From Fictibacillus arsenicus (lineage in GTDB: Bacteria > Bacillota > Bacilli > Bacillales > Fictibacillaceae), in assembly GCF_001642935.1 (NCBI RefSeq), contig NZ_CP016761.1, forward strand, positions 1,984,001-2,048,000: a stretch of 64,000 bases of DNA. The letters are read 5' to 3'. The notes below the pieces were generated by a model. That model searched no databases. It saw nothing but the letters and a program-made list of their open reading frames with translations, and was not told the origin of the DNA. Below are positions 1 through 64,000 of the stretch, in pieces (the first letter of the stretch is position 1; every line of letters starts with the position of its first letter). A program made the translations under genes and the position numbers.

Positions 1-1110
1 TTTACTCGTTAATTTTATCCCTAATGATTTATGAATAACATCTTCACTAACAGACGTTGTAATGACCATTAATTGCGAAGAAGCTGTAGACATAATAGCA
101 GCAAGGATGCTCGCTATAAAAATGCCCGTGGCCCAAGGCGGCAGCAAATCAGATAGCATATGAGGAAGTATCATTTCGGAATCAGCTACGGTGCCTTGTT
201 TATATAAAGCACTACCAAATATTCCAACCAAAAAAGCACCCAGGTAAACAACCAGCGTCCACGCCAATGCTACAACTTTGGCAGTTTTTACTTCTTTTTC
301 ATCAGTTAAAGCCATAAACCTGGAACTTAATTGAGGCTGTCCCCCGAGCCATCCAAAAAACCAGGAAAAATTAGCAAATAACATCACACCTAAACCAACA
401 CCTGATAATCCCCCGATCCAGCTATTTCCCCCATTGTCCATATCTATAAGAGACTGAGAGATAGAAAGGTTTTGAGATTGTATTTCTATATAAGCAACAA
501 TAGGCACAACGATAAAAGTAGCGACCATTAGGAAGCTTTGAACTACATCTGTCCAAACAACAGACATAAATCCTCCCATACAGGAGTAGGCAATAATAAT
601 GACCGAAATAATGATCGTACCCCACGTAACGTCAACACCGGAAATCGAGTATAAGGTTTTCCCAGTACCCGCAAATTGTCCGGATATGTAAAAAATAAAG
701 AAGACCCCAATAATGAGGCTGGAGATCCATCTAATGATATGGCTATGTTTAGGATATTTAACAGCTAAATAATCCGAAAGCGTGTATACATTGTATTTTT
801 TTCTCTCGCTCATGAATCTTTCAGCCAGGAACAGCCACGAAACAACGACCCCAAAAAACATGCCAAACAGAATCCATATGCCGGATAAACCCGTAACATA
901 AATAAAACCGACTGCCCCTAAAAACATATAGGCAGATTCTCCCGTCGCTCTTTCTGAAAAAGCTAATGCCCATCCGGGTAATTTGTTTCCGCCTAAGAAG
1001 TAGTCACTATGATCCAGATCTTTTTTGCCAAAATAAAATCCAATTCCCAGCATGGCTGAAAGGTAGATGGCTACCTCAAAAAATACAATATAATTTCCTG
1101 CATCAATCAT
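1..1110 (-). CDS. Sodium:solute symporter (SSF family), 3' end beyond the window
   Basis: The first 370 codons are visible, running off the left edge without a stop. The product is a polytopic membrane protein with many hydrophobic segments, beginning MIDAGNYIVFFEVAIYL. An early FLGGNKLPGWAL stretch and a later SWFFGWLGGQPQ stretch are typical of the SSF family, which includes PutP and PanF and couples solute uptake to Na+. The ATG at 1110 follows a purine-rich AAAAGGGG. It is divergent from the thiazoline/carbamoyl hydrolase operon, 120 bases away, so it may import that pathway's substrate; this is inference from position only. Substrate cannot be read from sequence. Family call is confident, substrate unknown. 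Confidence 0.85.
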   Translation of the reverse strand, partial: MIDAGNYIVFFEVAIYLSAMLGIGFYFGKKDLDHSDYFLGGNKLPGWALAFSERATGESAYMFLGAVGFIYVTGLSGIWILFGMFFGVVVSWLFLAERFMSERKKYNVYTLSDYLAVKYPKHSHIIRWISSLIIGVFFIFYISGQFAGTGKTLYSISGVDVTWGTIIISVIIIAYSCMGGFMSVVWTDVVQSFLMVATFIVVPIVAYIEIQSQNLSISQSLIDMDNGGNSWIGGLSGVGLGVMLFANFSWFFGWLGGQPQLSSRFMALTDEKEVKTAKVVALAWTLVVYLGAFLVGIFGSALYKQGTVADSEMILPHMLSDLLPPWATGIFIASILAAIMSTASSQLMVITTSVSEDVIHKSLGIKLTSK

Positions 1111-1230
1111 GATTTTTTGCCCCTTTTCCCTTTTTATAAACCTTCAATCCCGATAAAACTTATGGGAATTGAATATATTAAATTTAAGGTATATAATGAA
1201 AAAAATCAACCAAGATGAGGAGTGTTCGTA

Positions 1231-1938
1231 ATGGACACAAATAAGACCCCGCTACCGCCATTATCAATGTATACCATTACAGCAAAGTTATTTACACATA
1301 TAGAAAAATCAGTGACTTCAGCCTTTGGAACTGAAGGTAAAAAGCTACTGCAAAACGGTGTTGAAAACTTCGGATATAAAGATGCCTATGACATTGCCCA
1401 GCAAGCTACACAAGAAGGTGAGGATCATGTTTTAAATAACTACATTCCTGGTAATTTTGATAGTGTGAACAAATATGGTGATACGACTATTTATGGCTTA
1501 ATGGCAAAGCTTTTTGCTCAAGTCACCAAAGCCGTTGTTGATGTATATGGGGAAGAGGGCCGGAATTCCATAAAAGAAGGTGTAAGAACATTTGGAGAAG
1601 AGCGCGGAAAAGGCATTGCCCAAAGAGCCAAACATCTTGGCAAACCTAATACCATCGACAATTACCTATCAAACTATGATATGGGCCGCAGTGATCTATT
1701 TGAATATGAAAACATATTTAAACCTGAAGTAATTGAGCAAACCTTTACACAATGTCCTTTTGGCCAGCAATGGGCTGATGATAATTTGCACGAATACGGA
1801 ATTTTATATTGTCAGATGATCGATCCTGCAGTAGCGAAAGGCTATAATCCGAGATTTGAAGTTGAACATGACCAATACGTCTTAAAAGAAGGCGTGTGCC
1901 ACTTTAATTTCAAATTAAAGGAGATAGAAAATGATTAA
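1231..1938 (+). CDS. L-2-amino-thiazoline-4-carboxylate (ATC) hydrolase family protein
   Basis: 235-residue protein of the L-2-amino-thiazoline-4-carboxylic acid hydrolase family. The early FGTEGKKLLQNGVENFG stretch is repeated in a related form about 80 residues later (YGEEGRNSIKEGVRTFG), so the protein looks internally duplicated. Known members open the thiazoline ring of L-ATC to N-carbamoyl-L-cysteine. The ATG at 1231 is chosen over the GTG at 1222 because GAGGAG lies 8 bases before it. Its end overlaps the next gene by 8 bases, so the two are translationally coupled. That partner is a carbamoyl-amino-acid hydrolase, the next step of the known Pseudomonas ATC-to-cysteine route, which strengthens the call. 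Confidence 0.75.
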   Translation: MDTNKTPLPPLSMYTITAKLFTHIEKSVTSAFGTEGKKLLQNGVENFGYKDAYDIAQQATQEGEDHVLNNYIPGNFDSVNKYGDTTIYGLMAKLFAQVTKAVVDVYGEEGRNSIKEGVRTFGEERGKGIAQRAKHLGKPNTIDNYLSNYDMGRSDLFEYENIFKPEVIEQTFTQCPFGQQWADDNLHEYGILYCQMIDPAVAKGYNPRFEVEHDQYVLKEGVCHFNFKLKEIEND

Positions 1939-3148
1939 TATCGATCGTCTATGGGATCGAATTGAAGAACTGTCCAACATCGGGCGAACCCCGGATAATG
2001 GTGTTACACGTTTTTCTTACACACCTGCTGAACACGACGCAAACGAGCTTGTAAAAAGCTATATGCAGCTCGCTGGCTTAGACGTTTCCTACGATACTGT
2101 TGGCAATTTAATAGGAACTAAGTATGGAACAGAAGGATTATCTGCTATTTTACTAGGTTCCCATATCGATACAGTGCCTAACGGAGGAAAGTTTGATGGA
2201 AGTTTAGGTGTATTAACAGCGATTGAAGTGATGCATTCCCTTCAAGACCAAAACATCACATTGAAGCATCCTGTTAAGGTCATTGCGTTTAAAGACGAAG
2301 AAGGTTCCCGATTTGGATTTGGTATGATTGGAAGCCGAGCAGTAGCCGGGACTTTAACGGATCAAGACTTAGATATGAAAGATGTTGAAGGTATTTCAAT
2401 ACGTGAAGCATTGATAGAACAAGGATTTGAACCCAAAAACATTCATTCCTCTAAGATAGATAATGTGAAAGTGTACTTAGAGCTTCATATCGAACAGGGA
2501 AAAGTATTAGAAAACCATCATACACCTGTAGGCATTGTAACTGGAATTGCAGGTCCCTTATGGTTAAAATTCAAATTAGCTGGTGAAGCAGAGCATGCCG
2601 GAGCAACTCCGATGGGCCAACGAAAAGACCCTTTAGTAGCTGCAAGCCTGATCATTTCTGAAATAGAGAAAATAGCATCAAAATATTCCGATGCCGTAGC
2701 AACTGTAGGTTCTTTATCTGTGACCCCTGGAGGTGTTAATGTGATTCCGGGTGCTGTTGAATTTACAGTGGATATCCGGGACATCAATGAACAATTGAGA
2801 GATTGCCTGGAGAAGGAAATCAAAGACTATGCTGCAAAAATAGTAAATGAACGAAATATTAAAATGACGATTGAAGAGCTTCAAAGAGTTTCACCCGTTT
2901 TATGTTCGCAGGATATTCAAAATGCGATTAAACAAAGCGTTTATGAACTGGACTATCCCGTTATATGGTTGCCAAGCGGTGCAGGCCATGATGCGATGCA
3001 ATTTAAGGATATCTTTCCATTAGGTATGATTTTTGTTCGTTCCAAAGACGGATTGAGCCACAATCCAAAAGAATTTACTGCAAAAGAAGATGTAAAAGCA
3101 GGGGCAGAAATTATGCTTAATACACTGGTCAAGCTGGATAAAGCTTAA
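1931..3148 (+). CDS. M20-family N-carbamoyl-L-amino acid hydrolase, probably N-carbamoyl-L-cysteine specific
   Basis: 405-residue cytoplasmic metallohydrolase of the hydantoinase/carbamoylase group. Visible metal-ligand motifs include GSHIDTVPNGGKFDG (about residues 77-91), KDEEGSRFG (about 122-130), LELHIEQG (about 184-191) and a late SHNP (about 384). Length is normal for the family (about 400-420). The enzyme should remove the carbamoyl group as CO2 and ammonia. Because it overlaps the ATC-hydrolase gene by 8 bases, N-carbamoyl-L-cysteine is the likely substrate, giving L-cysteine. Other carbamoyl-amino acids or ureidoglycolate-type substrates remain possible. Start ATG 1931 follows AAAGGAGATAGAAA. 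Confidence 0.85.
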   Translation: MINIDRLWDRIEELSNIGRTPDNGVTRFSYTPAEHDANELVKSYMQLAGLDVSYDTVGNLIGTKYGTEGLSAILLGSHIDTVPNGGKFDGSLGVLTAIEVMHSLQDQNITLKHPVKVIAFKDEEGSRFGFGMIGSRAVAGTLTDQDLDMKDVEGISIREALIEQGFEPKNIHSSKIDNVKVYLELHIEQGKVLENHHTPVGIVTGIAGPLWLKFKLAGEAEHAGATPMGQRKDPLVAASLIISEIEKIASKYSDAVATVGSLSVTPGGVNVIPGAVEFTVDIRDINEQLRDCLEKEIKDYAAKIVNERNIKMTIEELQRVSPVLCSQDIQNAIKQSVYELDYPVIWLPSGAGHDAMQFKDIFPLGMIFVRSKDGLSHNPKEFTAKEDVKAGAEIMLNTLVKLDKA

Positions 3149-3729
3149 TTACCAGAACTAATGAAAAGGGTCAGTTCCAGATTGGATAAAATAAGGTGAT
3201 AAAAGTATATTCATCTCTAGCAATCCTCTGCAATTTCTCGACATCTTCCTAGAAGTGGCTGCATATCCCATAAAGGCACCTGCGATAGCACTTGCAATCA
3301 TCATCACATGGGAGGGTGGAAAAAAGTAAGGTCGGAGAACATCAATAAGAACTCCCCAAAAGGAATGGGTTTGAAAGAGAGGTGGGTTTTGTTTTATCAA
3401 AATTAATTAATGACGAAAAGATGATAAAAAGAGATGAAATAGTACCACGGAAATCATTGTTTAATATTCAACAAAAGGGGGCATATCCAGAGTAGGGTAA
3501 GCCTCTTTTTTATGAAATAATTCATTGAGTTACAATTATTGATTTGAAAAAATTGGTATTAAGTGAAGGGTTTTCTTTTATCTTTCACATTCTTCAATCC
3601 TTTAAATTTTGGATAAATAAGTTCAAAAATTAATTCGAAAACTTCTTCTATCTTCACTTTGCAGGTGATTAATCCAATTCATCGAATTAGTACATAACAT
3701 TGATGTTAAAAACGATTGGAGGAATCAGC
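3149..3729. other. Gene-poor spacer
   Basis: No gene can be supported over 581 bases. The minus strand is open from 3400 to 3158 and would encode 80 residues with hydrophobic stretches, but it has no ribosome site and I recognise no family; it may be a decayed membrane-protein remnant. A palindrome of the accessory-block repeat family lies near 3476-3512. The last 60 bases should hold the promoter of the esterase gene. Confidence 0.5.
3476..3512 (+). repeat. Accessory-block palindrome, copy 1 (divergent)
   Basis: A GGGGGC start, a TAGGGTAAGCC right arm and a run of T at the end match the layout of the seven better copies between 6.5 and 14.4 kb. The stem is poor, so this is the weakest member. 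Confidence 0.35.
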
Positions 3730-4485
3730 ATGACAGAGAAGTATCCAGTTATGGAAGAAGCTCAACCTATTTACTTAGAAGGGAACAAGGTGGGAATATT
3801 GATTTCTCACGGTTTTACTGGTTCAACCCAAAGTATGCGCCCGCTCGGTAAGGCATTTGCAAAAGCAGGATACACCGTTTGCGGCCCAAGGCTTAAGGGG
3901 CATGGAACTCACTATGAGGACATGGAAATGACAACACATGAAGATTGGATCGCTTCCATTGAAGAAGGCTATCAGTGGCTGAAAGAGCGTTGCGACACTA
4001 TTTTTGTCACCGGTCTTTCCATGGGTGGAACACTTACGTTATTTTTAGCAGAAAAATATCCCGAAATCATGGCAGTTATTCCGATAAACGCAGCGATCGA
4101 AATTCCCGACATGGAAGCAATGCAACTATCTAATGACCGATTTTTGGATGCAATCGGATCTGATATAAAAGATCCGGAAGTAACTGAACTGGCGTACGAA
4201 AAGACCCCAGTTCGATCCGTGATAGAAATTGTGGAGTTGATGAAAAACGTAAAAGACAATCTTCATTCTATCACATGCCCAGCATTGATTTTGGTATCAA
4301 CCGAAGATCATGTTGTTCCGCCTGATAACTCTCAAGTCATTTATGATCAAATTTCATCCTCCGAAAAACAGATTGTACAATTGAAAAATAGCTATCATGT
4401 TGCAACACTTGATTACGATCAGCAGCTCATCATCGATGAAACACTAAGATTTATCGAAAAGGTTCTTAACAAGGCAAAAGTGTAA
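3730..4485 (+). CDS. Alpha/beta-hydrolase, carboxylesterase (Est30-like)
   Basis: 251-residue serine hydrolase. The oxyanion HGFTG stretch is near residue 27, the nucleophile elbow is GLSMGG (Ser near residue 96), the acid is probably in STEDHVVPP, and the histidine is in SYHVATLD near the C-terminus. Layout and length match the thermophilic-Bacillus Est30 carboxylesterase/monoacylglycerol-lipase group, which cleaves short to medium acyl esters in the cytoplasm. The ATG at 3730 is preferred to one at 3700 because GGAGG sits 7 bases before it. It stands alone between gene-poor stretches and is followed by two hairpins with T runs. Confidence 0.85.
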   Translation: MTEKYPVMEEAQPIYLEGNKVGILISHGFTGSTQSMRPLGKAFAKAGYTVCGPRLKGHGTHYEDMEMTTHEDWIASIEEGYQWLKERCDTIFVTGLSMGGTLTLFLAEKYPEIMAVIPINAAIEIPDMEAMQLSNDRFLDAIGSDIKDPEVTELAYEKTPVRSVIEIVELMKNVKDNLHSITCPALILVSTEDHVVPPDNSQVIYDQISSSEKQIVQLKNSYHVATLDYDQQLIIDETLRFIEKVLNKAKV

Positions 4486-4690
4486 TGCTATTTGACTAAA
4501 TGAATCTATAAAGTTCCTTTTCTTCTTCAAGGGGAAAAGCTAACATCCAGCTGCCAACTAGGCAGCTTTATTATTAATTTAGGGCATCATTTTCAAAGAT
4601 ATTTTATTCCATAAAACCAGCTAATAGTTTGTCAACATTTTTCATTAAAAGCCTATGTTTATTCATGATATACTAATTTTGTCCATGACA

Positions 4691-4729
4691 AATAACCTTC
4701 CGATATTTCTATCTTGGAAGGTTTTTCTT
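4691..4729 (+). terminator. Hairpin with T run
   Basis: AACCTTCC pairs with GGAAGGTT across a 14-base loop and is followed by TTTCTTTT. A weaker hairpin, GCTGCC/GGCAGC, lies at 4548-4567. Either may end the esterase transcript, and the first also lies just beyond the IS110 remnant. Confidence 0.55.
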
Positions 4730-4749
4730 TTAGTGGATAGATGTAGAGA

Positions 4750-5448
4750 TCAAACTATATCTTGGTAAGTCGTTCTGCTTTTTAAAAGGGCATAGATCCA
4801 GTGTAAGAGCTTATTTACACATGCAATAACGGCTACTCTAAAGGGTTTGCCTTCGTCGCGTTTCTTATCATAGAATTCACGCAGTTTCTTGTTTCTAGGG
4901 ATGATTTCATCGGTTGTTTTTTGCTTTCGTGCATCTCGGATGCCACATCTGACAGCCAAATACAAGGCTAGTCTTAATCTACTGGATCCACGCTTGGTGA
5001 TGCGGTTAACGGATGCAGTAAATCTATCTGAAGAATAGACAATAGGGTCTACTCCTGCGAACGCAACCAACTTCTTAGGGTGATTAAACCTTTCTATCTC
5101 GCCAATCTCTGAAATGATTGTTGCTGCAATCTTTTCTCCAATACCAGGGATAGATTGGATAATTTTATATTCTTCAATTTCTTTCGCGAGAGCATCTATT
5201 TCTGCTGCTAACATGGATAGATGCTCTTCGTATTGAAGAACGATGTTAATGAGCATCTTGAGATTAAAAATAAGACTCTCATATAAGTTGTTCTGAAAAG
5301 GATTACGTAATGCGGCTTCTCTTAATTTCTGAGCTTTGTCTACTGCCCATTTCTCTGAACGGCTCCTACATAACGAAGCGATTGTATCTTTCAATTCGGC
5401 TTCACTTGCTTGTAAGACGGTTTCGGATGTTGGAAAAGCTTCTAACAT
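4750..5448 (-). pseudogene. IS110-family transposase remnant (C-terminal half only)
   Basis: 232 residues remain of a transposase that is normally about 400. The surviving part is the C-terminal Transposase_20 region: IQSIPGIGEKIAA and the downstream FAGVDP stretch are typical of IS110/IS116/IS902. The N-terminal RuvC-like DEDD catalytic domain is absent; the sequence above 5448 codes for nothing like it. Without that domain it cannot act. No element ends can be recognised. The remnant sits at the start of the accessory block with other broken genes. Confidence 0.85.
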
Positions 5449-5612
5449 TCGTAAAGAGAAATTATCAGTTCTCTACTCTACAAATTATTGAATAAGCAAG
5501 GGGTAGGTTTTATTAAGGTAGATATTTTTAAAGCGTAAAGTTCTGGCAGGTCAAACAGGCTTTCTTGTCGAAACTTAGACTTATGAAATTCATTAAATTG
5601 GAGGAAAAAACG

Positions 5613-6182
5613 ATGGCAGAAGTTTTGTTGTTACACCATGTTTTAGGCCGAACGAAGGGGATTGAAGCAATCGCCGATCAACTGAGAGATGCGGGACATA
5701 CTGTACACGTGCCAGATTTATTTGACGGCCGCATGTTTTCCACGCTGGAGGAAGGCTTGGTGTTTGTTAAGGAAATAGGATTTGAAGAAGTGACGGCGCG
5801 CGGCGTTCGGGCAGCCAGCGAGCTTTCACGCGATGTCGTCTATGCTGGTTTTTCACTCGGTGTCCCGGCAGCACAGCAGCTCGCTCAAACTCGTGAAGGC
5901 GCAAGAGGCGCACTGTTTTTTCATGCCTGCCTCCCGACCTCGGCGTTCGAATCTCAGTGGCCGGCCGACTTGCCTGTGCAAATTCACGCCATGAGTGCAG
6001 ATCCTTTTTTCGTTGAAGACGGCGACATCAACGCGGCCCGTGAGCTTGTGGCGTCGGACAATCACGCTGAACTTTTTCTGTACGAAGGCAAGGAACATCT
6101 CTTCACCGACAGCAGTTTACCATCTTACGATGCTGACGCGACGAAACTTGTGATCAAGCGGGTTCTCGACTTTCTCGAGTAG
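5613..6182 (+). CDS. Dienelactone hydrolase family protein
   Basis: 189-residue alpha/beta-hydrolase. The N-terminus (MAEVLLLHHVLGRTKG) and the nucleophile elbow GFSLGVPAAQQ, with Ser instead of the Cys of classical dienelactone hydrolase, fit the small DLH-like subfamily. GKEHLFTD near residue 165 probably supplies the histidine. The ATG at 5613 follows GGAGGAAAAAACG, so upstream in-frame codons are not used. The gene is clearly richer in G+C than the DNA on both sides, with many CGC, GCC and GGC codons, which suggests transfer from another genome. The natural substrate cannot be told. Confidence 0.8.
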   Translation: MAEVLLLHHVLGRTKGIEAIADQLRDAGHTVHVPDLFDGRMFSTLEEGLVFVKEIGFEEVTARGVRAASELSRDVVYAGFSLGVPAAQQLAQTREGARGALFFHACLPTSAFESQWPADLPVQIHAMSADPFFVEDGDINAARELVASDNHAELFLYEGKEHLFTDSSLPSYDADATKLVIKRVLDFLE

Positions 6183-6371
6183 TTGTTAAACTTTTAAGGT
6201 CTGTTTTTTTTTTAATACCCACAAAGTACCCACAATTATTTTATTTAATTTGAAATATTATAAAACAATATCAAGTATCCCATTATACCAATGATTTGAA
6301 AAGATACAAAAACACTTGAAAACCTAAAACTAATCAAGTTCGAGATAGAAGGTTCAATCGGTAAAATAACG

Positions 6372-6407
6372 AAAAGCCTTGGTGTAGGAATATGCCAAGG
6401 CTTTTTT
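6372..6407 (+). terminator. Intrinsic terminator
   Basis: AAAAGCCTTGG pairs with CCAAGGCTTTT around a 12-base loop and ends in a T run. It probably ends transcription from the dienelactone-hydrolase-like gene. Confidence 0.75.
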
Positions 6408-6502
6408 ATATAGAGATTTATATAGTACAAACATTGATTATTACTGTTAATCTTATTCCATAAAAAGGTCAACCAGAAATTCTGGCTAACCTTATATTAC
6501 GA

Positions 6503-6538
6503 TCGGGTGCATTCAAGAAGGAGAAGTGCACTTTTTTT
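6503..6538 (+). repeat. Accessory-block palindrome, copy 2
   Basis: TCGGGTGCA and GTGCAC arms flank AAGAAGGAGA, followed by seven T. It matches the six copies at 7003, 7747, 10158, 12975, 13602 and 14308 in layout and orientation. Confidence 0.7.
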
Positions 6539-6775
6539 AAATTAAAGGCGTAGTCAAATCGCTTATATTAGGAGGAATAATAACCTTAGATAAATTTAAG
6601 ATATTCTCCTCTAAATAGAATGATTAATTAATTTTACTAAGTTTCTAATGTTTTTACTGATATTTGCAAAGTTAGCAGTACACTAATAAAGTAATAAGGT
6701 TTACTTCAGTAAAATAAGGTATATTATATTTGTTGAATAGATTCTCTTTAAAGATAAGAAAAGTAGGTGAACAAA

Positions 6776-6925
6776 GTGGGGAAATATCAATTGGATTACA
6801 AAGGTCAGGTAGCTGTGACAAAGTTTCATGAAAAACAGACGCCTGCCAAATTTGATAAAAAGAAGCAACTTGAAAAAATACGTGCGGAGTATTTGAAAAA
6901 GAAGCAAAAACAAACAGATAAATAA
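6776..6925 (+). CDS. Small basic protein of unknown function
   Basis: 49 residues from a GTG start, preceded by AGGTGA at a 5-base spacing. The product is lysine-rich and charged, with no membrane segment (MGKYQLDYKGQVAVTKFHEK at the start). I do not recognise a family. It is flanked on both sides by copies of the accessory-block palindrome (6503 and 7003), so it occupies one cassette-like unit. Coding is supported by the ribosome site and codon use only. Confidence 0.5.
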   Translation: MGKYQLDYKGQVAVTKFHEKQTPAKFDKKKQLEKIRAEYLKKKQKQTDK

Positions 6926-7002
6926 TATGAATGAAAACATAGGAAGATTAAATTCTCTCTATGTTTTTCTTATTCGAAGTTTTTTTTTCAATATCTTCTA
7001 CG

Positions 7003-7043
7003 ATCGGGTGCGATTCTTGAATAAGAAGGATCACCTTTTCTTA
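7003..7043 (+). repeat. Accessory-block palindrome, copy 3
   Basis: ATCGGGTGCGATTCTTG, then AAGAAGGATCACC, then a T-rich tail. It shares the first 10 bases (CGATCGGGTG) and the AAGAAGGA core with copy 2. Confidence 0.65.
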
Positions 7044-7104
7044 TTGAGCTAAAGGGCAGTTTACTTAAATAAGAGATATGAAGACAGGTGGAATTATGAA
7101 CTTT

Positions 7105-7645
7105 TTAATGCAATAAAGCATTGATTTCATCAGGAGTGAGTTTTAACTTTTGTCCTGCTGCAATAATAGAAGATGTTATTATTGAAACATCGTTATCGAC
7201 TGTTTTGTTATAACGTTGAAATTCAAATTGTAAAGACATATCCTTTGGGTTTTCTATGCTTTTTATCGTTGATTCCATTGCTAATCCTCTCACGAGATAA
7301 ACATCTCTAGCACTAGCTAACGCATTTTCTAAATCCTTTTTCACATCTTTTGGTAAATTGGAAGGTATTTGTAGATCCCATATCAATGAATTTGCTTCAC
7401 TTGCAGCAGCTCTAGCATAACTCTCTTGATCATATAGATCTTTATTGTTCCCAGTCCCATCTTTAACTAACTGAACTTGACGTTCAAATTCTTTTACTTC
7501 GTTCGTTACATCTTTCTCAAGCGAAGTAATACTTTTCACAAATGATTTAAATGATTCTTGACTCGCTAATTGTTCATCTTTAACCTTTTCTCAAAATAGC
7601 TGCTGTTATCATGTAGCTTTTAACTTTTTCATTTTTCATCAACAT
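7105..7645 (-). pseudogene. Secreted-type or helical protein gene with a frameshift, family unknown
   Basis: The main part (7539-7105) codes for about 145 residues of charged, helix-forming sequence (SLEKDVTNEVKEFERQV). The same frame stays open upstream to a stop near 7595 but has no ATG and no ribosome site. In another frame an ATG at 7645 follows GAGGTGATAGAAA and reads MLMKNEKVKSYMITAAIL, which looks like a lysine-rich N-terminus leading into a hydrophobic segment. Joining the two needs one frame change near 7595-7605. I read this as one gene broken by an indel. I do not recognise the family. A sequencing error at that point would restore it. Confidence 0.5.
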
Positions 7646-8087
7646 TTTCTATCACCTCGTTTTCAATATATTTTTTTAACTTTAATAATGTAGCAGATAT
7701 ATATACAATTATATTCGAAGTAAACCAATTAACATTTTATTCAATTAAAGGGTGAATTTCTTTAGGAAGGAGAAGTGCTCTTTTTATTGAATTATTGACT
7801 ACTAAGCGCAACATTGTGTCGTCGATCCGAAATTCAGTATAAATCTTAGCAAAAAGTTTCACAATGAGGCCATCATGATCTTTATAAGCTATTCTGTCAA
7901 ATAAAAGCTAATCTATTATGTATCAAATACTACTCTCTTGTCCTATTTTTATATAGATAATTTTGATAATTTTGAAAGGTTTTTTAAGATTTTTTATTTA
8001 TTGTGTCGATTTTGATGTTTCCCGTTCGTTGTATTTATAAAGAGGTCAATTAGGGGATTTGCCTCTAAATAGAAGGAGGAATTTTTT
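7646..8087. other. Gene-poor spacer
   Basis: 442 bases with no supported gene. It contains palindrome copy 4 and, next to the DGPF gene, an AGAAGGAGG ribosome site at about 8071-8079. Confidence 0.6.
7747..7788 (+). repeat. Accessory-block palindrome, copy 4
   Basis: AAAGGGTGAATTTCTTTAGG, then AAGGAGAAGTGCTC and five T. It has the same layout and orientation as the other copies. Confidence 0.65.
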
Positions 8088-8498
8088 ATGCTATTTATGC
8101 TGATTGTCAAAGCCTCGAAGAATTCGGAAGGCGGAAATCGCCCGAGCTCAGAGCTCAATGAAGCCATGAGGAAGTACAATGAGGAATTAGTTAAGGCAGG
8201 CGTGCGGGTTGCGGCTAAAGGACTTCATCCAAGTTCAAATGGAATTCGCATTTCGTATCCTAAACCAGGGGAAAAGCCGGTGGTTACGGATGGCCCATTT
8301 ACGGAAACGAAAGAATTGATTGCCGGGTTCATTCTGATTGATGTGAAATCGAGGGAAGAAGCCATCGAGTGGGCCATGCGGATGCCGGACCCGATGGGAC
8401 ATGGGGAAGGTCAGATTGAATTGCGTCAAGTATATGAGGCGCCGGAGCTGACCGAAATGTTGGCAAAAGAAGCTGAATTACACGAGAAATCAGAGTAA
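8088..8498 (+). CDS. YCII-related (DGPF domain) protein
   Basis: 136 residues with the hallmark DGPFTETKELIAGF (about residues 65-78) and the IEWAMRMPDP stretch typical of DGPF/YCII-domain proteins. The fold is a ferredoxin-like dimer; the biochemical role is not established. It lies 11 bases before the sigma-factor gene. DGPF genes next to this kind of sigma factor are the hallmark of ECF42 loci, where they are thought to be regulatory targets or partners. An AGAAGGAGGAATTTTTT ribosome site precedes the ATG. G+C content is higher than the surrounding intergenic DNA. Confidence 0.85.
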   Translation: MLFMLIVKASKNSEGGNRPSSELNEAMRKYNEELVKAGVRVAAKGLHPSSNGIRISYPKPGEKPVVTDGPFTETKELIAGFILIDVKSREEAIEWAMRMPDPMGHGEGQIELRQVYEAPELTEMLAKEAELHEKSE

Positions 8499-8509
8499 AG
8501 AAGACCATA

Positions 8510-9757
8510 GTGACAACCTATAGAACCCATCGTACCATTGAAGGAATCTGGACCGTCGAATCAGCCAGAATTATAGCCGGTGTTGCCCGAATTATTCAAG
8601 ATGTCAGTATTGCAGAGGATTTAGCGCAAGATACGTTGGCCATTGCACTTGAAAAATGGCCGGAGTTAGGCATACCGGAAAAACCGGGAGCCTGGCTCAT
8701 GACTGTTGCTAAACGTCGGGCGATTAATCTTCTGCGTCGAAACAAATTACGTGATCAAAAATATGAGGAAATCGGCCGCAACATGGAATTCAAAATAAAA
8801 ACGGATTATGATTCAATTGATGAGGAGATCAATGACGATCTCCTGCGTCTTATCTTCACCACTTGTCATCCGGTACTTTCCAGGGAAGCTCGAGTCGCTC
8901 TAACGCTTAAATTGTTATGCGGCTTAAAGACAGATGAAATTGCGCAAGCTTTTCTTGTGTCTGAATCAACCATTGCACAACGAATCGTCAGAGCTAAGCG
9001 TACACTTTCTGCTTCAAAGGTACCTTTTGAAGTTCCCTGTGGACTTGAGCTTTCCCACCGGATGTCATCAGTTCTGGATGTGATCTATCTCATGTTTAAT
9101 GAAGGATATGCCGCAACTGGTGGTGAGAACTGGATTCGTCCAACGCTGTGCAGTGAAGCCATTCGTCTTGGCCGGATTCTGGCGGAAATTCTCCCTGAGG
9201 AATCGGAAGTACACGGCCTGATTGCTCTCATGGAAATCCAGGCGTCACGTTTCAAAGCGCGCATTGGCCAATCGGGAGAGCCGATATTGCTTCAGGATCA
9301 GAATCGGGCTCTTTGGGATGATCTTTTGATTCACCGCGGCTGTTCGGCGCTTAAGCGGATTGAGCAAATCGGCGGTGCCTATGGTCCGTACTCACTGCAA
9401 GCATGTATAGCTGCTTGTCACGCCAAGGCACGAACGGCATCGGAAACGGATTGGCAAGAAATTTCCGCACTATACGATGCCCTTGCTCAGGTGGCACCAT
9501 CTCCCATAGTGGAATTGAACCGCGCTGTTGCTATTTCCATGGCTTATGGACCGGTCGCTGGGCTGGAGATCGTGAATGCATTGGAAGACGAACCATCCTT
9601 GAAAAAGTATCACTTATTGCCAGCGGTTCGTGGCGACTTGCTTGCAAAGCTGGAGAGAAATGAGGAAGCATGCGCTGAGTTCAAGCTTGCAGCATCGCTT
9701 ACACAGAATGAACAAGAGCGTGCCTTGCTTCTAAAGCGGGCAGCCGATTACGTTTAA
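8510..9757 (+). CDS. ECF sigma factor with C-terminal extension (ECF42 type)
   Basis: 415 residues, more than twice a basic ECF sigma factor. The region 2 part reads DLAQDTLAIALEKWP and PGAWLMTVAKRRAINLLRR (about residues 40-78). A region 4 helix-turn-helix (LKTDEIAQAFLVSESTIAQRI) lies near residue 145. A long helical extension follows, as in COG4941/ECF42 proteins, where it is TPR-like and needed for activity. It should direct RNA polymerase to the promoter of the DGPF gene and perhaps its own operon. The start is the GTG at 8510, after AAAGAAGA. No anti-sigma gene is adjacent, as expected for ECF42. Base composition is G+C-richer than the flanks. Confidence 0.85.
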   Translation: MTTYRTHRTIEGIWTVESARIIAGVARIIQDVSIAEDLAQDTLAIALEKWPELGIPEKPGAWLMTVAKRRAINLLRRNKLRDQKYEEIGRNMEFKIKTDYDSIDEEINDDLLRLIFTTCHPVLSREARVALTLKLLCGLKTDEIAQAFLVSESTIAQRIVRAKRTLSASKVPFEVPCGLELSHRMSSVLDVIYLMFNEGYAATGGENWIRPTLCSEAIRLGRILAEILPEESEVHGLIALMEIQASRFKARIGQSGEPILLQDQNRALWDDLLIHRGCSALKRIEQIGGAYGPYSLQACIAACHAKARTASETDWQEISALYDALAQVAPSPIVELNRAVAISMAYGPVAGLEIVNALEDEPSLKKYHLLPAVRGDLLAKLERNEEACAEFKLAASLTQNEQERALLLKRAADYV

Positions 9758-10339
9758 TTCTAAACGTTTCTTCGCTGAAAGATTTCTCGCAGAAATCTAA
9801 CATCAATTTTTCGATTTACGAGTCGGGTCAATGTATCCATGCCAAGTTGGGTAAGAAAACGCAGCTGCCACGCATCTTAGGAAAGATTTTCAACTCACTT
9901 CAGATGCTTTTTTGTTTTGCAGGGAGGAAAATGACTGTGCAGATCTTTCTGAATCGGAAGAATTGTTCACGTGCAACCTCGAGTTTAAGTCATCAGTTAT
10001 CGGACGCAATAGTTGAGTAATCCATCGAAAAATTTGCGTAAAAAGCGATACGGTGATGTATACCACAAATGAGTTACTGATAATTTTTATCAAGGATCTA
10101 CGATATTCAACAATAGGGCGCAATTTTAAAGTTTTATTGTGCTCGTTATTCCATTATAGGGGGCGTTGATCTAAGAAGGATTAACGCTTTTTTTATGGAA
10201 CTTATTGAACGTAGCAGGATTGCGGTGCGAAATGTTCCTAGTTTTAAATTGAGGATGGTAACATCACTCTGGTAATGGCTAGGCAGTTCCAATATATAGG
10301 TAAAGAAAAAAGGAGAACTATTCTTGTGCCTTCCAGATT
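9758..10339. other. Gene-poor spacer
   Basis: 582 bases without a supported gene. The minus strand is open from 10123 to 9890 (77 codons, TTG start) but has no ribosome site. Palindrome copy 5 lies at 10158-10194. The last 30 bases lead into a broken nucleotidyltransferase gene. Confidence 0.5.
10158..10194 (+). repeat. Accessory-block palindrome, copy 5
   Basis: AGGGGGCGTTGATC pairs loosely with GGATTAACGC, then a T run. The last part of this copy and the 14 bases after it (10180-10207) are identical to 12999-13026 in copy 6, so the repeat extends beyond the hairpin. Confidence 0.7.
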
Positions 10340-10633
10340 TTGCTCATAGAATCAGAGGATGATTATTGGGTTTGCAAACGAAATGGTACAATAAGAAGTA
10401 AACTCACTGATATCAGATTGAAAACTTCTGCAGGAGTTCCTTACGTAAGACCAGAAATTCAGCTTCTATATAAGGGTGGAAGTTCGTTAATTAGGGAGAA
10501 AGATGTTGTTGATTTAAATAACGTACTACCAAAGTTAAGTGCTACAAACCGAGATTGGTTAAGAGAATCTTTAACCATACAGTACCCTAATGGACATTAA
10601 TGGATCGAACGAATTAATGCTTATTCCAAATGA
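10340..10633 (+). pseudogene. Nucleotidyltransferase-like gene remnant (C-terminal part)
   Basis: Only the end of a gene is left. YWVCKRN, then VPYVRPEIQLLYKG, DLNNVLPKLS and RDWLRESL are characteristic of the C-terminal half of a family of aminoglycoside-nucleotidyltransferase-like proteins. The N-terminal catalytic half is missing and no start codon with a ribosome site is present. A TAA at 10598-10600 interrupts the expected GH-x-WIERINAYSK ending, which continues in the same frame to a TGA at 10631. Truncation plus an internal stop make function very unlikely. Confidence 0.7.
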
Positions 10634-10733
10634 AGGTATATAACTAATCAAAAAGAAATGTGTAATAAGGGTAGTGCATAGCTTCCCTTATTTTTCTTTT
10701 TAGTAAAAAATTCAAGTACAAAGGTGAAGTCCT

Positions 10734-12908
10734 ATGAGCAAAGTCGTCATTCTAGCAGAAAAACCATCACAAGCTAAGGCTTATTCAGACGCCTTTTCTA
10801 TAAAAAAGAAAGATAAATCGTTTATTGAGTTAAATCCATGCAGCATATTTCCAAATGGCGCAGTGATAACATGGGGAATTGGTCATTTGGTAGAGCTGAA
10901 GCAACCTAAAGAATATAAGCCAGAGTGGGGAACTTGGCGATTATCTTCATTACCGATCTTGCCTGAACGTTATGAATTTAAAGTAGCTTCAGGAAAATAT
11001 GAACAGTTTAACGCGGTAAAACGGTTATTTAAAGAAGCTGACATTATCATTAACGGTTGTGATGTTGATCGTGAGGGTTCGAACATCTTTTATTCGATTT
11101 ACCATATGACAGGTGTGAGAGGCAAAATCATTAAACGGCTTTGGATTAACTCTCTAGAAGTGGAAGAGGTTCAAAAAGGGTTTTCTAACCTTCATGATAA
11201 CGAGAAGGATTTATTGCTTTATTCTGAAGCAAAAACACGTCAAATCTCAGATTGGCTCGTTGGTATGAACGGAAGTCGTTTATATACTTTACTTTTACAG
11301 CAAAAGGGGCTTATGGATAGCTTGAGCATTGGCAGGGTGCAGTCGCCAACAACGTACTTGATCTACCAAAGACACCTCGAGATCGAGAATTTTGTTCCAA
11401 AACCTTTTTATGAAATTGAAGGGAACTTTACAGCAGCAAACGGAAAGTATAAAGGCAAAGCAAAAATTAAAAGTGAAAAACAAGAAGAAGTTCAACAGCT
11501 GTTAAATCAGCACAATATTACTGGAAAAGATACGGGCATCATTAAAGCCGTGTCAAAAAAGGAAATGCGAATCAAATCACCTAAGCTGCACGCTCTCTCC
11601 ACTTTGCAAGCAACAGCAAATAAACGGTGGAAATACAGTCCGAAGAAGGTTCTTGATACGGTTCAGAAATTGTACGATAAGAAAATTCTATCCTACCCAA
11701 GAACAGACACGCAGTACATAACGGAAAATGAGTTTGCCTATCTATCTGCTAATCTTGAAAGCTATCAAGATCTCATTGAGAACCGTTTTACCACAGCTTC
11801 TAAATGGCCTAGTAAAAGGTATGTGGATGGATCAAAGGTACAAGAACACTATGCGATTGTTCCGACAAAAAAGGTTCCAACGCGTGCAAAAATTCAAGTG
11901 TTATCAACAGAAGAGAGAAACATTTACTTTGAAGTATTAAACACAACCTTAGCTATGTTTCATCATGATTATGTGTATGAAGAAACAAAAGTAACAACGG
12001 ATGTGAACGGTTTAGACTTTGAGACGGTAGGAAAAACAGAAATCAGCAAAGGTTGGAAGGAACTGTTTAATCATGGTTCAAAAGACAGCTCAGCTAAGAA
12101 AGATGAAGCTTCTACACAAGCTCTGCCTAAACTTGAAAAAGGGGAAAAAGTGAAGAGTGTCGTCAAAATGAAAGAAGGAATGACAACCCCTCCGAAACCC
12201 TACACGGAAGGTCAACTGATTTTCATGATGAAAACGTGTGGAAAATCGGTTGAAAATGAAGAAGAAATGGAAATATTAAATGAAGTAGAAGGCTTAGGTA
12301 CTGAAGCTACAAGAAGTGGAATCATCGAAACCATAAAAAAACACCAATACATCGAAGTTAGAAAGAACATAGTTCATATTACCGAAAAAGGGAAGATTTT
12401 ATGTCAGTCGATAGAAGGTAACCTGCTTTCCAGCCCTTCTATGACGGCCAAATGGGAAACATATCTAAAGAAAATCGGAAACGGAAACGGTACACCTCAA
12501 GCCTTTTTAGGAAGTATAACAAAATTCCTATATAAGTTAATTGAAGAAGTACCTGGACAACTGAATGCAGAATCAATCCAGCAAAATATTGATGTGGTTA
12601 AGAAAGTGAATCAGAATCCGATCGCTCTATGTCCTCGTTGTAAAAAAGGAAGCATCAGCGTGAATCGTTCATACTATAGCTGCTCAGAATATGCGAATGG
12701 TTGCAAACAAACCTTTCCAGGAAAATTACTTAGTAAAAATATTACTGAGAAACAGGTGAAGGATTTGTGCACGAAAGGCAAAACAAATGTCATTAAAGGA
12801 TTCAAGCCAAAAGCGAAAGAGAAGAGAAAGTTCGATGCTATGCTCATATTAAAGAATGATTTAACGATAGGTTTTGAGTTTCCTAAAAAGCAATTTGCTA
12901 AGAAATGA
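10734..12908 (+). CDS. topB: DNA topoisomerase III
   Basis: 724 residues, the usual length of Bacillus TopB (about 727). The Toprim domain opens KVVILAEKPSQAKAY, with NGCDVDREGSNIF near residue 105 carrying the metal-binding DxD. The active-site tyrosine lies in ILSYPRTDTQY (about residue 320). A C-terminal zinc-ribbon-like CPRCKKG...CSEY...C segment is present near residue 635. It is a type IA enzyme that decatenates DNA by single-strand passage. The ATG at 10734 follows AAAGGTGAAGTCCT. It sits in the accessory block flanked by palindrome copies 5 and 6, so it may be an additional, acquired copy. Confidence 0.95.
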   Translation: MSKVVILAEKPSQAKAYSDAFSIKKKDKSFIELNPCSIFPNGAVITWGIGHLVELKQPKEYKPEWGTWRLSSLPILPERYEFKVASGKYEQFNAVKRLFKEADIIINGCDVDREGSNIFYSIYHMTGVRGKIIKRLWINSLEVEEVQKGFSNLHDNEKDLLLYSEAKTRQISDWLVGMNGSRLYTLLLQQKGLMDSLSIGRVQSPTTYLIYQRHLEIENFVPKPFYEIEGNFTAANGKYKGKAKIKSEKQEEVQQLLNQHNITGKDTGIIKAVSKKEMRIKSPKLHALSTLQATANKRWKYSPKKVLDTVQKLYDKKILSYPRTDTQYITENEFAYLSANLESYQDLIENRFTTASKWPSKRYVDGSKVQEHYAIVPTKKVPTRAKIQVLSTEERNIYFEVLNTTLAMFHHDYVYEETKVTTDVNGLDFETVGKTEISKGWKELFNHGSKDSSAKKDEASTQALPKLEKGEKVKSVVKMKEGMTTPPKPYTEGQLIFMMKTCGKSVENEEEMEILNEVEGLGTEATRSGIIETIKKHQYIEVRKNIVHITEKGKILCQSIEGNLLSSPSMTAKWETYLKKIGNGNGTPQAFLGSITKFLYKLIEEVPGQLNAESIQQNIDVVKKVNQNPIALCPRCKKGSISVNRSYYSCSEYANGCKQTFPGKLLSKNITEKQVKDLCTKGKTNVIKGFKPKAKEKRKFDAMLILKNDLTIGFEFPKKQFAKK

Positions 12909-12974
12909 ATAAAGATAATAATTTGGTCCTTTCGGCTAAGCATACAAATGCACTTAAGCCTTTGTTATTTCATT

Positions 12975-13013
12975 AAAGGATGCGTTAATCTCAAAAGGAT
13001 TAACGCTTTTTTT
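12975..13013 (+). repeat. Accessory-block palindrome, copy 6
   Basis: TGCGTTAATC pairs with GATTAACGC around CTCAAAAG and is followed by seven T. It is the best stem of the family and could serve as the topB terminator. Confidence 0.75.
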
Positions 13014-13104
13014 ATGGAACTTATTTAAACAAACGAGCAGATTTGTTGAATAAGGATATTTTTTATGTTTTAAGCAAATTTGAATTAACATAGGAGTATG
13101 AGAT

Positions 13105-13542
13105 ATGAAGATCAATAGAATAGATCATGTGAGTATTAACGTAAACGATCTTTCAAAGGCTAAAGAGTTTTTTCTTGATTTAGGACTTGAAGTGAAAGCC
13201 GAATGGGAAATAGAAGGAGAACAGTTGGACAGAATAGTTGGGCTTAAAAATGTTAAAACGACATGTGTAGGGTTGGGGATGCCAGATGGTTCAGCATGGA
13301 TAGAACTAGTCAAATTTTATACGCCGTCTGATGAAATAGATATTCAGCAAACTTTTGCAAATACGCTGGGTATCCGACATATTTGCTTTGCTGTTGAAGA
13401 TATTGAAGCTATTATTGCAAAGTTGAAAAAGAAGGGGACGGAAATCTTTAGTGAGATTTTGCAATATGAAGAAAGTTATAAGTTATGCTACGTTCGTGGT
13501 CCAGAGGGAATTATTTTAGAGTTGGCGGAGAAAATCAGATAA
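13105..13542 (+). CDS. VOC-family (glyoxalase-fold) protein
   Basis: 145 residues with two betaalphabetabetabeta units. IDHVSINVNDLSKAKEFFLDLGLE opens the first, and IRHICFAVEDIEAIIAKLKKKG opens the second at about residue 90. YVRGPEGIILELAEK at the end carries the usual metal-ligand glutamate. His8, Glu and a second His fit a metal-dependent VOC enzyme such as a glyoxalase, a dioxygenase or a thiol-transferase resistance protein; the reaction is not determined. The ATG follows AGGAGTATGAGAT. It forms a single-gene unit between palindrome copies 6 and 7. Confidence 0.8.
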   Translation: MKINRIDHVSINVNDLSKAKEFFLDLGLEVKAEWEIEGEQLDRIVGLKNVKTTCVGLGMPDGSAWIELVKFYTPSDEIDIQQTFANTLGIRHICFAVEDIEAIIAKLKKKGTEIFSEILQYEESYKLCYVRGPEGIILELAEKIR

Positions 13543-13601
13543 ATATTGAATGGGACTTTAAACGATTTAGAACTCCAACTTTAAAGATTTCTCATAAACT
13601 A

Positions 13602-13637
13602 TCGGGTGCATATCTTTAAGAAGGAGAAATACTCTTA
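13602..13637 (+). repeat. Accessory-block palindrome, copy 7
   Basis: TCGGGTGCATATCTTTAAG, then AAGGAGAAATACTC. It is close to copies 2 and 8 but with a weaker T run. Confidence 0.65.
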
Positions 13638-13684
13638 CTGCTTTTCATTATTAATCTAAAATAATCAAGGAGAGGGATAATCAG

Positions 13685-14251
13685 ATGAACCCTTTGTTAT
13701 TAGATATTCCTTTACAATTAGAAACTGAAAGGCTAATTCTTCGAGCACCACATCAAACTGGAGACGGAGAAATTGTGTATGAAGCAATTAGAGATTCCTT
13801 TTATGAATTAAAAGCGTGGTTGTCACTTTTCCAAGAAACTCCTACTGTTGAAGAAGCAGAGATCATGTTAAGGAATGCTCATATAAATTTTTTAAAAAGG
13901 GAAAGTTTTCGTTTTCTTATCTTTGATAAAGGTGGCGGCAAGGACTTAATTGGAACGGCGAGCCTTCATAGGATTGACTGGGACATTCCAAAATGTGAAA
14001 TGGGATACTGGATTAATACAAAATATAGCGGTAATGGATATATGACGGAAGCAGTAAAGGAGTTAGCTAACTTCGGATTAAATCACCTCGCATTTAAGAG
14101 AATTGAAATAAGATGCGAATCAAGAAACTTTAAGAGTCGCTTTATACCGGAAAAACTTGGTTTTATATTGGAAGGTACTTTAAGGAATGAGGATCTATCC
14201 GCAGATGGCAGCAAGCTGACTGACACTTGTATTTATTCTAAAATAAATTAA
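13685..14251 (+). CDS. GNAT-family N-acetyltransferase (RimJ/RimL-like)
   Basis: 188 residues beginning with the LETERLILRAP stretch usual in the RimJ/RimL branch. GYWINTKYSGNGYMTEAVKEL (about residues 105-125) is the acetyl-CoA-binding motif A. RIEIRCESRNFKSRFIPEKLGF follows, with the usual N-x-x-S replaced by NFKS. It probably acetylates a protein N-terminus or a small amine; the target is unknown. AAGGAGAGGG lies 9 bases before the ATG. It is a single-gene unit between palindrome copies 7 and 8. Confidence 0.85.
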   Translation: MNPLLLDIPLQLETERLILRAPHQTGDGEIVYEAIRDSFYELKAWLSLFQETPTVEEAEIMLRNAHINFLKRESFRFLIFDKGGGKDLIGTASLHRIDWDIPKCEMGYWINTKYSGNGYMTEAVKELANFGLNHLAFKRIEIRCESRNFKSRFIPEKLGFILEGTLRNEDLSADGSKLTDTCIYSKIN

Positions 14252-14307
14252 CATCGCTTAAATTAAAGGCAGCTAAAAAGAATTATTTCCATGCAAGTCT
14301 TCAAGAA

Positions 14308-14346
14308 AAGGGTGCATTTCTTCAAGAAGGAGAAATGCACTTTATA
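14308..14346 (+). repeat. Accessory-block palindrome, copy 8
   Basis: GTGCATTTCTTC pairs with GAGAAATGCAC with one bulge, followed by TTTATATT. This is the clearest example of the TGCATTTCT-type arms. Confidence 0.75.
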
Positions 14347-14397
14347 TTGATATTTAGAACGGAGCGTAAAATAAAGGTAATCTAGTGAGGATGATAA

Positions 14398-14602
14398 ATG
14401 GTTAAATTGAATGAGATAGACTTTGCTTATTTTATTGGACAAGTCGTAAAAGATTTTAATACCAAAGAAAACTCAACTTTCATTATCTTTTTTGAAAACG
14501 GAAGGTTAATGATTGAATGTCCCTGAAGAATTCGGCAAAAATAAAGAAATAGTGTTAGGTGAAACAGATACATTTACTATACCAAAAAGGGGGTTGAAAT
14601 AG
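14398..14602 (+). pseudogene. Small DUF6188-like gene, broken by a stop and a frameshift
   Basis: ATG 14398 follows GTGAGGATGATA and reads 42 residues (MVKLNEIDFAYFIGQVV...) to a TGA at 14524. The sequence after the TGA continues sensibly, first in the same frame (RIRQ) and then, after a one-base shift, as KEIVLGETDTFTIPK. Related small proteins that I remember have a PWRLR-type stretch here, so the TGA probably replaces a Trp codon. With two lesions the gene is probably dead. There is no hairpin or CxxU context to suggest selenocysteine at this TGA. Confidence 0.5.
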
Positions 14603-14714
14603 ATATATTGGTAATTTGATTTGGTTATATTTTTGGTTATACATTTTAGTAGTTTTTGATTATTTTTAGAGGATCTCTTTTCATGCCGATTTTTTTATTT
14701 ACCTTAATACTTGC

Positions 14715-15221
14715 TCATTCCATTATTTTATTTTTTGAAATTTCATGTAGTTTACTTTTAGTAAAATGAAAAAGTCGAATTAATAATATTGCAGATAATG
14801 GATAGGTGGGAATAGAATAATATAACTTCCATCCAGTATAAGTTAATGCATGATTTTTTACACAGATCCATTCAAAAAATATTGAAAAACCAGTCCAAAA
14901 AAGAATATACAATACCGTTTTTTTTCCATAAAATCTCCACTTGTCATAGCCAAATAAAAAAAGTAATGATGCACATGGATACATGAGCAAATGGAAGAGT
15001 GCACCAGAAAGTTCATAAGTTCGATTATCTGAAAAATAATAAAGTTTGAAGGGAGTTGCCAGTAGGAAGTAGTCTATTGTTGATACATAAACGATATTAT
15101 ATACCCAAATGATGATAACAATAACAGCCGGGAAATAATTTCGAACGAGTAAAAATAACGAAAAGATTACGGAAGTAGTGATAATGAAAAACCATTCATT
15201 CCAATCAAAGTTAACATTCAT
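14715..15221 (-). CDS. CBO0543-family membrane protein
   Basis: 168 residues with about five hydrophobic segments. The pattern (GALFHLLMYPCASLLFLFG, then EWICVKNHALTYTGW) matches the CBO0543 family of Bacillaceae and clostridia, which has no established function. It overlaps the upstream paralog by 4 bases (ATGA), so the two are co-translated. A broken third relative (15925-18493) lies on the other strand close by, so a local family of these genes existed before the IS21 insertion. Confidence 0.7.
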   Translation of the reverse strand: MNVNFDWNEWFFIITTSVIFSLFLLVRNYFPAVIVIIIWVYNIVYVSTIDYFLLATPFKLYYFSDNRTYELSGALFHLLMYPCASLLFLFGYDKWRFYGKKTVLYILFWTGFSIFFEWICVKNHALTYTGWKLYYSIPTYPLSAILLIRLFHFTKSKLHEISKNKIME

Positions 15222-15691
15222 AATTTTATTCTTCCTTTATATAGTACCTTGCGAAAGGCATATTTTAATCCTAATAAAACACACAGTGATAGCACCCAAA
15301 AAGAAAATGACCACCATATCTGCCAATTAACATGGTTTAGTACACCAAAAAAATCTTCTAGCCATTCCAACCCTGTTAAAAGTAGAATATAGCTTAATAG
15401 CAATAAAATTTTTTTAATTTTTGTGCTCGAATTTAGATGGAAATGAAGAAAACTTACCATAAGCAAAGGATAAAGAATAATACGATTAATAAAATGAGAT
15501 AATTCGTACGATAGTTTATCGGGAATTATTAAAGTTTTAAAATTCATATAGCAAAGAGCTGAATAGTTTTGAAAAAAATATGATGCAGCGAGCCAGTAAA
15601 GTAAAATTTCAAGGATATGCAAATTTTTCTTTTTCTTAATAAAAAAAACTAAAAAAAATATATTCAATACAATATAAAAGAGTAAAGTCAT
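15218..15691 (-). CDS. CBO0543-family membrane protein (second copy)
   Basis: 157 residues with about five membrane segments. FINRIILYPLLMVSFLHFH and GLEWLEDFFGVLNHVNWQIWWSF align in layout with the neighbour downstream (GALFHLLMYP... and FFEWICVKNHALTYTGWKLYY). Together with that neighbour it forms a two-gene operon. Function is unknown. The start at 15691 has no strong ribosome site; AGGGGC at about 15696-15701 (read on the minus strand as AGAGGGGC) is the likely one. Confidence 0.65.
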   Translation of the reverse strand: MTLLFYIVLNIFFLVFFIKKKKNLHILEILLYWLAASYFFQNYSALCYMNFKTLIIPDKLSYELSHFINRIILYPLLMVSFLHFHLNSSTKIKKILLLLSYILLLTGLEWLEDFFGVLNHVNWQIWWSFSFWVLSLCVLLGLKYAFRKVLYKGRIKL

Positions 15692-15806
15692 AAAAGAAGC
15701 CCCTCTACCAAGATACTAAATCCACTACATAACAATTATCTTGTACAAAAAAAGGGCAATTATTAAAAAGTAACATTTCTATGTATGATCCCTATGTAAA
15801 TACTTG

Positions 15807-15844
15807 AAAAAGACGAGATATTAATTAATTGTCTCGTCTTTTTT
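15807..15844. terminator. Hairpin with flanking A and T runs
   Basis: AAAAAGACGAGA pairs with TCTCGTCTTTTT around a 13-base loop. It lies between the divergent CBO0543-type genes and could act on either strand. No gene obviously ends here. Confidence 0.45.
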
Positions 15845-16199
15845 GCATTAACAAATTTTTTGTTTAAAAACTAATGAATAATTTAGTTTGGTAAAGGTAA
15901 CCTGTTTATCAAGGGAGATTTTTTATGTGGCTGCTAATCTCTACTATTACCATTCTTTTAATAATTATATATTTCATGCCAAAACACATTACGAAATCAG
16001 AAGCTTTTTTTTCTGTATTTTTTTCAATGGCTTTTCAGCAACTGGTAGATTGTTATTTGGATTTTAAATATGACCTTTATGGATATTTCAGTGTTGATGT
16101 TGATACAGAGTGTTAAAGCCGATGTTAAAATCACCAATATAGCCGGAATAAAAATCCCCATCTAAAATAGAACCATAGGTTTGAGAGGAGCTATGGTTC

Positions 16200-17402
16200 A
16201 TGATTACCAGAGGGGATTTTTTTATGATTAAAGATATGTTTAAAAGAGGAATGTCTATTTCATCAATTGCTAGAGAACTAGAACTTGATCGTGGAACAGT
16301 GAGGAAGTATGTAAACGCCTCTGCAGCTCCTTCGAAGCAAAACCGCAAAAAGTTAAAAAGCAAACTGGATCCTTATAAAGAATATCTTCATCAAAGAATG
16401 TTGGAGGATGGTGTATATAATGGTGAACGTTTATTAGACGAAATCAGACAGTTGGGATATACCGGTGGAAAGACCATTTTGAAGGACTACATAAAACCCT
16501 TTCGAGATAAGGAGAGAAAAAAGTATTCGGTACGTTATGAAACGTTACCAGGTGAACAAATGCAAGTGGACTGGAAAGAGATCGGGGAAATCATTCTCGG
16601 TGGTGAAAGAATTAAGCTGTCTATGTTTGTCGCAACACTAGGCTATTCCAGAATGAAATATGCGGAGTTTACGATATCACAAGATCAAGAACATGTTCTA
16701 CAGTGCTTGATTAATAGCTTTAAATATTTCGGCGGTGTTCCTCAGAAGGTGCTGTTTGATAATATGCGCACAGTAACTGATGGACGAGACCAAGGACTTG
16801 TGAAATGGAATGCTAGGTTTGCCGAGTTCGCAGCTTACTACGATTTTATTCCAAAAGCTTGTAGGCCCTACCGGGCTAAAACGAAAGGAAAAGTGGAACG
16901 AGCCATTCAGTATATAACGAACAATTTTTATGTCGGAACCACTTTTGATTCCATTGAAGATTTAAATTGTCAGGTAGAACGTTGGCTAGACCGGATTGGC
17001 AATCGTAAAAAGAATGATACCACAGGGATTTCACCACAGGAGCGATGGTCTGAAGAAAAGCTGGGTTCTCTACAAAAGCTTGATTATGATACAAGTTATC
17101 GTGTTTATCGGAAAACACATTTTGATAGTACTTTGTCTTATAAAGGTCATAAATGGCTGCTTCCAAAAGAATTTGCAATAAAAGAAATTCTAGTGAAAGA
17201 ATCGCTATCTGGAGTGATGTGTTTCTATTATCAAGGTGAAGAAATTACGGCCATACAAACATCTGCATCTGTTATTTCTTTAGCAGACCAAATAAAAAAG
17301 AAACAGAGTGCCGTGGTTGCCGCCCCGCATTCTGTTCCCACAATACCGGTAAACACTCGTTCTCTCACCGTTTATGACGACCTCGTGAGAGGTGAATCAT
17401 GA
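16200..17402 (+). CDS. istA: IS21-family transposase IstA
   Basis: 400 residues. An N-terminal helix-turn-helix (MSISSIARELELDRGTVRKY) is followed by an rve integrase core with EQMQVDWKEIGE (first Asp) and FGGVPQKVLFDNMRTV (second Asp), and KGKVERAIQYITNNF with the catalytic Glu. GAGGAG lies 9 bases before the ATG at 16200; a second in-frame ATG is at 16224. It cuts and joins the element ends together with IstB, whose gene overlaps by 4 bases. Confidence 0.95.
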   Translation: MITRGDFFMIKDMFKRGMSISSIARELELDRGTVRKYVNASAAPSKQNRKKLKSKLDPYKEYLHQRMLEDGVYNGERLLDEIRQLGYTGGKTILKDYIKPFRDKERKKYSVRYETLPGEQMQVDWKEIGEIILGGERIKLSMFVATLGYSRMKYAEFTISQDQEHVLQCLINSFKYFGGVPQKVLFDNMRTVTDGRDQGLVKWNARFAEFAAYYDFIPKACRPYRAKTKGKVERAIQYITNNFYVGTTFDSIEDLNCQVERWLDRIGNRKKNDTTGISPQERWSEEKLGSLQKLDYDTSYRVYRKTHFDSTLSYKGHKWLLPKEFAIKEILVKESLSGVMCFYYQGEEITAIQTSASVISLADQIKKKQSAVVAAPHSVPTIPVNTRSLTVYDDLVRGES

Positions 17403-18154
17403 ACGAAAACATGAATGAGTATTGCCGAAAGCTAAACTTGTCTGTTATCGCTGAACAATGGTCAGCGATTGCCGATCAAGCAGCTAAAAATAATGTACCA
17501 TATTCTTCGTTTCTCTTCAGCCTTTTAGAAGCAGAAGTCATTGAAAGACATCAAAGAACGACCAAAACACTTATTAAGCTTTCGAAACTTCCGTTCCGAA
17601 AGACACTAGATGAATTTGATTTTACGGTTCAGCCCTCTATTGATGAACGGCGAGTAAAGGAATTAATGACCTTGTCCTTCTTAAAGAACCATGAGAATCC
17701 TATCTTCTTAGGCCCACCCGGAATTGGAAAAACACATCTAGCTGTTTCCATCGGACTGCAAGCCATCTCTCATGGATATAAAACATATTTTATTTCAGCT
17801 CATGATCTTGTATCGCAATTAAGGAAAGCAGACCTTGATCAAAAGCTAGAAAAGAAACTTCGATCTTTTGTAAAACCAAGCCTACTCATCATAGACGAGA
17901 TGGGCTATATGAAACTTGATAACCACAGTGCTCATTACTTGTTCCAAGTGATTGCACGGCGTTACGAAAGAGGGTCAATTATTCTTACATCCAACAAATC
18001 ATTTGGTGAATGGGGGGATATCATCGGGGATCCAGTTATTGCGACTGCCATGTTAGATCGACTTTTACATCACTCACGCATATACAACTTAAATGGAGAA
18101 AGTTATCGGATGAAAGAAAAGAAGTTACAGAACGAAAAACAGAAGGGTTCGTAA
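17399..18154 (+). CDS. istB: IS21-family helper ATPase IstB
   Basis: 251 residues. The AAA+ Walker A is FLGPPGIGKTHLA (about residues 101-113), Walker B is LLIIDEMGY and sensor 1 is ILTSNKSFGEW. IstB assembles on target DNA and stimulates IstA. Its ATG overlaps the istA stop (ATGA). Full length for the family, about 250 residues. Confidence 0.95.
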   Translation: MNENMNEYCRKLNLSVIAEQWSAIADQAAKNNVPYSSFLFSLLEAEVIERHQRTTKTLIKLSKLPFRKTLDEFDFTVQPSIDERRVKELMTLSFLKNHENPIFLGPPGIGKTHLAVSIGLQAISHGYKTYFISAHDLVSQLRKADLDQKLEKKLRSFVKPSLLIIDEMGYMKLDNHSAHYLFQVIARRYERGSIILTSNKSFGEWGDIIGDPVIATAMLDRLLHHSRIYNLNGESYRMKEKKLQNEKQKGS

Positions 18155-18546
18155 GAACTCCTTCTGGGGATTTTTAAACCGGACATTTTGGGGAAGTTAT
18201 AGCCGGCCTTGACATACAGAGTACATCTTGGTTTTATTACTTTTATTTCCTGCTTTTAAACTTGTATTTATAAACTTTTTTCCTTTCGGTTTAAGCTTTC
18301 GCAGAAAAGTAAAATATATATTATTTTGGACAGTTTTTTCTACTCTCTATGATATGGATCCCTTTACACAAGTTTGTTCTATTACCATGGGTGGCGAATA
18401 GAATGGTCTATTGCTATGTATCCCGTAATATTTTCAATCAATGGTTATGTATTTTATCTTTTTCGTAAATGGAAAGCTGAAGAAAAAAATTAGTAATTAC
18501 CTCGGTTAATATTAGTGTTGTTAATATCCGATGAATTTGAGGGTAC

Positions 18547-18583
18547 AAAAAAACAAGCCATTTATAAAAAATAGCTTGCTTAA
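18547..18583 (-). terminator. Probable lexA terminator
   Basis: Read on the minus strand, CAAGCTATTT pairs imperfectly with AAATGGCTTG and is followed by seven T. It lies 14 bases past the lexA stop. Confidence 0.55.
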
Positions 18584-18596
18584 ATACTTAGATGAA

Positions 18597-19211
18597 TTAA
18601 TGAATGCTTCTGTAAACACCTATTACTTTACCTAAGATTGTACAGCTCTGCAGAATAATAGGCTCCATAGAAGAGTTCTCTGGCTGAAGCCTGATATGAT
18701 TCTTTTCTTTAAAGAATCGTTTTACAGTTGCTTCATCTTCGTCAGTCATTGCAACGATAATATCTCCATTATTTGCTGTTGGCTGCTGTTTTACAACAAC
18801 TAAGTCTTTATTAAAAATTCCCGCTTCGATCATACTGTCTCCAACAACGGAAAGCATAAAGACATTTTCGTCTCCAACAACATGTTCGGGAAGAGGGAAA
18901 TATTCTTCAACATTTTCAACAGCGCTTATAGGAAGCCCTGCAGTTACTTTACCGATTACCGGAATCGATACAGATCTGACAGAAGGAATATTATCTTCTA
19001 AACCTAATACCTCGATTGCTCTTGGCTTAGTTGGATCCCTGCGTATTAGCCCCTTTTTCTCAAGTCTTGCTAAATGTCCATGAACAGTAGAACTCGAAGC
19101 AAGTCCAACGGCTTCACCAATTTCTCTAACGGAAGGCGGATAGCCTTTTTGCGATACTTCTTCTTTTATAAAAGCCAGAATATCCAATTGCCGTCTGGAT
19201 AACTTAGTCAT
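18597..19211 (-). CDS. lexA: SOS repressor LexA
   Basis: 204 residues, normal for Bacillus LexA (formerly DinR). The N-terminal winged helix [15 protein letters not shown]...[25 protein letters not shown] binds SOS boxes. The cleavage site region is TAGLP (about residue 90) and the catalytic dyad is Ser in VGDSMIEAG and Lys in ATVKRFF. The ATG at 19211 is preferred to the upstream GTG (19226) because GAGGTG lies 8 bases before it. It is divergent from yneA, and the shared region carries three SOS boxes, so it is autoregulated and induced after DNA damage. Confidence 0.97.
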
Positions 19212-19272
19212 TTTTAAGCACCTCACCAGATTTTTTATCTATAAAAAGTATAGCATGGCATTCTTGCAGATA

Positions 19273-19286
19273 CAAACATAAGTTCG
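19273..19286 (-). promoter_or_regulatory. SOS box 1 (lexA-proximal)
   Basis: On the minus strand it reads CGAACTTATGTTTG, matching the Bacillus LexA consensus CGAACRNRYGTTYG except in the centre. Confidence 0.75.
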
Positions 19287-19295
19287 AAAAATGTG

Positions 19296-19325
19296 TTGAC
19301 ACCGAACAAACGTTCCAGTTATTAT
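19296..19325 (+). promoter_or_regulatory. yneA promoter overlapped by SOS box 2
   Basis: A perfect TTGACA (19296-19301) and TATTAT (19320-19325) are 18 bases apart. The spacer contains CGAACAAACGTTCC (19303-19316), a good SOS box, so LexA would block polymerase directly. Confidence 0.8.
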
Positions 19326-19339
19326 AAAGATAATAAATA

Positions 19340-19353
19340 CGAACAAACGTTTG
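19340..19353 (+). promoter_or_regulatory. SOS box 3 (yneA-proximal)
   Basis: CGAACAAACGTTTG lies just downstream of the predicted yneA transcription start. Three boxes in this intergenic region are also what is known for B. subtilis. Confidence 0.85.
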
Positions 19354-19370
19354 TTGAAAGGGGAATAAAA

Positions 19371-19637
19371 ATGAAACAAGGGACGTTGCATGTTATTGTA
19401 TTTTTAGGTTTAGTAGGGGGAATCTTTTTTACATTATCAAATCTTGCATCACAGGATAAACAATATATAGAAGTTACAATTGAAGAAGGGGAGTCATTAT
19501 GGAGTCTTTCTGAAGAATATAATGCTAAACATCATTATTCCAACTGGGAATTCATCAAATGGGTAGAACAAAAGAACAGTGTAAACGCGGCGGCTGTATT
19601 TCCAGGCCAGAAAGTAATAATCCCGGTTAATAAATAA
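19371..19637 (+). CDS. yneA: SOS-induced cell division suppressor YneA
   Basis: 88 residues. An N-terminal membrane segment (LHVIVFLGLVGGIFFTL) is followed by a LysM domain (IEEGESLWSLSEEY...FPGQKVIIPV). YneA delays septation during the SOS response and is secreted across the membrane. AAAGGGGAATAAAA precedes the ATG; there are no alternatives with a better ribosome site. It is divergent from lexA and followed 17 bases later by yneB, as in B. subtilis. Confidence 0.92.
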   Translation: MKQGTLHVIVFLGLVGGIFFTLSNLASQDKQYIEVTIEEGESLWSLSEEYNAKHHYSNWEFIKWVEQKNSVNAAAVFPGQKVIIPVNK

Positions 19638-19651
19638 AAAGCAGGTCTTAA

Positions 19652-20299
<648 letters not shown>

Positions 20300-20358
20300 A
20301 AATTCCTTTTCTACTCATGTAAGATTGAGAGAAAGAGATTGTAAAAGGAGTTTTATAG

Positions 20359-20598
20359 ATGTTATCTAAAGATAAAATGCAAAGAATAAATGAACTATCC
20401 AGAAAATCCAAGCAAACAGAATTATCAAAAGAAGAAAAGGTTGAACAAAAGAAACTGAGAGAAGAATATCTCAAAGTGTTTAGAAAATCCTTTGTTCAAG
20501 ACTTGCATGGCGTTACATTTGTAGATCCAAACGGAAATGATGTAACACCTGAAAAACTAAAAAGAAGCAAAGACAATAAAAATAACCTTAAACACTAA
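20359..20598 (+). CDS. ynzC: DUF896 protein YnzC
   Basis: 79 residues with the conserved opening MLSKDKMQRINELSRKSK and a C-terminal HGVTFVDPNGNDVTP. The fold is a short two-helix bundle. The gene is in the SOS-induced yneA-yneB-ynzC group of B. subtilis; its role is unclear. AAAAGGAGTTTTATAG precedes the ATG. Confidence 0.93.
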   Translation: MLSKDKMQRINELSRKSKQTELSKEEKVEQKKLREEYLKVFRKSFVQDLHGVTFVDPNGNDVTPEKLKRSKDNKNNLKH

Positions 20599-20603
20599 TA
20601 CTT

Positions 20604-20640
20604 AATGCCTATTTGCAAGAATGCAAATAGGCATTTTTTT
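20604..20640 (+). terminator. Intrinsic terminator after ynzC
   Basis: AATGCCTATTTGC pairs perfectly with GCAAATAGGCATT around AAGAAT, followed by seven T. Confidence 0.92.
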
Positions 20641-20703
20641 CTGTTGCATTAAATATTTATTAGTATATACTGTTATATAACAACTTTGAAAGGGGAGAAT
20701 ATT

Positions 20704-20988
20704 TTGACTTTTTCAATCACGAGTGCAGCTGCTAATCTTTATAAAGATATCGAATTAGGAGCAAAAGAGGGTTTGCGTTTTTTTGTGAAGTATGCGGGAA
20801 GCGGGGATTCGGGCGGCTTTTCACTTGGTGTAACTCCTGCAGTCCCAGATGAAAATGACTACATTCAGGAAGTTGAAGGATTAAGATTTTTTGTTAAATC
20901 AGAAGAAAGCTGGTTTGCTGAAGATATGAAGCTTGATTATGACGAAAAAACGGATTATTTCTCTTGTCAGATTCCCGGTTTAGCTTAA
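20704..20988 (+). CDS. HesB/IscA-like domain protein
   Basis: 94 residues. The pattern ITSAAANLYKDIEL...GLRFFVKYAGSGDSGGFSLGV followed by LRFFVKSEESWF fits the small HesB-like proteins of Bacillus (YneR type). The cysteine found at the SGG position of true A-type iron-sulfur carriers is absent (GSGDSGGFS), so iron-sulfur binding by the classical three-cysteine site is unlikely. The TTG at 20704 is preferred to the TTG at 20686 because GGGGAG lies 6 bases before it. A second relative is at 47905-48198. Function is unknown. Confidence 0.8.
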   Translation: MTFSITSAAANLYKDIELGAKEGLRFFVKYAGSGDSGGFSLGVTPAVPDENDYIQEVEGLRFFVKSEESWFAEDMKLDYDEKTDYFSCQIPGLA

Positions 20989-20995
20989 TATAAAT

Positions 20996-21049
20996 TAAAC
21001 CGCCTGTACTATAACAACGTATTCGTTGCAATAGTTTCAGGCGGTTTTT
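20996..21049 (+). terminator. Long-stem terminator
   Basis: AAACCGCCTG pairs with CAGGCGGTTT. The loop contains a second arm, ACTAT...ATAGT with ACAACG...CGTTGC, making an extended hairpin, then TTTTG. Confidence 0.85.
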
Positions 21050-21173
21050 GTATGAACTGGAGAGGGTAATGGTAAAATAACAGTAGTTTATAAAGTGTTT
21101 ACCTTGTCTAATTGGACATGAAGGTTTATTATGTAATTCAAAACTGTTTAGTACATATGAAGGGATGATTTTT

Positions 21174-23168
21174 TTGTCACATAATATTGATGAATTAGCA
21201 ATTAATACGATCAGAACACTATCAATTGACAGCATAGAAAAGGCGAATTCCGGCCATCCGGGGATGCCGATGGGTGCAGCGCCAATGGCATATAGCCTTT
21301 GGGCGAAATATATGAACCATAATCCATCTAATCCAGAATGGTTTAACCGTGACCGCTTTGTTTTATCCGCGGGTCATGGATCAATGCTATTGTATAGCTT
21401 GCTGCATTTAAGCGGTTATGGATTAACGATCGAAGATTTACAGCAATTCAGACAGTGGGGTAGCAAAACTCCTGGACATCCTGAATACGGTCATACAGTC
21501 GGTGTAGAAGCAACTACTGGCCCGCTTGGACAAGGAATTGCTATGGCAGTTGGAATGGCTATGGCAGAACGTCACCTGGCTGCAAAATATAACCGTGATG
21601 GACACGAAGTGATAGATCATTATACGTATTCCATCTGTGGTGATGGGGACTTAATGGAAGGTGTATCTGGAGAAGCTGCTTCATTAGCTGGTCACCTTAA
21701 ATTAGGAAGAATGATTGTGCTTTATGATTCCAATGACATTTCTTTAGATGGTGATCTGCATCATTCATTCTCAGAGAATGTACAGCAAAGATTTGAAGCA
21801 TACGGCTGGCAAGTTCTTTTTGTAGAAGATGGAACTAACTTGGAAGAAATCGAAAAGGCTATAGCAGAAGCTCGTGAAGAGTTAAACAAGCCGACACTTA
21901 TTGAAGTTAAAACAGTAATCGGACACGGTTCACCGAATAAGTCTGGTAAATCTGCTTCACATGGTGCACCACTAGGGAAAGACGAAATCCTGTTAACAAA
22001 AGAAGCGTACAAGTGGACATTTGAAAATGATTTCCACGTTCCTGAAGAAGTTAAATCACATTTTGAAAAGTTAAAGTCTGTAGGTCAGTCAAAAGAAGAT
22101 GAATGGAATAAGCAATTCAAGTCATATGAAGAAGCTTATCCTGAATTAGCTCAAGAACTTCAAGAAGCTATTAAAGGAAAACTCCCAGAGAACTGGGATC
22201 AAAATATGCCTGAATTTGATAAGGCGATTGCTACTCGTTCTTCTGCAGGAAAAGCGTTAAATGTACTTGCTAAAAACGTTCCATCAATCTTTGGAGGCTC
22301 CGCGGATTTAGCTGGTTCAAACAAAACACTTCTAGAAGGCGAAGTAAACTTTAGCCGAAACGATTACAGCGGCCGCAACATCTGGTTTGGTGTTCGTGAG
22401 TTCGCAATGGGAGCGGCATTAAACGGAATGGCACTCCATGGCGGTCTTAAAGTATACGGTGGAACATTTTTTGTTTTCTCTGATTACGTTCGTCCAGCAA
22501 TCCGCCTGTCTGCATTAATGGGGCTTCCTGTGACTTATGTATTAACACATGACAGTGTAATGGTTGGAGAGGACGGACCTACTCATGAACCTGTTGAACA
22601 GCTTGCTTCATTGCGTGCACTTCCTAACCTTAACTTAATTCGTCCTGCTGACGGTTACGAGTCAAATGCAGCATGGAAGATTGCAATTGAAAGTAAAGAT
22701 CAGCCGACAGCACTTGTTTTAAGCCGTCAGGATTTACCTATATTGAAAAATACAAAAGAAAAGGCTTATGAAGGTGTAAAACGCGGCGCTTATGTAGTAT
22801 CGGCATCTGAATCAGAGGCGGAAGTACTTCTTCTCTCTGCTGGTTCAGAGGTAAGTTTGGCGGTAGAAGCACAAGAACTTTTGAAAAATGAAGGTATCTC
22901 AGCTTCTGTTGTTTCCATGCCTTCATGGGAAAGTTTTGATAAGCAGGATTCAGATTATAAAGAATCAGTGCTTCCAAAGCATATTACGAAACGCTTAGCA
23001 ATTGAAATGGGTGCTTCATTAGGATGGCATAAATATGTTGGACTTGAAGGAGAAACATTAGCTATTGATACTTTTGGAGCTTCTGCACCTGGAGAAGTTA
23101 TTCAAAAGGAATATGGCTTTACACCAGAAAATGTAGTAAAACGTGTTAAAGAAATGCTAAATAAATAA
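21174..23168 (+). CDS. tkt: Transketolase
   Basis: 664 residues from the TTG at 21174; an ATG at 21165 would sit directly on the AAGGG ribosome site and is less likely. The enzyme moves two-carbon ketol units in the pentose phosphate pathway with thiamine diphosphate. Visible motifs are [13 protein letters not shown] (about residues 22-34), the cofactor-binding GDGDLMEG (about 155-162), [12 protein letters not shown] (about 462) and a C-terminal GASAPGEV domain. Length is standard. Position after ynzC matches B. subtilis. A terminator follows directly. Confidence 0.98.
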
Positions 23169-23183
23169 TAGTCATTTTAAGAA

Positions 23184-23213
23184 AGAAGGTTTTCTATCGA
23201 AAACCTTCTTTTC
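23184..23213 (+). terminator. Intrinsic terminator after tkt
   Basis: AGAAGGTTTTC pairs with GAAAACCTTCT around TATC, then TTTCTTTG. Confidence 0.9.
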
Positions 23214-23318
23214 TTTGTTTTCCGACAAAAGAAGTTGTTATTCGCTCTGTTTTTTAGACAAGCTTTTCTCCATTTTTTGTATATACTTTCAGCAAAGACG
23301 TTGGAGAGGGGCTTTTTC

Positions 23319-23759
23319 ATGAGAGAATTTTTTATATATTTAATAACAAAAGAAGTTGCTCATTCCTACTATGGAAAAGAAAATAAGCTTTTTCAATTAT
23401 TTTATGAAGAACAGCGATCATCAGGAATTCCTAAGCAAATATTAAATAAACAGATCGGTTACATAACGTCATCCATTTCCGTTTCGCAGCTTGAGGAACA
23501 TTTTTGGCTGCAATTAAGTGATAAATATGATTGGCGGTGTGAAGGTCAATCATATACACTTCCATGTAAGAGCAGCAAAGTTAGAATAGAATTGAACGAT
23601 CGTTATCTTCATTTATACAGCATTGGAAATTTTGAAGCGGAAACGATTGTCTTTGAAGCATTAAGGCAATTTGAGTCATACTTCTTAGCGATGGATTATG
23701 GTGAAAGAAAATATGGATGGCTGTCACCATTTAAATTGAATATGGTGTATGCCACTTAA
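23319..23759 (+). CDS. sirA: Sporulation inhibitor of replication SirA (YneE)
   Basis: 146 residues beginning MREFFIYLITKEVAHSYYG, with GERKYGWLSPF near the end, matching the SirA family. In sporulating cells SirA binds DnaA and blocks new rounds of replication. The ATG at 23319 follows GAGAGGGGCTTTTTC. The position between tkt and yneF is the same as in B. subtilis. The known Spo0A control cannot be verified by eye here. Confidence 0.9.
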   Translation: MREFFIYLITKEVAHSYYGKENKLFQLFYEEQRSSGIPKQILNKQIGYITSSISVSQLEEHFWLQLSDKYDWRCEGQSYTLPCKSSKVRIELNDRYLHLYSIGNFEAETIVFEALRQFESYFLAMDYGERKYGWLSPFKLNMVYAT

Positions 23760-23837
23760 TTAACTTTCAAATGTTGTATGTAACCTATAACTTGTAGTAA
23801 ACTAGTTCTAGACAACATGAAGGAGGAAGTTTTAACA

Positions 23838-24056
23838 ATGGGTACTGGTATGATAATCCTTGTGTGTGCACTTTCGCTGATTGCAGGAGTTGCGATCGGA
23901 TTTTTTATTGCCCGCAAGTATATGATGAGTTATTTACAAAAAAATCCACCGATTAATGAAAATATGTTGCGTGTGATGATGATGCAGATGGGTCAAAAGC
24001 CTTCTCAAAAGAAAATCAATCAAATGATGCAGGCTATGAACAAGCAGATGAAGTAA
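23838..24056 (+). CDS. yneF: UPF0154 membrane protein YneF
   Basis: 72 residues: one N-terminal membrane helix ([25 protein letters not shown]), then [29 protein letters not shown], the conserved family core. Function is unknown. GGAGGAAGTTTTAACA precedes the ATG at 23838. It is followed by a strong terminator. Confidence 0.95.
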
Positions 24057-24060
24057 GTGT

Positions 24061-24095
24061 ACAAGCACCCTGAGTAATATCGGGTGCTTGTTTTC
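24061..24095 (+). terminator. Intrinsic terminator after yneF
   Basis: ACAAGCACCC pairs with GGGTGCTTGT around TGAGTAATATC, followed by TTTTCG. Confidence 0.88.
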
Positions 24096-24133
24096 GTTCT
24101 AATTGCTTAAAGCGTCAAAAAAGGATGATGATT

Positions 24134-25177
24134 ATGAACGATATACAAACGATCCAGATAAATGAAATAGATTCTGATTCACATCTGCTTTTTGATGTCA
24201 GATCTCCAAAAGAATATGAAGAATATCATATCCCTGGTGCAAAATGCTTAAGTATTTTTTCAAATGATGAAAGAGCAGAGATTGGAACGATTTATAAGCA
24301 AATTAGCAAAGAACAAGCGATTGAACGCGGACTGGAGATTGCAGCTCCGAAACTTCCGGAATTGTTAAAAAAGATTAAGAACGAAATGGTCAATAATCCA
24401 GATAAGCAGGTTGTGATCTATTGTGCGAGAGGCGGAATGCGTTCTAAAAGTATTGCTCAAACAATGTCTATCTTGGGTATAGATTGTTTACAGCTGGATG
24501 GCGGGATACGTTCTTATAGGAAGCAAATTGAAAAAATGCTTGAGGAGTATGCTCAAAATCCGAAAAAAATCATAGTTATTGAAGGCTATACTGGGACTAT
24601 GAAAACTAAATTTTTGGAGAAGCTGCAGGATGAAGGCTATCCGGTTATAAATTTAGAGGGAATGGCTAGTCATAAAGGGTCAATTTTTGGAAGAATTGGA
24701 GAAGATCCAGCTTCACAGAAAAAATTTGAATCAAGATTGTTTGAGCGTTTAAAGGCACTAAAAGACTCTCCTGTTTTAATTATTGAATCTGAAAGTAAAA
24801 GAATTGGAAGGGTTGTAGTTCCCGAATTCTTGCTAGAAGGAAAGTATTCAGGCACCCGAATCCATATTGATATGCCTTTTGGAATGCGAGTAAAATATAT
24901 TTGTGATGTATATGATCCGCTGTTTCATAGGGAAGAAATCGAAGAAGCAGTCCTGAAACTCTCTAAAAGAATTCCGTTTCCTATTATGACGGAGATCGAA
25001 GAAGCACTCACACAACAAGATTATGAAAAAGTCGTTTCTTTCTTACTTGAAAATTATTATGATCCAAAGTATGAGTTTGCCGAACAAAAATATGAAAGTC
25101 AATGTATCAAAGTGTGTGGGGATTCCTTTGATTACCTTTACAACGAAATTAAGAACGAAATTAACAAAATTCTTTAA
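24134..25177 (+). CDS. mnmH (selU): tRNA 2-selenouridine synthase
   Basis: 347 residues. The N-terminal rhodanese domain has FDVRSPKEYEEYHIPGA and YCARGGMRSKS; its Cys is residue 97 from the chosen start, as in E. coli SelU. A C-terminal P-loop-like domain follows (about residue 150 on). The enzyme replaces sulfur by selenium in 2-thiouridine of the wobble base of Lys, Glu and Gln tRNAs, using selenophosphate made by SelD. The P-loop reads GYTGTMKTK, so the Gly before Lys is Met. The ATG at 24134 has AAGGA at an 8-base spacing; ATGs at 24125 and 24128 are closer. It lies alone between two terminators, 7 kb from the other selenium genes. Confidence 0.9.
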   Translation: MNDIQTIQINEIDSDSHLLFDVRSPKEYEEYHIPGAKCLSIFSNDERAEIGTIYKQISKEQAIERGLEIAAPKLPELLKKIKNEMVNNPDKQVVIYCARGGMRSKSIAQTMSILGIDCLQLDGGIRSYRKQIEKMLEEYAQNPKKIIVIEGYTGTMKTKFLEKLQDEGYPVINLEGMASHKGSIFGRIGEDPASQKKFESRLFERLKALKDSPVLIIESESKRIGRVVVPEFLLEGKYSGTRIHIDMPFGMRVKYICDVYDPLFHREEIEEAVLKLSKRIPFPIMTEIEEALTQQDYEKVVSFLLENYYDPKYEFAEQKYESQCIKVCGDSFDYLYNEIKNEINKIL

Positions 25178-25185
25178 CTCATTTT

Positions 25186-25216
25186 AAAGACCGCTTTAAA
25201 GGTGGTCTTATTTTTA
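25186..25216 (+). terminator. Intrinsic terminator after mnmH
   Basis: AAGACCGC...GGTGGTCTT pair around TTTAAA, followed by ATTTTTAT. Confidence 0.8.
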
Positions 25217-25292
25217 TGAAATTTTTTCTTTTCGGAATTTTCATATATTGGTAAACTATACTTGTTTTAGTTGCATATATGGGGGGACAGAT

Positions 25293-27044
25293 ATGAAAGT
25301 TTTTATGCAATTAATGTGGTATTTCAAACAAGAGAAGCTTCGATATCTTGGTGGTATCATTATGCTTGCGTTTGTTTCACTTGGGCTGCTAGTGCCGCCT
25401 AAAATTGTCGGTCTAACCGTCGATCACATTAAGGAAGGTACTTTAACGGATGTATTGTTATGGCAATATGGAGGATTGCTTATTGCAATTGCTGTGGGGA
25501 TATATGTTCTAAGGTATATTTGGAGAATATTAATTTTTGGGGCTGCTGTTAAACTTGCTATGCTGCTAAGAAACAGACTTTATGAGCACTTCACAAAAAA
25601 GTCTCAGGAATTTTATCAAAAGCGCCGTGTGGGAGATCTTATGGCTCACTCGACAAATGACCTTCAAGCGATTCAGCAAACGGCAGGAGATGGTGTTCTG
25701 ACCTTAGTAGATTCATTGATGATGGGTGGATTTACACTGATTGCGATGGCCTCGACGATTAGCTGGAAGCTTACGCTTGTAAGTTTGCTTCCTTTGCCTG
25801 TAATGGCATGGGCGACGAATAAATATGGAACCATGCTTCACAAACGATTTCACAGCGCACAGGAAGCATTTTCATCACTTAACGATAAAGTGCAGGAAAG
25901 CATATCGGGAACACGTGTAATAAAAGCATTCGGACAGGAAAAAGATGATATTAACAGCTTTACAGAACTATCGAAGGATGCTGTTAGAAAGAATATGGCA
26001 GTTGCTCGAATAGATTCATTGTTTGATCCTACAATTTCACTTATTATCGGTTTTTCATTCTTTCTAGCAGTGAGCTATGGGTCATCCTTGGTCATTCAGG
26101 GTGAACTGTCAATAGGGGAACTTGTGTCGTTCACCAGTTACCTGGGACTATTAATCTGGCCAATGCTTGCATTTGGCTGGCTGTTTAATATCGTGGAAAG
26201 AGGAAGAGCATCATATGATCGGATAGAAACGTTACTGGCAGTTAATGAGGAGATTAATGATGAGGGGACAATATCTATTCTGCCGAAAGGTAATATTGAA
26301 TATCACCTTAAGGAATTTAGTTATCTGAATAAAACTCCTGTCTTAAAAGACGTCAGTTTTACTTTAGAAAGCGGGCAGTCAATGGGCATCGTCGGCAAAA
26401 CAGGTAGCGGGAAAACAACACTTTGCAGGTTGCTGCTCCGTGAATATCACATCATGAGAGGTGATATTTCACTTGATGGAGAGGATATCTGTGATTACCG
26501 GCTGCATACTTTACGATCTGCGATTGGTTATGTACCTCAAGACCATTTTCTATTCTCTGCTACCATCGCAGAAAACATTGCTTTTGGAAATATAGATGCT
26601 CCTTTTGCGGACATAAAAGATGCTGCAAATACATCTTCCATTCATAAAGATATTGCACAATTTACATATGGATATGAAACAGTAGTTGGTGAAAGGGGTG
26701 TAACGTTATCAGGAGGGCAAAAGCAACGGATATCTATAGCAAGGTCTCTAGTAACTGACCCTGAAATTTTAATTTTGGATGATTCTTTATCTGCTGTTGA
26801 TGCAAAAACTGAGGAAGAAATCCTCCAGAACTTAAAAGGAAAAAGAAAAAACAAAACAACTATTATTACCGCTCACAGATTGTCTTCAATTGCTCATTGT
26901 GACTTGATTATCGTTATGGATAACGGCACCATTATTCAAAGGGGTACACATCAGTACTTATTATGTGAAGAGGGCTGGTATAAGGAAACTTACGAAAGGC
27001 AAGCTCTTGAAACGCTGATCGCACAAGGAGGTGGGAACAGATGA
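25293..27044 (+). CDS. ABC exporter half-transporter with degenerate catalytic Asp (BmrC/YheI-like)
   Basis: 583 residues: six membrane segments, then an ATP-binding domain from about residue 340. Walker A is VGKTGSGKTTL, the Q-loop is GYVPQDHFLF, the signature is TLSGGQKQRIS and Walker B is ILILDDSLSAVD. The residue after the Walker B Asp is Asp instead of the catalytic Glu, which is typical of one half of heterodimeric exporters such as BmrCD. The start at 25293 follows GGGGGGACAGAT. Its end overlaps the next gene by 4 bases. Together the pair probably exports drugs, lipids or peptides. Confidence 0.88.
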   Translation: MKVFMQLMWYFKQEKLRYLGGIIMLAFVSLGLLVPPKIVGLTVDHIKEGTLTDVLLWQYGGLLIAIAVGIYVLRYIWRILIFGAAVKLAMLLRNRLYEHFTKKSQEFYQKRRVGDLMAHSTNDLQAIQQTAGDGVLTLVDSLMMGGFTLIAMASTISWKLTLVSLLPLPVMAWATNKYGTMLHKRFHSAQEAFSSLNDKVQESISGTRVIKAFGQEKDDINSFTELSKDAVRKNMAVARIDSLFDPTISLIIGFSFFLAVSYGSSLVIQGELSIGELVSFTSYLGLLIWPMLAFGWLFNIVERGRASYDRIETLLAVNEEINDEGTISILPKGNIEYHLKEFSYLNKTPVLKDVSFTLESGQSMGIVGKTGSGKTTLCRLLLREYHIMRGDISLDGEDICDYRLHTLRSAIGYVPQDHFLFSATIAENIAFGNIDAPFADIKDAANTSSIHKDIAQFTYGYETVVGERGVTLSGGQKQRISIARSLVTDPEILILDDSLSAVDAKTEEEILQNLKGKRKNKTTIITAHRLSSIAHCDLIIVMDNGTIIQRGTHQYLLCEEGWYKETYERQALETLIAQGGGNR

Positions 27045-28852
27045 GTGGAGACGGCAATGTACACTCTAATGAAGAATTGAATCGTATGAATCAATGGACA
27101 GTTTTTAAACGTCTCATGTCTTATACAAAAATGCATAAAAAACGTCTATCGATTGCCTTTCTTCTCCTATTGGCTGCAACTGCATCTGAACTTACAGCAC
27201 CGATATTAGTCAAAACGTTTATTGATGATTATTTAACACCTCGAATTTTCGATCAAAAAGCACTTATTATTCTTGGGTGCAGCTATATTGGTCTAATTGT
27301 GCTGTCTGCAATCGTAAATTACATTCAATTTGTCTTGTTCCAGTCAGTAGCTTTAGACATCATTCAAACTTTAAGGATTCAAGTATTCTCAAAAGTACAT
27401 TCATTAGGTTTGAAATTCTTTGACCGCACACCGGTTGGAAGTCTTGTTTCCCGAATTACGAATGACACTGAGGCAGTTAAGGATCTATATGTAAGTGTTC
27501 TGTCCACATTTGTTCAGAATATCGTTTTTCTATTCGGTATTTTTGGGTTTATGTTTTATCTAAATGTGAAACTTGCGGTTTTTTGTTTAGGAATATTGCC
27601 GTTTATTATTTATATCATGTGGCTGTACAGAAAGTATAGTTCGAAATCTTTTTATGAAATGAGAGAAAAGCTCAGCCAGTTAAATGCTAAATTGAATGAG
27701 TCACTGCAAGGGATGTCTATCGTTCAAGTCTTTAATCAGCAAAAAAGGCTGAGAGAAGAGTTTGCCAAAGTTAACAATGAACATAATGATGCTCAGATGA
27801 AAAATATAAAATATAATGGCTTGCTTTTAAGACCTGCTGTAGACCTAATCTATATGCTGGCTCTACTAATGATCTTATCTTTTTTTGGAATTAAGTCGTT
27901 TAATTCAGCAGTTGAAATCGGTGTAATCTATGCTTTTATTAATTATTTGGATCGTTTTTTTGAACCTGTAAACATGATGATGATGCGTCTTTCGATCTTT
28001 CAGCAAGCAGTCGTTTCAGCGGGAAGAGTGTTTACAGTAATGGACGAAACTGAACTCGCACCAGTAAAAAGAGACAAAGTACAATTAGATCCTGTTATAG
28101 GCAATGGGAAAATTGAATTTAAAGATGTTACGTTTTCATATGATGGTGAACAAGAAGTGCTTAAAAATATATCTTTCACTGCTAACCCAGGAGAAACAGT
28201 TGCATTAGTAGGCCATACCGGCAGCGGCAAAAGCTCCATTATTAATTTGCTTATGCGTTTTTACGATGTGGAGAAAGGTGAAATATTGATCGATGATATT
28301 CCTTTATCACATTTCGAAAATGATGAACTCCGAAAAAAAGTAGGTCTTGTACTTCAGGATCCATTTTTGTTCGTGGGAGATATCGCTCAAAATATTCGAT
28401 TATATAACAAAGAAATCACTGATGAAGATGTTAAAGAAGCGGCACAATTTGTTCAAGCTTCAAGCTTTATTGAAAAGTTGCCCCAAGAATATAACACGAT
28501 CCTGGGTGAAAGAGGAGCTGCATTTTCGAGCGGGCAAAGACAGCTTATTTCATTTGCGAGAACCATGGCTTTTTCTCCTAGAATCCTGATTTTAGATGAA
28601 GCAACAGCTAACATAGATACTGAGACTGAAGAAGAGATACAGCTAGCCCTTCATAAAATGAGAAGCGGAAGAACGACGATCGCAATTGCGCACAGGTTAT
28701 CAACGATTCAGGATGCTGAGTTAATCTTAGTTCTTCATAAAGGAGAAATTGTTGAAAGAGGAACACATCAAGAGCTTTTAATGCAGCGAGGATTATATCA
28801 TAAGATGTTTTTGCTGCAGCATGGTACAGATTCAATAGAGGAAGTCAGTTAA
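27041..28852 (+). CDS. ABC exporter half-transporter, catalytically complete partner (BmrD/YheH-like)
   Basis: 603 residues. Six membrane segments are followed by an ATP-binding domain from about residue 350: Walker A VGHTGSGKSSI, Q-loop LVLQDPFLF, Walker B ILILDEATANID with the catalytic Glu, and H-loop AIAHRLST. The signature is FSSGQRQL instead of LSGGQ. The changed signature here and the Asp in the partner belong to the same composite site, so the heterodimer should have one active and one weak site. Overlap of 4 bases with the upstream gene supports a heterodimer. Substrate unknown. Confidence 0.9.
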   Translation: MSGDGNVHSNEELNRMNQWTVFKRLMSYTKMHKKRLSIAFLLLLAATASELTAPILVKTFIDDYLTPRIFDQKALIILGCSYIGLIVLSAIVNYIQFVLFQSVALDIIQTLRIQVFSKVHSLGLKFFDRTPVGSLVSRITNDTEAVKDLYVSVLSTFVQNIVFLFGIFGFMFYLNVKLAVFCLGILPFIIYIMWLYRKYSSKSFYEMREKLSQLNAKLNESLQGMSIVQVFNQQKRLREEFAKVNNEHNDAQMKNIKYNGLLLRPAVDLIYMLALLMILSFFGIKSFNSAVEIGVIYAFINYLDRFFEPVNMMMMRLSIFQQAVVSAGRVFTVMDETELAPVKRDKVQLDPVIGNGKIEFKDVTFSYDGEQEVLKNISFTANPGETVALVGHTGSGKSSIINLLMRFYDVEKGEILIDDIPLSHFENDELRKKVGLVLQDPFLFVGDIAQNIRLYNKEITDEDVKEAAQFVQASSFIEKLPQEYNTILGERGAAFSSGQRQLISFARTMAFSPRILILDEATANIDTETEEEIQLALHKMRSGRTTIAIAHRLSTIQDAELILVLHKGEIVERGTHQELLMQRGLYHKMFLLQHGTDSIEEVS

Positions 28853-28853
28853 G

Positions 28854-28905
28854 GGGCTGTACCAAAAGTAAAATATACTTTACTTTTGGCAGCCCAAATT
28901 TTTTA
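28854..28905 (+). terminator. Terminator after the ABC exporter operon
   Basis: GGGCTG, then CCAAAAGTAAA, pairs with TTTACTTTTGG and CAGCCC around ATATAC, ending in AAATTTTTTATTT. Confidence 0.88.
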
Positions 28906-28927
28906 TTTTACAAATAAAAAATAAATA

Positions 28928-28989
28928 GCGGATTTCCTGGAGCGGAAATCAACATCTTCTAATAGCAACAATGTTACTAAAACAGCCAA
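28928..28989 (+). repeat. MITE-like repeat, copy A (right end only)
   Basis: GCGGATTTCCTGGAGCGGAAAT, then a CAACATCTTCTAAT stretch, AGCAACAATGT and AAAACAGCC. It matches the right ends of the larger copies at 32.6, 58.3 and 62.8 kb; the left part is missing. Confidence 0.7.
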
Positions 28990-28995
28990 ATAAAA

Positions 28996-29042
28996 AAGAG
29001 GGTGACTTAAAATTTTTATTTTTGAGTCAACCTCTTTTTTTG
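28996..29042 (+). terminator. Hairpin with T run
   Basis: AAAAGAGGGTGACTTAAAA pairs with TTTTTGAGTCAACCTCTTTT, followed by more T. No gene lies just before it, so it may be a second terminator of the ABC operon or part of the repeat's insertion site. Confidence 0.7.
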
Positions 29043-29152
29043 TCTGAAATTTTTCGAATATATGAATATATTTATTATGTCATTGACTTATTTGCAAATT
29101 ATCCTATGATAAGATAGCATACATACAAACTGAACTAAAGGATGAGAGTGCT

Positions 29153-30001
29153 TTGAAGAAATATGTAATAACATCAGTGCTTATCGGAAGCGTGTTAGTC
29201 CTCTCTGCTTGTAAACCTGTAGATTGGGCAGAACAACAATGGAACTCGGCATTTAATGATTCAAAAGATGAAAAAGCTGAAAAACAAAACGATAATAAAC
29301 AACAGCATGACGAGCCGAAAGATGAAACGCCATCTGAAACAGATGAAACTGGAGAACAGGATCAGCAAGCAGATCTTCCTTGGCTAAATGAAACGGTTAC
29401 TGTTTCAGGTGATGGGAAAGCGATTGTTCAAAACTTAAATGATATGCTTATAGTTGCGAATAAAGAGAGAAATCTTCCAGAAGACTATGAACCAGCTGAT
29501 CTGGTTATACCTGATGTTCCTTTTCCTTTTAAAGAGGATCTGCCTAAAAAGAAATTAAGAAAAGAAGCTGCATCGTCAGTTGAAGATTTATTTAAAGCCG
29601 CTGAGGAACAAGGGTTAGAACTCCTTGCTCAGTCAGGATACCGCTCTTACGATACACAGGTTTCGATCTTTGCTTACAATGCAGATCAGTTTGGCGAGGA
29701 GAAAGCCAATCAAACAAGTGCCCAGCCGGGACAAAGCGAACACCAGACTGGCCTTTCGCTGGATGTGACTTCACCACAAGTAAACTACCAACTCGTTGAA
29801 GAATTTGGTGAAACAAAAGAAGGAAAGTGGATTGCGGAAAATGCTTACAAATATGGATTCATCATTAGATACCTTAAAGGCAAAGAAGATATAACGGGAT
29901 ATCAGTATGAGCCTTGGCACCTAAGATATGTAGGAAAAGAACATGCTAAAGAAATTCATGAAAGCGGAATAACGTTAGAAGAATATTTGGAAAAGCCATA
30001 A
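29153..30001 (+). CDS. VanY-type D,D-carboxypeptidase lipoprotein (YodJ-like)
   Basis: 282 residues. A lipoprotein signal ends in LSAC (Cys about residue 20) and is followed by a low-complexity Lys/Asp/Glu/Gln linker to about residue 75. The zinc peptidase part shows SGYRSYDTQ, SEHQTGLSLDV (His and Asp ligands) and EPWHLRYVG (Glu and His) near residue 258. It should trim the terminal D-Ala from peptidoglycan pentapeptides outside the membrane. The start is TTG 29153, preceded by AAGGATGAGAGTGCT. A single-gene unit with its own terminator. Confidence 0.9.
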   Translation: MKKYVITSVLIGSVLVLSACKPVDWAEQQWNSAFNDSKDEKAEKQNDNKQQHDEPKDETPSETDETGEQDQQADLPWLNETVTVSGDGKAIVQNLNDMLIVANKERNLPEDYEPADLVIPDVPFPFKEDLPKKKLRKEAASSVEDLFKAAEEQGLELLAQSGYRSYDTQVSIFAYNADQFGEEKANQTSAQPGQSEHQTGLSLDVTSPQVNYQLVEEFGETKEGKWIAENAYKYGFIIRYLKGKEDITGYQYEPWHLRYVGKEHAKEIHESGITLEEYLEKP

Positions 30002-30009
30002 GTATATTA

Positions 30010-30040
30010 TAAGACAGCCTGTTTGAGGGCTGTCTTTCTT
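30010..30040 (+). terminator. Intrinsic terminator
   Basis: AAGACAGCC pairs with GGCTGTCTT around TGTTTGAG, followed by TCTT. It ends the carboxypeptidase unit. Confidence 0.85.
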
Positions 30041-30105
30041 AATGATTGAACAAAACGGCTATTTTCTTTAAGATAGAGAGAGAATGTATAAAGGAGCTTC
30101 TGCTT

Positions 30106-30816
30106 ATGACCGATCTAAATATTTGGCTCGCTTTCGCAGCCGGGCTGCTGTCTTTTATTTCACCATGCTGCTTGCCGTTATATCCAGCATTTTTATCTTA
30201 TATCACTGGAATATCGGTTCAGGAACTGAAAGAAGAACAAGCCATGCTCAGAAAAAGAGCGCTATTACATACAGCATTTTTCTTATTGGGGTTTTCCATT
30301 ATATTTATCGTGCTTGGTTTGTCTACAACGATAATCGGAGAAATATTTGTTGAGTATCAATCATTATTAAGACAGATCGGGGCCATCATAATTGTCTTTT
30401 TTGGTTTGGTAGTTATGGGGTTCATCTCACCTGAATTTTTGATGAAGGATAAAAAGATGAAGTTCCAGTCAAGACCAACGGGTTATTTAGGTTCGGTTTT
30501 AATAGGAATCGGTTTTGCTGCAGGCTGGACACCTTGTATGGGGCCGATCCTTGCAGGTGTTATAGCACTCGGAGTATCAAATCCTGCTGCTTCATTAACT
30601 TATATGATTGCTTATGTTTTAGGATTTGCTGTTCCATTTTTTGTTTTAAGTTTCTTTTTGGACAAACTAAAATCAATAAAAAAATTTAATCGTCAATTTA
30701 TGAAAATAGGCGGAAGCCTGATGGTAATAATGGGGGTCCTGCTTTATTTTAACTGGATGACCCAATTGACTTCGTTTTTAATCAACCGTGTTTTTGGAGG
30801 ATTTCAAGGTTTTTAA
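30106..30816 (+). CDS. ccdA: Cytochrome c biogenesis / thiol-disulfide transporter CcdA
   Basis: 236 residues, six membrane segments. SFISPCCLPLYPAF (about residues 15-28) and GWTPCMGP (about residue 140) carry the two redox-active cysteines that pass electrons from thioredoxin to the outside face. It is needed for cytochrome c maturation and, in Bacillus, spore-cortex steps. The ATG at 30106 follows AAGGAGCTTCTGCTT. In B. subtilis yneI and ccdC follow; here an mrpB-like gene and ccdC follow. Confidence 0.93.
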   Translation: MTDLNIWLAFAAGLLSFISPCCLPLYPAFLSYITGISVQELKEEQAMLRKRALLHTAFFLLGFSIIFIVLGLSTTIIGEIFVEYQSLLRQIGAIIIVFFGLVVMGFISPEFLMKDKKMKFQSRPTGYLGSVLIGIGFAAGWTPCMGPILAGVIALGVSNPAASLTYMIAYVLGFAVPFFVLSFFLDKLKSIKKFNRQFMKIGGSLMVIMGVLLYFNWMTQLTSFLINRVFGGFQGF

Positions 30817-30843
30817 GAGTAACATAGGAAGGGGAATTGCAAC

Positions 30844-31299
30844 ATGTCATCACGCTCAAATGATCTTATCTTAAAAACAACAACAAATATTATTGTGTTT
30901 GTTATTTTAGCCTTCTCTGTAAATATGTTATTTTCAGGTCATAATGCGCCTGGAGGAGGTTTTATCGGAGGTCTGATGGGAGCGGGAGCGTTTTTGCTTC
31001 TTTACATCTCATATGGACTTCAGCCGGTACATAGAATCTTACCGATCAATTTTACCTATATGATTGCTGCAGGATTGCTGACGGCAATTTTAACAGGTGC
31101 GGGATCTTTTGTTTTAGGAGTACCGTTTTTGAGTCATTCCTTTGGTTATTTTTATTTGCCGCTGTTAGGGAAAACAGAACTTGCTACTGCAATGCTGTTT
31201 GATCTTGGTGTTTATCTAACAGTTATCGGAGTAACGATGACGATCATCCTTTCCATTGCAGAAGACAAAATTGAAAAAGTGGAAGAGGAAGGTAACTGA
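30844..31299 (+). CDS. MrpB/MnhB-like Na+/H+ antiporter subunit, isolated
   Basis: 151 residues and four membrane segments. The SGHNAPGGGFIGGLM stretch (about residues 27-41) and GKTELATAMLFDLGVYLTV (about 108-126) are hallmark MrpB/MnhB sequences. MrpB normally works only in a six- or seven-subunit Mrp complex encoded by an operon. No other mrp gene is visible in this window. It lies 28 bases after ccdA and 3 bases before ccdC, so it is transcribed with cytochrome c maturation genes. GAAGGGGAATTGCAAC precedes the ATG. Whether it joins an Mrp complex encoded elsewhere or has a new role is open. Confidence 0.85.
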   Translation: MSSRSNDLILKTTTNIIVFVILAFSVNMLFSGHNAPGGGFIGGLMGAGAFLLLYISYGLQPVHRILPINFTYMIAAGLLTAILTGAGSFVLGVPFLSHSFGYFYLPLLGKTELATAMLFDLGVYLTVIGVTMTIILSIAEDKIEKVEEEGN

Positions 31300-31301
31300 C
31301 C

Positions 31302-31766
31302 GTGTTTTTTATAGCAAGTACTTGTTTTGCCATCATAATGGCAGTTATTATTTTTAATTTCAGAATGAGGGAAACGAGAGAACCTGTAACATCTAGAAAA
31401 ATAATAATTCCTCCGTTAGCTATGAGCACAGGCTTTCTTCAATTTGTATTCCCTGCTTTTCGAATCACTTGGATCGAAGCAGGGGAGGCCTTTTTAGTAG
31501 GAATTATGTTTTCCATCTTCCTGATCATGACAAGCAAGTTTGAAATAAAAGGAGATCACGTATATCTCGTCAGGTCTAAAGCTTTTATTTTTATTATTAT
31601 CGGACTGTTTGCCATAAGATTAGGACTAAAATGGTATATTGGTTCTTCCATATCAATCTTTGAAACCAGCTCATTATTTTTCATTGTAGCCTTTGGTATG
31701 ATATTGCCTTGGCGGTTAGCCATGCTATTTTTATTCATGAAAAAGAAGAACGAGATCGCTTTATAG
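31302..31766 (+). CDS. ccdC: CcdC family membrane protein
   Basis: 154 residues with five membrane segments. MRETREPVTSRKIIIPPLAMSTGFLQFV and IFSIFLIMTSKFE match the CcdC (YneJ) family, encoded next to ccdA and linked to cytochrome c maturation though not strictly required. The start is GTG 31302, 3 bases after the mrpB-like stop, with GAGGAAGG about 10 bases before. It ends the ccdA operon at a strong terminator. Confidence 0.9.
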   Translation: MFFIASTCFAIIMAVIIFNFRMRETREPVTSRKIIIPPLAMSTGFLQFVFPAFRITWIEAGEAFLVGIMFSIFLIMTSKFEIKGDHVYLVRSKAFIFIIIGLFAIRLGLKWYIGSSISIFETSSLFFIVAFGMILPWRLAMLFLFMKKKNEIAL

Positions 31767-31804
31767 AAAAACCCCTGAATCTTATTTGGATTCAGGGGTT
31801 TTTA
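31767..31804. terminator. Bidirectional terminator between ccdC and yneK
   Basis: AAAACCCCTGAATC pairs with GATTCAGGGGTTTT around TTATTTG, with A and T runs on both sides, serving the two convergent genes. Confidence 0.92.
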
Positions 31805-32236
31805 TGCGAGCAGGGATTGATAAGGTTTAATATCAATATTTTTCTTCTTTAGTGTTTTAATCAGCCATTTATGATCCCGTTTTGGCGTAGCAATAATATA
31901 GCCTCGTATGATTAAATCCTCTGTCATCGAACTAGCTTTTTCAGCAATTGCGAGTTCACCGATCTTGCCTGCGATCTTTTCTTTTGCGACATCGCGAAAG
32001 AGTTCAGGGACTGGAGCTACTAATTCATTTAACAGTTTCTTTTGATCCTCGTTCCATAAGTGGATCGTTTCGTTAATATAATGTTCCTGCCAATCCAATA
32101 TGGATTTACCATCTTCTTTCGGAAGGCGCTTTAAAAACTTCCGGAACATGAAATAACCGCCAATGGCAAACATCGAAAATAAAAAAACGGACCATAGAAC
32201 GATAAAGGTGATGAACCATCCAGACAATGCGTCCAC
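31802..32236 (-). CDS. yneK: DUF2621 membrane-anchored protein YneK
   Basis: 144 residues: one N-terminal membrane helix (WFITFIVLWSVFLFSMFAIGGYFMF), then a cytoplasmic helical part including KLPKEDGKSILDWQEHYI-like RLPKEDGKSILDWQEHY. It matches YneK of B. subtilis by sequence pattern and by position after ccdC. Function unknown. The start is GTG 32236 or the in-frame TTG at 32227, which has GAGGTGG at a better spacing. The tRNA-Sec gene ends only 17 bases upstream with no terminator between, so the two may share a transcript. Confidence 0.85.
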   Translation of the reverse strand: MDALSGWFITFIVLWSVFLFSMFAIGGYFMFRKFLKRLPKEDGKSILDWQEHYINETIHLWNEDQKKLLNELVAPVPELFRDVAKEKIAGKIGELAIAEKASSMTEDLIIRGYIIATPKRDHKWLIKTLKKKNIDIKPYQSLLA

Positions 32237-32253
32237 CTCATATGTATTTTATT

Positions 32254-32350
32254 TGGCGGGACCATGTGGGAATCGAACCCACCGGAGACGGCACGCGCCT
32301 CCCAAAAGGTTTTGAAGACCCAGGCAAGCACCAGCTACACATCTGGCCCC
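32254..32350 (-). tRNA. selC: tRNA-Sec (anticodon UCA)
   Basis: 97 bases including an encoded CCA. The 5' end is GGGGCCAG; the 3' end is TGGTCCCG plus CCA, giving seven clear acceptor pairs, with the eighth mismatched as I read it. The anticodon loop CTTCAAA contains TCA (plus-strand 32313-32315). A long variable arm (GGGAGGCGCG...CCGTCTCC) and a GTGGG TTCGATT CCCAC T-arm are typical of selenocysteine tRNA, which is longer than other tRNAs. It reads UGA codons in selD and the Rdx gene nearby. The selB operon starts 850 bases away in the other direction. Confidence 0.93.
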
Positions 32351-32398
32351 AAGATATGCGTTGATATAAACGAGAGATTTCATTTATTCACAAAGACT

Positions 32399-32427
32399 AG
32401 TATAGACTATTGAAATTTAAAATCCAA
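32399..32427 (-). promoter_or_regulatory. Candidate promoter for tRNA-Sec
   Basis: On the minus strand TTGGAT (32427-32422) and TATACT (32404-32399) are 17 bases apart, about 48 bases before the tRNA. The -10 is good and the -35 partial. Confidence 0.45.
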
Positions 32428-32550
32428 GTACATTGTTTTTACATTCAAAAAAATCGAAGGTGGGGGAGGCGAGTTTCGATTTTTTAAGAGGAGAAATTAG
32501 ATAGAAGGTAAAGATGATCTTCTATTAATTTTTCTTAGTATTAGAATCTT

Positions 32551-32890
32551 TTCTAAAAGATTGTTGCTACAGAGAGTTTTTAAGAACTTCTTCATATGAA
32601 TAGTTAATTGAAGCGGAAGGGCGAGACTCCAGCAGGATGAGTGGGACTTTTGAAAAGCGGAAGCGGCTCGTACAGCCCCGACAAGCAAAAGGTGAATGGG
32701 CTAAGAAGGCGCTCTTTGCCTTCATGACCATTTAACTTTTGACCTCGAGGGGCTAGCCGCTGCAGCTAGACTGGTGAGACCATTCAATGACGCAAAGCGG
32801 CGAATGGGCTCACCGCACACCCTGCGGAAAGGGAGTCCTGAAGCGGAAATTAACCTCTATCAAAAGCATCAATGTATACGAAAACAGCCT
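32551..32890. repeat. MITE-like repeat, copy B
   Basis: About 340 bases. The left end TTCTAAAAGATTGTTGCT is identical to 62807-62824 in copy D. The right end AGCATCAATGT, then AAAACAGCC, is nearly the inverse of the GATTGTTGCT part. Inside are AAGCGGAAGGGCGAGACTCC, GGGCTCACCGC and a GCGGAAAGGGAGTCCTGAAG stretch shared with copies C and D. No protein is encoded. It fills most of the space between tRNA-Sec and selB. Confidence 0.75.
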
Positions 32891-32990
32891 GCTATTATAA
32901 CCACACTCACCACTGATACAGTTTGGTGATCTCGACTATAACAGTTCACCTTATATAACAGCCTGAAATTCACACTATAACAGTTCCTCC

Positions 32991-33025
32991 TGTGGACAAC
33001 TGTGAATAACTTTAATTGTGGATAA
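32991..33025 (+). promoter_or_regulatory. Cluster of three DnaA-box-like sites
   Basis: TGTGGACAA (32991-32999), TGTGAATAA (33001-33009) and TGTGGATAA (33017-33025) are in one orientation. The third is the complement of the perfect box TTATCCACA, the second matches TTATTCACA, and the first has one mismatch. They lie about 180 bases upstream of selB. Confidence 0.6.
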
Positions 33026-33200
33026 CCTGTGTGTATCCAGCGGTGAATATTTATACATCTATGCATAAAGAGCGCGGGAAATAATTTTGTTTGACCAATG
33101 CGAAATGATAATATGAATATAAACTAAGTTATAAATCTTGTGTTTTTACATCTGTTTTCATAAAGTGTAAAAGAGTATGTAAATATAGGTGGTTTAAACG

Positions 33201-35090
33201 ATGACAATAAACTATTATACAATCGGCATGGCTGGACATATCGACCATGGAAAAACAACCCTTACTAAAGCATTGAGCGGTGTTGATACAGATACTTTGA
33301 AAGAAGAGAAAGCACGGAAAATCACTATAGAACCAGGTTTTGCACCCTTTCCTTTAACGGACAGCATTCATACATCAATTGTAGATGTGCCTGGTCATGA
33401 AAAATTAATTCGCCAGATGATTGCGGGAGTTGCTGGAATCGACTTGGTATTGTTGGTCATAGCTGCTGATGAGGGTGTCATGCCCCAAACGAGAGAACAT
33501 TTTGAGATTCTTTCATTTCTTGATATACAAAAGGGAATGATTGTTGTTACAAAGTCCGATTTAATTGATGATGAAATGAAACTCCTAATAGAAGATGAGA
33601 TCTCTGAGCTTACTAATGATTCTGTCTTTCAATCGTTTCCCGTTCATTTCGTTGATAGTCTTTCTATGAATGGTATTGATGATTTAAAAAAATCAATTGC
33701 TAGTTATTTGGAGGATACAGAAACGAGATCTGCGTCCGGACCTTTCCGCTTACCGATCGACCATATTTTTACGGTGAAAGGACAAGGGACTGTTGTAAGA
33801 GGTACAGTGTACGAAGGTGAGGTTCATGAAGGTGATGAGCTGGAGATTCAGCCAGGAGACGAAAAAGTTAAAGTAAGAAAACTGCAGGTTCACAAAGAGA
33901 ATGTACAGAATGCAAGAGCAGGTCAAAGAGCCGCGATAAATCTTTCTGGAGGCTCGAAGCTGGATTGGAAAAGAGGTCATGTCTTACTGACACCAGGTGT
34001 TTTTTCAGTGACAGATACAGTTGATCTTGTTTTAACAACGGGTAAAGAATGGGCTGGGAAATTAAAGCAACGAACACAAATTAAGTTTTATACAGGAACA
34101 GCTGAAGTAATGGGGAAACTCATATTCTTTGATAGAAAGGAACTTGAAAACTCTGCAGATTATGTTTTTTGCCAAGTGCGTTTAGACGAACCAATCGTAA
34201 CGAAGCGAGGCGACCGTTTTATTATTCGCCGGCCTTCTCCTGAAGAAACAATTGGAGGCGGAGAAGTAATTGATTCAAACGGAGCTGCTTATAAATTTGG
34301 GATTGGTACGATTCGAATGCTTCAGGATAAATTCGAGGGAACACCTAGTGAAAGAGTTATACAAACACTTCAGAAAAAAGGATCTTTGACAACAGGAGAA
34401 TTAGTGAAACTTACTGGTATTGAAGAACCTGTATTAGATAAGGTTTTACAAGAACTTATAGAGTTAAAGGCAGTTTTTTATATGAGTGGCTATTATAATG
34501 ATGAAGCAACAATGAAACTAGCAGAAACTGATCTTATTCAAAAATTAACTGTGTTTCACGAAGAATATCCTTTAAGGCAAGGTATTCCAAAGGCAGAGGT
34601 TGTACAATCGTTAAAAGGCAAGCTTCACCAGAAAGTAAGCAGTGGTTATATTGAGAAATTAATACAGTTATCTACTATTAGAATAACTGACCAATTTGTT
34701 CATTTGCCGGCATTTAAACCGCACTTCCCGAATAAATGGGAAAAACGCATGTCCCAAGTTGCAAATATCCTAGAAGAAAAGCAGTTTGAACCTGATGATT
34801 TGCTGTCAATCTATCAAGCACATCAATTGCCAGAAAATCTTTATTCGGATTTTAAGTATTTTTTAATTAATCATGGTAAAGCACTTGTTTTGTTTGACGA
34901 TGTATTAATTGGGAAGGATACATTCGATTCTGCAGTCGATCTGTTAAAAAGCCAGACAGAGCAAAGTTTTACTGTTCAAGAGGCAAAAAATGTTCTCAAT
35001 ACTTCTAGAAAGTTTTTGATTCCGATTTTGGAATGTATGGATTCAAAAGGGTATACTGTGAGAGATGCTAACTTAAGGAAATGGGTGTAA
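33201..35090 (+). CDS. selB: Selenocysteine-specific elongation factor SelB
   Basis: 629 residues, the usual length. The GTPase domain shows G1 GHIDHGKT (12-19), G3 DVPGHE and G4 TKSD. EF-Tu-like domains 2 and 3 follow (HIFTVKGQGTVVRGTV, about residue 188). The C-terminal third is a set of winged helices that bind the SECIS hairpin in mRNA. SelB carries Sec-tRNA to the ribosome at UGA. GGTGGTTTAAACG precedes the ATG; the spacing is slightly long. It heads an operon with the glycosyltransferase and the ABC importer; the next start is 3 bases after its stop. Confidence 0.97.
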   Translation: MTINYYTIGMAGHIDHGKTTLTKALSGVDTDTLKEEKARKITIEPGFAPFPLTDSIHTSIVDVPGHEKLIRQMIAGVAGIDLVLLVIAADEGVMPQTREHFEILSFLDIQKGMIVVTKSDLIDDEMKLLIEDEISELTNDSVFQSFPVHFVDSLSMNGIDDLKKSIASYLEDTETRSASGPFRLPIDHIFTVKGQGTVVRGTVYEGEVHEGDELEIQPGDEKVKVRKLQVHKENVQNARAGQRAAINLSGGSKLDWKRGHVLLTPGVFSVTDTVDLVLTTGKEWAGKLKQRTQIKFYTGTAEVMGKLIFFDRKELENSADYVFCQVRLDEPIVTKRGDRFIIRRPSPEETIGGGEVIDSNGAAYKFGIGTIRMLQDKFEGTPSERVIQTLQKKGSLTTGELVKLTGIEEPVLDKVLQELIELKAVFYMSGYYNDEATMKLAETDLIQKLTVFHEEYPLRQGIPKAEVVQSLKGKLHQKVSSGYIEKLIQLSTIRITDQFVHLPAFKPHFPNKWEKRMSQVANILEEKQFEPDDLLSIYQAHQLPENLYSDFKYFLINHGKALVLFDDVLIGKDTFDSAVDLLKSQTEQSFTVQEAKNVLNTSRKFLIPILECMDSKGYTVRDANLRKWV

Positions 35091-35093
35091 GGA

Positions 35094-36122
35094 TTGAAAG
35101 ATAGTGCATTAAAAGTAATGTTTTTCACCCCGTATTTTCATCAAAATCGCGGGAATTCAACGACAGCGAGAAGAATTCAGCACGGTTTAAAAAAAGAGAA
35201 TGTTTCTGTTTTCGTGTATGCGTATGAAGAAGAAGATCTCACACAAGAGGTTCGTGATCAAATGGAAAATGCAGATGTTTTTCATATATTGCAATTTGCC
35301 CGTTTTTTAAAATGGTCACAAAAACATCAAATTGAATTGAATAAACCTTACATGATCACTTCCGGCGGAACAGATATTAACCATTCGTTAAAAGAGGATG
35401 AAAAAATCTATGCGCCTCTTTTACATAAAGCAAAGGCAGTTACAGTATTTACTGAAAAGGCAAAAGAATCACTCGTAAATAATCATGGATTTTCAAATGA
35501 GGTCATACATGTGATACCGCAAAGTGTCTATTTACCTGAAAAAGCGGATGAGGAAAAGCTAATTCTGCCTGAAGGCAATCCAAGAATTTTACTGCCTGCC
35601 GGTTTGCGGAGTATCAAAGATGTGCTCTATGCAATTCCTGCTTTAGTAAAATTAAAAGCTGAATATCCGCAAATTGTGTTTTTGATATTAGGAGCAAACC
35701 TGGATGAAGCGGTATATGAAGAAGTTAGAAATGCCTGCGTAAAATATGAATGGCTTCATTATCTGCCTGAAATAGATTTGGCTAAGATGAAAGAAGTTTA
35801 CCAGTGGGCTGACATTGTTATAAATACATCTATTTCAGAAGGACAGCCAACTTCTTTGCTGGAGGCAATGATCGAACATAAACCTGTTATAGCTAGAGAT
35901 AACACAGGAAATACAAGTATTATTCAGCACAAAAAAAACGGCATGATATTTCGTGACGTAAAAGGACTGTATGATTCTTTGAAACAACTAGTATCAGATA
36001 AAGCTTTTGCACAAAAAGTGATCCAAAACGGGTATCAGACAGTAACAGAGAACCACACTATGGATAAGGAAATCAAATCATACGTCACTTTGTATGAAAC
36101 AATAAAGGAGAGAAATAAATGA
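35094..36122 (+). CDS. GT4-like glycosyltransferase, candidate selenosugar synthase (SenB-like)
   Basis: 342 residues, GT-B fold. The N-terminal half has TPYFHQNRGNSTTARR (12-27), a GNxxTAxR motif, and SGGTDI (about 90-95). The C-terminal half has GLRSIKDVL and the sugar-nucleotide motif EGQPTSLLE (about 249-257), followed by a GN stretch. As I remember SenB, the selenosugar synthase of selenoneine synthesis, it shares GNxxTAxRW, TGTD, LRxxKDP and the late GN. SenB joins selenophosphate to a UDP-sugar. Here the gene starts 3 bases after selB and overlaps the importer gene by 4, so a selenium role is likely. The exact product is inference. The start is TTG 35094, although AAGGA is right against it; ATG 35118 is an alternative. 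Confidence 0.72.
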   Translation: MKDSALKVMFFTPYFHQNRGNSTTARRIQHGLKKENVSVFVYAYEEEDLTQEVRDQMENADVFHILQFARFLKWSQKHQIELNKPYMITSGGTDINHSLKEDEKIYAPLLHKAKAVTVFTEKAKESLVNNHGFSNEVIHVIPQSVYLPEKADEEKLILPEGNPRILLPAGLRSIKDVLYAIPALVKLKAEYPQIVFLILGANLDEAVYEEVRNACVKYEWLHYLPEIDLAKMKEVYQWADIVINTSISEGQPTSLLEAMIEHKPVIARDNTGNTSIIQHKKNGMIFRDVKGLYDSLKQLVSDKAFAQKVIQNGYQTVTENHTMDKEIKSYVTLYETIKERNK

Positions 36123-37012
36123 AAAAATTAGGTTTGTTGTTTGTAATTCTAGCACTGTTAGTATCTGCATGCGGTACAAAGGAAGAAAATAAAGATAAAG
36201 ATGCAGGCAATAAAGATGGAGTGTTCACAATAGGAGTTATTCCTGCTCAAACAGAAGGTGAAATGAAGGGAGCGCTTGATAAGCTTCAGAATATTTTGAG
36301 CGAAAAAATGGATCGTGAAGTAAAGATCACTTCTTACCCTGACTACAATGGAGTAGTAGAAGCAATGAATTATGAGAAGATTGATATGGCATATTTCGGG
36401 CCTCTTACATATGTTGTTGCGCAGGAGGAAAGCGGAGCAAAAGCGATCGTAACACAGCTGATAAAAGGAGAACCATTTTATTATTCTTACTTAATTACTC
36501 ATAAAGACAGTAAATATGAAAATATTGACGATATGATTAAAGATGTCAAAAATGTAAGATTTGCTTTTGGTGACCCTTCTTCAACATCTGGTTCATTAAT
36601 TCCGGGTATCAAGCTTAAAGATGAAGGTGTTTATAAGAGTGAAGCTGAGAATGATTTTAAAAATGTAAGATTCACTGGATCACATGATGCTACTGCACTT
36701 GCCGTCCAAAACAAACAAGTTGATGTCGGGGCGATCGATAGTGCCATCTATGACAAGCTTGTGGAAGAAGGAACAGTTGATGGCAAACAGTTTAAGGTGA
36801 TTTGGAAGTCTGAAAAACTGTTTCAATATCCTTGGGCCGTTGCAAAAAATACAGACAAGGAAACAATGAAACAGCTGCAAGATATTTTCTTAAGTATTAA
36901 AGACAAAGAGATCCTTGATGCATTCGGAGCCACCGGTTTTACGAAAGCGGAGAACAAAGATTATGAAAGTATCCGCAAGGCGGCTATAAAAGAAGGTATG
37001 ATCCAAGAATAG
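36119..37012 (+). CDS. PhnD-like substrate-binding lipoprotein, probably for a selenium or phosphorus oxyanion
   Basis: 297 residues. The signal peptide ends in VSAC (Cys18), so it is a lipoprotein on the outer face of the membrane. GVIPAQTEGEM, DYNGVVEAM, DMAYFGPLTYVVA and the FGDPSSTSGSLIP serine-rich binding loop (about residue 150) are PhnD/TIGR01098 features. PhnD relatives bind phosphonate, phosphite or related oxyanions. One clade linked to selD genes is, as I recall, annotated as putative selenate binding. The operon with selB favours a selenium oxyanion; a phosphonate cannot be excluded. Its ATG overlaps the glycosyltransferase stop by 4 bases. Confidence 0.8.
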   Translation: MKKLGLLFVILALLVSACGTKEENKDKDAGNKDGVFTIGVIPAQTEGEMKGALDKLQNILSEKMDREVKITSYPDYNGVVEAMNYEKIDMAYFGPLTYVVAQEESGAKAIVTQLIKGEPFYYSYLITHKDSKYENIDDMIKDVKNVRFAFGDPSSTSGSLIPGIKLKDEGVYKSEAENDFKNVRFTGSHDATALAVQNKQVDVGAIDSAIYDKLVEEGTVDGKQFKVIWKSEKLFQYPWAVAKNTDKETMKQLQDIFLSIKDKEILDAFGATGFTKAENKDYESIRKAAIKEGMIQE

Positions 37013-37021
37013 AGGGGAACA

Positions 37022-37780
37022 ATGGTTTGGTTTAAAAAGAGACAATTCTTTGTCTTTCTCATCATTGCAGTTCTCGCAGCTTATAGTATGAGATTGACAG
37101 AGTTCGACCTTTCTAAGTTTCGGGACTTTGAAAATATGGGAGACTTTCTTTCAAAATGGTTTCCAATGAACACAGAAAGTCTTCCTTACTTATTTACAGA
37201 AAGTGTTTTGACGATATCAATCGCATTTTTGGGGAGTTTATTCGGATTGATCATTGCACTTCCATTAAGCTTTTTTGCAGCACGAAATACGAGCGGGCAT
37301 CGTATTATTTTTGCGGCAACCCGCTTTTATCTAAGTTTTTTACGTTCTGTTCCAGAGTTTGTATTTGGCTTGATATTATTAACCACATTAGGACTCGGTC
37401 CCTTTCCGGCCGTAATCGCGATTGTACTGCATAACATCGGAGTGCTAGGAAAGCTCATCTCAGAGCTGATTGAAGCGGCTGATAAAGGTCCGATGGAAGC
37501 GATGTCTGCTGTAGGGGCTAAACGCTGGATCGGTAATTTATTTGCCATCCTGCCTCAAATCTGGCCAAATGTTCTGTCTCAGTTTTTTTACCGATTCGAA
37601 GTTGCTATCCGGACATCCCTTATATTAGGTCTGATAGGCGGAGGCGGAATCGGGCAGCAGCTTTTTATTCATTTTAAAACATTTCAATATCAGCTAGTGT
37701 CTGTAGATGTTCTGTTAATAATGATCATGGTTATTTTAGTAGATTACATTGGCGGAAAAATACGGGAAAAGGTTATTTAG
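37022..37780 (+). CDS. PhnE-like ABC permease
   Basis: 252 residues with six membrane segments. The cytoplasmic EAA loop (EAADKGPMEAMSAVGAKRWIGN, about residues 152-173) contacts the ATPase. LGLIGGGGIGQQL near residue 205 is typical of PhnE. It forms the channel of the importer. AGAGGGGAACA precedes the ATG, 9 bases after the binding-protein stop. A single permease gene implies a homodimer, whereas phosphonate systems may have one or two. Confidence 0.85.
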   Translation: MVWFKKRQFFVFLIIAVLAAYSMRLTEFDLSKFRDFENMGDFLSKWFPMNTESLPYLFTESVLTISIAFLGSLFGLIIALPLSFFAARNTSGHRIIFAATRFYLSFLRSVPEFVFGLILLTTLGLGPFPAVIAIVLHNIGVLGKLISELIEAADKGPMEAMSAVGAKRWIGNLFAILPQIWPNVLSQFFYRFEVAIRTSLILGLIGGGGIGQQLFIHFKTFQYQLVSVDVLLIMIMVILVDYIGGKIREKVI

Positions 37781-37788
37781 GTGGTAAG

Positions 37789-38526
37789 ATGATTAAATTC
37801 GAAAATGTTTCAGTTTTATATCCTGGTGCAGCAGAACCAGCCTTGAAAAATTTGAGCATCCATTTTAACCAAGGGGAGTTCGTTTGTGTATTAGGCAAGA
37901 GCGGTGCAGGGAAATCTACGTTTATTCGCTGCATTAATGGACTTCAGCCGGTATCAGAAGGAACGGTAAAATGGAATGATAAATCGCTGTCAGAAATGAC
38001 TCCTAAAGAGAATTTAGAGATTCGACGCAAGACGGGAATGATTTTTCAGCATTTTAACTTGATTCCAAGAATGAGTGTTGTTCAAAATATCTTAACAGGG
38101 TTGTTTGGCTATAAAAAATCCTATGAAAATCTACTGGGGTTATTTAATTCTAATGAAAGAATGTCTGCTTTAGAAGCAATTGATCAAGTTGAATTAACAG
38201 TGGAGCCAACCAGAAGAGTAGAGAATCTGAGCGGGGGACAAAAGCAAAGGGTAGCAATAGCGAGGGCTCTTATTCAAAATCCTAATGTATTCCTAGGAGA
38301 CGAACCTGTTGCAAGTTTAGATCCCGGTACTGCTGAGAGAATTTTTCATCTTTTAAAAGAAACACATATAAAGCGAAACTTAGTATCCATTATCAATGTT
38401 CATGATGTTGGCCTTGCAAAAAAATTCGCGACAAGAATTATTGCATTGAAAAAAGGAAGGCTCATTTTCGATGGCGCCCCAGAAAAATTTGACGAAAAAC
38501 TCTATGCTGAGACATATAACCAGTAA
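37789..38526 (+). CDS. PhnC-like ABC importer ATPase
   Basis: 245 residues. Walker A is LGKSGAGKSTF (about 35-45), the Q-loop is GMIFQHFNL, the signature NLSGGQKQRVAIARAL and Walker B VFLGDEPVASLDP. The H-loop residue is in NVHDVG. FNLIPRMSVVQNILTG is usual in PhnC. It powers the importer made with the two preceding genes. AGGTGGTAAG precedes the ATG. It is the last gene of the selB operon; the terminator behind it also serves the convergent selD. Confidence 0.9.
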   Translation: MIKFENVSVLYPGAAEPALKNLSIHFNQGEFVCVLGKSGAGKSTFIRCINGLQPVSEGTVKWNDKSLSEMTPKENLEIRRKTGMIFQHFNLIPRMSVVQNILTGLFGYKKSYENLLGLFNSNERMSALEAIDQVELTVEPTRRVENLSGGQKQRVAIARALIQNPNVFLGDEPVASLDPGTAERIFHLLKETHIKRNLVSIINVHDVGLAKKFATRIIALKKGRLIFDGAPEKFDEKLYAETYNQ

Positions 38527-38527
38527 A

Positions 38528-38556
38528 AAAACTCCGGAAATCCGGAGTTTTTTTAT
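38528..38556. terminator. Bidirectional terminator between the importer ATPase gene and selD
   Basis: AAACTCCGG pairs with CCGGAGTTT around AAAT, with A and T runs on the two sides. Confidence 0.93.
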
Positions 38557-39608
38557 TTAGCAATAATCGGCTTTTCAGTTAGTTCTGTAACTTTTCCAAC
38601 AATACTTGCATTCTTTCTGCCTTTTGCATGAAGACGTTTGATATACTCATCTGCTTCATCTTTAGGCATGCTCACTAATAGTCCCCCGGAAGTTACGGCA
38701 TCGCATAGTATATGCTGCTGCCATACCTCGAGATGATCATCATACTTCACGTCTTCTTGAATCCAGCGATGGTTTGCTTTTGATCCGCCAGGGACGACCC
38801 CTTCTTGAGCGAGTTCTATTGTGCCAGGAAGTAAAGGTACGTCTTCAAAATTGATGTGTATTGAAATGCCTCCGGTGCCTTTAGCCATTTCGGTGGCATG
38901 ACCGAGCAGGCCGAATCCAGTAACATCTGTTACAGCATGAGGTGAAAGGCCTTCTAAACATTCGGCAGCTGTTTTATTTAATTCTGCCATCGTTTCAGTC
39001 ACAAGCTGAAGCTGTTCAGATGTAAGTTTGTCTTTTTTAATAGCGGTTGTCTGGATTCCTACACCAATCGGCTTCGTTAAAACAAGTGCATCACCTGGCC
39101 TTGCACCAACATTTTTGAAAACCTTAGAAGGGTGTACGAGTCCGGTTACAGATAGACCAAATTTAGGCTCAGCATCGTCTATGGAATGTCCGCCTACAAG
39201 GACTGCACCAGACTCTTTTACTTTGTCTGCAGCACCTTTAAGAATTTCTGCTAATACATCGTGACCTAATACCGCTATCGGGAAACCTACGATATTCATC
39301 ACGGTAGTGGGACGTCCGCCCATCGCGTAGACATCGCTTAAAGAATTTGCAGCAGCAATCTGACCAAACATATACGGGTCGTCAACGATCGGGGTGAAGA
39401 AATCAACAGTTTGTATCATAGCAAGTTCATCTGTTAATTTATAAACTCCGGCATCGTCGGATGTATCAAGACCTACTAAAAGGTTAGGGTCATATTCTCT
39501 TTCTGGTAAATGACGCAAAACTTGCGCCAGGTCTTCAGGACCAATCTTGCATCCTCAGCCACCTTTTGATGACAGATGGGTAAGCTTTACTTTGTCTTTG
39601 CTCGTCAT
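38553..39608 (-). CDS. selD: Selenophosphate synthase containing selenocysteine (Sec18)
   Basis: 351 residues including Sec. From ATG 39608, preceded by AGGAGG, the reading is MTSKDKVKLTHLSSKGG-U-GCKIGP, with an in-frame TGA at 39557-39555. Reading from the first Met after the TGA (39518) would lose the active site. The UGC position is the Cys/Sec17 site of known SelD; the next Lys is the catalytic one. TSDDAGVY, GGHSID and TGFGLLGH are family motifs. It makes selenophosphate from selenide and ATP. A hairpin follows the UGA. It is convergent with the importer and divergent from the Rdx gene. Confidence 0.96.
39530..39557 (-). promoter_or_regulatory. Candidate bacterial SECIS hairpin in selD
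   Basis: After the UGA come 12 bases, then GGUC-CUGAA-GACC (minus strand, 39542-39530). The loop G is 19 bases after UGA, within the usual 16-37 range. The stem is short, four pairs. Confidence 0.6.
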
Positions 39609-39701
39609 TTGTATAACGCACCTCCTATAGGTAGTATAAACAATTTTTTTGTTTATTGGCTAAGGATATACTAAAATAGTCTTAAAAAAGGAGGATGAAT
39701 G

Positions 39702-39938
39702 ATGAAAGTAAGTATCGAATTCTGCATGATGTGAAACTTTGCACCAAAAGCCGCGAGTCTCGCGGAGGACCTTTTTAGCCATTTCCGTTCACAAATTCCA
39801 TCACTTGAGCTTTTACCTAGTTCAGGCGGGGTATTTGAAGTATCTGTTAATGGCAGTAAAATCTATTCGAAAAAAGAAACAGGAGAATTTCCTGATCACG
39901 ATTGGATCATTCAAGAACTTGAAAAATTGAATGCTTAA
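39702..39938 (+). CDS. Rdx/SelW-type selenoprotein with CxxU motif
   Basis: 78 residues including Sec11, hidden by an in-frame TGA at 39732-39734. The start MKVSIEFCMM-U-NFAPKA gives C8-M-M-U11, the redox motif of the SelW/SelT/SelH (Rdx) family after the first beta strand. GGVFEVSVNGSKIYSKKETGEFP matches the family's C-terminal half, in which a Lys/Thr-rich strand precedes Pro. Members have thioredoxin-like folds and act as thiol redox proteins. GGAGG lies 7 bases before ATG 39702; ATG 39699 is an alternative. It is 56 bases before selA and divergent from selD. A SECIS-like hairpin follows the UGA. Confidence 0.93.
39732..39765 (+). promoter_or_regulatory. Candidate bacterial SECIS hairpin in the Rdx gene
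   Basis: UGA, 16 bases, then CCGCG-AGUCU-CGCGG (39751-39765). The G in the loop is 23 bases after the UGA. The stem is five G/C pairs with the outer A and G bases unpaired. Confidence 0.75.
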
Positions 39939-39994
39939 ATGGAAAGATCCTCCTTTAAGGATATCTGTTTAAGCCTTTTAGGAGGAGTTTCATT

Positions 39995-41377
39995 TTGATA
40001 AAATCAAACCTTTTAAGGCAGTTGCCTGCGGTTCATGAAGTCACTAAAGAAATCAGTCTTGAAATGAATGGTAAAAATGAAAAGGAAATAACACGTGCTG
40101 TTCAGGACGCAATAGCATTCTGGCGCAATCGTATACAAACTGATTGGAATTCCATTGACTTGAACGCTGATATTCAGGGACTCATCAAAGAAACTATTAG
40201 AAAAAAATTAGCCAGTCCTAAAAATCAGATTCGAACGGTTATAAACGCAAGCGGTGTAGTGATCCACACTAATATGGGAAGATCAAGGCTAAGTGAAAGC
40301 GCCGTTAAAAGGATGACAGAAACAGCCTATATGTATTCGAATCTGGAGTATAACTTAGAACAAGGAAAAAGAGGTTCAAGACACGATCTGACAGAGGATT
40401 TAATAAAGAAATCGACTGGTGCAGAAGCAGTACTTGTAGTAAATAATAATGCTGCTGCGGTTTATCTTATTTTAAAAGCTCTTGCGAAAAATAAGGAAGT
40501 TATTGTTTCCAGAGGCGAGCTTGTTGAGATAGGCGGGTCCTTCCGTGTGTCATCAATCATGGAAGAAAGCGGTGCGCTTTTAAAAGAAGTGGGCACCACG
40601 AATAAAACTCATTACGCCGACTATGAAAAAGCCATAAATGAAAATACAGGCATGGTGATGAAAGTACATACGAGCAATTTTAAAGTTATTGGATTCACAA
40701 AAAATGTTTCTTCAGCTGAGTTGATGAAACTAAAAGCAGATTCACCGGAAGTTATCATCTATGAAGATTTGGGGAGCGGGGCACTTTATCCATTTCAAGC
40801 GCATGGAATCGGTGAGGAACCTTTAGTTTCTTCTATAATTAATCAGGGAATTGATTTAGTTTCTTTTAGTGGTGATAAGCTGTTAGGAGGTCCGCAGGCA
40901 GGGATCATTGCAGGTAAAAAGAAATATATAGATATTTTAAAGAAACATCAGCTCGCACGTGTGCTTCGTGTAGATAAATTTACAATCGCAGCATTGAATG
41001 AAACTTTAAATTCCTATCTTAATGAAGATTTTTTATCGATTCCGACCGTACGGGATATTTTAAAAACGCCAGATGAGATTAAAATAAGAACACTTGAATT
41101 AATGGGGCAGATTCATAATCGGGATAATTTAAAGACGGATATCATTGAAGAATTTTCAAAAGTTGGCGGAGGCACAATGCCTGAAGTGAAATTGCCAACA
41201 TATTGCCTCGTTTTAAAACATGATAACGGTGCATCTTATTTGGCAAACCTGTTACGCGAAACCCGAGTGCCGGTAATTGTTAGAATTAAAGATGACGAAG
41301 TTCTGCTGGATCTAAGAACAGTTACAGAGGAAGAAGAATCAATTCTAATAGAAGCGATAAATTCAGTTACTGCTTAA
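39995..41377 (+). CDS. selA: L-seryl-tRNA(Sec) selenium transferase
   Basis: 460 residues, standard length. PLP-fold enzyme that turns Ser-tRNA(Sec) into Sec-tRNA(Sec) with selenophosphate. INASGVVIHTNMGRSRLSE (about residue 82) and VSFSGDKLLGGPQAGII carry the PLP site; the Lys is near residue 295, as in E. coli. The start is TTG 39995, with GGAGGAG about 9 bases before. It follows the Rdx gene by 56 bases and may be co-transcribed with it. A terminator follows at 41465. Confidence 0.97.
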   Translation: MIKSNLLRQLPAVHEVTKEISLEMNGKNEKEITRAVQDAIAFWRNRIQTDWNSIDLNADIQGLIKETIRKKLASPKNQIRTVINASGVVIHTNMGRSRLSESAVKRMTETAYMYSNLEYNLEQGKRGSRHDLTEDLIKKSTGAEAVLVVNNNAAAVYLILKALAKNKEVIVSRGELVEIGGSFRVSSIMEESGALLKEVGTTNKTHYADYEKAINENTGMVMKVHTSNFKVIGFTKNVSSAELMKLKADSPEVIIYEDLGSGALYPFQAHGIGEEPLVSSIINQGIDLVSFSGDKLLGGPQAGIIAGKKKYIDILKKHQLARVLRVDKFTIAALNETLNSYLNEDFLSIPTVRDILKTPDEIKIRTLELMGQIHNRDNLKTDIIEEFSKVGGGTMPEVKLPTYCLVLKHDNGASYLANLLRETRVPVIVRIKDDEVLLDLRTVTEEEESILIEAINSVTA

Positions 41378-41464
41378 GAAACTCATTTTTTATTTGAAAA
41401 AAAAGTAAAATTATATGATGAAGAGCAGTTTTTATGTGATTGTGGCTTCTGGCTTCTAAAAAAA

Positions 41465-41506
41465 ACAAAACGGGCTATCCCAAAAGGGCTAGCCCGTCTT
41501 TTTATA
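41465..41506. terminator. Terminator between selA and sspP
   Basis: ACGGGCTA pairs with TAGCCCGT around TCCCAAAAGGGC, with A and T runs on both sides. It can serve both convergent genes. Confidence 0.9.
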
Positions 41507-41511
41507 TATTC

Positions 41512-41652
41512 TTAACTGCCTTGACCATGATTTTGTCTTGTATGGTTTCGTTGTTTTACCTTTTTTGACCCGCTCATTGGTGCAGGCTGGCCAGGATTTT
41601 CGCCTTTAGGTGCATTTTTTCTAATATCTTTAAATGTATTATGTTCTCCCAT
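41512..41652 (-). CDS. sspP: Small acid-soluble spore protein P
   Basis: 46 residues: [20 protein letters not shown], then [20 protein letters not shown]. This matches the SspP family (NAPKGxNPGQPxPLSGSKKVKxRNHTRQ). Made in the forespore late in sporulation. GGAGGGCAATTTT precedes the ATG at 41652. In B. subtilis sspO and sspP lie upstream of acnA; here a small unrelated gene sits between them. Confidence 0.93.
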
Positions 41653-41730
41653 AAAATTGCCCTCCTTTTGAATAATAATTATTTAAAATGGAAGCTTAAA
41701 GGTATATCAAACCAAAAAAGGAAGGTTATT

Positions 41731-41988
41731 ATGCCATATCACAAAGATAAGCAGCAAGCATACCAGGCAGCAGAACAAGGTTATCATCATGCAATCGAAG
41801 TATCAAAACAGTTAAATGCTTCCAACAGTGAATACGGCGTTTATTATTCTCACTTTATGACAGAGAATGAGAAGGCACGCCAGCAGATTGAAAATGCCCT
41901 GGAAACAGCATCAGAACATCAGCATTCACAGCTGAAAAATTATTTGAATGAATTAGAACAGCTTCAAAATCAATTTCCGAAACCTTAA
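41731..41988 (+). CDS. Small helical protein of unknown function
   Basis: 85 residues, Gln/Glu/His-rich and helical: [20 protein letters not shown], then [16 protein letters not shown] at the end. No membrane segment and no family recognised, though the Gln-rich pattern resembles spore-associated small proteins. AAGGAAGGTTATT precedes the ATG. It lies between the two spore-protein genes and its stop overlaps the sspO stop by 4 bases on the opposite strand (41985-41988). Confidence 0.65.
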
Positions 41989-42155
41989 TGACGTTTCTTC
42001 GTTTTTTTATTGTTTTGACGTTCAGCTTCACTTAGTTTTTCGTTAGGCAATGTTAGAGCTTCGTTTCCGAATTCTGTTTCGTACCCTGCACCTTTGCCTT
42101 GAGCTTTAGCAGCGTTCATGCTAGGACGTACATGATTTGCTTTATTTCTTCCCAT
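41985..42155 (-). CDS. sspO: Small acid-soluble spore protein O
   Basis: 56 residues: [20 protein letters not shown], then KGAGYETEF and [21 protein letters not shown]...MN.AK.QGKGAGY and the C-terminal AERQNNKK are the SspO (CotK) hallmarks. Forespore-specific. GGAGGTGAAATAATC precedes the ATG. Upstream of acnA, as in B. subtilis. Confidence 0.95.
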
Positions 42156-42202
42156 GATTATTTCACCTCCGTTTTCTTAGTGTGTACAAAATAAAAAAAG
42201 AA

Positions 42203-42229
42203 GAAGCACTCCAAAAAAAGGAGTGCTTC
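42203..42229 (-). terminator. Terminator after the DUF378 gene
   Basis: GAAGCACTCC pairs perfectly with GGAGTGCTTC around seven A. On the minus strand it is followed by a T-rich stretch (TTCTTTTTTTATTTTG, partly). Confidence 0.85.
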
Positions 42230-42236
42230 AACTGCT

Positions 42237-42425
42237 TCATGATTTGTATTTTGATAAAAGCATCCATAATCCTGAGAGCCCGATTAGACTATAGATAACT
42301 TTTGTAACTGTGGCAGCGCTTCCAAAAATTTCTGTAACTGCATTAAAATCAAAAAGACCGACTAATCCCCAGTTTAATGCTCCGATTAAAACAAGCAATG
42401 CTGCTAATTTTTTTAACCATTCCAT
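42237..42425 (-). CDS. DUF378 membrane protein (YuzA-like)
   Basis: 62 residues with two membrane helices: LAALLVLIGALNWGLVGLF and VTKVIYSLIGLSGLWMLL. LVLIGALNWGLVGLFDFN is the DUF378 signature. Function is unknown. GGAGGGAATAGG precedes the ATG at 42425. Monocistronic with its own terminator. Confidence 0.92.
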   Translation of the reverse strand: MEWLKKLAALLVLIGALNWGLVGLFDFNAVTEIFGSAATVTKVIYSLIGLSGLWMLLSKYKS

Positions 42426-42534
42426 CCTATTCCCTCCGATCTTATTGCGGCATTTTGATGAAGGAATAAATAAAACAAATTGTATTGCATATTTCAATAT
42501 ATGTTCATTAAAATTAATCGGTGCTCAACCGCTC

Positions 42535-42549
42535 ATAAGAAAAACTTAT
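42535..42549 (+). promoter_or_regulatory. CcpC-type operator upstream of acnA
   Basis: ATAAGAAAAACTTAT fits ATAA-N7-TTAT, the dyad bound by the citrate-responsive regulator CcpC at the B. subtilis citB promoter. It is 162 bases before the acnA start; a further TTAT half (42577-42580) lies downstream. Confidence 0.6.
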
Positions 42550-42710
42550 GTCGATTGATAACGATTAACTATTTTACTTATGAAAGGGTTTTACATATGA
42601 TTATAAAGGGAAAAAAAGTTTTTATGTGATTTACTAGGGAATTGAGCACATTTTTTCGACAATTTTTCTCATAATCGTGTATGATTGTTACTGAAGGGAG
42701 AGAGTGGAGC

Positions 42711-45437
42711 ATGAAAAAGAATGATGTATTTAATGCCCGTTCTACTTTTGATGTCAACGGTAAGCAATATAGCTACTACCGTTTAGGAGCGTTAGAAGAA
42801 GCGGGAATTGGTAACGTATCAAAGTTGCCTTACTCTGTAAAAGTTTTATTGGAATCTGTACTTAGACAGTATGATGGAAAAGTAATTAACAAAGAGCATG
42901 TTGAAAACCTTGCGAAATGGGGTACAAGTGAACTCAAAGATATCGATGTTCCTTTTAAGCCATCTCGTGTTATCCTTCAAGACTTTACAGGAGTGCCGGC
43001 TGTAGTTGATTTAGCTTCACTTCGTAAAGCAATGAAAGATATGGGTGGAGATCCTTCACAAATCAATCCTGATATTCCAGTTGACCTTGTTGTTGACCAC
43101 TCTGTTCAGGTTGATAAAGCAGGAACTGAAGATTCGTTGGCATATAACATGAACCTAGAATTTGCTCGTAACGAAGAGCGTTATAAGCTATTAAGCTGGG
43201 CTCAATCAGCATTTGACAACTACCGTGCAGTTCCGCCGGCAACTGGTATCGTTCACCAAGTAAACTTAGAGTACTTGGCACCAGTTGTACTTACAAGTGA
43301 ATCAGAAGGGGATACAATTGCGTTTCCTGATTCATTAGTTGGTACTGATTCACATACTACAATGATCAATGGTTTAGGTGTACTCGGTTGGGGTGTAGGC
43401 GGAATTGAAGCAGAAGCTGGAATGTTAGGACAGCCTTCGTATTTCCCTGTGCCTGAAGTTATCGGTGTTAAACTTACTGGCTCACTTCCAAACGGAACAA
43501 CTGCAACTGACCTTGCATTAAAAGTAACGCAAGTTCTGCGTGAAAAGAAGGTTGTAGGGAAGTTTGTAGAATTCTTCGGACCTGGTCTTGCGGAAATGCC
43601 GCTTGCTGACCGTGCAACAGTATCGAACATGGCGCCTGAATATGGGGCTACTTGCGGATTCTTCCCAGTTGATGAAGAAGCGCTGAACTACATGAGACTG
43701 ACTGGCAGAACGGAAGAACAAATTCAGCTAGTTGAAGCATACTGCAAAGAAAACGGATTATTCTACACTGCAGGCGATGCTGATCCTGAATTTACAGATA
43801 TTGTTGAAATCGACCTTTCAGAGATCGAACCAAACCTTTCTGGACCAAAACGTCCTCAAGATCTAATTCCTTTATCTCAAATGAAAGACAGCTTTAATAA
43901 AGCTCTAGTAGCTCCGCAAGGAAATGCTGGCTTCGGTTTAACTGCTGATGAGATCAATAGGGAAGTTACAGTTAAGCATCCAGGAAATGAAACTTCTACA
44001 ATGAAAACTGGTGCTGTAGCTATTGCTGCTATTACAAGCTGTACAAACACATCTAACCCGTATGTAATGCTTGGAGCAGGTCTAGTTGCTAAAAAAGCAG
44101 TTGAAAAAGGGTTGAAAGTACCTGGCTATGTAAAAACATCTTTAGCTCCAGGTTCTAAAGTTGTAACGCGGTATCTTGAAGAAGCTGGCTTGATGAACTA
44201 CATGAATCAATTAGGTTTTAACCTTGTAGGCTACGGCTGTACGACATGTATCGGTAACTCCGGTCCATTAGCACTTGAAGTCGAAAATGCGATTTCTAAA
44301 AATGACTTAACAGTTGCATCAGTTCTTTCAGGAAACAGAAACTTTGAAGGACGTATCCACCCGCTTGTAAAAGCTAACTATTTGGCTTCACCACCATTAG
44401 TTGTTGCTTATGCACTTGCAGGTACAGTGAACTTCAACCTGCAATCTGATTCTTTCGGAACAGATAAGGACGGCAACGAAGTTTACTTCAAAGATATCTG
44501 GCCAACTTCTGAAGAAATTAATGAAGCAATGAAAATGGCTGTTACACCCGAATTGTTTAAGAAAGAATATGAGCGTGTATTTGACGAGAACGAACGCTGG
44601 AATGAGTTGAAAACTTCAGCAGATCAGTTATACGCATTTGATACTTCTTCAACATATATTCAAAACCCGCCGTTCTTTGAAGAACTTTCAGCAGAGTTAA
44701 AAGAGATTCAGCCTCTTAAAGATCTAAAACTGATTGCTAAGTTTGGTGATTCAGTAACAACTGATCACATTTCTCCAGCAGGGGCAATTGGTAAAGATAC
44801 ACCAGCAGGAAGATATTTAATTAAAAATGGGGTAGAGCCTCGCGACTTTAACTCATATGGTTCTCGACGCGGAAACCATGAAGTAATGATGCGCGGAACG
44901 TTTGCAAACATTCGTATCCGCAATGCTGTTGCTCCTGGAACTGAAGGAGGCTGGACAACTTACTGGCCTACAAATGAAGTTATGAGCATTTATGATGCAG
45001 CAATGAAATATAAAGAAAACGGTACTGGCCTTATGGTTATCGCAGGTAAAGATTATGGTATGGGATCATCCCGTGACTGGGCTGCAAAAGGTACAACGCT
45101 TCTAGGTATTCAAACTGTTCTGGCTGAAAGCTTTGAACGTATTCACCGCAGTAACTTAGTGCTTATGGGTGTTCTTCCTCTTCAATTTAAAGATGGAGAA
45201 AGCGCTGAAACATTCGGCTTAACAGGCAAAGAGACATTTACTGTACAAGTTGATGAGACAGTTAAGCCTCGTGACCTTGTAAAAGTTACAGCTGTTTTTG
45301 AAGACGGAACTGAAAAATCGTTTGAAGTTGTTGCACGTTTCGATAGTGAAGTTGAGATCGAATACTACCGTCATGGCGGTATCCTTCCGATGGTACTTCG
45401 TAATAAGCTTGCACATTCTTCACAAAAACAAAATTAA
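42711..45437 (+). CDS. acnA (citB): Aconitate hydratase (aconitase A)
   Basis: 908 residues, standard. It interconverts citrate and isocitrate in the TCA cycle and, without its iron-sulfur cluster, binds RNA as a regulator. The three cluster cysteines are in [11 protein letters not shown] (about residue 443) and [13 protein letters not shown] (about 508-520). [21 protein letters not shown] and the C-terminal [12 protein letters not shown] domain are normal. ATG 42711 has AGGGAGAGAGTGGAGC before it. Citrate control via CcpC is suggested by the operator upstream. An FbpB-type gene lies immediately downstream in the other direction. Confidence 0.98.
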
Positions 45438-45441
45438 TCAT

Positions 45442-45480
45442 AAAAAAATCCTTTGCCATGATTGGCAAGGGATTTTTTTT
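45442..45480. terminator. Bidirectional terminator after acnA
   Basis: AAAATCCTTTGCCA pairs with TGGCAAGGGATTTT around TGAT, with A and T runs on both sides; it serves acnA and the convergent small gene. Confidence 0.9.
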
Positions 45481-45608
45481 CAGCCATTTCTTGTATGCTT
45501 TTCATCCAGCTTTTTTTCAAGCTGTTCAAGATAAGATTCATCTTTTAACAGCTGGCGTTTATTTTCATTAACAAGTTCACGAAAACTCATCTTTCTGTTC
45601 TTTCTCAT
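45480..45608 (-). CDS. FbpB-family small basic protein
   Basis: 42 residues: MRKNRKMSFRELVNENKRQL, then LKDESYLEQLEKKLDEKHTR. It matches the FbpB/YdbN family of small basic proteins (MRxxxxxSxxxLVxxNKxxLLxD). In B. subtilis FbpB works with the small RNA FsrA to lower iron-rich enzymes when iron is scarce, aconitase among them. Its place next to acnA is therefore telling, but no Fur box is evident by eye. AGAGGTGTCATT precedes the ATG. Confidence 0.78.
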   Translation of the reverse strand: MRKNRKMSFRELVNENKRQLLKDESYLEQLEKKLDEKHTRNG

Positions 45609-46031
45609 AATGACACCTCTAAATATTCAGATATTACCAATATTGCCTAATTAATTTCAAAATAATCAAATTGTACAAAAATAATACTTATGATTTTTGT
45701 GATTTTTCTTTTAAAAATTAAGAAATGTGATAAATAAGAGAAAACTGTTTTTTACATATGTACAAATTCTTGTTTTGTCCATTTGAAATAACAGAGAGGT
45801 GACAGAAAAAATTAATCTCTCGGCTAAACGAAATAATCCCACGTTTATTCAATTAATCCCACCATATAGCTTACTAATCCCACGTTAATTTGAAATTAAC
45901 CACGAGTCGACACCTGGCGACAAAATCTCAATCACTTTTTATCATCATCCACAAATTATGAATTGTTCCACCATGCATAGAGCCATTTGTTTAAAGGAAA
46001 AGTAATAAGAAGGCGAAAGGGGGTAAGACCT
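45609..46031. other. Spacer with helically phased direct repeats
   Basis: 423 bases with no supported gene. It holds the three TAATCCCAC repeats at 45834-45883 and, at about 46015-46023, the AAAGGGGG ribosome site of sspN. The rest is AT-rich. Confidence 0.6.
45834..45883. repeat. Three TAATCCCAC direct repeats, 20-21 bases apart
   Basis: TAATCCCAC occurs at 45834-45842, 45854-45862 and 45875-45883, with starts 20 and 21 bases apart. That is about two helical turns, as for a protein that binds one face of DNA. Confidence 0.7.
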
Positions 46032-46175
46032 TTGAGTAATCCAAAACGCTTTCCAGAAGATTTTGTTCCAAACCATATTGGCACACAGCCAAGAGAAAGC
46101 AATAGTAACAATGGAAAAAAGATGGCGAATAAGTCACATGATCATGCTGACTATGTTCCTCCAAAAGGCAAATAA
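46032..46175 (+). CDS. sspN: Small acid-soluble spore protein N
   Basis: 47 residues: MSNPKRFPEDFVPNHIGTQP and NGKKMANKSHDHADYVPPKG. FVPNHIGTQPR and the C-terminal P-x-x-K-G-x fit SspN. Forespore-specific. The start is TTG 46032, with AAAGGGGGTAAG before it; longer readings have no ribosome site. In B. subtilis it forms an operon with tlp; here one gene lies between. Confidence 0.88.
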   Translation: MSNPKRFPEDFVPNHIGTQPRESNSNNGKKMANKSHDHADYVPPKGK

Positions 46176-46280
46176 AATAAAAATGTAAATATTCCCTCCT
46201 CCTAATTTTCACATGGACTCCCATATATTAAAGATTTTGTCGAAAAAATGTATGTAGTGAAAGAATTAGGAGGGGTACGT

Positions 46281-46790
46281 TTGATTACGGCATCTGTCAA
46301 ACCATTACCTGTATCACATAATAAAGATGATCAGGATTATTTATACCGTCAGCTTGAAATTGAAATGCAAAGGTTAGGACATCTTGTTCCATTTCGTGAA
46401 GAATTGAACTGGGATAAAGAAGTTACTACGATGGAACTTGGAAATGTTGAAACGTTAGAGAAGCTAAAAAAAGCTGCTGCGAAAAATGATGGGGTATTTT
46501 TATTTTACGCAAAGCTTACAAAAGGAACGGTCTATCAGCACATCATCCTACATCCAAATACGGAAGGATTTTATTTGCCTTTCCGATTTGAAGAACCTTT
46601 TCAAATTACTGTAAAAAACAAAAAATATTGGATTGGTTCTTCTATAAGACTTGCCGAAGAGCTTGCCTGGCTTGAAATTACGATGAAAAATTCCGAAGAT
46701 GAAAGCGTTGTTGAGTATTGGAAGTATCTTACGGATCTTTGTAAAAGCAGTATTGAGAACATGAGTCCAATATTGCTGCAAAAAAATTAG
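46281..46790 (+). CDS. Conserved-looking protein of unknown function
   Basis: 169 residues, soluble, mixed alpha/beta. MITASVKPLPVSHNKDDQDY opens it and RLAEELAWLEITMKNSEDES is near the C-terminus. No family is recognised and no catalytic motif stands out. The TTG at 46281 follows AGGAGGGGTACG, a very good ribosome site, which decides the start. It lies between sspN and tlp, where B. subtilis has nothing that I remember, so a sporulation link is possible but unproven. Confidence 0.75.
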   Translation: MITASVKPLPVSHNKDDQDYLYRQLEIEMQRLGHLVPFREELNWDKEVTTMELGNVETLEKLKKAAAKNDGVFLFYAKLTKGTVYQHIILHPNTEGFYLPFRFEEPFQITVKNKKYWIGSSIRLAEELAWLEITMKNSEDESVVEYWKYLTDLCKSSIENMSPILLQKN

Positions 46791-46858
46791 AGAATAAGTT
46801 ATTTGGTTTATTGCAAACACTATGGTGAATTCACTTCAAATACAAAGGAGAATACATC

Positions 46859-47095
46859 ATGCAAAAACCAAACAAAGATGACCGCAGCAATAACGTTGAG
46901 CGCTTAGAGCAAATGGTCGAAAATACACAGCAAAACATTCAAGAAGCTAATGAAACAGCTGATAACACGAATTTAACTGCTAGCCAAAAAGAGCAGATTA
47001 AAGAAAAGAATCAGCATAGACAAGAGTCGATCGAACAGTTTCAGATTGAAATCCAGGAAGAAAAAGCCTACAGAGAAGGCAATGATCTTCAATAA
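46859..47095 (+). CDS. tlp: Small acid-soluble spore protein Tlp
   Basis: 78 residues: MQKPNKDDRSNNVERLEQMV, then ENTQQNIQEANETADNTNL and a charged helical end. KPDDRSDNVEKLQ-type opening and the QNTIENIEAAEE-type core are Tlp (thioredoxin-like protein) hallmarks. Expressed in the forespore. AAAGGAGAATACATC precedes the ATG. A terminator follows. Confidence 0.95.
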   Translation: MQKPNKDDRSNNVERLEQMVENTQQNIQEANETADNTNLTASQKEQIKEKNQHRQESIEQFQIEIQEEKAYREGNDLQ

Positions 47096-47097
47096 AT

Positions 47098-47129
47098 GGA
47101 AGACCGGCATAATGCTGGTCTTTTTTTGC
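47098..47129 (+). terminator. Intrinsic terminator after tlp
   Basis: AAGACCGGCAT pairs with GTGCTGGTCTT-like ATGCTGGTCTT around AA, followed by seven T. Confidence 0.88.
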
Positions 47130-47181
47130 TTTTTCTACTAAAGTGGAAAGAAAAAGAGCAAAAAGGGTGGATATAATACAA

Positions 47182-47604
47182 ATGAAGTTTATTGAAACAA
47201 TTGTTGATGTAAGATATGCAGAAACAGATCAGATGGGTGTCGTATACCATGCAAATTATTTAGTATGGTTTGAAATCGGAAGAACAAAACTCATCGAGTC
47301 TCTCGGATTTAAATATGCTGATATGGAAGCACAAGGTATCCTTTCTCCTGTAACTGACATTCAAGCATCATATAAAAAACCGTTAACGTATGGTCAGCAG
47401 GCGATTATCAAAACTGCGATAAAAGAATATTCAGGTATTAAAGTAGTATATGCTTATGAGATTTATAACGAAAATCATGAGTTGTGTGTAACGGGAATTT
47501 CTACGCATGTTTGTGTAAAAAAGGAAAACTTCCGTCCGATCTCTATAAAGAAATACTTTCCTGAATGGCATAACGCATATGTAAATGCGAGCAGTGGATC
47601 ATAA
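47182..47604 (+). CDS. yneP: Acyl-CoA thioesterase YneP (4HBT family)
   Basis: 140 residues, hot-dog fold. VRYAETDQMGVVYHANYLVWFE (about residues 9-30) contains the catalytic Asp and the HANY motif of the 4-hydroxybenzoyl-CoA thioesterase group. It hydrolyses an acyl-CoA; the substrate is unknown. ATG 47182 is chosen by homology length; GGGTGG is 13 bases before it, slightly far. It overlaps yneQ by one base. Position after tlp matches B. subtilis. Confidence 0.92.
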   Translation: MKFIETIVDVRYAETDQMGVVYHANYLVWFEIGRTKLIESLGFKYADMEAQGILSPVTDIQASYKKPLTYGQQAIIKTAIKEYSGIKVVYAYEIYNENHELCVTGISTHVCVKKENFRPISIKKYFPEWHNAYVNASSGS

Positions 47605-47900
47605 TGGCATTTGGAATAAACAGATCTCAGCTTAAGAAATGGAAATCGGAAGTGGAAGCAGGTCAAATTGCTTTTATTACACACTTTTGGCTTGATCCGC
47701 GTTTTCCGCATGAAAAGAGTGTAACAAAGGTTGGCTGCAAGGATTTGCAGAAATTAATAAAGTGGGGAAGTAAATATGGATTAGAAACAGAGTGGATTCA
47801 TGAAAGAGATGCTTATCCCCATTTTGATCTGATCGGGGATAAGCAAAGAACTATAATGGAACAGGAAGGCCGTATGAATGAGCTTCAAAAGTTTTTATAA
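47604..47900 (+). CDS. yneQ: YneQ-like protein
   Basis: 98 residues, soluble. FITHFWLDPRFPHEKSVTKVGC and HERDAYPHFDLIGDKQ match the YneQ family of Bacillus, whose function is unknown. Its start overlaps the yneP stop by one base (TAATG), so the two are coupled. Convergent with the yneR-like gene, only 4 bases away. Confidence 0.9.
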   Translation: MAFGINRSQLKKWKSEVEAGQIAFITHFWLDPRFPHEKSVTKVGCKDLQKLIKWGSKYGLETEWIHERDAYPHFDLIGDKQRTIMEQEGRMNELQKFL

Positions 47901-47904
47901 CTGC

Positions 47905-48198
47905 CTATTTATTTTCGTTATGAAAATCAAATTTAATTTCATCGTTTTTAACTGAAACAGTTAAATCCTTTTGGTCAAAGAACCATTCATCTTCTTCTTC
48001 AATAAAAAATTCATGATTTTGTATGTCTAATACAGCTGCTGGATGCTTTGGTGTATCTTTATTAATTCCAAGAGAAAATCCATCTTGAACCGTGCTGCAG
48101 CCTCCCAAGCGGACAAAAAAACGAATTTTTTTACCTTCTACTGCTTGAAAGTCTTTAATGATATATCCTGCTGTTTCTTCGCTCATGTGAATTTTCAA
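47905..48198 (-). CDS. yneR: HesB-like protein YneR
   Basis: 97 residues. MKIHMSEETAGYIIKDF, then IRFFVRLGGCSTVQDGFSLGI and HEFFIEEEDEWFF. Unlike the paralog at 20704, one Cys remains in the GGCS turn; the two C-terminal Cys of A-type iron-sulfur carriers are missing. The start is TTG 48198, preceded by AAGGAGTGTTCTCAT. Function unknown. Gene order yneP-yneQ-yneR is as in B. subtilis. Confidence 0.85.
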   Translation of the reverse strand: MKIHMSEETAGYIIKDFQAVEGKKIRFFVRLGGCSTVQDGFSLGINKDTPKHPAAVLDIQNHEFFIEEEDEWFFDQKDLTVSVKNDEIKFDFHNENK

Positions 48199-48356
48199 AT
48201 GAGAACACTCCTTATGTCTGCGCAAAATTTAATTGGTGCTATTGTGACATATGCACATTTAATAAACAATAAAAATGCCTTTTCATCTATGTTAAAATGG
48301 TTATAATAAGTTATAGCTTTTAATTGACAGGATCTAACATATAAAGGGGAAATTAA

Positions 48357-49214
48357 ATGAAACAACGAGTTGCAAGGTTAGTTTTAACCTTATTGCCGCA
48401 AAATAAAATTTCATCAATCGTCGGTAAAGCCGGACGTTCGAAACTTAGCAAACGATATGTGAAACGTTATGCTAAACATTATAAAATTAACCTATCTGAA
48501 ATAGAGAAGCCAATTCATGAATATGCCCATCTTACTGAGTTCTTCTCAAGAAAACTTAAACAGGACGCACGGCCGATTTGTGGTGAAGAATCAGAGGCGA
48601 TTTCACCTGTAGATGGACTTATCACACAAATGGGACGTATTGAAAAGGGGACGATTATCCAAGCCAAAGGAATATCATACCCTGTACAAAAACTCCTTGC
48701 GGATGAAGACAATGCAGACTTCGAAAGCGGTCACTTTATAACCATATATTTAAGTCCGAAAGATTATCATCGAATCCACATGCCAGTTAAAGGAGAAGTT
48801 TATAGTTCTACGTACATTCCGGGACGTCTTTTCCCAGTTAATGATATTGGTGTTAATCATGTTAAGGGACTATTTACTAAAAATGAACGTGTCGTAACAT
48901 TTGCTGATACAGACTATGGCAAGCTCGCAATCGTAAAAGTGGGAGCATTTATTGTTGGAAGTGTAAAGGTTAAATATGATGAAAAAGTTCGTAAATGGAA
49001 GAAAATCATGAAAACGAACGTTGCTCCTGTAACGTATGAAAAAGGAGATGAAGTAGGTCACTTTGAGTTTGGGTCTACAGTCATCTTATTGTTTGAAGAT
49101 AAGGATTTTTCATTTGATAAATCCCTTGCAGTCGGAAAGTCTGTGCGCATGGGAGAAATTATTGGAAAGCATCCAGCATCATCAAAACAGAAAGAGTATA
49201 CGGCATCTAATTGA
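48357..49214 (+). CDS. psd: Phosphatidylserine decarboxylase proenzyme
   Basis: 285 residues. It makes phosphatidylethanolamine from phosphatidylserine at the membrane. SPVDGLITQMG, HLPVKGEVYSS-like HMPVKGEV and the self-cleavage motif FEFGSTVILLFE (usually LGST; here FGST, Ser near 236) are present; the Ser becomes the pyruvoyl group. Slightly longer than the B. subtilis enzyme (263). AAAGGGGAAATTAA precedes the ATG. A terminator follows about 95 bases later. Confidence 0.93.
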   Translation: MKQRVARLVLTLLPQNKISSIVGKAGRSKLSKRYVKRYAKHYKINLSEIEKPIHEYAHLTEFFSRKLKQDARPICGEESEAISPVDGLITQMGRIEKGTIIQAKGISYPVQKLLADEDNADFESGHFITIYLSPKDYHRIHMPVKGEVYSSTYIPGRLFPVNDIGVNHVKGLFTKNERVVTFADTDYGKLAIVKVGAFIVGSVKVKYDEKVRKWKKIMKTNVAPVTYEKGDEVGHFEFGSTVILLFEDKDFSFDKSLAVGKSVRMGEIIGKHPASSKQKEYTASN

Positions 49215-49306
49215 CGAGAAGCAATTGATTGCTGGTACAGTATGGTCATTTTATGTGAGACGTGCGAACTCTCGCATCCACCGCTCTAATCAACTAGCCA
49301 AAAATA

Positions 49307-49338
49307 TATCCGGCAGACATTTGTTTGCCGGATTTTTA
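49307..49338 (+). terminator. Intrinsic terminator after psd
   Basis: ATCCGGCA pairs with TGCCGGAT around GACATTTGTT, followed by TTTTAC. Confidence 0.88.
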
Positions 49339-49362
49339 CTTTGAGTAAGAAAGGAGTATTCC

Positions 49363-49989
49363 ATGCTCAGAATAAAAGAATTTTTTGAAAAAGCAAAAGC
49401 CAGTTACAGTGTGCCTGATATTGCACGTGATTCCAAAATGATCTTTATCTTGGAATCTCCTCATAAAGAAGAACTTAAGGCAGGAGTACCTCTTGCCGGG
49501 CTTTCGGGAAGATCAATGGCAAGGGAACTTTTTTTGCAAGAAGATATACTTCCTATGGGAAAATACTTAAAACAGATTACTGAAAATAATAAACAGACTT
49601 TTTACGGAATTGTCAACGTTTGTCCTTTTCCTCTGCAGCAATCGGCTTATCCTGAAAAACAATTTATTCAAAAATTCAAAGGCGAATTGGAAATTGCAGA
49701 AGCTATCCGTAAAAGCACAGCAAATCAATTTAAAGATGAAAATAAGGCACTGTTCAATAAACTGCTAATACATGATTTTCAAGATCGATTGAAAAGAACA
49801 ATGGAAGATGATTCGATTATCGTGCCATGCGGAAAATTCGCGGAAAAGTATGTAAATCAATTAGCAATGAGGGACAAGCTGAATATAATAAAAGGAGTGC
49901 CGCATCCTTCTTATAATTCATGGTCAAGAGAACGGTATAGAGATGTTATCCAAATTGTCAGAGATCAAGATAAAAAACGAACCTCCTAA
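49363..49989 (+). CDS. Possible uracil-DNA-glycosylase-superfamily protein
   Basis: 208 residues, soluble. FILESPHKEELKAGVPLAGLSG (about residues 29-50) looks like motif A plus the GR-x-G turn of the UDG superfamily, and KGVPHPSYNSWSRERY (about residue 177) like motif B (HPS). VPCGKFAEKYV before it fits the fourth beta strand. Real UDG activity needs a catalytic Asp or Asn in motif A, which I cannot assign; SPHKEE is unusual. Start ATG 49363 follows AAAGGAGTATTCC. It is convergent with the nhaC-like gene and shares its terminator. Confidence 0.55.
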   Translation: MLRIKEFFEKAKASYSVPDIARDSKMIFILESPHKEELKAGVPLAGLSGRSMARELFLQEDILPMGKYLKQITENNKQTFYGIVNVCPFPLQQSAYPEKQFIQKFKGELEIAEAIRKSTANQFKDENKALFNKLLIHDFQDRLKRTMEDDSIIVPCGKFAEKYVNQLAMRDKLNIIKGVPHPSYNSWSRERYRDVIQIVRDQDKKRTS

Positions 49990-50000
49990 ATCAGGAGGTT
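49980..50000. terminator. Hairpin shared by convergent genes
   Basis: AACCTCC pairs with GGAGGTT around TAAATCA. It overlaps the 3' ends of both neighbours. Confidence 0.65.
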
Positions 50001-51409
50001 CAAAAGAAAAAGACCGTAACTCCATATAGTACTGCTGTAATACCAGCAGCAATAAGTGCGGGTTTCAGTTTGTAACGTGCATATTTAATTACTGATAAAT
50101 TTAAAATCCGCGCGATCGTGTTCGTATCGTCGCTTAGCGGGGAAGCAAAAGCTCCAAAAGTACCACTCGCAAAAACAGCTCCAATCACTAGTGGCAGTGA
50201 TACGCCCGCAACTCCTGCCATTGAAACCCCAAGAGGCATTAAAATCCCCCAAGTACCCCAAGCAGAACCGATAAAATAGGATACTGCACAGCCGAATAAG
50301 AACAATAAAGGTACAATTACTGAAGCTGGTATCCATCCTGCGTATTTTGAAACGAAAGCAGAAAAACCGAGCTCTTCAGTTACAGAGGAAAGTCCCCAGA
50401 CTACAGCCAGCAAAACAATGACGCTCATAAGCTCATTGCCTCCGAATATAAAACCATTCAATAGATCGCCTGTCTTCATGCGCTGGATTCTTAAAAAGAG
50501 GAACGTAAAGATCGAGGTGAACAGAAGAGCAATCAGCATAGCATCCATAACATCTGCTGAAATGAATGCTTTTAAGAATCCTCCAGATTTTTTATAGCCA
50601 TCCCACCATGTCAGGAGAAGAGTGAGAGAAACGACTAAGATCAAAGGGATTATTAAATTCCAAGGTTTGTTAGGCAGCTCTTTTCCTACGGCAGGATCAC
50701 AATTATGCCAATCATCATCTTCTTTTTCTCCTACATTATCCGGATCGCTTTCTTCCGTTGATTTTGAATGGTGAAAGAAACTTAAATAAACACCAACGAT
50801 GATCATTACGAAAGAAAAGAAGTTATATGGAATGCTTTGGAGAAATAACGAATATGGATCTCCGCTTAGATTCTCATTTTTAAGTGAGATATCTACGATA
50901 GATGTCATATAGCCTACGAAAGCTGTAGCGATGGGTATTAAAACGATGATCGGCGTGGCTGTTGTTTCAATAACAAAGCCGAGTTCTTGAGTTGACATTT
51001 TCACCTTCTTTAACAACGCTCTCATTATCGGAGCGATCGTTACAAAACGGAAACTAGGTGCAGCAAAAGTCCCTATTGTTGAAGCATAAGTTAAAAAAAG
51101 AGCACCTTTTTTAGTTTGAATTCTGCTGGATGCTTCTTCAACAAAACCCCTGATGCCGCCGGAAAGCTTTATCATCGAGATCAATCCTGAAAAAGCATAC
51201 AAAAAAACTAAAATTTTAATATTCTTAGGGTCAATCAGTCCTTTTACAAGAAACTGCACCATTTTCTCAAGTCCTCCTACAAAGGTAGGTTTAAGGAGAT
51301 AAGAACCTGTTAAAAGTCCCGCAATTAAACCTGGCAGCACTTGTTTTGTTTTTATTGCGATCGGTATTACAACTAAAAACGGTATGACTGAAACCCAGCT
51401 ACTGCTCAT
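50000..51409 (-). CDS. NhaC-family Na+/H+ antiporter-like transporter
   Basis: 469 residues with about 11-12 membrane segments. TYASTIGTFAAPSFRFVTIAP, SAWGTWGILMPLG and FASGTFGAFASPLSDDTNTIA (about residue 425) are typical of the NhaC family, where the SPLSDDT-type stretch is highly conserved. It may exchange Na+ or an organic acid for H+; some NhaC relatives are malate or tyrosine transporters. ATG 51409 is chosen because AGAAGGGTTTTT precedes it; upstream in-frame Met codons lack ribosome sites. Monocistronic, convergent with the UDG-like gene. Confidence 0.85.
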   Translation of the reverse strand: MSSSWVSVIPFLVVIPIAIKTKQVLPGLIAGLLTGSYLLKPTFVGGLEKMVQFLVKGLIDPKNIKILVFLYAFSGLISMIKLSGGIRGFVEEASSRIQTKKGALFLTYASTIGTFAAPSFRFVTIAPIMRALLKKVKMSTQELGFVIETTATPIIVLIPIATAFVGYMTSIVDISLKNENLSGDPYSLFLQSIPYNFFSFVMIIVGVYLSFFHHSKSTEESDPDNVGEKEDDDWHNCDPAVGKELPNKPWNLIIPLILVVSLTLLLTWWDGYKKSGGFLKAFISADVMDAMLIALLFTSIFTFLFLRIQRMKTGDLLNGFIFGGNELMSVIVLLAVVWGLSSVTEELGFSAFVSKYAGWIPASVIVPLLFLFGCAVSYFIGSAWGTWGILMPLGVSMAGVAGVSLPLVIGAVFASGTFGAFASPLSDDTNTIARILNLSVIKYARYKLKPALIAAGITAVLYGVTVFFF

Positions 51410-51898
51410 AAAAACCCTTCTTTCACACGAAGTCATAAGATTAGCGTGTGATGGTTTCAAAAAATTATTCTGCTTATACAATAAACAATTATTTTGAGGG
51501 GCTTTTTTCATGTTTCAACAAGTGCGTCATTGGTTAAAATAGTATCGTTATTACTTAAACACAAGCAATTTAAATACTTTTCACTAAAATAATTAAATGC
51601 TTCTTATGATGGAAAGAGTTGCATTTATTATAGTTACGTGATAAGTTTAACAACGGAATATATATGGACGGAACAAGTTTGAATTACGGATAGCCTTGTA
51701 ACTATTAACTTTTAATTTCTACGCATATTCACATGGCTAAGCATTTCCAGTCAATTAAACCAGCGGAAATGCTATTTTATGTGCAAATCATGATGTATTT
51801 TGAAAACAATTTGGCTGACACCTTAAAAAGATTAATCACATGTCAGGTCCACGAGGTTATCGTATAAACCTTTTTCGTCAAGAAAAGGAGATAGAACA
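51410..51898. other. Intergenic region between nhaC-like gene and cshA
   Basis: 489 bases without a gene. A perfect hairpin AGCATTTCC/GGAAATGCT with a 16-base loop and a TTTTAT tail lies at 51739-51772, and AAAAGGAG before cshA at 51886-51893. The hairpin sits where a long cshA leader would be and could attenuate it or end a short RNA. Confidence 0.5.
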
Positions 51899-53431
51899 TT
51901 GACAACATTTCAAGAACTGGGATTAAGTCCCGAGTTGCTTCAATCAATCAACAATATGGGGTTTGAGGAAGCAACACCAATTCAGCGTGATACTATTCCT
52001 ACAGCATTTAAAGGTACTGACTTAATTGGTCAGGCTCAAACAGGTACTGGGAAAACAGCTGCCTTTGGAATTCCGCTAATTGAAAAAATGGATACAAAAT
52101 CACGACTCGTGCAAGGTATCGTTTTAGCACCGACGAGAGAATTAGCTGTTCAAGTTGCTGAAGAACTTAATAAAATCGGACAATTTAAAGGTATTAAAAC
52201 TCTTCCGATCTATGGTGGACAATCGATTGTTCGACAAATAAAAGCATTGAAAAACGGACCGCATATTATTGTAGGAACACCAGGTCGAGTTCAGGATCAT
52301 ATCAACAGAAAGACATTAAAGCTTGATAGAGTTCATACAGTGGTATTGGACGAAGCTGATGAAATGCTAAACATGGGGTTTGTTGAAGATATCGAAAAGA
52401 TCTTGGAAAACGTTCCAACAGAACGCCACACGATGCTTTTCTCTGCAACAATGCCAAAACAAATACAAAACCTTGCAGCAAAATTCATGAAAGATGTCTT
52501 ACTTATTAAAGTAAAAGCTTCTGAAATGACAGTTAAGAACATTGAACAAGAATATGTTGAAGTGAAAGAACGTCAAAAATTTGATGCGCTTTGCCGCTTC
52601 ATGGACATTCACTCTCCAGAGCTTGCCATCGTTTTCGGACGTACGAAGCGCCGTGTAGATGAATTATCTGAAGCGTTGAGTAAACGTGGATATTCAGCTG
52701 AAGGTATACATGGTGATCTTCCGCAAGCAAAACGTGATAAAGTATTGCGTGCATTTAAAAACAATACAATCGAAGTGCTTGTTGCTACTGACGTAGCAGC
52801 ACGCGGTCTTGATATCTCTGGTGTATCTCATGTATATAATTTTGATATCCCTCAAGATCCTGAAAGCTACGTTCACCGTATTGGACGTACTGGACGTGCA
52901 GGGAAAACAGGTTATGCATTAACGTTTATTACTCCACGTGAGATCGATCACTTATATACGATTGAAAAAATCACTAAGCGTAAAATGGTTAAACGAGTGA
53001 TTCCTTCAGTTTCTGAAGCAATGGAAGGACAACAGCAGATCACGCTTGAAAAGTTGATGGAAGTTGTTGAAGAAGATAACTTTAGCGGTTATAAGCAAAC
53101 AGCAGTTGAATTATTGGAAGAGAATGATTCTGTTACGCTTTTAGCAGCTGCTTTAAAACTTCTTACAAAAGAGCCTGATACAACTCCGATCAGCTTAACA
53201 GACGAGCCGCCTTTATCAGTTAAAAAGCGCCGTCCAAACAATCGTTTCTCTGACCGCAGACGTTCTGGTTCTGGAGGCAAAAGAGAAGGTGGAGGCGGAA
53301 GAGACCGTCGTTCTGGCTTCTCAAAAGGTGAAAGAAGCGGATCTCGTGAAGGCGGAAGCCGAAGCGGAGGACGTGACCAGTCATACCGTTCACAAAAACG
53401 CGTGCGTGAAGATTTTAAAAACAGAGGATAA
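51899..53431 (+). CDS. cshA: DEAD-box ATP-dependent RNA helicase CshA
   Basis: 510 residues. Q motif [10 protein letters not shown], motif I AQTGTGKT (about 46-53), Ia [31 protein letters not shown] and [13 protein letters not shown]. The C-terminal 80 residues are Arg/Gly/Ser-rich ([18 protein letters not shown]), an RNA-binding tail typical of CshA. It unwinds RNA in the degradosome and in ribosome assembly, notably in the cold. The start is TTG 51899, with AAAAGGAG 9 bases before. A terminator follows. Confidence 0.96.
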
Positions 53432-53441
53432 ATGAATCCAC

Positions 53442-53481
53442 AAAAGCAAGGGGAGCTCTCAAGAGTCCCTTTGCTTTTTTT
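53442..53481 (+). terminator. Intrinsic terminator after cshA
   Basis: AAAGCAAGGGGA pairs with TCCCTTTGCTTT around GCTCTCAAGAG, followed by T. Confidence 0.9.
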
Positions 53482-53502
53482 ATATTTAGGAGGATATCTG
53501 CA

Positions 53503-54003
53503 ATGAAAAAAATATTGATTTTAGCTGATACTCATATGCCTAAGAAAGGTAAAGAACTTCCTGAGCATTTCCTTAGTGTGCTTAAAGAAGGTGTTGATTT
53601 TATCATTCATGCAGGAGACTGGTCGGAAAAATCTGTGTATGAGGAGTTAAGTCTCTATGCACCCGTTTATGGTGTAAGAGGGAACGTAGAAAAAGATGAA
53701 TGGGCTAAACAGCTTCCTGAGAAAAAGGTGCTACAGGCAGAACATATGAAGATTGCAATCGTGCATGGCCATCTGGGCAAAGGAAGAACTACACCAGATA
53801 GAGCTTTTCAATCATGTATTGATGATAAAACAGACCTAATCGTTTTTGGTCATTCACATATCCCTTTTATGGAGAAACGGGATAAGATCATCTTATTTAA
53901 TCCGGGTTCACCCACCGATAAACGAAGGCAGAAAAAGTTCTCCTATGGCTTATTAACGATAAATTCTAATGATTATGAATTACAGCACCACTATTTCACA
54001 TGA
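53503..54003 (+). CDS. YfcE-type metallophosphoesterase
   Basis: 166 residues. ILADTHMP (D-x-H), HAGDWSE (GD), GVRGNVEKDE (GN), VHGHLG and VFGHSHIP (GH-x-H) are the metal-binding motifs of the YfcE/MJ0936 phosphodiesterases. It would cleave a phosphodiester with Mn2+ or a similar metal; the substrate is unknown. AGGAGGATATCTGCA precedes the ATG. The acetyltransferase gene follows by 60 bases. Confidence 0.93.
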   Translation: MKKILILADTHMPKKGKELPEHFLSVLKEGVDFIIHAGDWSEKSVYEELSLYAPVYGVRGNVEKDEWAKQLPEKKVLQAEHMKIAIVHGHLGKGRTTPDRAFQSCIDDKTDLIVFGHSHIPFMEKRDKIILFNPGSPTDKRRQKKFSYGLLTINSNDYELQHHYFT

Positions 54004-54063
54004 TGAATGACAAGATATGAAAAAGACATAATAAGAAAATATTGACAAGGGAGGATATGGTGT

Positions 54064-54615
54064 ATGAAGAGCGGGGAAACTTTTTCCTTTGAAGCTAAAA
54101 ACGGAGAAACGATTATATTGCGCCCTGTTGATGAAAAGGATGCCCAAGATATCATTAAGCATGTTGAGACGATTGTTAAAGCAGGAAGATACCTTCATAA
54201 AGAAGAACCGCGCTCTTTAGAAGAAGAAATTAAATTTATACTTGAAACAAGGTTAAAAGGTAACATGTACACAGCAGTTGAACGCAAGGGAAAAGTCGTG
54301 GGGATAGCTAGAGTTTTAAAAGGCGAACTCGAGATGAAAAAACATACCGGTATATTCAGGACGTGGATTCACCAAGAATCCCAAGGCCTCGGGATTGGCA
54401 AACAAGTCATGAACTATACTTTAAGATGGGCACGTACAAACAACTTACATAAGTTATGGCTTACTGTTTTTTCAGGAAATGAGAAAGCAGTAATGGTATA
54501 TGAAAAAGCTGAATTTATTATAGAAGGCAGACAAAAGAATCAGGCGATCATTGATGGTAAATTTGAAGATGAGATTTTTATGGCCTATTTTTTTGAATCG
54601 AAGAAAGAGAATTAA
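54064..54615 (+). CDS. GNAT-family N-acetyltransferase
   Basis: 183 residues. GIFRTWIHQESQGLGIGKQVMNYTLRWAR (Q-x-x-G-x-G motif A, about residues 95-120) and LTVFSGNEKAVMVYEKAEFIIEGR (motif B with N-x-x-A-x-x-x-Y) define the fold. The target is not known; the ending resembles YhfO/SpeG-like enzymes only generally. AGGGAGGATATGGTGT precedes the ATG. It may be in one operon with the phosphodiesterase gene. Confidence 0.9.
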   Translation: MKSGETFSFEAKNGETIILRPVDEKDAQDIIKHVETIVKAGRYLHKEEPRSLEEEIKFILETRLKGNMYTAVERKGKVVGIARVLKGELEMKKHTGIFRTWIHQESQGLGIGKQVMNYTLRWARTNNLHKLWLTVFSGNEKAVMVYEKAEFIIEGRQKNQAIIDGKFEDEIFMAYFFESKKEN

Positions 54616-54723
54616 TGGAAGAAATCTGTTTTCGCGTTTTGATAATGATAAACAATGGTGAAATCGTTATCATATATATGGTAAAGTGAATAGTGATACA
54701 TGACCCGAAGACAGGTGGATACG

Positions 54724-57700
54724 ATGAAATCAACTGAAAAAGAATTATTATATACAGAAAAACAGCGTTTGATTGCCTTATTTGAAAAGTTTGATGAAAT
54801 AAAGGAATTTGAAAAAGCAGGACAGATTAGTGAACTGTTTCTTAAAGTGGCGGAAGAAGAGTATGCTATCGCATTCTGCGGTCACTTCTCGGCAGGAAAA
54901 TCCAGTTTGATCAATGCTTTATCTAATACTGGAATTTTACCGGCAAGTCCTATTCCAACAAGCGCGAATATCGTAAAAATGAAACAAGGTGAACCTAAGG
55001 CTGTGGTTCATCTAAAAAATAAAGAAGTGGTAACGTTCAAACATCCTTATAACGTAGAAGAAATCAAGACTTTATGTAAAGACGCAGAACTTGTAGATGC
55101 TATCGAACTTTTTTACGAGACAAAAGAAAGTACTGGGGCAAACATTGCATTTTATGATACCCCTGGGATTGATTCTACAGATCCAGCTCATAAGAAAGCG
55201 ACTGAGAACGTCATACATTTAGCGGATGTTATCTTTTATGTCATGGATTATAACCACATCCTTTCAGAAACAAATATTGAATTTATCAATTCGTTGAATA
55301 AAAAGGGCAAATCAATTCGATTAATCATAAATCAAATTGACAAACATCAGGAAAAAGAGCTTTCTTTTAATTCCTTTAAAGAAAACGTGTTTGAGGCGTT
55401 CAAAACTTTTGGAATCAGTAAGGAGCAAATCTTTTTTACAAGTGTAAGGTCCCCGGAAATTCCTTTTAACGATCTCTCGGCTTTAGTAGCTTATATTAAA
55501 AAAATCGAATTAAATAAAGACCAATTGCTTCTTCAGGAAACAAACCGCCAGCTTCGTTATTTTGTGACAGAGTTCGTTGAGCAAAATGAAAAAAACAAAC
55601 TTAACTTACAGGCTATAGAAGAAAAATTGTCACTATTGAATAACGAAAAGAAAAACCAGCAATCTTTAATAAGCGATATTGAACAATATAATAAGGAAAA
55701 AGAAGAAACCATTCGTGATCAGTTCGTGAAAATAATTGAGTCTGCTCAATTAATGCCATATGAAACCAGAGAAAAAGCAGGGCTGTTCATTGAAGCTGCA
55801 AAAAAAGACTTTAAGGTAGGTTTGTTCTTCTCAAAACAAAAAACAGAACAAGAACGAACCCATAGAAAAAATGAATTTCAAGAAAAACTACAAGAATCTG
55901 TTGACGCTCATATAAACTGGCATGCACAAAATTATATAAACAGTTTGCAGAAAGAGTTTCAGATTGAATTTCCTCAATGGGAAACGATAAGCCTAAAGGA
56001 TGAGACGTTATTTTCCTATGTCCAATCAGGTTTATCTTCACAGGGACAAGGTCTGATAAATTATTGTGATAGCATAGCTGGGGAAGTAAAAAAGAAAGCA
56101 AGGCAGCAGATGAGTGATTGTATCTCTTTTGCTATTTCACTAGTAAAAGGTGAGAATGATAAAGTTTCTGCGACGCATCAAGATAAAGAAGAAAAGATCA
56201 ATAAAGAAATAGCAGCTCTTAAAAAGGAAAAAGAAGAAGCTGTTATTTGGGCTGAAAAAAAGAAGGAATTGTTAAGCGCTGCAACAGCTGAAGAACCCCT
56301 GTTTTTTGCTGTGAAAGAGTATGAACAAAAATTCAAATCACAATACAATGAGATATCTGTTGAAGAGTTTAAAAGCAAATTTGGTGGGATAACAGAAAAT
56401 AAAACGTTATATGCTGAACAGATTGTTTCTGATGTGCAAAAGAAAGAATCTAAAAGGTATGGTACTCTGCAAGATGAGACTGAAAAGCTGTACAAAACAG
56501 CAGCCCTTTTAAAGCCATTATCCGGATTTTCAAATATAGCATATGAGATGAATCAGCTTGCTGACAGGCTAAAGAAGCGCTCTTTTTCAACTGTATTATT
56601 TGGAGCATTTTCGGCTGGGAAATCTTCCTTTGCCAATGCCTTGTTCGGAGAAGCGATCCTTCCTTCATCACCAAATCCGACAACAGCTGCCATTAATGAA
56701 ATCCGAAAACCAGATGAAGAACATGAGCATGGTACTGTAATGATTGAAATGAAATCGGAGCAGGAAGTTCTTAATGAACTCAATATGATTCTTCAATCTA
56801 ATCACAATGATTTAAGTATTTTACAAGATATTTCAAAAGAAGAATATGAGGGTAATAAGCATATAGGAGCATTTATCGAAGGGTATCAAGGTTCTAAGGG
56901 ACAGCTGGGCACACACATTAAAGCTGATATGTCCGAAATCAGAAACTTTGCGGCTGTTGAATCTAAAGCTTGTTTTGTTAAAAAAATAACGATATATTAC
57001 AGCTGTCCATTAACTGAAAAAGGTCTTGTTCTCGTTGATACACCTGGAGCGAACTCCATTCATTCACGTCATACAGAAGTTGCATTTGAATATATGAAAC
57101 AAGCAGATATTATTATCTATCTGACTTACTTTAATCATGCCTTCTCTTATGCAGACAGGGAATTCTTAATACAGTTAGGAAGGATTAAAGACACATTTGC
57201 TTCCGATAAAATGTTCTTTGCCATAAATGCCTCTGATCTTGCTAACAGCGAAGAAGATAAATTGGATGTCGTAAACCATGTTAAAGGTAACCTCCAGACG
57301 TTTGGGATACGAAATCCAAGATTATTTTCGGTTTCCAGTAAAAATGAACTATCCCAACCAAGGCATCCTGAGAGCGGTTTTGAATTATTTACTAAAAGCT
57401 TGTTTCATTATGTAGAGAATGATCTTGAACAGGCGATGATTAAAAGTGCAGAAGCTTCTCAGAATCATGCCAAAAATGTCGTACACAATATGGTCTCTGA
57501 GACAGAGCAAAGACTGCAACAAGAAGATGAATATTTAAATACTGTTCAACAAAGAGAAAATTCGTTGCTGGAATATTGCACGAAGAATATTTTCTTAGCA
57601 AAGAAGCAATTTGAACAGGAGCAGAAAGAACTTTTATTCTACGTTAAACAAAGGGTTCTAATTCGCTATCATGATTTCTATAAAGAGACCATTCATCCTG

Positions 57701-58260
57701 CTGCTGTCAAATCTTCTAAAGCCGAGCTTAATGCATGTATCTCAGAATTATATGCTAAGTTAGCACATGATCTTCACCAGGAATTCAGAGCCTGTTCACT
57801 GCGCTTAGATAAATGGATACAAAGGAATCTCAATGATAAAGAAAAGAATACGATAGAAAAAGGCGAGGAATTCCAGGTTAGCTTAAAGCTTCCTGCAGAA
57901 GATTCGAGTTTGTATTATACACCTTCACTTTCTTCTAAATTCAATGATAGCGCGGGAAGAAATAATAAAGAATGGATATCTTATTTCAAAAATGCAAAAC
58001 AATTCTTCGAACAAGGCGGTTCTAACGACCTTAAGAATGATTTGGCAAAACGTGTAGAGACAGAAGTGGAACAATGGATTGCATCAGCAGAGAAAGCACT
58101 TGAACAACATTACATGTCTGTTATCGCGAAAGCAGAATTTCATTCAAGAGAAGATTTCATTAATCAGATCACCGGTTATTTTAACGAATTAAAAAAACCT
58201 GGAGATCTAGAAGCTCGGATAAATGAGCTGAAAAATTGTCTAAATAAAATTCAACTTTAA
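54724..58260 (+). CDS. dynA: Two-headed bacterial dynamin DynA
   Basis: 1178 residues with two complete dynamin GTPase units in one chain. The first has P-loop GHFSAGKSS (about 53-61), YDTPGIDST and NQID; the second has GAFSAGKSS (about 628), VDTPGANS and NASD. Long coiled coils follow each. This fused layout is that of B. subtilis DynA (YpbR, 1193 residues), which tethers and fuses membranes and helps against membrane damage by phages and antibiotics. ATG 54724 follows AGGTGGATACG. No partner gene is evident. Confidence 0.95.
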   Translation: MKSTEKELLYTEKQRLIALFEKFDEIKEFEKAGQISELFLKVAEEEYAIAFCGHFSAGKSSLINALSNTGILPASPIPTSANIVKMKQGEPKAVVHLKNKEVVTFKHPYNVEEIKTLCKDAELVDAIELFYETKESTGANIAFYDTPGIDSTDPAHKKATENVIHLADVIFYVMDYNHILSETNIEFINSLNKKGKSIRLIINQIDKHQEKELSFNSFKENVFEAFKTFGISKEQIFFTSVRSPEIPFNDLSALVAYIKKIELNKDQLLLQETNRQLRYFVTEFVEQNEKNKLNLQAIEEKLSLLNNEKKNQQSLISDIEQYNKEKEETIRDQFVKIIESAQLMPYETREKAGLFIEAAKKDFKVGLFFSKQKTEQERTHRKNEFQEKLQESVDAHINWHAQNYINSLQKEFQIEFPQWETISLKDETLFSYVQSGLSSQGQGLINYCDSIAGEVKKKARQQMSDCISFAISLVKGENDKVSATHQDKEEKINKEIAALKKEKEEAVIWAEKKKELLSAATAEEPLFFAVKEYEQKFKSQYNEISVEEFKSKFGGITENKTLYAEQIVSDVQKKESKRYGTLQDETEKLYKTAALLKPLSGFSNIAYEMNQLADRLKKRSFSTVLFGAFSAGKSSFANALFGEAILPSSPNPTTAAINEIRKPDEEHEHGTVMIEMKSEQEVLNELNMILQSNHNDLSILQDISKEEYEGNKHIGAFIEGYQGSKGQLGTHIKADMSEIRNFAAVESKACFVKKITIYYSCPLTEKGLVLVDTPGANSIHSRHTEVAFEYMKQADIIIYLTYFNHAFSYADREFLIQLGRIKDTFASDKMFFAINASDLANSEEDKLDVVNHVKGNLQTFGIRNPRLFSVSSKNELSQPRHPESGFELFTKSLFHYVENDLEQAMIKSAEASQNHAKNVVHNMVSETEQRLQQEDEYLNTVQQRENSLLEYCTKNIFLAKKQFEQEQKELLFYVKQRVLIRYHDFYKETIHPAAVKSSKAELNACISELYAKLAHDLHQEFRACSLRLDKWIQRNLNDKEKNTIEKGEEFQVSLKLPAEDSSLYYTPSLSSKFNDSAGRNNKEWISYFKNAKQFFEQGGSNDLKNDLAKRVETEVEQWIASAEKALEQHYMSVIAKAEFHSREDFINQITGYFNELKKPGDLEARINELKNCLNKIQL

Positions 58261-58271
58261 TAAAAAGGCTC

Positions 58272-58523
58272 AATGTTGTTGCTTTTGAACATTTTTATAG
58301 AGTACGCTTCTTTGACTAGTTGATTGGAGCGCAAGGTGCGAGACTCCTGCAGGATCAGCGTGCCAACCACCTGAGTATACTTCTCGCAAGGCATGCGACG
58401 AGGAAGCACGCTTCGACAGATTTAGCTTGCAGACGCAGGAGCACAGATACTTCTTTATGAGCCCCGCGGAAAGCGAGCATCCTGGAGCGGAAACAACATC
58501 TTCTAATCAACAAACAGCCATAA
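58272..58523. repeat. MITE-like repeat, copy C
   Basis: AATGTTGTTGCT at the left, then GGAGCGCAAGGTGCGAGACTCC, the inner CTTCTCG...CGAGGAAG hairpin, GCCCCGCGGAAAGCGAG, TCCTGGAGCGGAAA and an AACAGCC end. The body is close to the widespread Bacillaceae repeat with a GGAGCGGAAA core; this is the most complete inner part in the window. Confidence 0.8.
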
Positions 58524-58524
58524 A

Positions 58525-58560
58525 AAACAGCACTGCTGCTTAAGCATGTGCTGTTTTTTT
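58525..58560. terminator. Bidirectional terminator
   Basis: AAACAGCAC pairs with GTGCTGTTT around a loop with TGCTTAAGCA, A and T runs on both sides. Serves the convergent dynA and MurE-like genes. Confidence 0.85.
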
Positions 58561-58563
58561 GTG

Positions 58564-60015
58564 TTATAAAGCTGCTTTATTCAAAGATTGAAAAAGTTTA
58601 ACTGTAGATAAATCGGAATCCGAAGGGTATTGATACTTTTCTTTGTAGTTCTCAGGTCCTTTTCCAGTTATAATGACGACACTTTTTGGAGGGGCTTTCC
58701 TGAGAGCATAAAAGATTGCTTCTGTTCTATCAGAAATAACTGTGGGGGAGTGCGTGCCAACTGGTATCGCTTCTGTTGTTTCTTGAATAAGCTGCTCTGT
58801 TGTCACTCCATCTAAATCATCTACCGTTAACACGGTTTCATCGCTATATTCTAAAGAAATGCTGATCATTTCCGATCTTTTCGTCACGTCCCGATTTCCT
58901 CTAAATCCAAAAACATGATAGAACGGACGGCTGCCCGCTTTATTTCTGGCTGCTTCTAATACTTGTGATACCCCGTCAGGAGTATGTGCGTAATCAATGA
59001 TAACTTCAGTCCCATTATAAAGAGTAAGTTCCTCGAACCTACCAGGTATGCCCTGGAAGGTATTAAGGTAGTTGATGGAATCCTTAATGGGAACTCCGTA
59101 ATCAAGTGCAGCAGCAATAGCAGCAGTGGTATTTAAGGCATTATAATCACCAGGCAAAGGGAGGGGGACTGTTACATGCATTGTTTCATGAACAAGATTA
59201 AAATAATTTTTCCCTACATCTTCAATATAAAAATGATCAGTTTTTCTTTTCCCATAAGTCCAAACCTGCAATGTATTCTTTGAAGACAATTCCTGAATTA
59301 ATCGTTTTCCATAGCTTCCTTCACTGCAAATAATAGCTGTACCTTTTGGTTTTATATATGAAAAAAGTTTTGCCTTGCACTGATAGTAGGACTCCATCGT
59401 ACCGTGATAGTCCAGATGATCATGAGTTAAATTTAAGAAGATGGCCTGATTATATGTTATCCCTTCAATCCTATTTTGTTCAAGGCCATGGGAACTTACT
59501 TCCATCACAACTGCTTCATCATTACTTTCCCTCAACATTTTTTGTAATGTAACAGGGTCTGGAGTTGTATGCGAGCTTTTTACAACTTTAGTATTAATAA
59601 AGTGATGAACTGTGCCGAACAATGCAGTTGAAATTCCATGAGATACTAGGATGTGCTGCAATAGAAATGAAGTCGTGGTTTTTCCATTAGTACCAGTAAT
59701 ACCTGTCATCTTATGCTTTTTGTAAGGTTCATCATAAAAGTAAGAAGCAGCAAGACTTAATAGTCGCTTCGTATCTTTTGCATAAAAGTAAAGACCAGAG
59801 GCTGATGTTTCACGATATTCACCAACTACAGCTGCAGCACCATTCTCAAATGCTTCTTGTATGTATTGATGTCCGTCCGCCTGCACACCTGAAATAGCAA
59901 AGAACAAATAACCCGGCTCTACTTTTTTTGAATGAGAAGTAATACCGGTGATTATAGGATCTTTATCTGTATTGGCCGCAATGTGCAAGTGGCTTAATAA
60001 TGCTTTTAAATTCAC
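58564..60015 (-). CDS. MurE-like Mur ligase with an altered amino-acid motif
   Basis: 483 residues, MurE layout: an N-terminal UDP-MurNAc domain (DGHQYIQEAFENGAAAVV), Walker A ITGTNGKTTT (about 105-114), HxxDHLDYH near 200, a Lys in SYYQCKAKLF that should be carbamylated, and VFGFRGNRDVTKRSEM. The DNPR motif that holds diaminopimelate in MurE is replaced by VDDLDG. The added amino acid may thus differ, or the enzyme may act on another substrate. The start is GTG 60015, AAAGGATGACGTTTCC before it. The main murE is normally in the dcw cluster; this one stands alone. Confidence 0.85.
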   Translation of the reverse strand: MNLKALLSHLHIAANTDKDPIITGITSHSKKVEPGYLFFAISGVQADGHQYIQEAFENGAAAVVGEYRETSASGLYFYAKDTKRLLSLAASYFYDEPYKKHKMTGITGTNGKTTTSFLLQHILVSHGISTALFGTVHHFINTKVVKSSHTTPDPVTLQKMLRESNDEAVVMEVSSHGLEQNRIEGITYNQAIFLNLTHDHLDYHGTMESYYQCKAKLFSYIKPKGTAIICSEGSYGKRLIQELSSKNTLQVWTYGKRKTDHFYIEDVGKNYFNLVHETMHVTVPLPLPGDYNALNTTAAIAAALDYGVPIKDSINYLNTFQGIPGRFEELTLYNGTEVIIDYAHTPDGVSQVLEAARNKAGSRPFYHVFGFRGNRDVTKRSEMISISLEYSDETVLTVDDLDGVTTEQLIQETTEAIPVGTHSPTVISDRTEAIFYALRKAPPKSVVIITGKGPENYKEKYQYPSDSDLSTVKLFQSLNKAAL

Positions 60016-60120
60016 GGAAACGTCATCCTTTTAATAAAGTATTTGTAGTGTTTTTCTAATTTGAGTTCTTATACACAAACCTAAATTTAACCGTAATCTG
60101 GTTATGTAAACTATTCGAAA

Positions 60121-60144
60121 AAACTGCCCGATTTAGGGCAGTTT
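60121..60144 (-). terminator. Terminator after patA
   Basis: AAACTGCCC pairs perfectly with GGGCAGTTT around GATTTA, at the 3' end of patA, so the MurE-like gene has its own promoter. Confidence 0.8.
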
Positions 60145-61300
60145 ATGAAATAGTTTTTATAAAATTTTCTAGACCGTCCATACCTTTTTCCAGCTGCTCT
60201 ATAGATGCAGCGTAAGATATCCTTATATAACCTTCTCCAAGGGAAGAAAAGGCATCACCCGGTACGACTGCTATACGTTCCTTTTGAAGGAGATTTAAAG
60301 CAAATTGATAAGAGCTTAAACCAAATTGCTTAATAGGAATGAAAAGGTAAAAGGCGCCATTAGGTTTTTCAAATGCTAATCCTATCTGCTCCAAACGGCT
60401 AGAACAGTAATCCAATCTTTTTTTATATTCATTCCTCATAGGAGCAGCGTCATCTTTGCCCTTAGTCAGCGCTTCTATAGCAGCAGCCTGTGAAATCGTT
60501 GATGCACAAGTAACATTGTACTGATGGACTTTTAAAACATGCTGAAGGATCTCAGCAGGTGCAAATAAAAGGCCGATTCTCCAGCCAGTCATGCTATGTG
60601 ATTTTGAAAGACCATTAATAACCAAGGTCTTATCGCGCATCCCGTTATAAGATGCTATAGACCGGTGTTTTCCGTTATATCTAAGTTCACTGTAGATCTC
60701 ATCTGAAATGACAAAGATATTTTGCTTACATAAGTAATCAGCCAGTTCTTCAAGTTCGTTATCTTCAAGAGTTACCCCAGTAGGATTGGATGGAAACGGA
60801 AGAATGATGGCTTTGGTTTTAGGTGTAATAACTTCCTTAATAAGATCTGGTGTTACTTTAAATCCTGTTCGTGTGGTATTGATATATATAGCTTTCGCTC
60901 CGCATAGTGTAATTACGGGTTCATATCCTGGATAAACTGGTGCAGGCAATAAAACTTCATCACCTTCAGACAAAATGGCTCTCAAAGAGATATCAATTGC
61001 TTCACTTGCTCCCGTTGTAACAATAACTTCATTTTGATGGTTATAGTTAAGATCATACTTTTCATAAAGAAATGAAGCAGCAGCTTTCCTTAATTCTTCG
61101 TATCCAGCGTTATGTGAATATACGGTTTGGTTATTATGTATAGCTTTTATAGCTGCTTCCTTTACATGCAGTGGAGTAGGAAAATCAGGCTGGCCAAGAG
61201 TGAGGGATATCGCGTCTGGATATTTCGCTACCTCATTAAAGAACTTGCGTATACCTGATATTTGAATGGATCTAGCGCGGCTGTTTAACAAATGTTCCAT
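60143..61300 (-). CDS. patA: Aminotransferase A (PatA-type), PLP-dependent class I/II
   Basis: 385 residues. ISLTLGQPDFPTP (about residue 32), TTGASEAID, the NPTG motif in PFPSNPTGVT and the PLP Lys in INGLSKSHSMTGWRIG (about 230) are all present. Resembles PatA, the N-acetyl-L,L-diaminopimelate aminotransferase of the acetylase lysine branch in Bacillus; other aspartate-like transaminations are possible. ATG 61300 is preceded by AAAGGAAGTTATTATC. It is next to the MurE-like ligase, but a terminator separates them. Confidence 0.85.
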   Translation of the reverse strand: MEHLLNSRARSIQISGIRKFFNEVAKYPDAISLTLGQPDFPTPLHVKEAAIKAIHNNQTVYSHNAGYEELRKAAASFLYEKYDLNYNHQNEVIVTTGASEAIDISLRAILSEGDEVLLPAPVYPGYEPVITLCGAKAIYINTTRTGFKVTPDLIKEVITPKTKAIILPFPSNPTGVTLEDNELEELADYLCKQNIFVISDEIYSELRYNGKHRSIASYNGMRDKTLVINGLSKSHSMTGWRIGLLFAPAEILQHVLKVHQYNVTCASTISQAAAIEALTKGKDDAAPMRNEYKKRLDYCSSRLEQIGLAFEKPNGAFYLFIPIKQFGLSSYQFALNLLQKERIAVVPGDAFSSLGEGYIRISYAASIEQLEKGMDGLENFIKTIS

Positions 61301-61473
61301 TGATAATAACTTCCTTTCGTCTTCCACTTGCGGTTTTGAGTATTTTGTTTAAAATTCATTTTGCAATAAGTGTAGCTTTAATTCGTTTCTGTAGTCAATG
61401 GGTGGATTTTCTTGTATGGTTTCAGCACTTTTTACAATACTAAAGAGGTAATAGTACGGTTGTGGAGGATATT

Positions 61474-62727
61474 ATGGAAGCAAAGAAAAAATGGGATCTG
61501 CTTGCACTCGCATCAATTCCTCTAGTAATGACGCTGGGAAATTCGATGCTTATACCTGTTTTGCCTGAGATCGAAAAGGAATTAAAGATTTCATCATTTC
61601 AGGTCTCAATGATCATCACAGTTTATTCAATTGTTGCCATTCTTTTAATACCTATCGCGGGTTACCTTTCAGATCGATATGGACGTAAAAAAGTAATTAT
61701 CCCGAGTCTTTTTATCGCAGGGATTGGGGGACTAATCTCAGGGTGGGCGGCCTGGCAAGCGGATAATGCATTCATGCTTATTCTTGTAGGAAGGTTACTG
61801 CAGGGAGTGGGTTCTTCCGGTGCTGCACCTGTTGTAATGCCTCTTGTTGGAGATATGTTCAAAGAGGAGGAAGAAGTAAGCTCAGGTTTAGGGCTGATTG
61901 AAACATCTAATACGATTGGGAAAGTTTTAAGCCCGATCCTTGGTGCTTTTTTAGCTACTATTATTTGGTTTTTGCCTTTCTGGCTCATACCCGTATTCTG
62001 TGTTCTTTCTATTTTATTGGTGCTGTTTTTAGTTAAAGTTCCAAAGAAAGACCAAGAAAAGCAGCCGTTTAAAGAATTTTTAAAGAATGTTAAAGAAATT
62101 TTTCATAATGAAGGTAAATGGCTTATGGCTATTTTTTTTATCGGCGGAGTTATTATGTTTGTCCTTTTTGGAATTTTATTTTACCTATCGACCATCTTAG
62201 AGGAAAAATACGGAATTAAAGGTGTTATGAAAGGTTTAGTACTGGCGGTTCCTTTATTGGCTTTATCAATTTGCTCATATATAGCAGGGAAAAAAATTAA
62301 ACAAAATAAAATAGTTATGAAATGGTGCACATTTATATCCATGGTTCTTCTCGGAGGATCTGCCTTCCTGATTACATTTTTTGAGAATGTTTATTTTTTA
62401 TTAGGGGCATTATTCATTGCCGGAATTGGTATTGGGGCAGCATTGCCTTGTTTGGACGCATTAATTACAGAGGGAATAGATAAGGAAGCAAGAGGAACGA
62501 TAACCTCTATTTATAGTTCAATGCGATTCGTGGGAGTAGCTTTAGGTCCGCCAATCTATGCAGTACTGATGCAATCCTCACACGAAATGGTTTTCTATAC
62601 ATCTGCAGGTGTAAGTATTCTTGCTGCAATAGCCGCCTTCTTTGCAATAAAACCTGAAAAGGAAAAGGGCGGGGGAGATGAAGGCAGCAAAGAAGCAAAG
62701 CCTGCAAAGAATTTGGAGCCGGCATAG
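61474..62727 (+). CDS. Major facilitator superfamily exporter
   Basis: 417 residues with 12 predicted membrane segments. The loop 2-3 motif GYLSDRYGRKKVI (about residues 62-74) marks the family and the motif GRLLQGVGSSGAAP with later VETSNTIGKVLSP-like IETSNTIGKVLSPILG the drug/H+ antiporter branch. The last 30 residues are Lys/Glu-rich and cytoplasmic. Substrate unknown. TGGAGGATATT precedes ATG 61474; a GTG at 61462 is less likely. Confidence 0.9.
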   Translation: MEAKKKWDLLALASIPLVMTLGNSMLIPVLPEIEKELKISSFQVSMIITVYSIVAILLIPIAGYLSDRYGRKKVIIPSLFIAGIGGLISGWAAWQADNAFMLILVGRLLQGVGSSGAAPVVMPLVGDMFKEEEEVSSGLGLIETSNTIGKVLSPILGAFLATIIWFLPFWLIPVFCVLSILLVLFLVKVPKKDQEKQPFKEFLKNVKEIFHNEGKWLMAIFFIGGVIMFVLFGILFYLSTILEEKYGIKGVMKGLVLAVPLLALSICSYIAGKKIKQNKIVMKWCTFISMVLLGGSAFLITFFENVYFLLGALFIAGIGIGAALPCLDALITEGIDKEARGTITSIYSSMRFVGVALGPPIYAVLMQSSHEMVFYTSAGVSILAAIAAFFAIKPEKEKGGGDEGSKEAKPAKNLEPA

Positions 62728-62806
62728 AGTAAGAAAGGAATAAAAGGCTTTTGTCCATTGTCTTTTCAAAAATTGTTGCTTTGTGATTCTTTTTTGTTTG
62801 GCTCTT

Positions 62807-62967
62807 TTCTAAAAGATTGTTGCTATTGGCTCTTTTCTTCATCTGCAAGTTGATTGACTCCTAATGGCGCAAAGCGGCAGGAGGCTCACCGCACGCCCCG
62901 TGAAAAGAGAGCAACCTGGAGCGGAAATCAATTACATTCAAGAGCAACAATGTATGCGAAAACAGCC
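62807..62967. repeat. MITE-like repeat, copy D
   Basis: The left end TTCTAAAAGATTGTTGCT is identical to copy B and the right end AGCAACAATGT then AAAACAGCC is its approximate inverse. Between lie GCGCAAAGCGGCAGGAGGCTC, GCACGCCCCGTGAAAAG and CCTGGAGCGGAAATCA. No protein. Confidence 0.82.
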
Positions 62968-63095
62968 TTTTGCTTCTTTCATAAGTTGTTTGGAGCAGCT
63001 ACATGAGTATTCTTCTCGTAAGGCTTGCGACGAGGAAGCTAGCCTCGGCAGGATTTTCATTAAACGCAGAAAGCAGAAATCAACCATGTCCAATA
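62968..63095. repeat. MITE-like repeat, second unit beside copy D
   Basis: GAGTATTCTTCTCGTAAGG, then CTTGCGACGAGGAAGC and TCGGCAGGATTT, match the inner hairpin of copy C (58374-58420). The CTTCTCG and CGAGGAAG arms can pair. Confidence 0.65.
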
Positions 63096-63112
63096 CGCGA
63101 AAAAGGCAAATA

Positions 63113-63141
63113 AAAAAACAGCGGACTCAACCGCTGTTTTT
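63113..63141. terminator. Bidirectional terminator
   Basis: AAAACAGCGG pairs with CCGCTGTTTT around ACTCAA, with A and T runs. It ends the cyclase gene from the right. Confidence 0.88.
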
Positions 63142-63146
63142 CTTAT

Positions 63147-63758
63147 TTATTCTTCAATTAATACAATACGTGCCGGAGAGGCATCCAGACCCCTGATTTT
63201 TAACGGAGCAGCTACCATCAAGTATTCGCCTTCGGGCACATCCTTTAACTGCAGACCTTCTATAATTATTACATCATTTTGAAATAATTGTTTGTGGGTA
63301 GGATGATTTTCTTGAGCACGCTCGACTCCGAGAGCGTCGATGCCTACACCTGATACTCCGATTTCAGCGAGTGTTTTGGCAGCTTCATGATTTACATAAA
63401 TGAACTCAAAGTTAAATTCCTTATCCCACGAGTTTTTCGTTTTGAAAAGTACAAAATCACCTTTTTGAATATCTTTGCCGGCAAGGTCATCCGCTTTAAT
63501 TGAATCTTCAGCATTTGTAAGATCGATTACTTTTGCTTTCCGTACTAATTTTTCTAACGGCAGAGTTTCAATCGTATCACCGCCAGGGACCATGTGAAGA
63601 GGAGCATCAACATGTGTTCCTGTATGAACATCCATTGCGATTCTAGTTTCGGTAACATGGCCGTTTTGTGAAGTGTCAAAAGAAGGCTGTTTTTCAGGCT
63701 TGTTTTTATATACAGGCATACCTTCATAAATTGGTAATGAAACGTCGTAAATTTTCAT
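63147..63758 (-). CDS. Cyclase-family metal hydrolase (KynB-like)
   Basis: 203 residues. IYDVSLPIYEGMPVY opens the fold and DVHTGTHVDAPLHM (about residue 43-56) is the HxGTHxDxPxH metal-binding motif of the cyclase/arylformamidase family. IDALGVERAQENHPTHK near 145 carries the second part of the site. Whether it acts on N-formylkynurenine or another amide or ester is unclear. The ATG at 63758 follows GAGAGGAATGTTAATCAA, inside or at the end of zwf; the two are 4 bases apart and form one operon. Confidence 0.9.
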   Translation of the reverse strand: MKIYDVSLPIYEGMPVYKNKPEKQPSFDTSQNGHVTETRIAMDVHTGTHVDAPLHMVPGGDTIETLPLEKLVRKAKVIDLTNAEDSIKADDLAGKDIQKGDFVLFKTKNSWDKEFNFEFIYVNHEAAKTLAEIGVSGVGIDALGVERAQENHPTHKQLFQNDVIIIEGLQLKDVPEGEYLMVAAPLKIRGLDASPARIVLIEE

Positions 63759-63762
63759 TTGA

Positions 63763-64000
63763 TTAACATTCCTCTCTTACTTTAGTCGGTTCCCACCAGG
63801 AATGGCCATCTGCGTACAATAATTGTTCTGCTTCCTGAGGACCCATGCTTCCTGAGTTGTAATACGTAATTGGAGCACCGGTGCCATTCCAAGTTTTAGT
63901 TATACGGTCAATAAACTCCCAGCTTAATGCAACTTCATCCCAGCGTGTAAAGTATGTGGAATTACCCAATAAACAATCATGCAAAAGTTTTTCATATGCC
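63763..64000 (-). CDS. zwf: Glucose-6-phosphate 1-dehydrogenase, C-terminal end (5' part beyond the window)
   Basis: About 78 residues are visible: AYEKLLHDCLLGNSTYFTRWDEV, then WEFIDRIT and YNSGSMGPQEAEQLL up to a TAA at 63763. AYErLLhDclxGdxTlFtRxDEVexaW and the C-terminal Y-x-x-GxxGPxxAxxLl-x-x-D-GxxW are the zwf C-terminal signature. First enzyme of the pentose phosphate pathway. Its stop lies 4 bases before the cyclase start, so the two are co-transcribed. Confidence 0.95.
   Translation of the reverse strand, partial: AYEKLLHDCLLGNSTYFTRWDEVALSWEFIDRITKTWNGTGAPITYYNSGSMGPQEAEQLLYADGHSWWEPTKVREEC

Follow-up and report, generated by a model that had tools for sequence, protein, structure and literature searches.

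Positions 32254–41377 of the 64,000-nucleotide stretch of Fictibacillus arsenicus DNA analysed here (contig NZ_CP016761.1, positions 1,984,001 to 2,048,000; hereafter, the window) hold a tRNA-Sec gene, selB, a gene for a family-4 glycosyltransferase (GT), a PhnDEC-like importer, selD with a predicted selenocysteine (Sec), an Rdx gene, and selA (Table 1). A preliminary description of the locus had named all of these parts within 9 kb, and each was recovered, the CxxU motif of Rdx reading CMMU.

Table 1. Features of the selenium island and the outlying mnmH gene, in window coordinates
Feature	Position	Strand	Evidence
tRNA-Sec gene	32254..32350	-	ARAGORN, anticodon tca; Rfam RF01852 at 32258-32350, 58 bits, cut-off 47
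selB, selenocysteine-specific elongation factor	33201..35090	+	TIGR00475 361.4 bits, cut-off 242.25
GT, SenB-related family-4, predicted Se-glycosyltransferase	35094..36122	+	Family scores, GT-B fold model, residue map
PhnD/PtxB-like substrate-binding lipoprotein, predicted selenite binder	36119..37012	+	TIGR01098 220.6 bits, cut-off 112.05; pocket map
PhnE-like permease	37022..37780	+	TIGR01097 248.3 bits, cut-off 216.7
PhnC-like ATPase	37789..38526	+	TIGR02315 281.8 bits, cut-off 266.1
selD, selenophosphate synthetase, predicted Sec at codon 18	38553..39608	-	TIGR00476 414 bits, cut-off 125, TGA read as Sec
Rdx/SelW-like predicted selenoprotein, CMMU motif	39699..39938	+	TIGR02174 61.8 bits, cut-off 34.2; PF10262 76.3 bits, cut-off 22.6
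selA, selenocysteine synthase	39995..41377	+	TIGR00474 538.6 bits, cut-off 267.9
mnmH, tRNA 2-selenouridine synthase, outside the cluster	24125..25177	+	NF008750 338.9 bits, cut-off 241

The gaps that separate selB, the GT gene, and the PhnD, PhnE and PhnC genes (3, -4, 9 and 8 bases) were reproduced from the coordinates exactly as first reported. The further suggestion that everything from uptake to use forms one unit had to be given up: selD is read in the reverse direction and converges with phnC, and Rdx and selA make up a further stretch, so the island is not one transcription unit and comprises, by its layout, at least three besides the tRNA gene. A promoter and terminator scan returned fewer sites than were found in shuffled sequence, and such frames as were found in the gaps between or beside island genes, in the 15 loci viewed, looked unrelated by eye. 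The mnmH gene, which had been described as nearby, is indeed present 7 kb upstream, separated from the tRNA-Sec gene by other genes; it is part of the same selenium economy, though outside the cluster here. In Ammoniphilus-type loci mnmH lies inside the cluster, and a LysR_Sec_metab regulator is present in relatives of the island.

The gene set of the Sec-decoding trait is complete, with selA, selB, selD, and tRNA-Sec all above their curated cut-offs. In selD, codon 18 is an in-frame UGA, which gives the reading GGUGC, and in Rdx the UGA of the CMMU motif is codon 12; both are predicted Sec positions. The RNA folds 3' of the two UGA codons were unremarkable when compared with shuffles (z of 0.46 for Rdx and -1.28 for selD).

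All three importer proteins exceed the cut-offs of their families, which in the case of the binding protein is the phosphate/phosphite/phosphonate binder subfamily (TIGR01098). The binding protein falls below the cut-offs of both the PhnD phosphonate binder (TIGR03431; 220.8 bits, cut-off 261.1) and the putative selenate binder (TIGR04553; 189.3 bits, cut-off 250, with eight relatives at 141–178 bits). Its nearest relatives in the PDB are phosphite binders, and the PtxB oxyanion and capping residues (Y100, STS, H160, and the capping Y208) are present in 48/48 binding proteins, a set made up of the window, 42 of the 43 island loci (the PhnD of L018, for which no frame was called, was omitted) and five relocated genes.

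An importer of phosphite or phosphonate that merely shares the operon, leaving the selenium role to the GT and the sel genes, would suit these likenesses to PtxBCD and PhnDCE as well as the shortfall against the selenate model, and is the most serious of the alternatives; we nevertheless consider it the less likely reading. The PtxB residue D22, which holds the capping Y208, is lost in all 48 binding proteins, and S178 has become D in all of them. Selenium genes accompany the importer in every one of the 43 GT loci that possess it, which bears out the tie proposed at the outset, and in five genomes the GT and phnDEC are found together again away from selB. The window genome has a single PhnD-family protein, that of the island, and PhnJ was not found there, in a search confined to that gene. 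A selenite importer thus appears likely from the pocket and the neighbourhood.

The GT had been called SenB-like, and this stands in part: it is a relative of SenB with most of the key residues, but it is not a SenB member by the curated cut-off (TIGR04348; 75.6 bits, cut-off 300). Its best-scoring family is NF038229, the GPMC system glycosyltransferase of Geobacter and Pelobacter, a family whose role is not stated and whose cut-off it again does not reach (231.2 bits, cut-off 400). Among characterised families, SenB is the best by family model, BshA (TIGR03999) scoring 50.5 bits with a cut-off of 273.7, and SenB is also the best PDB match of a wider GT profile. When the single GT sequence was used with phmmer, SenB was not listed at 0.001, and a profile restricted to the N-terminal domain retrieved no chain of SenB from the PDB, so for that half of the protein the resemblance to SenB depends on the wider alignment.

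SenB, the selenosugar synthase of the selenoneine pathway (PDB 8FBX, 8JJN, 8K5U), shares with the GT the GT-B fold, the GN-x-x-T motif, residues R61, Q131, R155, K158, E231, and E239, and, by prediction for the GT, SelD/SenC coupling. In a 185-row residue map, which includes near-identical proteins and whose protein and locus sets overlap, SenB residues N20, T23, R61, T85, R155, K158, E231, and E239 are kept in 184–185 rows, among them the catalytic K158 and the sugar residues N20, T23, and E231. Five of the six residues of the SenB selenophosphate pocket (N20, H58, R61, T83, T85, and R155) are found in the GT family, H58 in 160/185 rows, and four in the window GT, where Q67 replaces H58 and G91 replaces T83. 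Unlike SenB, the family has G at T83, lacks the EGGAHV motif (the window reads EGQPTS, and T, S, or L usually takes the place of H235), has no SenA, and is neighboured by selB, selA, and the importer; towards the NF038229 side, R61 is absent in eight far relatives. Locus L077, which yielded no GT frame of 280 amino acids, was left out of the map and the tree. A flag of one TGA in the GT of genome G149 was rejected as an in-frame codon, the stop preceding the start codon and lying outside the gene.

The structure model of the window GT (pLDDT 94.7) has a GT-B fold to which BshA, the bacillithiol glycosyltransferase, is the closest overall; BshA, trehalose transferase, MshA, and SenB fall within 3 Z units of one another against it, and likewise with Foldseek, so that structure alone, judged from the model, does not decide the acceptor. 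BshA resembles the GT in its UDP-sugar chemistry too, and one might picture an enzyme that, like BshA or MshA, transfers the sugar to carbon or oxygen and so opens a pathway to a low-molecular-weight thiol or glycoside aiding selenium reduction or carriage, with no Se–C bond formed by the GT. We find this improbable given the higher SenB scores by family model and wider profile, a GN-x-x-T motif and R61 that fit SenB (the BshA profile match begins only after the motif), and the fact that thiol-pathway genes were not seen in the islands viewed.

Random neighbourhoods in related genomes had been set beforehand as the outcome that would speak against the system; gene order proved to be conserved in other Bacillaceae. 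The GT gene lies immediately 3' of selB in 52/78 GT loci, and the full arrangement, in which the GT immediately follows selB and PhnD, selD, Rdx, and selA are also present, occurs in all 12 Fictibacillus loci and in 37 of the 78 overall. At least one of selA, selB, and selD is found within 55 of the loci, and of the remaining 23 genomes 19 have both selA and selD at another location. The linkage is more than chance.

Co-occurrence was assessed in one class of 398 genomes and in 23 further genomes. Within the class, by raw counts, selA is present in 41/44 GT-carrying genomes as against 44/354 others, and selD in 40/44 (G043 being a selA carrier without selD); by genus, selA is found in 24/25 GT genera as against 36/120 others. 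The GT was found in none of the 36 class genomes that have selD but not selA, and in the three GT genomes without selA, selD was likewise not found above cut-off. Alkalicoccus urumqiensis has both genes, as does the genome of a Geobacter GT relative scoring 389.2 bits against NF038229. The GT thus tracks the selenocysteine trait even when it is not adjacent to the sel genes, and outside Bacillota too.

Family-4 glycosyltransferases are mostly polysaccharide builders, and most of the 78 loci come from related Bacillaceae, with an aconitase gene also conserved beside the island, so that one could imagine neighbourhoods kept by common descent only and a GT with a cell-surface or other non-selenium role; the association with selA by genus, in re-built arrangements, and where adjacency is lost (19/23) makes this very unlikely. 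Least credible of all is a GT that feeds selenoneine synthesis in the manner of SenB, which makes the selenosugar used by SenA according to the part of PMC10702425 drawn on here: the window genome has EgtB and EgtD and so probably makes hercynine, but its candidate partner protein is EgtB itself (573 bits vs 352.6 for SenA), matches of at least 290 bits to the SenA model, the EgtB level, occur in only 4/44 GT genomes, and SenA is above cut-off in 0/398, which makes selenoneine unlikely.

Our preferred reading, to which we assign a probability of roughly one half, is that the island joins the Sec machinery to a likely selenite importer and a SenB-related Se-glycosyltransferase predicted to make a selenosugar. 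Selenite would be taken up by the PtxB-like importer and, we assume, converted by general cell thiols to the selenide that SelD needs; SelD would then make selenophosphate, and the GT would move the sugar of a UDP-sugar onto its selenium. Ligand, acceptor, and sugar product are here predicted from sequence. In the most speculative step, the selenosugar would most likely serve as a buffer or reserve for surplus selenophosphate when selenium is plentiful, and reactive selenide might thereby be kept from building up while selenocysteine synthesis continues.

The argument from neighbourhood is of the same kind as that by which YedE, YedF, LysR_Se, and DUF3343 were predicted to take part in selenium use (PMC5322559); in the portion of that paper drawn on here, this GT and a PhnDEC importer both go unnamed, and the single mention of a glycosyltransferase is as a partner of YedE in STRING. 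The abstract of PMC10891094 describes SenB as the only Se-glycosyltransferase to have been identified. In the open-access literature searched, we found no paper on a "GPMC system", and only plant work on selenosugars in connection with bacteria, selenocysteine, and comparative genomics.

In the genomes searched, GT relatives occur almost only alongside Sec genes, and would accordingly mark a side branch of selenium use in bacteria that has gone unnoticed. We tentatively suggest, at odds a little short of even, that Sec-making bacteria of several phyla possess such a selenosugar branch, with a SenB-related Se-glycosyltransferase as part of the Sec trait, bundled in Bacillaceae with a dedicated selenite importer, by which selenophosphate would be stored or buffered independently of selenoneine. 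If so, there would be a second, larger family of Se-glycosyltransferases, linked with SelA instead of SenA, and the GPMC glycosyltransferase would gain a function; the PtxB-type importer would become a candidate bacterial system dedicated to taking up selenite, and selenium sugars would be a wider feature of Sec-decoding bacteria.

The genes named in the preliminary description were all found where it had placed them in this stretch of the 4.06-Mb genome (C1:1984001-2048000), and they pass curated family cut-offs, except for the glycosyltransferase (GT) and the importer's binding protein, which pass broad cut-offs only. The genes selB, GT, phnD, phnE and phnC form an operon-like run, with gaps of 3, -4, 9 and 8 bases, whereas selD lies on the opposite strand, tail to tail with phnC, with Rdx and selA downstream on the forward strand. 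These gaps make it likely that selB, the GT and the three importer genes share a transcript. The orientation of selD places it outside that unit, and the island is not the single unit originally proposed. Between tRNA-Sec and selB there is a non-coding stretch which we take, by eye, to resemble a dispersed repeat of bacilli.

Coordinates of the features discussed (L, locus; G000, the F. arsenicus genome; g66, a genus)
Feature	Location	Strand	Remark
Selenium island	window 32254-41377		
GT	window 35094-36122	+	
Non-coding stretch	window 32600-32860		
IS21 transposase and helper pair	window 16200-18154		310.1 and 293.3 bits, above cut-off
IS110 transposase, C-terminal part	window 4750-5448		139.8 bits, barely below cut-off (140)
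Formate dehydrogenase alpha subunit (L125)	G000:C1:2138770-2140776		above cut-off
Formate dehydrogenase alpha subunit (L126)	G000:C1:1016590-1018593		above cut-off
egtB-egtD (L120)	G000:C1:927712 onward		
GT over two frames, Bacillus sp. FJAT-27225	L071:9989-10970		
GPMC-type GT and flanks, Geobacter	L074:7226-12187		
Second SelD-like gene	L113:2714-3673		
Second SelD-like gene	L118:6785-7756		
GT with in-frame TGA, g66	L094:10467-11520	-	
GT with in-frame TGA, g66	L112:5650-6677	+	

Scanning a one-genome-per-species collection with a GT alignment gave 85 relatives, the best 80 of which represent 78 distinct loci, picked on the GT only and in some cases truncated by contig ends. Fictibacillus supplies the rows closest to the window GT. 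Among these 78, selB is immediately upstream of the GT in 52, the fetched locus includes one or more of the genes selA, selB and selD in 55, and PhnD is present in 43, each with a sel gene (43/43); selB-GT, PhnD, selD, Rdx and selA are all present in 37, including 12 of 12 Fictibacillus. No sel gene was found within the fetched stretch of the remaining 23, and 19 of those genomes (including Geobacter, Amycolatopsis, Luteitalea and one planctomycete) carry selA and selD elsewhere; neither was found in the other four, that is, L075, L076 and L077 (1.1-1.4 Mb) and the metagenome assembly L081. One GT, in L071, is either a frame-shifted gene or an assembly error.

In a second sample, made up of 398 class genomes, the GT family occurs in 44 (called at 200 bits or more; next match 103.6 bits), and selA and selD are above cut-off in 85 and 120, respectively. 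selA is present in 41 of the 44 GT genomes versus 44 of the 354 that lack the GT (Fisher p 2e-28), and in 24 of 25 GT genera versus 36 of 120 (p 4e-10), both p values being a guide only, since neither species nor genera are independent. selD occurs in 40 of the 44, and none of the 36 class genomes having selD without selA has the GT. The three GT genomes lacking selA belong to one genus and have the lowest GT scores of the 44 (212-216 bits), ties aside. Absence of the GT from 44 of the 85 selA genomes counts against its necessity. These locus and genome counts make the linkage of the GT with selenium genes firmer than the preliminary description could know.

The best family for the GT is NF038229 (the Geobacter-Pelobacter "GPMC" GT), with SenB second and both below cut-off. 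Its structure model (pLDDT 94.7) has the GT-B fold and places BshA marginally above SenB; with the wider-family profile SenB is the top PDB match, aligned from the N-terminal domain onward, unlike the BshA match, which begins past the GN-x-x-T motif. Two studies (PMC10891094, PMC10702425) link SenB residues to selenophosphate, sugar and catalysis on the basis of docking and mutants. When mapped onto 185 family rows, R61, T85, D86, R155 and K158 are kept in 185, and N20, T23, Q131, E231 and E239 in 184; in contrast, T83 is G in all 185, and H235, L209 and T214 are not conserved. Position 58 is H in 160 rows and Q in 25, including the window GT, and H58Q in SenB is described as reducing activity, which is still present (PMC10891094). 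The proposed SenB likeness is borne out by most of the key residues, but not by the curated cut-off. R61, shared by the GT clade and SenB, separates both from eight far relatives, five of which (L073, L074, L078, L079 and L080) also come from selA genomes, so it is not a simple selenium marker. In L074, MBL-fold hydrolase-like and homoserine acetyltransferase-like frames flank the GT by eye; no sel gene was seen nearby, and selA and selD are elsewhere in the genome.

The genes also occur in rebuilt arrangements. Five class genomes have the GT with phnDEC separate from selB, ordered GT-phnD-phnE-phnC (L092, L094, L095, L112) or GT-selD-phnD-phnE-phnC (L108), and L056, L057 and L117 read selA, GT, selD, mnmH. 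By eye, a LysR-type frame occupies the GT-selD gap in 8 of 11 loci viewed, replacing the importer in six (L017, L020, L022, L031, L034, L068); no frame of 60 aa was found in this gap in L048 and L063, and L062 has one short frame. Both LysR proteins that were scanned belong to LysR_Sec_metab, at 302.7 and 299.3 bits against a cut-off of 250, in agreement with the neighbourhood-based prediction of a LysR_Se type in PMC5322559. Second, divergent SelD-like genes (41-42% identity) occur apart from the main selD in L113 and L118, adjoining frames that resemble LysR regulators. The two g66 GT genes, upstream of phnDEC, share the position of a single in-frame TGA and are otherwise intact, with a hairpin about 20 bases 3' of the TGA in both; since both genomes have selA and selD, this GT may itself contain Sec or may be read through in a selenium-dependent manner.

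The importer's binding protein is the sole TIGR01098 match in the genome, in which the C-P lyase PhnJ was not found, and its top PDB relatives are phosphite binders. The Te_PtxB pocket residues Y100, H160, Y208 and the STS triplet are conserved in all 48 importer binding proteins, whereas D22 is replaced by A, S or T and S178 by D throughout the 48. Roles for Y100, H160 and the capping Y208 are given in PMC5700983. Judged by shape, a pocket that accommodates pyramidal XO3 anions would suit selenite better than tetrahedral selenate, and phosphite is also possible.

Selenoneine is an unlikely product because SenA is above cut-off in none of the 398 class genomes and the own-genome match is EgtB (573 bits, cut-off 360, versus 352.6 for SenA, cut-off 420); only 4 of the 44 GT genomes have a SenA-model match of at least 290 bits. 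As EgtD (419.6 bits, cut-off 290.9) adjoins EgtB, F. arsenicus probably makes ergothioneine and probably has hercynine at hand. A selenosugar is a plausible GT product. PhnDEC would import selenite, which cell thiols are assumed to reduce to selenide. SelD, SelA and SelB have established family roles: SelD would convert selenide to selenophosphate, SelA would use this to form Sec-tRNA, and SelB would direct Sec into protein. Neither formate dehydrogenase alpha subunit (L125, L126) was found to have an in-frame stop, so these are not Sec enzymes. SelD and Rdx are the predicted selenoproteins of the island. From homology, residues and co-occurrence, the GT would join selenophosphate and a UDP-sugar into a selenosugar, and we regard it as one of a predicted, SenB-related selenium glycosyltransferase family tied to selenocysteine decoding. 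The family tracks selA and not selD alone, which suggests that its product serves cells with a selenophosphate pool for Sec; in the weakest step of the scheme, the selenosugar would be a buffer or reserve in such cells.
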